Below, in pieces: positions 1-25,697 of a DNA stretch of 25,697 bases. The DNA is from a virus. Within the stretch, counting starts at the first letter, position 1, and the number at the start of each line of letters is the position of its first letter. The position numbers were made by a program, and so were the translations under genes. The stretch lies in the IMG/VR virus record IMGVR_UViG_3300017963_000703, positions 1-25,697 of that record. The stretch is one strand, 5' to 3'. Below the pieces are notes generated by a model. The model worked only from the letters and a program-made list of their open reading frames with translations. It was not told where the DNA came from and searched no databases.

Positions 1-10
1 AACTCCTTAA
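1..10 (-). promoter_or_regulatory. Shine-Dalgarno of a minus-strand gene starting left of the window
   Basis: Read on the minus strand this is TTAAGGAGTT, a strong AAGGAG ribosome binding site (plus 3-8) with only two bases left before the edge. The start codon would lie a few bases outside the window. Together with the minus-strand promoter-like sequence at 39-66, it suggests that 1-146 is a divergent intergenic region. This is inference; the gene itself is not visible. Confidence 0.45.
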
Positions 11-17
11 AAGATTA

Positions 18-46
18 TTGATTAATTTAACTATATTAAGTATACA
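18..46 (+). promoter_or_regulatory. Sigma70-like promoter for the late operon
   Basis: TTGATT (18-23) and TATACA (41-46) are separated by 17 bases, a good match to the sigma70 consensus and spacing. It lies about 100 bases before the terminase small subunit gene and points into the late operon. Its -10 box overlaps a minus-strand -10 box through the palindrome GTATAC (40-45). The call rests on sequence match only. Confidence 0.45.
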
Positions 47-66
47 CTGTACTTCGACCAATGCAA
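39..66 (-). promoter_or_regulatory. Sigma70-like promoter facing left
   Basis: On the minus strand TTGCAT (plus 61-66) and TATACT (plus 39-44) are 16 bases apart. It would drive the gene whose ribosome binding site sits at the left edge (plus 3-8). Its -10 box shares bases with the -10 box of the plus-strand promoter at 18-46, so the two could not be occupied at the same time. Confidence 0.4.
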
Positions 67-74
67 GATAAAAC

Positions 75-102
75 TTGAGAAAATAATAAAAAAACTTAAA
101 AT
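75..102 (+). promoter_or_regulatory. Second sigma70-like promoter before terS
   Basis: TTGAGA (75-80) and TAAAAT (97-102) each match five of six consensus bases, with a 16-base spacer. Transcription would start near base 109, only about 40 bases before the terminase small subunit start. The region is very A-rich, so a chance match is more likely here than elsewhere. Confidence 0.4.
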
Positions 103-146
103 AATCACAAAAACCGCCTCTAAGACAGCAAAAAAGGCGAAAATAA

Positions 147-617
147 ATGAAAAGAAATCATAGATCAATGGCTAAAACTAAACCACTAACAGCAAAACAA
201 AAGGCATTTATAAAGAATTATACCAATGCTGGGAGTGCTACATATAATAACGCCACGCAATCGGCTATTAAAGCAGGGTACAGCGAAAGAAGCGCAAATA
301 ATAATTTACCTCAGATATTCACCGAAACAGTGGTAAAGGCTATAGAAGAGGCAAGGCAAGAGCAGGCCAAGAAAACAGACGTAACAGCAGAAGAGATAGT
401 GCAAGAGCTTAGGTCGTTAGCATTTAAACAAGATCAAGAAGGCATGGTTAATAATGGTGAGCGTATACGGGCGCTAGAGTTGTTGGGTAAATACAAGGCA
501 ATGTTCACTGATAAGGTGCAAACGTCCACCGCAGACCAGTCCTCCACCATGACTGACACCGAAAAAGAGGCATTTGCCGAGGCTTCACGCCAAGCCAGCA
601 TTAAACTTGCCCAATAA
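147..617 (+). CDS. terS: Terminase small subunit
   Basis: Probable small terminase, the DNA-recognition part of the packaging motor, which binds the packaging site and hands DNA to the large subunit. The 156-residue product has the layout of the Terminase_2 family: an N-terminal LTAKQKAFIKNY segment (residues 14-25), a helix-turn-helix-like stretch around 35-60 (AIKAGYSERSA inside it), a charged helical middle to about 120 and a loose C-terminal tail. The next-but-two gene is the large subunit, which supports the call. The start at 147 follows an AAGGCG-like site at 134-139. An ATG at 168 would give 149 residues starting MAKTKPLT and is a fair alternative. The upstream CGCCT (115-119) can pair with AGGCG (135-139) and might partly cover the binding site. 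Confidence 0.85.
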   Translation: MKRNHRSMAKTKPLTAKQKAFIKNYTNAGSATYNNATQSAIKAGYSERSANNNLPQIFTETVVKAIEEARQEQAKKTDVTAEEIVQELRSLAFKQDQEGMVNNGERIRALELLGKYKAMFTDKVQTSTADQSSTMTDTEKEAFAEASRQASIKLAQ

Positions 618-798
618 CACGCACGAGAATAGGCCTAGAAGCCACGATCAGCCCTTGCACCATGCCAATGTACCAATCAGGTCACAATCGCCTTCACGGG
701 GCTCTCAGGAGCTCATACGGCAAACCTACTATATAGGCTATTAACAAGGCCAAACAAACCACAAGATATAGTGGTAACAAGAACCGAACAAGCATTAT

Positions 799-825
799 CC
801 CACAACACCCACAACGTCCACAATA
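799..825 (+). repeat. Three tandem 9-bp repeats (CCACAA core)
   Basis: CCCACAACA, CCCACAACG and TCCACAATA follow one another without gaps at 799-807, 808-816 and 817-825. A fourth CCACAA lies at 759-764, 41 bases upstream. Four copies of one hexamer in 65 bases, three of them in 9-base register, resemble a protein-binding iteron array. A site bound by the terminase small subunit is the obvious candidate given the position; this is inference. Confidence 0.6.
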
Positions 826-851
826 TAGCAGGGCAAAGGCTTTTTTAAGGA

Positions 852-879
852 GGGGGGTGGGGGCCGGATGGGGATGGGG
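852..879 (+). other. Four-tract G-rich motif, potential G-quadruplex
   Basis: G runs of 6 (852-857), 5 (859-863), 4 (870-873) and 4 (876-879) are separated by loops of 1, 6 and 2 bases. This fits an intramolecular G-quadruplex with at least four stacked tetrads, in either the plus DNA strand or the transcript. It stands out from the window, where G runs are short. It lies 26 bases after the CCACAA repeats in the gap between the terminase genes. Confidence 0.6.
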
Positions 880-1053
880 AGCTGTGTAAGGTACCTACTC
901 AACCCCGAATTTTTTGCAATTTCAAGAGTAACCGACCTCTCAGCCCCAGTATAGAACGTGAAATAAGGACTTATGAACGGGACAGTTCTTATCCAGACAT
1001 ACCAAAAACCCCTCTGAGGCTTCAGAAATACGGAAGAATAGAAAGGAATTAGA

Positions 1054-1248
1054 ATGGAAAGTGGACCAAAATTCAACCTCATAATGAAGACCTGCTGTGG
1101 CGACATGCGTATCTGTGAGTTTCAGGGTAAGATTGTCACGATATGTAAATGGCACAAGCCAAGGGTAATTGAGGACGGGAAGTGGGTAGAGATGGACGTT
1201 CAGCTCCCACCAGAGCTTATCCTGCCTAATAAGGAGATAATTAATTGA
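1054..1248 (+). CDS. Small hypothetical protein between the terminase genes
   Basis: A 64-residue protein I do not recognise. It has a good ribosome binding site (AAAGGA, 1042-1047, seven bases before the ATG), and its stop overlaps the TTG start of the next gene, so it looks like a real member of the operon. It has four cysteines (CC at 14-15, C21, C31) but they do not form the CxxC pairs of a zinc ribbon. The charged C-terminal half contains the phrase EDGKWVEMDV. It has no membrane segment or signal peptide. The DNA of this gene contains AAGGAG (1231-1236), which serves as the ribosome binding site of the following gene. Confidence 0.65.
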   Translation: MESGPKFNLIMKTCCGDMRICEFQGKIVTICKWHKPRVIEDGKWVEMDVQLPPELILPNKEIIN

Positions 1249-1403
1249 GTGCTGGCAAAGGAGACACATACCGTCCAGTAGACAGAAAAAAATGGGAAGA
1301 ATCTTGGGAAAGGATATATGGACGAAGGGACACAGAAACTAATTCAGACCAACCCCCTCCTGTGGGCTCACTACAAGGGGATGAACATAAGAGACGGGAT
1401 TAA
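1245..1403 (+). CDS. Small conserved-type phage protein with a TTG start
   Basis: A 52-residue protein starting at TTG 1245, preceded by a perfect AAGGAG at 1231-1236 with eight bases of spacing. Its start overlaps the stop of the previous gene, and its 3' end overlaps the first 86 bases of terL in another frame. The N-terminus reads (M)SAGKGDTYRPVDRKKWEES, followed by WERIYG. This GKGD-x-x-RPVD-x-x-KWxxxWExI pattern is one I associate with short phage proteins of unknown function, which supports real coding despite the short length and unusual start. The C-terminal half is proline- and charge-rich and overlaps terL, so its sequence is constrained there. Function unknown. Confidence 0.65.
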   Translation: MSAGKGDTYRPVDRKKWEESWERIYGRRDTETNSDQPPPVGSLQGDEHKRRD

Positions 1404-2913
1404 GTTCTCGCTCAAGGGCATGCCTTATCTTGCCGATATTGTCAACTGTGACAAGAAGGTAATGAGCTGTAAGAAGGGTGCTCAGGTCTGCATGACGACC
1501 ACGAAATACATAGAAGCCATGCACGCCTGTTACTACAGGAAGTACGACCAGAACGTCCTCTATATGATGCCGTCTGAGAAATCTATTGAGCGTCTCAGTA
1601 AGGTGGCATTCAACCCATTGTTTGATTACAATAGATGGGTACAGAAGAAGGGCGACACAAACACGACCCTCTGTAAAGAGATCAATGGACGCTCTATTGT
1701 TATGGTAGGTGCCAAGCCCCAGAAAGTAGGCGGCTCAGAAACCAAAGATACCGATAGCCTCCGTTCAGTAGCCTGTGACTGTGTGATGAGAGATGAGATT
1801 GACCTCATGGACCAAGACATGGTTTACATGTCGAAACAGAGGCTTAAGCGTTCTAGGTTCGGCCACCAGATTAATTTTGGAACTCCTACCTATCCTGATT
1901 ACGGGATAGATGCACTCTATAATGACTCCGATCAGAGGAAATGGCAGATCAAGTGTGGGTCCTGTGGCAAGTATACATGTCTAGTTGACTCATTCCCGAA
2001 CTCTATTATTCTGAAAGACGGTAAATGGATAAGGGCTTGCATTCATTGCCAAACTGAAATCTTTGTTCAAGATGGGCACTGGGTAGCAGATAACCCCGAC
2101 CATAGATATGCAGGTTTCTGGATAGACGGACTCTTAAGTCCCTATGCAGACCTTGAAGACTACATGTATGACTACAACCGCCTTGATGGTGCGAAGATGT
2201 CAGAGTTCATGCGGTCAACACTTGGCGTTGCTACTACAGAAGCCGAGAACCAGCTCAGTAAACAAGATGTCCTTGACATGGCTGGGACTGATGCCCTTTC
2301 GATGTACTCCGATGGAGACACGGTAATGGGCTGTGACGTTGGTACTTATCTCCACTACGTAATAGGGATTAAGACAGGACGTGACACTTACGAGATACTC
2401 ACCCTTGGTAAAGCTGAATCATTCGGCGAACTTCACGACATTGCCCAGAAGATGCACGTTAAGTACTGTGTAATCGACGCAATGCCAGAGACTCACAAGA
2501 TTAAAGAGTTTGCAAAGGCAGAGCCCTACGCTGTATCAAGGGCTTTCTGTACTGAACATTACAGTGCCAAGCCTAAGTGGGACGCCAAAGAAGGTACAGT
2601 CAAAGCCAACCGTAACGAGTGGATGGATAAAGTCCACGAGATATTCACGACTAAGAAAATTAGAATACCTCGCTTCTGTCCTGATATAGACGTATATTCT
2701 GACTCGTTGACTCGTACAGCGAAGACTATCATTGAGAATCCAGATACGGGAATAAGAAAGCCTCGTTGGATTAAGCTATCAGGCGGTGAGGGCGACCACT
2801 ACTACCTTTCAACTCTTTACTTCTTGCTAGCTGCGTCACGGGCCTCAATTAGAAGCAGGCATGGATATGAGCAGCAGAGGTTCACGAAACAAAAATCAAA
2901 CTATCATATATAA
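1318..2913 (+). CDS. terL: Terminase large subunit (lambda GpA-like)
   Basis: ATPase-nuclease that drives DNA into the prohead and cuts it. The 531-residue protein has the expected parts in order. A deviant Walker A loop lies at about 51-60 (CKKGAQVCMT), where lysines 52-53 precede the loop instead of the usual GKT/S ending. A Walker B-type segment follows at 153-160 (CDCVMRDE). A zinc-binding CxxC pair sits at C213/C216 and C241/C244, as in the GpA group. An RNase H-like nuclease has acidic residues D340 (GCDVG), D387 (CVIDAMPE) and D493 (EGDHYYLSTLYF). The frame is open only from 1282 and holds no ATG, GTG or TTG before 1318, so the start is well fixed. The AAAGG before it is rather close (four bases). 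Translation is probably coupled to the overlapping 52-residue gene. Confidence 0.93.
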   Translation: MDEGTQKLIQTNPLLWAHYKGMNIRDGIKFSLKGMPYLADIVNCDKKVMSCKKGAQVCMTTTKYIEAMHACYYRKYDQNVLYMMPSEKSIERLSKVAFNPLFDYNRWVQKKGDTNTTLCKEINGRSIVMVGAKPQKVGGSETKDTDSLRSVACDCVMRDEIDLMDQDMVYMSKQRLKRSRFGHQINFGTPTYPDYGIDALYNDSDQRKWQIKCGSCGKYTCLVDSFPNSIILKDGKWIRACIHCQTEIFVQDGHWVADNPDHRYAGFWIDGLLSPYADLEDYMYDYNRLDGAKMSEFMRSTLGVATTEAENQLSKQDVLDMAGTDALSMYSDGDTVMGCDVGTYLHYVIGIKTGRDTYEILTLGKAESFGELHDIAQKMHVKYCVIDAMPETHKIKEFAKAEPYAVSRAFCTEHYSAKPKWDAKEGTVKANRNEWMDKVHEIFTTKKIRIPRFCPDIDVYSDSLTRTAKTIIENPDTGIRKPRWIKLSGGEGDHYYLSTLYFLLAASRASIRSRHGYEQQRFTKQKSNYHI

Positions 2914-2923
2914 GGAATCGGAA

Positions 2924-3280
2924 ATGGAATTATGTAAATGCGGCACAGAGTTGTTGTACGACGAAAGAAGGAAGTGCTGGACATGTCCTACATGTCGTCC
3001 AATGAAGGCAATGAAAACTAAGACAGTAGTACCTATTGATGAGTTCAGGGTTCGGGAAATCTTCAATGAGATGTTTGACGACATGATGATTGCCCATCAA
3101 GCTGCTATGGAAGTTAAGCCAGAACTGACATGGCGTGACGAAGCAAAAGAACTTGGCGTGCCCCTAACGAAAGAAGCAGGCGGTGCCCGTAAGAAAGTAG
3201 ACGTAATCGCAGATATTGCGAAAAAGAAAAGTCCTGAAAAGGATGTAAACGATTCGCCGGTAACGGCAGAACAGGAGTAA
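2924..3280 (+). CDS. Zinc-ribbon protein with a SAP/HeH-like C-terminus
   Basis: A 118-residue protein of unknown role between terminase and head genes. I place the start at 2924 because AAGGA sits at 2912-2916, just after the terL stop; a longer frame from 2861 would overlap terL by 53 bases. The N-terminus carries cysteines 4, 6, 18, 21 and 24 (ELCKCG ... CWTCPTC), a likely zinc ribbon. Residues about 70-100 (RDEAKELGVPLTKE, then KKVDVIADIAKK) resemble the short helix-extended-helix or SAP-type DNA-binding motif found in small phage proteins. The tail is charged and disordered. Both features suggest nucleic-acid contact, perhaps near packaging; this is inference. Confidence 0.7.
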   Translation: MELCKCGTELLYDERRKCWTCPTCRPMKAMKTKTVVPIDEFRVREIFNEMFDDMMIAHQAAMEVKPELTWRDEAKELGVPLTKEAGGARKKVDVIADIAKKKSPEKDVNDSPVTAEQE

Positions 3281-3283
3281 AAC

Positions 3284-3595
3284 ATGGCAGTATGGGCAAG
3301 AAAATTAAGAGATTCTGGAACTGGAATTGAAATCGGACAAGCAACTTCTGATACTATCGGGTTTTATGGGAATACACCAGTAGACCAGCCGGCAACTGTA
3401 TCAGACCCAGCTGCTTGCGCAGCAATGACTGCTACCTTAACTGGAGTAGATACTGGTACGGATATGACTGCGGCACAGGCTGCGACTATCGTGGCTGACT
3501 TAGCGGCACTGAAGACCGCTGTTGACGGGAACAATGCTGCTATTGACTCACTTATCGATAGACTTCAAGAATCTGGGTTTATCGCATCATCTTAA
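3284..3595 (+). CDS. Head-fibre/decoration-like protein
   Basis: A 103-residue protein. It contains DTIGFYGNTPVDQP (about residues 23-36), a motif I associate with small phage capsid-attached fibre or decoration proteins, where it lies ahead of a trimerising segment. An alanine- and threonine-rich stretch follows, then a heptad-like helix (about 70-98, ending DSLIDRLQESGF). It starts three bases after the previous stop, and an AAGGAG site after its own stop serves the next gene. The position among the head genes agrees with a virion protein. Low-complexity composition limits certainty; a small tail-fibre piece is an alternative. Confidence 0.6.
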   Translation: MAVWARKLRDSGTGIEIGQATSDTIGFYGNTPVDQPATVSDPAACAAMTATLTGVDTGTDMTAAQAATIVADLAALKTAVDGNNAAIDSLIDRLQESGFIASS

Positions 3596-3605
3596 GGAGT
3601 AGACT

Positions 3606-3794
3606 ATGAGCTTCGGCGGAAGTAGCAAGCCAAAACTACCTCAACCAGAAAAGGTAGAAGAAATACAACAGGTAAAAGAAGATGAGACCGAGGCGGCTAA
3701 GAGGGAACGGCGAAAGCTTATTACCTCTGGCGGTCGCCAGTCTACAATCATATCAGGTCTAAGAGAACAGCTTAAACAGAGATTGGGTCAGTAA
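3606..3794 (+). CDS. Small conserved protein upstream of portal
   Basis: A 62-residue, highly charged protein with a strong AAGGAG site (3594-3599). Its N-terminus is glycine/proline-rich (MSFGGSSKPKLPQPE), the middle is a charged helix, and the end has RRKLITSGGRQSTIISG. The RR...GRxSTI(I/L)(S/T)G ending is typical of short proteins encoded next to the portal gene in many podoviruses; their function is not established. The stop codon overlaps the portal start (TAATG), indicating coupled translation. Confidence 0.7.
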   Translation: MSFGGSSKPKLPQPEKVEEIQQVKEDETEAAKRERRKLITSGGRQSTIISGLREQLKQRLGQ

Positions 3795-5395
3795 TGCCAG
3801 AAACAGTAGACTTTATACTAGAGAACTACAACTCTGCTACATCAGAGAAAGATAAATACACTCACATTATGCGGGAGGCTGGGAAGTACGCCTGGCCTGC
3901 TGCCCGTGAGATGTACAGGTCTAGAGAGACGTCTGAGGGGCAAGAGTATTCAATTGACATCTTTGACTCAACTGCCATTGATGCGTCATTTAGGTTGTCT
4001 GCAAATATCTTCTCACATCTAATGCCAGTTGGCACAAAGTGGTTTGAGTTCAAAGCATCAGATTATCAAGACAATCAAGAGTCTGCCGTAACTGAATGGC
4101 TATCAAAGGCCACGTCTGTTACCCAAGAAGAAATGACTAGATCTAACTTCATGAGAGAGATGTTCTCTGCTATTAGGTCAATGATTGTATTTGGTACTGG
4201 TATCATCTCTGTAGAGAAAGACTCAAAGACTAACGAGCTCTCATATAGATCATATCACACTGGTGACATTGCATTTCTTGAGAACTCCAAAGGCGACATT
4301 GACACAGTGTTCCGTGACATCTACTACACGGCTCGTCAGGCCGTTCAGGAGTTCGATAGAGAGAGTTTGCCAGCAGAGATAGTAAAGGCCGCAGAAAACC
4401 CCACAGAGGCTCAGAACAAGTTTAAGTTCATCCACTGTGTTTACCCTAACTCAGACTTCACAAAGAAGAAAATAACATCCAAGAAGTTCAAGTCTGCGTT
4501 CGTATACGAAGATAAACGAGTGATTGTTAAAGAGGGTAAGTTTGACTCTAACCCTTACCTTGTAATGAGATTCACTAAGGCTCCTGGTGAGCTTTGGGGT
4601 AGGGGTCCGGTAATTGAACTTCTACCTGAGATTCGCATGTTGAACCAGATGAGGTTCGACTTTATTGAATCAGCAGACCTTGCTAATAATCCTCCTATGA
4701 TTGCTGAGGATGATGGAGTAATAGGCCAGCCTGTCACAGAGCCAAAGGGTATGATTTACATACGTGCTGGCGCGAGTATACCTGTTCCTTGGAATACTGG
4801 AGCAAACCTACCTCTTACCAATGAGGTGATAATCAACCAGCAACAGATCGTCAAAGATGGCATGTTGTTAAACATATTCCAGACCCTAGAAGACGTAAGG
4901 AATATATCAAGTGCAACAGAGTCTCAAATTCGTAAACAAGAAGGATTGGCTTTAGTTGGTGCGGTAGTAGGTGCAGTTCAGAAGGACGCACTTGACCCGC
5001 TCATCTCACGTTCACTTGACCTCATACCACAAACCAAGCTCCCAGATGCACCGAAAGAATTTGACTTTGATATAATCTACCAAGGCCGCCTATCAATGGC
5101 AATGAGTACCTTACAGGCCGATGCAATCGTTGTATGGCTTGCACAGTGGGCTCCTTATGCCGAACTAGGTGTACTTGAAAACATAGATATGGACCATGCT
5201 TCAAGGATAAGTGCGCTGGCCTCTGGTGTCCCTGCTGAAGTCCTAACAGACGCAGACGCAGTGAAACAACAGAGAGAGCAGATTAAGCAGCAACAGCAAC
5301 AGGCAATGCAACTACAGAATGCAGAAGCAGGGTCTAAGGCAGTCAAGAATTTAAGTGGAAAGGTGGACGAGTCTAGTCCGTTAGCACAGATATGA
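3794..5395 (+). CDS. Portal (head-to-tail connecting) protein
   Basis: Twelve-subunit ring at the capsid vertex through which DNA enters and leaves. Its 533 residues match the length of T7 gp8-type connectors (about 536). Residues 54-86 (IDIFDSTAIDASFRLSAN, then IFSHLMPVGTKWFEF) are the hallmark N-terminal block of the Head-tail_con family. The central region has the expected FTKAPGELWGRGP and LNQMRFDFIESADLANNPPM segments (about residues 258-300), and the C-terminus is the usual glutamine-rich helix (about 491-507). The start overlaps the previous stop and the end overlaps the next start (ATGA), so the three genes are translationally coupled. Confidence 0.93.
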   Translation: MPETVDFILENYNSATSEKDKYTHIMREAGKYAWPAAREMYRSRETSEGQEYSIDIFDSTAIDASFRLSANIFSHLMPVGTKWFEFKASDYQDNQESAVTEWLSKATSVTQEEMTRSNFMREMFSAIRSMIVFGTGIISVEKDSKTNELSYRSYHTGDIAFLENSKGDIDTVFRDIYYTARQAVQEFDRESLPAEIVKAAENPTEAQNKFKFIHCVYPNSDFTKKKITSKKFKSAFVYEDKRVIVKEGKFDSNPYLVMRFTKAPGELWGRGPVIELLPEIRMLNQMRFDFIESADLANNPPMIAEDDGVIGQPVTEPKGMIYIRAGASIPVPWNTGANLPLTNEVIINQQQIVKDGMLLNIFQTLEDVRNISSATESQIRKQEGLALVGAVVGAVQKDALDPLISRSLDLIPQTKLPDAPKEFDFDIIYQGRLSMAMSTLQADAIVVWLAQWAPYAELGVLENIDMDHASRISALASGVPAEVLTDADAVKQQREQIKQQQQQAMQLQNAEAGSKAVKNLSGKVDESSPLAQI

Positions 5396-5634
5396 CCGAA
5401 GAACAAGTAAAACAAAAGTCTTACGAAGAGATTCAAGAGAAACTAAGACAAGCATACGCTCAGGTAGCCAAAACAAAAGCAGGTAAGATTATCATGGAGG
5501 ACCTTGAGAAAATATGCGGAGCAAACAGAACAAGCGTTGACTTCAAGGAATGGTCAACGAACCAAGTATTCTACCATGAAGGCATGAGGAATGTTTGGTT
5601 ATATATTAAAGAAAAATCGAAAGGGATAAAATGA
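5392..5634 (+). CDS. Bbp19-like small structural protein
   Basis: An 80-residue helical protein whose ATG overlaps the portal stop by four bases and whose own stop overlaps the scaffold start. The pattern QVAKTKAGKIIMEDLEKICG followed by a polar stretch and YHEGMRNVWLYI is like the Bbp19 family, named from Bordetella phage BPP-1, which has a G-x-x-(V/I)-L/M-x-D-L core and an EGxRxVxxxI end. That family sits between portal and scaffold/capsid genes in related phages. Its exact role in the head is not known to me. There is no clear ribosome binding site of its own, in keeping with coupling. Confidence 0.75.
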   Translation: MTEEQVKQKSYEEIQEKLRQAYAQVAKTKAGKIIMEDLEKICGANRTSVDFKEWSTNQVFYHEGMRNVWLYIKEKSKGIK

Positions 5635-6422
5635 GTGAAGGAATGATACCAGAAGGTACGACAGATTCAAGTTGGATTGGAAGCGACGGTTCATTTAGCG
5701 ACCTGTCAACTGCACCAGAATCAATCAAAACTCTAGCTGAGAATAAAGGCTTTAAGAGTGTAGAGGACATTGCTGGGGCGTACACCAACCTAGAAAGCAT
5801 GAAGGGTGAGTTCTCTAATCCAGACGCCCTTAAGCTCCCAGAGACACTATCTGAGGACCATGTTTCGCAGATTTACGGCAAGCTTGGTGTGCCAGACAGT
5901 GTTGATGGCTATTCGTATAAGCCAGCTGATGGAGTAGATGTGGACACCGGGCTACTTGAACAATTCAAAGGTTTTGCGTCTGAGACAAAAATGACACAAG
6001 ACCAGTTCAATCAGGCTATCGAGTTCTGGAATGGCATTCAGTCTTCAAGCAAAGAATCTTACGACACAGAACTGTCTGAGCTTATCGAGAAAGGCAATGC
6101 AGGACTTAAAGATTCATGGGCAGATAGCTATGACGATAACATGTCTAAGGCAGATGCATTTGCAGAGCAGACAGGCCTTGACAAACTGTTTCAGAACTAC
6201 GGCATTGACCAGTTCCCAGATGTAAAACAACAGTTATATGAACTGTCAAAAATTACAGATGAAAGCTCGCTGCCGAACAACAAACCAGCAACAGAAAAAT
6301 CATCTGAAGAAAAGATAAACGAACTCCTAAATAGCGAAGCTATGCTAGACAGATTGCATCCTGATCACAATGCAGTCTACCAAGAATACATGAAGCTATT
6401 GAGAGATAAACGTGCGGGATAA
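5631..6422 (+). CDS. Scaffolding (capsid assembly) protein
   Basis: A 263-residue acidic protein placed directly before the capsid gene, as scaffolds are in T7-like phages. It has FKSVEDIAGAYTNLES (about 41-56), a block common in phage scaffolds, then LGVPDSVDGYSYKP (about 85-98), then a long helical region beginning MTQDQFNQAIEFWNG, and a charged C-terminal helix that probably touches the shell. It would guide prohead formation and leave before packaging. An AAGGG site precedes the ATG, which overlaps the previous stop. No protease motif was seen. Confidence 0.82.
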   Translation: MSEGMIPEGTTDSSWIGSDGSFSDLSTAPESIKTLAENKGFKSVEDIAGAYTNLESMKGEFSNPDALKLPETLSEDHVSQIYGKLGVPDSVDGYSYKPADGVDVDTGLLEQFKGFASETKMTQDQFNQAIEFWNGIQSSSKESYDTELSELIEKGNAGLKDSWADSYDDNMSKADAFAEQTGLDKLFQNYGIDQFPDVKQQLYELSKITDESSLPNNKPATEKSSEEKINELLNSEAMLDRLHPDHNAVYQEYMKLLRDKRAG

Positions 6423-6540
6423 CCTTATGGCCCTGCAAGATAGTGGTAGCCCACTCGCTGAGGAGCGTAAACCAGCCAAGGCCCGTTAGGACAACCGAGG
6501 CGATTTATTGTTAATTTAATTTTATTGAAAGGGTCCTAAG
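6423..6540 (+). ncRNA. Candidate structured leader RNA before the capsid gene
   Basis: This is a 118-base gap between scaffold and major capsid. It begins at the base after the scaffold stop and can fold compactly. An outer stem pairs CCTT(6423-6426) and GGC(6429-6431) with GCC(6475-6477) and AAGG(6478-6481). Two adjacent hairpins sit inside: AGTGG/CCACT (6442-6446 with 6451-6455, loop TAGC) and CGCT/AGCG (6456-6459 with 6464-6467, loop GAGG). An unpaired purine-rich stretch and TAAACCA lie between the stems. An alternative outer stem is GGCC/GGCC (6429-6432 with 6480-6483). A U-rich stretch (6504-6527) and an AAAGGG ribosome binding site (6528-6533) follow. Possible roles are mRNA processing or stability, or boosted capsid translation. 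The structure was drawn by eye. Confidence 0.5.
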
Positions 6541-7506
6541 ATGACCGAAAGAAATTCAAACACCAATGCCAATACTGGTTATTGGGAAGAAGCATTCTAT
6601 AATGCTTACATGCCCGGCATGAAAGCCGTGCTACAGGAAAAAGTGGACGCATATGCTGGTTCAGTAATGGTAGACGTCCTTGAAGGTGAATCAAAAGCTT
6701 ATGACTTCGTTGGTGAACTAAACCTCGTCAAGAAGAACACTCGCTTTGAAGACCTTCCACTAGAAGAGGGTGTACACAACAGACGTTGGATGTCACCTGA
6801 GTTCTACAGAAAACGTATCTTTGTTGATGACGAAGACCAGATTGCTCTCTTGACTGACCCAACATCGCCTTATATTCAGGCGTTTGCTAAGGGTGTTATT
6901 CGCATTAAGAATGACGTAATCTACAATGCGTTCAACGCAAATGTTCGTGGTGGCGACCAGCCTGGCGATGACACTTACATCCTCTCTAACACAGCCTTTA
7001 CTGGTCGTGATGGTGCTGGACGTACAATCGTCCACGATGCTAAATCTGACTTCAGTGCAGGCGGCACATCAACTGGTTTGACTATTGAAAAGCTCATCCT
7101 TGCTCGTCAGGGCTTGATTGAACTTTACAATGACCCTAACCAAATCTTCAACCTTGTTGTAGGTCCACAGCAGATGTCTGACCTCCTACGTGAAGCTGAA
7201 ACACAGAGTATTGACACTAATATCGTTCGGGCACTTGTTGCTGGTACTGTCAGTGAATACATGGGCTTTAGATTTATCATCGACCACAATGTCGTAACTG
7301 GCTCAAGCAATGACGTTGACGAAGATACAGACATCGCTCCATGTTACGCATGGGCTAAAGAGGGAATGCTCTTTGCTCAGAATAAGTCTCCTCAGTTCAA
7401 GGTGGACTGGCATGTTGAGAAGCAGGTGTGGCAGATTTCCGCAAGGGCTGGCATGAATGCAATCCGCATGGATGAAGACTGTGTAATGAAAATTGAATGT
7501 GCATAA
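6541..7506 (+). CDS. Major capsid protein
   Basis: A 321-residue shell protein, the size of Bbp17-type HK97-fold capsid proteins. The N-terminus (TGYWEEAFYNAYMPGMK) and the block LPLEEGVHNRRWMSPEFYRK (about 77-96) are typical of the podovirus capsid family. IRIKNDVIYNAF (about 121-132) and the LARQGLIELYNDPN stretch (about 188-201) fit the spine helix and A-domain. The C-terminus ends in DWHVEKQVWQISARAG followed by a short strand. Position between scaffold and the cement-like protein, a strong AAAGGG site and a U-rich leader agree with high expression. There is no prohead protease gene beside it and no obvious N-terminal delta domain. Confidence 0.92.
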   Translation: MTERNSNTNANTGYWEEAFYNAYMPGMKAVLQEKVDAYAGSVMVDVLEGESKAYDFVGELNLVKKNTRFEDLPLEEGVHNRRWMSPEFYRKRIFVDDEDQIALLTDPTSPYIQAFAKGVIRIKNDVIYNAFNANVRGGDQPGDDTYILSNTAFTGRDGAGRTIVHDAKSDFSAGGTSTGLTIEKLILARQGLIELYNDPNQIFNLVVGPQQMSDLLREAETQSIDTNIVRALVAGTVSEYMGFRFIIDHNVVTGSSNDVDEDTDIAPCYAWAKEGMLFAQNKSPQFKVDWHVEKQVWQISARAGMNAIRMDEDCVMKIECA

Positions 7507-7517
7507 GGAGATAGAAA

Positions 7518-7997
7518 ATGGCAGCACTAACAACTGCAAATGGCGTTAATGCCACTAAGTTCGCAGCCCTAGCAGCAGGCACCACTACAATCAGTGATTT
7601 CGTAGACGGTGTAGCAGATCAGGGCACAGGCGTAAGAGTCTCTTATGATTCTTATACAGTTCCGACCGACACAGTTGCTGTCGCCGGAGTAATCACAATG
7701 GGCAAGGTCCCTAAAGGCTCACGGGTCATTGGGTTCCAAGTCTCTAACGACGCAATGGCAGCAGCAGCTACCGCAGACCTACAACTTGTAGATGCGGCTG
7801 GCAATATTACTGCCATTACAGCAGCAGAAGCATGGACAGATATGACCACCGCTCAGGGCTTGTTTATTCCTGCACTTATTGCAGGCATGACACCTCTTGA
7901 CGAAGATCACACTGTCACAGTTACTACGGCTGCGCAGGTGCTTGATGCGACGAAGAACATTACCGTATCGACACTTTATATTGGTCAAGACGACTAA
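7518..7997 (+). CDS. Capsid decoration/cement protein (Bbp16-like)
   Basis: A 159-residue beta-rich, alanine/threonine-rich protein directly after the capsid gene with a strong AAGGAG site (7506-7511). The core VRVSYDSYTVPTDTV ... MGKVPKGSRVIGFQVSND, followed by alternating short hydrophobic strands and ending ITVSTLYIGQDD, resembles the capsid-stabilising proteins of podoviruses, such as the Bbp16 cement protein of BPP-1, which has a jelly-roll fold and clamps capsid subunits. In this family a KLPKGxRV-type motif leads into a strand, as here. The role is inferred from family pattern and gene order. Confidence 0.72.
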   Translation: MAALTTANGVNATKFAALAAGTTTISDFVDGVADQGTGVRVSYDSYTVPTDTVAVAGVITMGKVPKGSRVIGFQVSNDAMAAAATADLQLVDAAGNITAITAAEAWTDMTTAQGLFIPALIAGMTPLDEDHTVTVTTAAQVLDATKNITVSTLYIGQDD

Positions 7998-7998
7998 T

Positions 7999-8044
7999 TC
8001 CTTTCCGATGGGCGTCCCTGAGTCTCCTTTCCTTGGGGGCGTCC
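7999..8044 (+). repeat. Imperfect direct repeat before tail tubular protein A
   Basis: TCCTTTCC-GAT-GGGCGTCC (7999-8017) is repeated as TCCTTTCC-TTGG-GGGCGTCC (8025-8044), a 26-base period for the first half. The pyrimidine stretch TCTCC (8023-8027) can pair with GGAGA (8052-8056), which holds the ribosome binding site of the following gene, so the repeat could lower its translation. This fills most of the 63-base gap between the cement and tail genes. Confidence 0.5.
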
Positions 8045-8060
8045 ATAATTTGGAGATAAC

Positions 8061-8819
8061 ATGGCTTTAACAATCGAAGAAGAAATCTACTCATTAGCAT
8101 TAGGTGCTATGGGCGACTACCAGATAGAAGAGGGTAAGACTAACACCAATGAGTATTTAGTCTGTGCCCAGTTCTACGACCAAGCCCGCAAACGCGCTAT
8201 TAAGTCTCACCCTTGGAATGAGTGCATTAAACGGCAGATCATACCCAGAGATGAGTATGCACCTATATTTGAGTATGACTACCAATACGCAGTACCGTCA
8301 GATAGACTACGTGTACTCTCTATTGCCCAAACAGGCATCGACCTATATCAATGGGAAGTAGAAGGCTCGTACATCGTAACTAATTACTCTGAAACACCTA
8401 GGGAATGGGCCGCTGGAGAGCAGTACACAGCTGGTGAGTACGTAAACGAAGAAGAGATTACTTATTTATGTAACACATCCAATACTGCCACGATAAGCAA
8501 CCAGCCAAGTGCAGGGGATGGGACATGGACTGCCCTAAGTGGCACAAGGGGTGTAATATATTGCAGGTATATCTACGACAACGACACACCTTCAACTTAC
8601 TCTGAAGACCTTAAGAATGCAATAGCAATCCAACTTGCTATCCTTATTGCACCAAGGCTCCAGAACGACCCTGCAACAAAGAACTTATTAATACAAGAAT
8701 ATAATCAATTGACACTTCCTCAAGCAAGGTCTGTTGATGCACAAGAAGGCAAACCTCGCAGATGGTATTCAAGCAGATGGAATCGGTCACGCAATGGATT
8801 TCAAAGGAGGAGTAGATGA
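8061..8819 (+). CDS. Tail tubular protein A (gp11-like) with a carbohydrate-binding-like insert
   Basis: Adaptor that joins the portal to the tail nozzle, equivalent to T7 gp11 (196 residues); this one is 252. The N-terminal part (EEEIYSLALGAMGDYQI, then CAQFYDQARKRAIKSHPWNE at about 35-54) and the C-terminal part (YSEDLKNAIAIQLAILIAPR, then LLIQEYNQLTLPQARSVDAQ) are the two halves of the usual helical domain. Between them, residues about 113-160 form an extra module with W116, Y122, Y127, Y135, C137 and W156. That spacing is like chitin-binding CBM5/12 modules (W...Y..G.YV......Y.C......W). The basic C-terminus is rich in R and W. The gene ends overlapping the next start (ATGA). Confidence 0.82.
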   Translation: MALTIEEEIYSLALGAMGDYQIEEGKTNTNEYLVCAQFYDQARKRAIKSHPWNECIKRQIIPRDEYAPIFEYDYQYAVPSDRLRVLSIAQTGIDLYQWEVEGSYIVTNYSETPREWAAGEQYTAGEYVNEEEITYLCNTSNTATISNQPSAGDGTWTALSGTRGVIYCRYIYDNDTPSTYSEDLKNAIAIQLAILIAPRLQNDPATKNLLIQEYNQLTLPQARSVDAQEGKPRRWYSSRWNRSRNGFQRRSR

Positions 8820-9619
8820 GCGGAAGTAGAATAAATCCTTTAAAGATAGAATCAGACGGAGGCATTGCTGTAAATGTTCAGGATCAGACAACGCCAGCCT
8901 TAGACCTCTATTTCACACAACCACAGGGAGCGCCCAGCACACTTGCCGCCTCTACTTCTATTGACGATTTAACAATAAGCGTCACGGACAATATCTTAAG
9001 CGATGGAGATTATGTTGGTGTTTTCTCTGGCGCATCAGGGGAAGGCAGGTTTTTCTTTGCGGAGGTACTTGGGACGCCAACTGGAACTGGCCCTTATGTA
9101 GCCACTCTCGACACTCCACTCGATTTCGCGTTTGAAGCGGGAGATAACGTAATATCTACTACTCGTGACATCAATGTTGATGGATCAGGTACGACTCAGA
9201 TATTCAGTGTACAGGTAGGAGGTGCGAGCGGTGACATTGTAGTAGATATTACAAGACTCATACTCACAATGGTACTAACTACGCAGCCGGACGATGGATT
9301 ATTCGGCAATATACCGAAGCTAACTAACGGCATCGTCCTAAGAAGAGTTGACGGTGACACACGTAATATATTTAACGCCAAAGACAACCATGAACTTGCT
9401 AATCTTGCTTATGACGTAACATATGAAGCAAGGTCTATACCTCAAGGGTCTTATGGACTTAGATGGAGATATACGTTTGCAGGCCAAGACAAGCATGGAG
9501 TAGCAGTGAGGCTAATGGCAGGGGAGTCCCTGGAATTATTAGTGCAAGACGATTTAACCACAGGACCGAATGACATCATAAGTTTCAGAATGATAGCCGC
9601 CGGTCACATAGTAAACTAA
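8816..9619 (+). CDS. Beta-rich structural protein, probably tail
   Basis: A 267-residue protein with a very strong AAAGGAGGA site (8801-8809), sitting between tail tubular proteins A and B. It is made of short beta strands and glycine turns. The C-terminal half has LTNGIVLRRVDG, an asparagine-rich joint and LRWRYTFAGQDKHGVAVRLM, ending in LVQDDLT... and ISFRMIAAGHIV. I associate that pattern with virion proteins found beside tail tubular protein genes in podoviruses, but no function is known to me. There is no signal peptide or membrane segment. A minor tail or adaptor protein is the best guess from position. Confidence 0.65.
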   Translation: MSGSRINPLKIESDGGIAVNVQDQTTPALDLYFTQPQGAPSTLAASTSIDDLTISVTDNILSDGDYVGVFSGASGEGRFFFAEVLGTPTGTGPYVATLDTPLDFAFEAGDNVISTTRDINVDGSGTTQIFSVQVGGASGDIVVDITRLILTMVLTTQPDDGLFGNIPKLTNGIVLRRVDGDTRNIFNAKDNHELANLAYDVTYEARSIPQGSYGLRWRYTFAGQDKHGVAVRLMAGESLELLVQDDLTTGPNDIISFRMIAAGHIVN

Positions 9620-9628
9620 GGAGTAGCA

Positions 9629-10147
9629 ATGGGAAATAACTTACTAACAACAATGGGGCCTTACGGAGTATTAAGGCAAATTGCGGACGCCAGTTCTGCT
9701 GTGGATAGCGACCTTTCTGCTGCAACCGGATTTGCAATTAACAATAGGCCGACAGGCTCGGTAGACTTACAGGACATATCCGGAGCATCTAAAGAAACTG
9801 AGGCCAATGCAGTCACAATTACATTGAATGCCACTGGTGCCGCTGATGGAGACACGCTTACGCAGAAGGTGTATGGCATATCTGACGGTGGCCCGCCTCA
9901 GCTTATATGCTCTATTGTATGGACAATAGGTACAGCAAGGGCAGACGGAAGTACAGCTACTTACCTGTGGGCAGACACCGCAGTAGCTACTGACACTCAC
10001 ATAGCGACCGTCAAGACAGCAGATAGCGGCAATGACAGAGTTGCTTGCGTATCTTTTGACGCCACTGGTTACAAGTATTTATATGCACCAATTACCGCCC
10101 AAACAGGCGACCCAACTATAGTAACATCACTATTTAGGTACTGGTAA
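9629..10147 (+). CDS. Beta-rich virion protein, unknown role
   Basis: A 172-residue protein that I do not recognise by motif. It follows an AAGGAG site (9618-9623) and its TAA overlaps the next ATG. The first 50 residues (MGNNLLTTMGPYGVLRQIAD and following) are polar. The rest is alternating strands rich in Ala, Thr, Gly and Asp with a few aromatics, ending in the hydrophobic IVTSLFRYW. The composition and tail-gene position fit a small tail or fibre-support protein. No enzyme motif was seen. Confidence 0.6.
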   Translation: MGNNLLTTMGPYGVLRQIADASSAVDSDLSAATGFAINNRPTGSVDLQDISGASKETEANAVTITLNATGAADGDTLTQKVYGISDGGPPQLICSIVWTIGTARADGSTATYLWADTAVATDTHIATVKTADSGNDRVACVSFDATGYKYLYAPITAQTGDPTIVTSLFRYW

Positions 10148-12351
10148 TGCCCAATAAGTTAATCAAAACCAAATTCAATTCTGGCGAGCTTTCTCCGCTT
10201 ATAGACGGCGGCACAGACCTATCTAAGTACTACAATGGATGCTCTAAGCTAGTCAACGCAACCGTTCTGCCTTATGGTGGAGTGGTAAAGCGCAGCGGGA
10301 CTGAATACATCGGCACTGCTAAGACTAAGTGCAAGTTGATTGAGTTTGAGTTCTCAGCCAATGACACTGTAGTTATTGAGATGGGCGAGCTTTATGCAAG
10401 GTTCTACTCAAATGGAGATAGGATTTATGAGGCACTACAAACAATAGACAGTGTTGCCAGCGACACCATCACTCAGGTAGGGCATGGCTACTCAACTGGC
10501 GACTGGGTCTTTGTTTCAGCCGGCAGTACATCCATTGACGAGAAAGTTCTTGTTGTAGTAAAGGTTAATGACAACAGTTACACACTAACCGATACCAATG
10601 GAGTTGCAGAGCCAATTACTGGTTCGTTCGGAAGTGGAAGTACGTCTAAGGTGTATGAAATTGAAACTCCTTATTCGTCAACAGAAGTTTTTGATATTCA
10701 TTACACCCAGTCTGCCGACGTAATCTACATGGCTCACCCTGACCACCCTCAGCAGAAGATGTCAAGACTTGGCATAACAGTTCCAGAGTGGACTATTGCT
10801 GACGTTGATTTCACTGGTGGTCCTTGGTTACCTGAGAATGTAACATCGACTACCATGACCTATACAGGTGACGCAGTAAGGACTGGGTATTATTTCGCAA
10901 AAGATACAGAAGGAGTTCTTGAGGCATCAACCTCTACTTTCATAGAAGAAGATGATGTACATATTGGTTCTTATTGGTTGATTCAGCACACAAGACAGGA
11001 CAATACAGATAGCAAGTCTGGCACAGGCAACTGGGCTATATCTGGAGATGCAACAACAAGTTCAGAGATACTGACTAAAGGAGACTTCACGTTATCCTGT
11101 TCTGGCTTTAAAACAACGGCGCCGAATACATTGGTCGTACTAGAGAGAAAAGAAGGGAATGGTGACTGGCAGGAGTTTAGGACATTTACAGCAGCAACCT
11201 CTTTCTCAGCAACAGAACTATTTGATGACGTTTATTTTAGAGTCGAAGTCACTGATGCCGACGCAAAGACAGAGGTTGCTTTCACAGCAAAAGAACAAAT
11301 AAACAATGGCATAGTCAGGATAGATAGCCTTGACGTAATAGATCCTGATACGAAAGCTAACGTTACCGTAATATCACCCGTTGGTGGAGAGGCGTCTGGC
11401 GGAGCAAGTGCAGCATCAGTAACAACTTGGTCAGAAGGTTCATGGAGCGACTACAGAGGTTACCCTGTCTCAGTGACATTCTTTGAAGACCGCTTATGGT
11501 GGGGCGGAACTACAAGCAACCCCCAGACTATATGGGGCTCAAAGATAGGCTTCTATGAAGACCACACTCCAGGCACATTGGCTGATGACGCAGTGAACTT
11601 CACCATCCAAGACAATAACATGTCTGCGATTGAATGGATAGCGGCACGAAGGACTCTGGTTGCTGGCACTGCCAATAAGGAGTATTCGGTACGTGCCAAT
11701 AACGTAGACGACCCAATCGGACCAACAGACATTAAGGCCTCGCCACAGTCTACACACGGTTCAGATGGCATACAGCCATTGACATTGAATGATGCACTAT
11801 TCTATGTCCAACGATCAGGCCGCAAGGTATGGGCAATGAGGTTTTCGTTTGCTGATGAGGAGTATAAGTCGACAGACGCTACTCTTCTTGCTGAACACCT
11901 ACTTGAAACAGCACCAGCAGATATGGCAGTAATGGGCGTGCCTGACCCTATACTATGGCTATGTAGGGATGATGGAGTTCTGCTTTCATTTACGTACCAA
12001 CCAGAAGAAGAGGTGTTTGCTTGGGCAAGACATGTTACGGGCACAATGTCAACTACACTTCTTGATGACAAGGCTGACCCAGATGCTATGTTTGAGTCGG
12101 TAGCTGTAGTAGCAGGCGAGATTGAAGATGAACTATGGGTATCAGTCCAGAGACAGATAAACGGAAACACAGTAAGGTATATAGAAAAGTTCAGTACAAG
12201 ATTCTTTGACCAACTAGATGAAGCACAGATGATGGATTCAGCAATAACCAATCTATCAGGTCAAACATCAGGAAAGCTTGTTTTAGCAAGCGACACAATA
12301 AGATATGGTTCAGGGGCTTATGGCTCCGGTAGATATGGAGGCAGAGTATAA
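10147..12351 (+). CDS. Tail tubular protein B (gp12-like), body; appears to lack its usual C-terminal domain
   Basis: A 734-residue nozzle protein of the short tail. The N-terminal block FNSGELSPLIDGGTDLSKYY followed by NGC...NATVLPYGGVVKRSGTEY (residues 8-50) is the signature of this family. A small beta module HGYSTGDWVFVS (about 112-123) follows. FFEDRLWWGGTTSNPQTIWG (about 445-464) and IEWIAARRTLVAGTANKEYSV (about 495-515) are the usual propeller segments. The typical 'YIEKF...F..LDEA...DSAIT' stretch comes near the end, but where family members usually continue into a 'SGLDHLEGETV' domain this protein stops in a Gly/Tyr-rich tail. That domain is found 733 bases downstream in the gene at 13084. 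The start overlaps the previous stop (TAATG). Confidence 0.88.
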   Translation: MPNKLIKTKFNSGELSPLIDGGTDLSKYYNGCSKLVNATVLPYGGVVKRSGTEYIGTAKTKCKLIEFEFSANDTVVIEMGELYARFYSNGDRIYEALQTIDSVASDTITQVGHGYSTGDWVFVSAGSTSIDEKVLVVVKVNDNSYTLTDTNGVAEPITGSFGSGSTSKVYEIETPYSSTEVFDIHYTQSADVIYMAHPDHPQQKMSRLGITVPEWTIADVDFTGGPWLPENVTSTTMTYTGDAVRTGYYFAKDTEGVLEASTSTFIEEDDVHIGSYWLIQHTRQDNTDSKSGTGNWAISGDATTSSEILTKGDFTLSCSGFKTTAPNTLVVLERKEGNGDWQEFRTFTAATSFSATELFDDVYFRVEVTDADAKTEVAFTAKEQINNGIVRIDSLDVIDPDTKANVTVISPVGGEASGGASAASVTTWSEGSWSDYRGYPVSVTFFEDRLWWGGTTSNPQTIWGSKIGFYEDHTPGTLADDAVNFTIQDNNMSAIEWIAARRTLVAGTANKEYSVRANNVDDPIGPTDIKASPQSTHGSDGIQPLTLNDALFYVQRSGRKVWAMRFSFADEEYKSTDATLLAEHLLETAPADMAVMGVPDPILWLCRDDGVLLSFTYQPEEEVFAWARHVTGTMSTTLLDDKADPDAMFESVAVVAGEIEDELWVSVQRQINGNTVRYIEKFSTRFFDQLDEAQMMDSAITNLSGQTSGKLVLASDTIRYGSGAYGSGRYGGRV

Positions 12352-12848
12352 TGCCAGGTAAACCACAAACAGGAAGTACTTCATGGGATTCAGGCTTAAA
12401 TGCATGGATTGCAACTTCGATCAGCGAGACAGACGGTAAGATATTAGCTGGAGCAGAAAAAGCATCTGCTATGACAGGCACAGAAGGAGATAGGGTTGTT
12501 GCTGATAAAGGTTACGTGGACAGTAAGAATCCATCAAAAAAGAATCTTGGCCCAGGAACCACACTTGCCCTTGCGTCAAACGCTATAACTGTCACAGACT
12601 CGTACCACAGAATTGACACTGAAGGCGCAGCCGCAACAGACCAGTTAGATACGATAAATGGTGGGTCTGACGGAGATTTGTTGATACTACAGGCCACTGC
12701 CGCAGGGAGGGTAATTACGGCTAGACATCAAACCGGGAACTTATTCTTGCAGGGTGGAAACAACTTAGCCATGGACAACCTCAATATAATGACATTGATA
12801 CATGATGGTGGAAACTGGTTCGAAGCGTCACGCAGCATAAACTCATAG
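12351..12848 (+). CDS. Tail-fibre-like protein
   Basis: A 165-residue protein, preceded by GGAGG (12332-12336) and overlapping the previous stop. An N-terminal segment (TSWDSGLNAWIATSISETDG) leads to a C-terminal beta repeat: ITVTDSYHRIDTEGAAATDQ, LDTINGG, LLILQA, ITARHQTGNLFLQGG and IHDGGNWFEASRS. This is a domain I associate with phage tail fibres and spikes, where three copies wind into a beta-helix. Here it is not joined to a receptor-binding head or to an anchor domain. It may be a short fibre or a trimerising cap. It sits between the two parts of tail tubular protein B. Confidence 0.68.
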   Translation: MPGKPQTGSTSWDSGLNAWIATSISETDGKILAGAEKASAMTGTEGDRVVADKGYVDSKNPSKKNLGPGTTLALASNAITVTDSYHRIDTEGAAATDQLDTINGGSDGDLLILQATAAGRVITARHQTGNLFLQGGNNLAMDNLNIMTLIHDGGNWFEASRSINS

Positions 12849-12856
12849 GAGAAGTA

Positions 12857-13084
12857 ATGATTAAAATAGGAATGGCCGATGGCCAAACATTAGTAAAACT
12901 AACATCACAAGAGTTTACTGGCCTTGCCGGACAAACAACAAGTAACTACCCAGACGGGTCAAGTATCAGTCTTGCTCCACTGAAAACAAAGTTAGACCTT
13001 GTGGATAACAATGTTCCAATGCTTACGGAAGCAAAGAACGCCTGCCAAGATGTAGTTGACAGAGTAACTGCGATAGGACTATAA
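12857..13084 (+). CDS. Small protein between fibre-like gene and tail protein B C-terminal gene
   Basis: A 75-residue protein I do not recognise. It has a strong AGGAGAAG site (12847-12854) and its stop overlaps the next ATG (TAATG). The N-terminal half is short strands (MIKIGMADGQTLVKLTSQEF), and the C-terminal half is probably helical, with NACQDVVDRVTAIGL at the end. There is no membrane segment. It may be a fibre chaperone or a small tail component; the placement is the only clue. Confidence 0.6.
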   Translation: MIKIGMADGQTLVKLTSQEFTGLAGQTTSNYPDGSSISLAPLKTKLDLVDNNVPMLTEAKNACQDVVDRVTAIGL

Positions 13085-13800
13085 TGCCTGATCTAATATG
13101 CTACATACCAAACCATGGGTACGCCATAGGAGACTTCCTGTACGTATCATGGCTGGACGGAAACTACTACGTCAGAGACACAGATGAGTTCGGAAGCCCT
13201 AAAGCCATTGATGCAAATTCGTTTAAAATATCTACTACAAACGACGACTTGAACATTGTCCAATACACAGTAGATGTGACAGATGGTTATGTTCGGCAGG
13301 AGACAAGCGACCCTGTTACGACAATCTCTGGCTTAGACCACCTTGAGGGCGAGACTGTTACAGTGACATCCGGCGGGAACAAGATAGGAGACTATATTGT
13401 ATCTGAAGGCTCGGTTACACTTGACGGCGACCTTATTACATACCAAGTTGGCCTGCCTTATTCATGTAAGGTACGAACAACTCGCCTTGCTTCGCCACAG
13501 GCTGGCAATGCACTTCAGTCTCAGATCAAGCGTATCAATCGGACAACCATCCGTCACTCCAAGACACAGGGCGGCAAGGTCGGGCAGGAGTATCTGGTCC
13601 GTGACAATGCTGGCGTCCTGAACATGACTGAGTTCATGGAAGACCTTGACTGTGTGTTTGACAAAGAATCAAGAGACATAAACTCATCTATCAAAGGTGG
13701 AGTTTCTACGGATTCTTATACTACAATAAGGTCAGACGTGCCAAGCCCAATGACAATCATCTCAGCAGTAGTGGAGTTCTCAGTTGAGGAGAAACGATGA
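13084..13800 (+). CDS. Detached C-terminal domain of a tail tubular protein B
   Basis: A 238-residue protein. It begins almost at once with a beta module HGYAIGDFLYVSW (about 11-23), of the same HGY-x-x-GD-x-x-(Y/F)VS type seen inside the tail tubular protein B gene. The part from about 80 onward (TTISGLDHLEGETVTVTSGG, then YIVSEGSVTLDGD, then YQVGLPYSCKVRTTRL, then IKRINRTTIRHSKTQGGKVG) is the pattern I know as the C-terminal end of gp12-like tail proteins, normally in one chain with the body. The two pieces are separated by two genes. It probably still assembles with the 734-residue body. Ribosome binding site AGGA at 13075-13078. Confidence 0.72.
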   Translation: MPDLICYIPNHGYAIGDFLYVSWLDGNYYVRDTDEFGSPKAIDANSFKISTTNDDLNIVQYTVDVTDGYVRQETSDPVTTISGLDHLEGETVTVTSGGNKIGDYIVSEGSVTLDGDLITYQVGLPYSCKVRTTRLASPQAGNALQSQIKRINRTTIRHSKTQGGKVGQEYLVRDNAGVLNMTEFMEDLDCVFDKESRDINSSIKGGVSTDSYTTIRSDVPSPMTIISAVVEFSVEEKR

Positions 13801-14228
13801 TTAGATTAAGGGAATACCGAGATGGAGACATTGATGCAATTAGCGATGCTATTGAGTCTACAGTACTTGATTCTCAGTGTCGTGAATTATATAATGATGG
13901 CCTGTTCGTCACGCTCGAAAAAGACGGAAAACCAGTCGCAACAGGAGGGCTCGTTATAAAGGACGAGAACACTGCTGAGGCGTGGGCAAAGGTCGACGTG
14001 AGCATTGGGTCTAAATCTGAGAGAAAAGCCCTACATCGGCTTCTCAGGGCCTTCAGCGAGGCGTTAGAGCTCATATCAGAATCACTAGGCTTCCCAGTAG
14101 TATATGCCTGTGTTCAGGATGGGTTCAAGGGCGGTGAGAGATTCGCCAGAGCCCTGAAGTTCGAGCGAATAGAAGAGTCATTTGACAAAGACGGTAAACA
14201 ATACAATTATTATAGAAGAGCGTCTTGA
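13797..14228 (+). CDS. GNAT-fold internal virion protein A (gp13-like)
   Basis: A 143-residue protein at the T7 gene 13 position (gp13 is 138 residues), directly before the gp14-like gene. The sequence reads as a GNAT acetyltransferase fold: IRLREYRDGDIDAI at the N-terminus, the central strands GKPVATGGLVIKDENTAEAW, a helix ALHRLLRAFSEALELI, then GFPVVYACVQDGFKGGERF and ARALKFERIEE. The acetyl-CoA loop (Q/R-x-x-G-x-G/A) is not evident, so catalysis is doubtful and a structural or assembly role is likely. GAGGAG (13785-13790) precedes the ATG, which overlaps the previous stop. Confidence 0.68.
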   Translation: MIRLREYRDGDIDAISDAIESTVLDSQCRELYNDGLFVTLEKDGKPVATGGLVIKDENTAEAWAKVDVSIGSKSERKALHRLLRAFSEALELISESLGFPVVYACVQDGFKGGERFARALKFERIEESFDKDGKQYNYYRRAS

Positions 14229-14911
14229 TGGAATACAAACAACTAAAAGAAGGCTGGTGGTATCTTGATATACCAATGCCGCTTGGCAAGTCCAGTGTGT
14301 TTAACAGGCATGACCCTGTTACCATTGCTATTGTGGCTGGTTCGGCTATTGCTGCTACTAGCACAGTGATGGAAGGCCAAGCCGCCAAAAAACAGGGCAA
14401 GGCAGAACGTAAGATTGCCGAGTTCAATGCAGTTCAGGCTGAACGTGAGGCCAAGTCCAGGATGGAAGTGGCCCAGCTTGAAGAAGAAAAGGTATCTAAG
14501 CAGGAAAAGATATTCAAGGCCGAACAAAGGGCTTCTTTTGCCAAGGGTGGCATAACGCTTGAAGGCTCTCCTGTTGAGGTTCTTGCTGAAACTGCTGGTG
14601 AATTTGCCCGTGAGCGTGCGTTGACTTTACGTGAAGGACTGATTCAATCAGGCCAGCTTAAGTCTCAGGCCTCCATTATGCGGGCGCAAGGCAAGCTATC
14701 TGCACAGCTAGGTAAAGCAAAGCAGACCGCATCATTCATCAAAGCTGGCGGACAGATCGTAGGCGGATTGGGTGCAGCTGGGGCTTTCAGTGGGGCAAAT
14801 GCTGGCTTCGGAACAGCTAACACACAAGGGCTTGGATTAGGAAATCAGGCATCACTAAACACAACTCCAGGGTTTGGAAGTCCATTGCCTGGTGGTGGAT
14901 TATTTGCATAG
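14228..14911 (+). CDS. Internal virion protein B (gp14-like)
   Basis: A 227-residue ejection protein by position and pattern. A hydrophobic segment (about 32-49, TIAIVAGSAIAATSTVM) is followed by a long charged coiled coil (about 50-100), then the block SFAKGGITLEGSPVEVLAET with a helical REGLIQSGQLKSQASIMR, and a Gly/Asn-rich tail. Proteins of this kind leave the virion to form part of a channel across the outer membrane (gp14 in T7). I use the ATG at 14228, which shares its A with the previous TGA stop; a TTG at 14225 would add one residue. Confidence 0.75.
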   Translation: MEYKQLKEGWWYLDIPMPLGKSSVFNRHDPVTIAIVAGSAIAATSTVMEGQAAKKQGKAERKIAEFNAVQAEREAKSRMEVAQLEEEKVSKQEKIFKAEQRASFAKGGITLEGSPVEVLAETAGEFARERALTLREGLIQSGQLKSQASIMRAQGKLSAQLGKAKQTASFIKAGGQIVGGLGAAGAFSGANAGFGTANTQGLGLGNQASLNTTPGFGSPLPGGGLFA

Positions 14912-14919
14912 GATAAAAT

Positions 14920-16470
14920 ATGCCAACAGTAAGAAGATTTATTTCACAGAAACAAGCTCCAGTAGAGGGTGCAGTTCAGGCTCCATCTTCACTTGCTAGA
15001 CAGGACTCGTCTATTGCACAGGCAATCGGTGGGATAGGTGAACAGGTAGCACAGTTTGGTGAGTTAAGGGCAGAACTAGCAAGGAAGACCCAAGCCAACG
15101 TAGACTACTTAAAGACTACAAGAGCTAGGGCTGACTTAGAAAAGGCCGGGCTTGTATATCAGGCATGGCAAAAGGTAAACCCTAATCCAGAAGGATGGGT
15201 AGACGCTGCAAGTAAATTTGCAAGTGACGTAAAGCTTGACACACAAGGTATGTCGCCACAGGCACAGCAAAGACTCCAACAGGAATTTGATATAGCAAGA
15301 GATGAATTTATAGCAACTGCCACAATTGAAGCTGTCAAAACTACTGGAGACAATGTTGTAGTAGCGGCTACAAGTAAATACCAAGAGACGCTTGAAGACC
15401 CTAACTCTACAGAAGAGAGTAGGCTGGCAGCAAGAGAAGAATTTGAAGAGCAGGTTCTTAGGAATAGGTCGGCAGAAGTTACAGCTAGTCTAGCTGATAA
15501 ACTGGAAGAAGATGCAGTAAGCGACCGTAAAGATGCAAAACAAGATGACATTCGACAGCTTGCAGGCAGGTCACCAGAATTAGCGATACAGCTTATAGAC
15601 GGCGAACTTGAGACAAGGAAAGAAAAAGGATTTGAACCAAAAGAAGACGACCTCACTGACCCTGACTTAATAGCCACCAAGCAATATGCTAAGTCTGTTA
15701 TTCAGTCTAGGGAAAACGCAGTCGACGCAAAGTATATCTCAGACACAGGCCAAGCTATTACGGAGTGGACGACTAATATTAATAGCACGACACCGGAACA
15801 GGTATGGGGAACAAATATACCGACCCCTCCAGGCAAGGAAGAGGACACATTAGACTTAAAGAAAAAGGTGGCGTCTATTGTAGATGGAATACAAAAAAGA
15901 CAAGCTAATATCATTGCGGATAAAGGTAAGGCTGAAAGAGAAGCTTCATACGACCCTAAGGTTGTGTCTGAATTAAAGATTCGTGCAGAGAATATCACTG
16001 GCAGGCAAGAGATTGACGAACTAAAAAAGGAGGCAGCGACAGCTCTTGCTGGCAATATCATTGACGACTCTGACTTAGAGTCGATACTCCAAAAATCCGA
16101 GAAGACGTTCACATCAGTTCTTGACACAGATATGAAGTCTTCCCAAACTACGTTTAGTAGGATAATGCTGAAGGGGACTAGCAGCGAAAGCTTGGTTCCT
16201 TGGCTACAAGGACAGCAATTAGCGGCACAGGCTGCGGGGGAGGAAATAGATATTGACCAGTTAATGGCAGCATTTGTTGATGTAGGCAAAGCAAAGCAGT
16301 GGGCAGTCAATCAAGTGAAAAATGAAGTAGAGCTAGACATGTCTACTAAAGAATCGCCAACGCTTGAAGAGCAAAGGAAGTCGCACTTGGCTTCGTCTAA
16401 AGTATGGCTAAATAAATCGGACACAGAATTAGTTAGGTTGTATAGAGCATGGCTGACCAGCAAACCATAG
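14920..16470 (+). CDS. Internal virion protein C-like (gp15 position)
   Basis: A 516-residue, almost wholly helical, charged protein between the gp14-like and giant gp16-like proteins. This is the gp15 position, though shorter than the 747 residues of T7 gp15. The N-terminus has QAPSSLARQDSSIAQAIGGI and GEQVAQFGELRAELARKTQA, followed by long coiled-coil stretches and no enzyme motif. It would be ejected with its neighbours to build the periplasmic tube; this is inferred from order and composition. Ribosome binding site AGGA (14911-14914). Its 3' end overlaps the next gene by 22 bases. Confidence 0.68.
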   Translation: MPTVRRFISQKQAPVEGAVQAPSSLARQDSSIAQAIGGIGEQVAQFGELRAELARKTQANVDYLKTTRARADLEKAGLVYQAWQKVNPNPEGWVDAASKFASDVKLDTQGMSPQAQQRLQQEFDIARDEFIATATIEAVKTTGDNVVVAATSKYQETLEDPNSTEESRLAAREEFEEQVLRNRSAEVTASLADKLEEDAVSDRKDAKQDDIRQLAGRSPELAIQLIDGELETRKEKGFEPKEDDLTDPDLIATKQYAKSVIQSRENAVDAKYISDTGQAITEWTTNINSTTPEQVWGTNIPTPPGKEEDTLDLKKKVASIVDGIQKRQANIIADKGKAEREASYDPKVVSELKIRAENITGRQEIDELKKEAATALAGNIIDDSDLESILQKSEKTFTSVLDTDMKSSQTTFSRIMLKGTSSESLVPWLQGQQLAAQAAGEEIDIDQLMAAFVDVGKAKQWAVNQVKNEVELDMSTKESPTLEEQRKSHLASSKVWLNKSDTELVRLYRAWLTSKP

Positions 16471-19400
16471 TAGAAGAGAAAGCAATGACCACAGCGGACG
16501 CTACTGGACTCACAGACCTGTATGCTTACAGCAATAAGCCTGACCTTGTGGAGCCACTGTACAGACCTGAGGAAGACCCTCTTAGCGACCCGATTGTCAA
16601 AGAAGCTTTGAGTAGAGGTGGTATTACGAAAGAGAAGCTGTCTGAGGGTGGAATCCCCGCTGGCTTTGAACCTGAACAGATAATGGAGTTTGAAGACGAG
16701 CCTGAGCCTGAGCCTGAGCGTGAGCAGTTTACTGCTGACCGCAAACAGAATATGTATGAACGTATCTTCGGTTACGACCCAGCAGAAGACTTGCCTTGGG
16801 GTTACGAGAAGATGACGCCAATGCAGCGTGAAGTATTGAAAGCTCAGTTGGCTGTACAGAACGTAGCAACAAGAATAGGGCTTGGCGCTGAGAAACAACT
16901 TGCAGGTACATTACAATTGCTGTTACCAGAGAATGTAGAAGAGTACCTAATCTCAGACAAGAGCATCAAAGAAGGTAGACTTCCTGAAGATAGGTATTAT
17001 GAAGCACGCCAACAACGTGAACTAAGAGAGAAACAAGAAACGGTCGGCCTGTCTGAAGAAGAATCTGAACAACTAGCCTACCTTGATGCATCTATGCCTA
17101 GTAAATTGCAACGAACTCCAGAGTTTATTGGTGGTATTGCGGCAGAAATAGAACGTGCAGCACTTGCCTATCATGTATTCCAGTCAATCAAGGTGCCTGG
17201 CGTCGGAAGTCTTAATGATAAATTAAGCGAATCTGGCCGGAAAATATTGGGTAAGCCTATTACGGCATTGGCTAATAAAGCTGGGAATAGCCCTGTGTTG
17301 AAGACTGGGCTGACTGCACTGTCAGAACAAATGACAAAGCTTGGCCCAGCCGTAGGTGAGTTGTTTACATGGGGCGTCATATCAGAAGAAGTGAAAGAAG
17401 ATGGAACACTGACTGAGGTTGCGATTGAACGCACCGAAGCTGGCGTAAAGATGTCTGCATGGGCATTGCTCCCAGTAGTGTTAGTTCCAGGTGGAAAATC
17501 ACTTGCTAAGACTAGAACAGGCGCAATCACAGGCGAATACCTACAGAGGGTTGCTGCTAAAGTAACGTCTCCGATAGCAGACAAACTTGCTACAATGGGG
17601 GCCAATAGAGCTAAGGCTAAGTTCGTAAACCAAGCAGTCGTAGAAGCTGACGAAATATTCAAAGCAGAGAATGGGCGCGGACTTACTTCGGCAGAGAAGA
17701 AGGTAGTCAAAGAGACTTTTAATGAGACAGCAGAACAGGTGTCTAAGATTGTCAAGAAAGACGCTAAGACTATTACCGCTAAAATGGAAGAACTATCTGC
17801 TAGACAGACAGGCAGCACTACTGTAGGTATCGAGAGCGTAGTCCCTAAGCAACTTAGAGTTGTTGAGACTGTCGGTGACGATGTAATTAACTCTACCAAC
17901 CTCACAGTTGAGGCTAAAACACCTTACGCATCTGTACGTCAGCCCAACGGCAATTACGCTATCTTAGATAAAGAAACTTTCCAGGAAATAGCCGTAGATG
18001 TTAAACGTAAAGACCTTGCTAATAGGCTTGACGACCTTATCTTTGGCGGCGAAAAGGCGCCAGTTAAAAACAAAGTAGGCCTTCCCAAACGGAAAGCAAC
18101 AAAGATAACTATATCTGAGGAGAAAGAGCTAAAGCGTTCTCTTGCCAGAATGGAAAAGGCTACTAACACAGCATACAGAGCTGGAGCCAAAGAAGGTGCT
18201 GCTGCTGCGACCGAGCGTGCGAACATTAAGATACAAGCAGGCAAAGAGCGACTTGCTACTATTAAAGCAGGGAACCAGAAGCAATGGGAGAATGTAGAGT
18301 ATGCACGTCAGCTAGTCAAGGAGTTCGTGCCGAAAGAAGAGCAAGGACTATTCCTTAATAGAATCATCAAGGCCCGCACAGAGGGCGGAATGCAGACTAT
18401 ACTTGACGACATTGAAAAGAATATAAATAGAGCGAGCGTGCGAAACAGCGTTGCTTCGCTTAAAGATACGATGAAGTCACTGAAGTCTAAGTATGGCGAC
18501 AAGTCTGGTGAGTTCGCAAAAGCACCAGATGAAATAAGACCAGTACTTGAGACATTAAGCAAAGTATCATCCTCTATCAATAAGACCACACAGAAGGCTG
18601 GTGCAGATTTAGACGACCTTGGTGGACTTGCTGAGTCAATGATAGCTGGAATTAATAGCGCATTACAAGGAAAAGGTGAAGTCTTTGGCCTACCAAAGAC
18701 ATTAACAGATGACCTATACGGACTTGTCGGTAAAGAGGCTGACACAGTAACAGCAGACACAATCGAAACGCTATCTCAGCTTGCCAGAATAGTAGTTCAT
18801 AGAGCAGAGCAGTCTCAGATGATACAACTAGAAGGCCAAGTTATGGCCGCCTCTAAAGCCATAGACGACTCCATTGGCCGTATCATTCCTAGGAAGTTGA
18901 CACCAAAGGTGCAGTCCCAAAAAGCAAGATTCAAGGACCTATTCGGAGTAGAGTCTGACCACCCAATTACTCTCATAGAAAAAATGTTCGGCGAAGGTTC
19001 TGACATGAGCGTCCTGCTTGACGACCTCTATGAAGGCGAAATCCAAGCGTTCGGTATCATGCGTAATTCCTACGCAATGGCAAAGCAGTACATGCTAGAT
19101 AATAAAATCTCAGACGACGCATTCACTAACCTTAAAAAGAAGATGAATGTGACAATAGATGGGAAGTCAATAGAACTTACTAGGGATGACGCACTTGGGC
19201 TAGTGATGTCAACCCGTGACCCTTGGTTGTTTGATCAAATAACAAAAACCAGAGGGTTTGACATCGGTGGGTTCAGGGTTGGTAGAGCATCCATAGATGA
19301 ACTAAGTGACATTGCATCAAAACTTACTCCAGAAGAAATGAAACTTGGCACCATGTTTTTTAATCTCAACGACAACTATCTAGCACAGATTGTCAATGAG

Positions 19401-21278
19401 AGGTCGCTGCAATTAAATGGCGTAAAAATGGCAACATATCCGCAGTATTACCCAGGTCACAGGAAATTGGATATTGCAATACACGGAAATAAGTTCGGTG
19501 TAAGTACAGCAGAGACAAAGAGTGTATTTCTTCCAAGAATGGGAGGTAAAGGCACTTTGAAGTTCAACGCATACTCAAGGGAGTTAATGGACTATATCCA
19601 GAACGCATCCATGTACAACGGAACTGCGACTCAAATGCGATCACTTAAAACAGTCCTTAGCGACAAGAGGCTTCAGAAAAATTTACAGGAGTCTGGTTAC
19701 GGCAAAGAGCTTAAAAACTTCGCAGATATAATAAGCCGAAGTGAGGGAATGAGAACTGACAATTCTGTACTAGATTTAATTGGCAGTGACATACTTAATA
19801 AATTCACAAAAGGTATTCTAGGGGGTCGTATATCTACAATAGGTACACAGATGGCTTCTGTTCCAGCTGCAAAATCTGTTATCCCTAGTAAGTATTTCAA
19901 GGCTACAGATACACTACCTGGAACTGACGCTATAGATGACTTAATGTCGTCGGATTTCTTTTGGCACAGGTGGACAGGCCGTAGGGTTAGTGTTGAATTA
20001 GGAGACTCTGCAAGTAAGTCTAGTCTTTCTCATTTCATATCAGACAAGACGCCACTCTCAGAGAAACCTCTGTCTGGCCTAGTTTGGGGAGATAAACAGG
20101 CTGCCGGAAAGATATACTTAGCCGCAGAGCGATTCGTAAAAGACACTACTAAGTTTACAGGAAACGAAGCTAAAGAGGCTGCAATTAAGCTAACAGAAAA
20201 AGCTTTCCGTGAGACACAGCCTAATTGGAGCGTGCTTACTAGGTCTAAGTTAGCAAGCGACCCAAGCACATTCAAGAGGTCGATGACTATGTTTAGGACT
20301 GCACAGGAGGCACAGCTTAATATTATTAAGAGAGCTAACTCTCAGTTTGCTAGAAGCGCTAAGTCAAGTAAAGACGTAGCTAAACTTAAAGATTCATACA
20401 GGGCTGTATTTGAATCCCAGATGTCAGTTGCCTTATGGAAAACCCTATGGAAGCGAGGGAAGAACGCTGGGATAGCAGGAGTGGCTGGATGGCTGGGAGT
20501 TCACACTCCTCAGAACGAAAAGCCCTTTGCTGAAGATTTAGTTAGAAACGCAGCAAGAACTGTTGCCGGAACCGTACCTCTTGGGCAATTAATAGAGTCT
20601 ACAGTTGAATCTAGTGTAGACCAATTAATGGGCGAAGGTGGGTACATTAATACATCACAAGACCCAATAACTACGGTAATGTCAGTTTCACAGGAAGCTG
20701 TGTCGAGCATTTCTAAGTGGGCTAATAAATACATCGAATCGAACTCTAAAAGAGAAGGCTTCACTGCCGATTTTTCATCTGTGACACTTGACGATCTACT
20801 GGACGACATATCTACATCTAAGGCAGACAGGGAACAGAAAAAAGCTGAGCTTGTCAATCAGGTACAGAAAGACGTAGTCAAGGCAATAAGAGCCGCTGGG
20901 TTAATAACAGGACTTCCAGTCGCGCCAATAGATGAATGGATTTCACCAGGCCTTAAACGCAGCCCTTTTGCCCAAGTAGGCAAGATTAACGACAGAAACT
21001 CCAGTGACCCCGCTGACATGCAAAGGGATTTGCACAAATTTCTAACTAAGCAGAAGGAGTTAAAAAAGAAAGAAGAAGAAAAAGGCCTGACAAAAGAAGA
21101 GGCAAAGTTGCTGTTCAACATGAACCTACTCAAGAAGTCACGAATAGATGCTTTCTTTGCAATAGCAGAAAACGCCACAGATAGATCGAGGTTTGTATCT
21201 AATGGGAAAGTAGTAAAGCCTTTAGATGACATATCTAGGCACTTAAAAGAGTTCAACAAGAAAAACATTCAAGATTAA
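16449..21278 (+). CDS. Giant internal virion/ejection protein (gp16 position)
   Basis: A 1609-residue protein, the largest in the window, ending the ejection cluster as gp16 (1318 residues) does in T7. Seen in order: an acidic low-complexity PEPEPE stretch (about 84-90), a hydrophobic segment at about 333-348 (KMSAWALLPVVLVPGG), a long helical middle (500-950), a FFNLNDNYLAQIVNERSLQL ... YPQYYPGHRK block (about 970-1005), a region at 1259-1297 (NWSVLTRSKL ... MFRTAQEAQLNIIKRANSQF) that resembles the LPD38-type domain of large phage polyproteins, a second hydrophobic segment at about 1340-1352, and a charged C-terminus. I see no lytic transglycosylase motif. The start has only a weak ribosome site; an ATG at 16485 is an alternative. 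Confidence 0.75.
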   Translation: MADQQTIVEEKAMTTADATGLTDLYAYSNKPDLVEPLYRPEEDPLSDPIVKEALSRGGITKEKLSEGGIPAGFEPEQIMEFEDEPEPEPEREQFTADRKQNMYERIFGYDPAEDLPWGYEKMTPMQREVLKAQLAVQNVATRIGLGAEKQLAGTLQLLLPENVEEYLISDKSIKEGRLPEDRYYEARQQRELREKQETVGLSEEESEQLAYLDASMPSKLQRTPEFIGGIAAEIERAALAYHVFQSIKVPGVGSLNDKLSESGRKILGKPITALANKAGNSPVLKTGLTALSEQMTKLGPAVGELFTWGVISEEVKEDGTLTEVAIERTEAGVKMSAWALLPVVLVPGGKSLAKTRTGAITGEYLQRVAAKVTSPIADKLATMGANRAKAKFVNQAVVEADEIFKAENGRGLTSAEKKVVKETFNETAEQVSKIVKKDAKTITAKMEELSARQTGSTTVGIESVVPKQLRVVETVGDDVINSTNLTVEAKTPYASVRQPNGNYAILDKETFQEIAVDVKRKDLANRLDDLIFGGEKAPVKNKVGLPKRKATKITISEEKELKRSLARMEKATNTAYRAGAKEGAAAATERANIKIQAGKERLATIKAGNQKQWENVEYARQLVKEFVPKEEQGLFLNRIIKARTEGGMQTILDDIEKNINRASVRNSVASLKDTMKSLKSKYGDKSGEFAKAPDEIRPVLETLSKVSSSINKTTQKAGADLDDLGGLAESMIAGINSALQGKGEVFGLPKTLTDDLYGLVGKEADTVTADTIETLSQLARIVVHRAEQSQMIQLEGQVMAASKAIDDSIGRIIPRKLTPKVQSQKARFKDLFGVESDHPITLIEKMFGEGSDMSVLLDDLYEGEIQAFGIMRNSYAMAKQYMLDNKISDDAFTNLKKKMNVTIDGKSIELTRDDALGLVMSTRDPWLFDQITKTRGFDIGGFRVGRASIDELSDIASKLTPEEMKLGTMFFNLNDNYLAQIVNERSLQLNGVKMATYPQYYPGHRKLDIAIHGNKFGVSTAETKSVFLPRMGGKGTLKFNAYSRELMDYIQNASMYNGTATQMRSLKTVLSDKRLQKNLQESGYGKELKNFADIISRSEGMRTDNSVLDLIGSDILNKFTKGILGGRISTIGTQMASVPAAKSVIPSKYFKATDTLPGTDAIDDLMSSDFFWHRWTGRRVSVELGDSASKSSLSHFISDKTPLSEKPLSGLVWGDKQAAGKIYLAAERFVKDTTKFTGNEAKEAAIKLTEKAFRETQPNWSVLTRSKLASDPSTFKRSMTMFRTAQEAQLNIIKRANSQFARSAKSSKDVAKLKDSYRAVFESQMSVALWKTLWKRGKNAGIAGVAGWLGVHTPQNEKPFAEDLVRNAARTVAGTVPLGQLIESTVESSVDQLMGEGGYINTSQDPITTVMSVSQEAVSSISKWANKYIESNSKREGFTADFSSVTLDDLLDDISTSKADREQKKAELVNQVQKDVVKAIRAAGLITGLPVAPIDEWISPGLKRSPFAQVGKINDRNSSDPADMQRDLHKFLTKQKELKKKEEEKGLTKEEAKLLFNMNLLKKSRIDAFFAIAENATDRSRFVSNGKVVKPLDDISRHLKEFNKKNIQD

Positions 21279-21299
21279 TTTTTAACAAGGACTAACAAC

Positions 21300-21590
21300 A
21301 TGCCGGAGTCAAAGAAGAACAGCATCATTGTCATGTGTTCCCTAGTGGGATGCATAGTAACATTACTAACGTGTGGAATCTTGATTGGTAATATCCAAGG
21401 AACACAAGGCAGCCTCGTAGAAGATATGGCCGAAGTAAAAAATGAAGTCAAGAGCCTCAATGAAGGTCAGTCTGAGATGAAGTCAGAACAATCATATCTC
21501 AAAGGCGTAGTGAATACGAAACTTGACACGATACAGGTCGCAGTGACCGGTATGCAAATTACTATTGACGATTTATTAAGGGCAGATTAA
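21300..21590 (+). CDS. Membrane protein with coiled coil; candidate holin or spanin
   Basis: A 96-residue protein. Lysines at residues 5-6 precede a single hydrophobic segment (about 9-31, IIVMCSLVGCIVTLLTCGIL), followed by a coiled coil (about 37-90, EDMAEVKNEVKSLNEGQSEM and onward). With positive charge at the N-terminus it would sit N-in, with the coil outside the inner membrane. This is the shape of an inner-membrane spanin, but it is short for one. A small single-pass holin is the alternative. The hydrolase two genes downstream supports a lysis role. Ribosome binding site AAGGA (21286-21290). Confidence 0.6.
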   Translation: MPESKKNSIIVMCSLVGCIVTLLTCGILIGNIQGTQGSLVEDMAEVKNEVKSLNEGQSEMKSEQSYLKGVVNTKLDTIQVAVTGMQITIDDLLRAD

Positions 21591-21667
21591 TGGCTGGAAT
21601 GAGAGTAAAGAACAAGACGAAGAAACAAGTCAATCGCAAGCCTAAGAAGAAAGTCGGGGAGAAATGA
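21590..21667 (+). CDS. 25-residue lysine-rich peptide
   Basis: A tiny frame, MAGMRVKNKTKKQVNRKPKK and five more residues, with 11 of 25 residues basic. Its ATG overlaps the stop of the membrane protein (TAATG) and its TGA overlaps the ATG of the hydrolase (ATGA). AAGGG (21578-21582) lies seven bases before its ATG. Exact coupling on both sides argues for translation. The role is unknown: it could be a nucleic-acid or membrane-binding peptide, or mainly a translational link to the hydrolase gene. Confidence 0.55.
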   Translation: MAGMRVKNKTKKQVNRKPKKKVGEK

Positions 21668-22269
21668 AACTAGACATACTATTATGCTCCGGGACATCCC
21701 CAATGTCCAAGGCGATTAAGTTTGCCCAGAAATGGACAGGCCATGACGACTACCATTTGAGCCATGTCGCATTACTTGTCGATATAGACTCTAAGATGAA
21801 GAAGCGAATTAACTTTGTCCTTAAGCAGAAGAAGATTGACTACAGGATAAAAGTAGGCCTGAATGTCTTTGAGTCTACCACAATGAACAAGTGGGCTGGC
21901 AAAAAGGGTGTTCAAATCAACCCTTACAAGGACTGGCTGAAGAACTACAACGGAGATGTCTACGTACGTCCCGTCACAGCTCCTGACAGCCTCGTCAGCG
22001 GACTTACGGACTGCATCTGTGAATATGTTGGGGTTCCATACGAAAGTGGCATACCGGGGCTTGTAGAGCTTGCTAGGTGTGTGCTTCCAAGATGGCTGAA
22101 GCCTAAGCCGACCCTGAACCTCCATTGCACAGAGACTAACGGGAAGACATTGCAGTATCTTAACATAATGGATAAGTTCCCTCCAGAGAAAATGCCACCC
22201 TGTATGTGGTGGAAAGAAATAGACAAACTTATGCGGGTTCCTATTGGCAATCCAGAAAAGAGAAAATAG
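21664..22269 (+). CDS. Permuted NlpC/P60-like (YiiX-type) hydrolase, candidate lysis enzyme
   Basis: A 201-residue protein with the layout of the circularly permuted papain-like group of NlpC/P60 proteins. DILLCSGTSPMSKAIKF opens the domain, HLSHVALLV puts the likely catalytic histidine at H34, VFESTT gives E70, GVQINPYKDWL and GDVYVRPV form the central strands, and LHCTETNGKTLQYL gives the likely nucleophile C155, late in the chain as expected for the permuted form. Such enzymes cut peptide or amide bonds, often in cell wall. Placement after a membrane protein suggests an endolysin; a virion-associated enzyme is also possible. GGGGAG (21655-21660) lies three bases before the ATG. No signal peptide was seen. 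Confidence 0.7.
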   Translation: MKLDILLCSGTSPMSKAIKFAQKWTGHDDYHLSHVALLVDIDSKMKKRINFVLKQKKIDYRIKVGLNVFESTTMNKWAGKKGVQINPYKDWLKNYNGDVYVRPVTAPDSLVSGLTDCICEYVGVPYESGIPGLVELARCVLPRWLKPKPTLNLHCTETNGKTLQYLNIMDKFPPEKMPPCMWWKEIDKLMRVPIGNPEKRK

Positions 22270-24042
22270 ATGGCTTATGATGGCTCTAAAGTAGAGATGA
22301 AATCAGGTGGATTCGGGTACGATTCTGCTCTGTGCAGCACAACAATTGCAACTGGTATCACAGTCATAGACCCTTCTTATCCACTGGTAGTCCCTGTAGA
22401 TGGAAATAATATCTTAAAGCGAGTCCTTGTTAGGATGGCTAACTACGGGCAAGATACCACTAGCATGAAAATAAAAGTTTTTAGGCCTGGCACTGTCGAG
22501 TCTGAAGCTGGTTTTGTGTTGGTTGGCGATGTTGATGTTACAGACCAGTATAATACACAGCAACCAAACGCTGGAGCAGGCCTAGATGCAGATGTTAGCA
22601 GTGCAAATATATCAGTGCAAAATGGAGATTTAATAGGAATATTCTGTTTCGATGAGCCATCAGGGGCAGATGCAAGAATACAGAGATACAGCAATGTAAG
22701 CACGGTTGCAGCGACCGACAATTTGTATTCTATAGCAGGTGATTTAACTGTTGACGTAAAGACGTCCGACCTTACTTCATTGGGTATCTTGCCAGCTATG
22801 AACTACTCGGCATTTATAGAGTCTGCATCTTACGTTTACGAGGATGATTCAGTTTCAGTGTCCTCTGGTGGAACGGAGATAATGGTGCCAACATACACTG
22901 AACTGGCTGACACTTACTACTATCTCCTAGAAGATGTACAGGTTGCTGACGAGGAAGCATTGCAAGTAGACTTCTACACGGTTGCCAACAGCACAGATAG
23001 CATGCTTGGACAGTTAAAGCTGGACTTTGTGGGAGCTAATAAGTTCATATCTTTTGCCCCCACTACAGCTGGCTGGACGCTAGATACGCCTGTCTCTAAT
23101 GACCTCACTGATATAAGGGGTGGCGATCAGTCTGGCGATATATTCGATATTTACCTGAAAGTCAATTTCGTTTCATCTTCTTTTGTTGAATGGGATATCC
23201 TTTACGTCAATAAATCTCAAGGGCAGAACGGAACAGATAATGATTTCCAGGTTAAATACATAAGCATAAACGACTGCGCATCAGCCAATGTAAACAATTT
23301 CAAGAATACAATCAATAGAATTGTATTAACCAGCTCGCAGACCCCAACTGTAGGTGCTATTAAGACGATGCGAAAACCCATACTGCCTTTGAGTGATAGC
23401 TATGTGTCTGGAGGATCAGGAGGGATAAATGACCTAATATATGTTGGGGCTAAATTGCCTACAGCATTCAGTGAACTTAGGCATGTCGTACCTTCAGGTA
23501 TTGCAGGCAGTCAGGTGTACACAGATAACTACACTACCAATATAGAGTTAAGAAATAGATGGCTTGGAGCTTTACAATGTTTTGAGGGCACTGTGGTTGT
23601 TCAGGTTAATGGGCCATCAGTCAACGACCTTTTCAATAAAGTTACGGCAGAAGACGCAGAAAGTAAAAATACCGTAGCAGGTGGTATTGCATCACAGTTG
23701 GGGCAGATTGCAAAAGATACTGCAAGGGACAACTCAGACCTAGTTTTCTGCGAGATGATACCTCCCATCGAAGCGGCACAAGGAGTCAATCTGGAACCAC
23801 AACAAGAGTGTGCTGGACTCCTAAACGACCTGTTAGCACAATACTCTATTACATACAACAGGCCAATAGCAGGTATAAGTGACTACTTTGCCAATGGGTA
23901 CGACTTCGTTGATGAGGTACATCCAACAGAAGAAGGGGCAGAGTGGATTGCTGGTCAGATAGCATCAGCTTATGAATCAAATGCTATTGCAGAGCCTTCT
24001 TCTGGAACAGCAGGCAGGGGCTACAGAACCAGATACGCATAA
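22270..24042 (+). CDS. Tail spike with C-terminal SGNH/GDSL esterase domain
   Basis: A 590-residue protein, the last of the late operon. The first 370 residues are beta-rich, in what look like two jelly-roll-like domains (about 1-190 and 200-350). The C-terminal 220 residues carry the SGNH hydrolase blocks: LPLSDSYVSGG with the likely nucleophile S377 (SDS in place of GDS), NGPSVND (G448 to D453, block III with N452), and DEVHPT (D548 and H551, the D-x-x-H pair). Esterases of this kind in tail spikes, such as G7C gp63.1, remove acetyl groups from surface polysaccharide. Receptor recognition and deacetylation is the likely job. It begins directly after the previous stop and ends five bases before a terminator. 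Confidence 0.8.
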   Translation: MAYDGSKVEMKSGGFGYDSALCSTTIATGITVIDPSYPLVVPVDGNNILKRVLVRMANYGQDTTSMKIKVFRPGTVESEAGFVLVGDVDVTDQYNTQQPNAGAGLDADVSSANISVQNGDLIGIFCFDEPSGADARIQRYSNVSTVAATDNLYSIAGDLTVDVKTSDLTSLGILPAMNYSAFIESASYVYEDDSVSVSSGGTEIMVPTYTELADTYYYLLEDVQVADEEALQVDFYTVANSTDSMLGQLKLDFVGANKFISFAPTTAGWTLDTPVSNDLTDIRGGDQSGDIFDIYLKVNFVSSSFVEWDILYVNKSQGQNGTDNDFQVKYISINDCASANVNNFKNTINRIVLTSSQTPTVGAIKTMRKPILPLSDSYVSGGSGGINDLIYVGAKLPTAFSELRHVVPSGIAGSQVYTDNYTTNIELRNRWLGALQCFEGTVVVQVNGPSVNDLFNKVTAEDAESKNTVAGGIASQLGQIAKDTARDNSDLVFCEMIPPIEAAQGVNLEPQQECAGLLNDLLAQYSITYNRPIAGISDYFANGYDFVDEVHPTEEGAEWIAGQIASAYESNAIAEPSSGTAGRGYRTRYA

Positions 24043-24046
24043 CAAA

Positions 24047-24080
24047 AAAAGCCCAGAACCTTAATTGGAACTGGGCTTTT
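24047..24080. terminator. Bidirectional rho-independent terminator
   Basis: AAAAGCCCAG (24047-24056) pairs perfectly with CTGGGCTTTT (24071-24080) around a 14-base loop. TTTTCTTTT follows on the plus strand, and the A-run at 24044-24050 gives a U-run on the minus strand. It ends the plus-strand late operon and also the convergent minus-strand module, whose last gene stops at 24084. Confidence 0.9.
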
Positions 24081-24083
24081 CTT

Positions 24084-24320
24084 TTACTCTGTTTTAATTT
24101 TACCATAGGGAGTTAAGACCTCTACGTCCTGTGGCACTCCCTTGCCTTTATCTATAGTCAGTCCATCCCATTTCAATTTATCAAGGTCAACCTCCGTAAA
24201 CAGGAAGTTGGCCTTTTTTTCTTGCCTATATTCAACCCCAGCGATCTTTAAAGTGGAGTTGCTTGTTACTTGTGTGCAGCTGGTTAGAAAAAGTATACAG
24301 GTTAGTATTACTGCCTTCAT
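24084..24320 (-). CDS. Small phage lipoprotein
   Basis: A 78-residue protein with a lipoprotein signal: MKAVILTCILFLTSC, lipobox LTSC, with cysteine 15 as the modified residue, leaving about 64 residues. The mature part (STLKIAGVEYRQEKKANFLF and on) is charged with a few strands. It is not proline-rich like Rz1 outer-membrane spanins, so a spanin role is uncertain; an exclusion or envelope-stress lipoprotein is equally possible. AGGAG (plus 24325-24329, minus strand) with five bases of spacing fixes the start. It is the last gene of the minus-strand module, three bases from the terminator. Confidence 0.68.
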   Translation of the reverse strand: MKAVILTCILFLTSCTQVTSNSTLKIAGVEYRQEKKANFLFTEVDLDKLKWDGLTIDKGKGVPQDVEVLTPYGKIKTE

Positions 24321-24328
24321 TTTGTCTC

Positions 24329-24550
24329 CTATTCTCTATGGTCTTTGATGTTACTTAATATATCTCTAGCACTCTCTACAACTTCCATTGGGTCTTTGCC
24401 TTGAGGCCGATGCTTTGCAAACATCCTTAAGGCATTGCATAAATCCCAGACCTCATTGAGCGTATCATTAGCCTGAAGTGCATTCATTGCATCCTCATGT
24501 GTATCGAACCTTACTGTTACTCTTTTGAATATTCTTTGTAGCCAGTTCAT
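24329..24550 (-). CDS. Small conserved-type phage protein
   Basis: A 73-residue protein with a basic N-terminus (MNWLQRIFKRVTVRF), then a helical part TLNEVWDLCNALRMFAKH and a second helix VVESARDILSNI. The pattern of 'alwel...LR...K' followed by a charged helix is one I associate with short phage early proteins of unknown function. GGAAGGG lies seven bases before the ATG, and the start overlaps the stop of the gene before it (TAATG). The function is unknown. Confidence 0.6.
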   Translation of the reverse strand: MNWLQRIFKRVTVRFDTHEDAMNALQANDTLNEVWDLCNALRMFAKHRPQGKDPMEVVESARDILSNIKDHRE

Positions 24551-24774
24551 TATATATCCCTTCCTGCCACCCAGTCCTCTAGGTATTCAATCTTATTCTC
24601 TGAATCTAAAACCTCTGCTTCTAGTTCAGCCACCCTCGCCTCAGCCACCTTAGCCCTTTTCCTATACCTAATAACATCACAGGCTAACTCCTCAATCATG
24701 CCCTCGTTACAGGATATACAGAGGCCAGTGTTGGTTACGGCTTTGTCTTGTTTGCATTCATTGCATAGTCTCAT
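24550..24774 (-). CDS. Zinc-ribbon plus coiled-coil protein
   Basis: A 74-residue protein with cysteines 4, 7, 19 and 22 (MRLCNECKQDK ... GLCISCN), a compact zinc ribbon, followed by a coiled coil from about 38 to 70 (RKRAKVAEARVAELEAEVLD). Possibly a small regulator or a partner of the replication proteins; there is no direct evidence. GGAG lies before the start, which overlaps the HNH gene stop (ATGA). Both genes are coupled within the minus-strand operon. Confidence 0.65.
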   Translation of the reverse strand: MRLCNECKQDKAVTNTGLCISCNEGMIEELACDVIRYRKRAKVAEARVAELEAEVLDSENKIEYLEDWVAGRDI

Positions 24775-25211
24775 GTCTTCTCCATCAATTTAACCAGCCT
24801 TTTACCTTGCGAATGAGACAGTCTGCTTGGGTCTACCTCATATTCAATGCATAATCTTACTAGCTTATCCTGCACGTCAAGGAAGTCCTGTTCCTTCCAC
24901 GTCCCTAGAGGCTTGGGCTTAGAATAGATAAACTCATACCGATCTGGGAATGTCTCACAGAACCACTTCTGCAACTTAGCTCCATTATGCCATTCCCTGT
25001 GACAGCTTGAGCATAGGGTGATGCCATTGTCCAGCTCCCATCTGAGGTGATTCAACGTCCTGTATCTGATGTGATGCCACTCCATGACCCCAACCGGACC
25101 CTTACAGTGTTCATACTGACAGCACCACTCATCCCTGGTCTTGACCAAGAGGCGGGCAAGGGAATCGAGCCACACCTTAAATGACTTTGCTTTGAACTTT
25201 TTCTTAGCCAT
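24771..25211 (-). CDS. HNH endonuclease-like protein (NinG/Rap type)
   Basis: A 146-residue protein with a full HNH core: C31-x4-C36, the HH pair at 46-47 (MEWHHIRYR), N62 (LRWELDNG), C67-x2-C70 and H71/H75 (LCSSCHREWHN). The basic start MAKKKFKAKSFKVW and the LLVKTRDEWCCQYEHC lead are like phage NinG-type nucleases, which act on branched DNA in recombination. The C-terminal 60 residues are helical and charged. A free-standing homing nuclease is an alternative, but the gene sits neatly in an operon. AAAGGAG lies six bases before the ATG on the minus strand. Confidence 0.78.
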   Translation of the reverse strand: MAKKKFKAKSFKVWLDSLARLLVKTRDEWCCQYEHCKGPVGVMEWHHIRYRTLNHLRWELDNGITLCSSCHREWHNGAKLQKWFCETFPDRYEFIYSKPKPLGTWKEQDFLDVQDKLVRLCIEYEVDPSRLSHSQGKRLVKLMEKT

Positions 25212-25243
25212 ATCTTTCTCCTTTCTATCACTTAATGTTAGTG

Positions 25244-25582
25244 CTATAGTAGCTCTGGGTTCTGATGTATATTGCCGATGACTTCACATTCATTCCAATA
25301 GCCACGGGTTGGCTCTCTAGGGTCAATCGTTATCAAACAGTTCTGTATGTCGACTGAATCACCTTCGTCATACCATGCCTTAACCACATCACCCTCATAT
25401 ATCTCAACCCCATTCTTGTCCTTGAGGCCAGTGTATTGCATAATGGGAGATTCTTTGAAATCTTCATCAGTTATTGTATAGCCGCCACCTGACAATTCCC
25501 ATGTCGGCGTTTCATGTAAAGTGAACGGCCATGACATCAGATTAGTCTCTTTGTCCCATGCCCTAAACTTTATCTCTCTCAT
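25244..25582 (-). CDS. YopX-domain protein
   Basis: A 112-residue protein that matches the YopX family closely: MREIKFRAWDKETNLMSWPF at the start, MQYTGLKDKNGVEIYEGDVV (about 49-68) in the middle, and NECEVIGNIHQNPELL at the end. YopX proteins are common in phages and prophages; their biochemical role is not established. AGGAG (minus strand, plus 25589-25593) precedes the ATG, which starts one base after the stop of the upstream helicase gene. Confidence 0.85.
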   Translation of the reverse strand: MREIKFRAWDKETNLMSWPFTLHETPTWELSGGGYTITDEDFKESPIMQYTGLKDKNGVEIYEGDVVKAWYDEGDSVDIQNCLITIDPREPTRGYWNECEVIGNIHQNPELL

Positions 25583-25583
25583 A

Positions 25584-25697
25584 TTACATCTCCTTAAACT
25601 TAGTAAACTCTGGCAGCCATTGCAATTGCTTGACTCCAGTTTCTCCGGCCCTTGCCTTGTCTACGATAATGTCAGCAAGATTATTATTAACATGCCC
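25584..25697 (-). CDS. C-terminal end of a DnaB-like replicative helicase (partial)
   Basis: The frame is open from the window edge for 37 codons and then stops: NLADIIVDKARAGETGVKQL, then QWLPEFTKFKEM. This is like the C-terminus of DnaB-family helicases, which end in an 'aDviVaKqRnGptGtvkL.f...ytrF' strand. Only the last part is visible, so the call rests on this short tail and on gene context (YopX and HNH nuclease genes nearby). A related RecA-fold ATPase is possible. Its stop lies one base from the YopX start codon. Confidence 0.65.
   Translation of the reverse strand, partial: GHVNNNLADIIVDKARAGETGVKQLQWLPEFTKFKEM

Follow-up and report, generated by a model that had tools for sequence, protein, structure and literature searches.

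In translational riboswitches and ribosomal-protein leaders, a folded leader lies directly upstream of the regulated gene and an alternative pairing hides the Shine-Dalgarno (SD) sequence. Among phages, the coat-protein operators of MS2-type RNA phages are hairpins with a single bulged A near the coat/replicase start site, and the RNase III sites of T7-type phages are hairpins with asymmetric internal loops between late genes. In the literature covered by one open library, no account came up of a conserved RNA with a regulatory role ahead of the capsid genes of dsDNA phages.

The window, that is, the whole stretch of DNA analyzed here, is a 25.7-kb record of a podovirus-type phage. Its operon carries terminase, portal, a Bbp19-like protein, a scaffold/protease-type gene (5631-6422), the major capsid gene (6541..7506, plus strand; PF19821 Phage_capsid_2, phrog_3437), which is the presumed target of the element described below, and tail genes. 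As the initial annotation had pointed out, the operon neighbours mostly overlap or abut, and a gap of 118 bases (6423-6540) separates the scaffold and capsid genes. It had seen no promoter there, and our search for sigma-70-like promoters found none for the gap region either. A search for nucleotide similarity in phages found none. Folded alone, the gap has no stability beyond that of shuffled sequences (z -0.5), and comparative evidence was therefore needed. Elsewhere in the window, short minus-strand ORFs are clustered at 24084-25582, one of which (24771-25211, minus strand, 146 aa) has by eye the look of an HNH-type protein. The small Bbp19-like protein (PF25181) is encoded at 5392-5634, between portal and scaffold, and at the same position in relatives; by eye, such proteins occur in phages carrying the RNA and also in Piluca and vB_EcoM_APEC, which have no leader gap and where the protein has a longer N terminus.

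Relatives were fetched via the capsid protein from viral contigs and phage records, and the leaders of the close ones display an obvious common pattern. In a sequence-only MAFFT alignment of 21 leaders, standard pairs occupy 90.0% of the pair cells, against 36-42% when the partners are slid by 1-3 columns, with 76 cells changed on both sides (8-20 with slid partners) and a covariation score of 0.464 (0.094-0.125 with slid partners), the scored structure having been named after inspection of the same sequences. The 40-sequence alignment A4, which was fitted to the model and is biased toward it, gave 89.4% of paired cells, a covariation score of 0.578 and 222 both-side changes distributed over 21 of 24 pairs; such column counts are non-independent events. 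The covariation in relatives that the initial annotation proposed to look for is thus present, with compensating changes above the slid and shuffled controls, and the gap does not vary freely beside conserved genes. This comparison of sequences strongly supports a real, conserved folded RNA in the gap region.

The P1 hairpin (6413..6437, plus strand) pairs 6413-6418 with 6432-6437 and 6423-6424 with 6429-6430, leaving a loop at 6425-6428. It contains an A6419.C6431 wobble and a UAA bulge (6420-6422, plus strand) that is also the scaffold stop codon, both assigned from the motif descriptor, which matches the window as UGCGGG-AUAA-CC-UUAU-GG-C-CCUGCA; the P1 columns covary in relatives. P2 (AGUGG-UAGC-CCACU, 6442..6455, plus strand) is identified by covariation, being paired in 100% of the cells of the 21 leaders and changed on both sides in 4 of its 5 pairs. 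A pseudoknot (6456..6467, plus strand) connects the P3 loop with the joint that follows P2 through C6456-G6467, which is C-G in 19 of the 21 leaders and U-A in 2, and G6457-C6466, which is G-C in 21/21; among 40 leaders, the combination is CG/CG in 32/40 and UG/CA in three. The window has a degenerate P3, a helix that covaries in relatives. In P4 (6475..6501, plus strand), 6475-6476 pair with 6500-6501 and, beyond an internal loop, 6480-6481 with 6495-6496; the inner part has a C6482.A6491 wobble, a CAA bulge (6492-6494), pairs between 6483-6484 and 6489-6490, and a loop at 6485-6488. The P4 pairs were mapped on alignment A3 and their columns covary.

The three stems drawn by the initial annotation can all form in the window sequence, with different outcomes in relatives. 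Its hairpin at 6442-6455 is the conserved helix P2. Its second hairpin (6456-6467) survives in its two outer pairs, which show compensating changes as the pseudoknot, and not as the hairpin that was drawn. The proposed outer stem (6423-6431 with 6475-6481) has to be abandoned, since 54.6% of its cells are paired in relatives, the same level as after shuffling (mean 54.1).

By covariance-model match, the conserved structured element in the capsid-gene leader extends over 6412..6506 (plus strand). Its 5' boundary falls within the last scaffold codons, upstream of the reported gap. The idea of a structured RNA at this place is strongly supported by covariation; its proposed boundaries have to be moved. 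The model R3, built from 17 relatives with the window and the P1 pairs left out, recovers the window element at exactly 6412-6506 (E = 2.6e-6) and also the leader L042, whose capsid is just 29% identical. R1 and R2, both trained with the window, match it at E = 8.5e-12 and E = 7.3e-13, all E-values being rough because of a short calibration, and the element is the sole model match within the 25.7-kb record. Rfam 15 gave no credible match to the window at E<=10, none in 10 relatives at E<=1, and none reaching the gathering score over the whole window. A hammerhead ribozyme was considered for the string CUGAGGAGCGUAAA and rejected, as the similarity is only loose, the string is not kept in relatives and no Rfam ribozyme matches.

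P1 and P4 share one motif, in which a wobble (A.C or G.U) adjoins a YAA bulge of 3 nt. The bulge is on the 5' strand in P1 and on the 3' strand in P4, so the same bulged helix occurs twice, in opposite orientation to the loop. At the wobble columns of the 21-leader alignment (10/26 in P1 and 88/105 in P4), 4 and 10 leaders have G.U/U.G and the others mostly A.C, an isosteric exchange; the P1 of the window is shifted by one column in this alignment and its wobble was read from the descriptor match. Among 40 leaders, the P1 wobble is A.C in 30 and G.U in 6, and the P4 wobble A.C in 25 and G.U in 13. A strict wobble+YAR descriptor finds 70 sites in 9.6 kb from 62 leaders, against 106 sites in 681 kb elsewhere, meaning 7.3 versus 0.156 per kb, a 47-fold excess, for a descriptor that, like its controls, was devised after the motif had been seen in these leaders. 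From seven altered control motifs, four have no leader match, two have 1 and 2, and wobble+YTR, which corresponds to a UUA-bulge variant, has 6 (5.5-fold). A role of the motif elsewhere in the genomes was discarded, as background matches equal those of the control motifs and R2 locates essentially one site per record. Mimicry of a ribosomal-protein site in rRNA was also considered. The descriptor has matches in E. coli rRNA, the one rRNA covered; among those judged none was convincing, and the two most closely inspected conflict with the rRNA pairing.

As an explanation for the conservation of P1, the stop codon was rejected: several leaders have a CAA bulge, and in L002 P1 is outside the upstream ORF. 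Short-form leaders (L025-L030) keep P1 and P4 and are devoid of P2, P3 and the pseudoknot. This, together with the occurrence of both bulge orientations, makes the bulged helix look like the recognized part. Extra P1-type hairpins with an A.C wobble and a CAA bulge were observed in L005 (at about -168 from the capsid start) and upstream of P1 in L073, L075 and L078, giving three motif copies per leader. In the leader of Yersinia phage YeP5 (L092), a P4-type hairpin seen by eye (GAG-C-CGG-GAAA-CCG-A-UAC-CUC), with a C.A wobble and a UAC bulge, could be a variant outside the strict descriptor.

The relatives of the window's capsid (PF19821/phrog_3437) include that of Pelagibacter phage HTVC010P, whose capsid leader is a marginal R2 match (0.06). 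Outside its training set, R2 finds leaders at E = 3e-8 to 2e-4, all before capsid genes (L034, L036, L038, L058, L059, L069 and the cultured Methylophilales phage MEP301). In all, dozens of related phages carry the element ahead of their capsid gene. In 27 whole records, 15 were matched, each time at the capsid leader, and 12 had no match; the additional matches were one weak hit (E = 0.34) and an incomplete second copy located where a contig ends. The latter is on the minus strand at positions 5-57 of the contig with L018 (G002), as expected if the ends are redundant. Most sequences are unannotated metagenomic contigs picked via the capsid protein, and the link with capsid genes is thus partly built in. 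This bias is lessened by the whole-record searches and by an unbiased scan of viral contigs for the P4 pattern, whose ten matches all score as the element, the downstream gene having been checked in some of them. In L034, L036, L037, L038 and L040, the capsid genes have 447-485 codons, compared with 321 in the window; in L037 and L040, the two scanned, the best phrog_3437 match is in the C-terminal part of the capsid.

By descriptor only, the motif is also found in further phages, among them Vibrio phage K300, Alteromonas phage ZP6 and Baldr. In the T7-like pelagiphages (HTVC019P, HTVC011P and relatives), the capsid gene is preceded by a hairpin of the P4 type, which is all that these leaders have in common with the window element. 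In non-redundant T7-like capsid leaders, the motif occurs in 24/33, versus 1-2/33 for five controls and 5/33 for wobble+RAR, and the inner stems differ yet stay paired (CUGA/UCAG, CUGU/ACAG, CAGU/ACUG, CACU/AGUG). R2 gave no match in the genomes of HTVC019P and HTVC011P, and the extension to T7-like phages therefore relies on descriptor matches. The capsids of these phages are Gp10A-like (PF21703); their relationship to PF19821 is distant, and they match that family weakly, though above the cutoff. Further conserved hairpins lie upstream of the P4-type one in the T7-like leaders L099-L178 and L179-L258, such as CACC-AUCUCU...AGAGA-GGUG. Conversely, Piluca and vB_EcoM_APEC have PF19821 capsids without a leader gap, which indicates that the element is regulatory rather than structural.

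Upstream of the capsid AUG (6541), the AGGG of the SD region and its spacer occupy 6530..6539 (plus strand), as read from the sequence. UUAGGAC at 6486..6492 (plus strand) is complementary to GUCCUAA at 6533-6539, and GGCCCU in a P1 strand (6429-6434, plus strand) is an alternative partner of AGGGUCC at 6530-6536. In folding predictions for the full leader, the SD of the window has a pairing value of 0.92. The antisense pairing of the window alone is moderate, with a P1-side duplex of -15.5 kcal/mol (duplexfold), rank 15/64 among swapped start sites. In its clade, the P4 hairpin is antisense to the U-rich tract and the SD, and elsewhere P1 or P4 strands take this part. Over 64 leaders, the duplex of each leader with its own SD averages -15.8 kcal/mol versus -12.4 after permutation (0/20000); the values are -20.6 versus -15.4 kcal/mol in the clade of the window (0/5000) and -16.1 versus -13.3 kcal/mol in clade II (1/5000). 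The signal is weak in a mixed clade (71/5000), and the permutations gave none in T7-like leaders, in clade IV or in the clade of short forms; since the leaders of one clade are relatives of each other, none of these counts is a strict probability. Attaching the native downstream region brings a mean gain of 11.4 kcal/mol, against about 5 for swapped ones, with a mean SD pairing of 0.87; the own gain of the window is only 3.0 kcal/mol. In clades I and II, the computed ground state is the SD-paired form, from energies that leave out proteins, ribosomes and transcription kinetics. Pairing beyond swapped controls, as expected for SD sequestering, was found for the clade of the window as a group and for clade II. 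A universal SD switch was rejected because the signal is clade-restricted, and for the same reason SD-antisense pairing cannot be the primary conserved function.

The initial annotation had suggested that the RNA raises translation or processes the message, and the data are compatible with this proposal. The best functional evidence, the antisense pairing in the clade of the window, points to translational control. We suggest, with somewhat more confidence than doubt, that the element acts in cis as a leader RNA and controls the expression of the major capsid gene through a factor-dependent switch, and it probably sets the amount of capsid protein made. The bulged helices would be recognized in trans by a putative factor present in infected cells, most likely a protein that binds RNA; it could come from the host or be encoded by the phage, the capsid and scaffold proteins being examples of the latter. 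We infer two translational states in the clades with antisense pairing. The start site would be open if the conserved hairpins are the first to fold while the mRNA is being made, or if the factor holds them; otherwise, the leader would refold onto the SD and capsid translation would shut down. In the clades without such pairing, the motif may affect translation or mRNA stability solely by binding the factor. A protein is favored as the factor since the small repeated bulged helix, in either orientation, is constant, whereas the loops, P2, P3 and the pseudoknot are not always kept. Given the distant relationship between PF19821 and PF21703, a capsid protein binding to the leader of its own gene is a candidate beside a host factor.

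Other explanations have to be weighed against this switch. The bulged hairpins could be sites of protein binding or processing that stabilize or mature the capsid mRNA, by blocking decay or by setting its 5' end, and the SD complementarity would then be secondary and clade-specific. The motif is indeed conserved where SD pairing is not, and the capsid gene is normally very highly expressed. However, plain stability needs no SD complementarity, which in two clades goes far beyond the swapped controls, and the hairpins, with a length of about 6-10 pairs in the sequence, are short, hairpins of this size being poor RNase III substrates; we regard this reading as unlikely. Alternatively, free capsid or scaffold protein may bind the hairpins and repress its own translation until assembly uses it up. 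Such an autogenous operator would agree with an element tied to PF19821 and, by descriptor, to the distantly related PF21703 capsid genes, and with the regulatory character suggested by the PF19821 phages without a leader gap. The binding is nevertheless putative, and given the SD-paired ground state in clades I and II, it would there open the start site instead of closing it, which leaves this operator rather improbable.

A small-ligand riboswitch whose pocket includes the wobble and the YAA bulges could account for the pseudoknot and the compact multi-hairpin fold in the clade of the window, but neither short forms devoid of P2, P3 and pseudoknot nor T7-like leaders with just a P4-type hairpin fit it, and a metabolite signal is hard to motivate for a capsid gene; we consider it very unlikely. 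As for functionless stems formed by chance, for which the unremarkable fold of the gap alone would be expected, the covariation counts already refute them, as do the motif enrichment and the independent model recovery, and we give this explanation practically no weight.

Returning to the factor-dependent leader, a broader reading is that wobble + YAA, present in 1-3 copies, is a new RNA recognition module, read by one conserved protein, that sets capsid output across PF19821 and PF21703 podoviruses; we find this plausible at slightly below even chances. With the same reserve, it would take in cultured phages of Pelagibacter, an abundant marine bacterium, and the reader protein would come from host or phage. 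The capsid is the most abundant structural protein and its control is central to phage assembly. The motif precedes the capsid genes of cultured phages (HTVC019P, HTVC011P, K300 and ZP6 by descriptor; MEP301 by model and HTVC010P marginally), which makes it testable at the bench. The bulged hairpins offer a concrete RNA bait for seeking the binding protein, and the covariance model can be used in the annotation of marine viromes.

With translational riboswitches and ribosomal-protein leaders, the element has in common the position and the alternative pairing described above, but it differs in its capsid target, in having no Rfam match and no known ligand, in its repeated wobble+YAA core and in an SD pairing limited to some clades. 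It resembles the MS2-type operators as a bulged hairpin near a phage start site that is plausibly read by a protein; unlike them, it has a 3-nt YAA bulge beside a wobble, usually in at least 2 copies and in either orientation, and belongs to dsDNA phages. As in the T7-type RNase III sites, hairpins with asymmetric internal loops stand between phage genes, although here the stems are far shorter and there is conservation of a specific wobble+YAA sequence.
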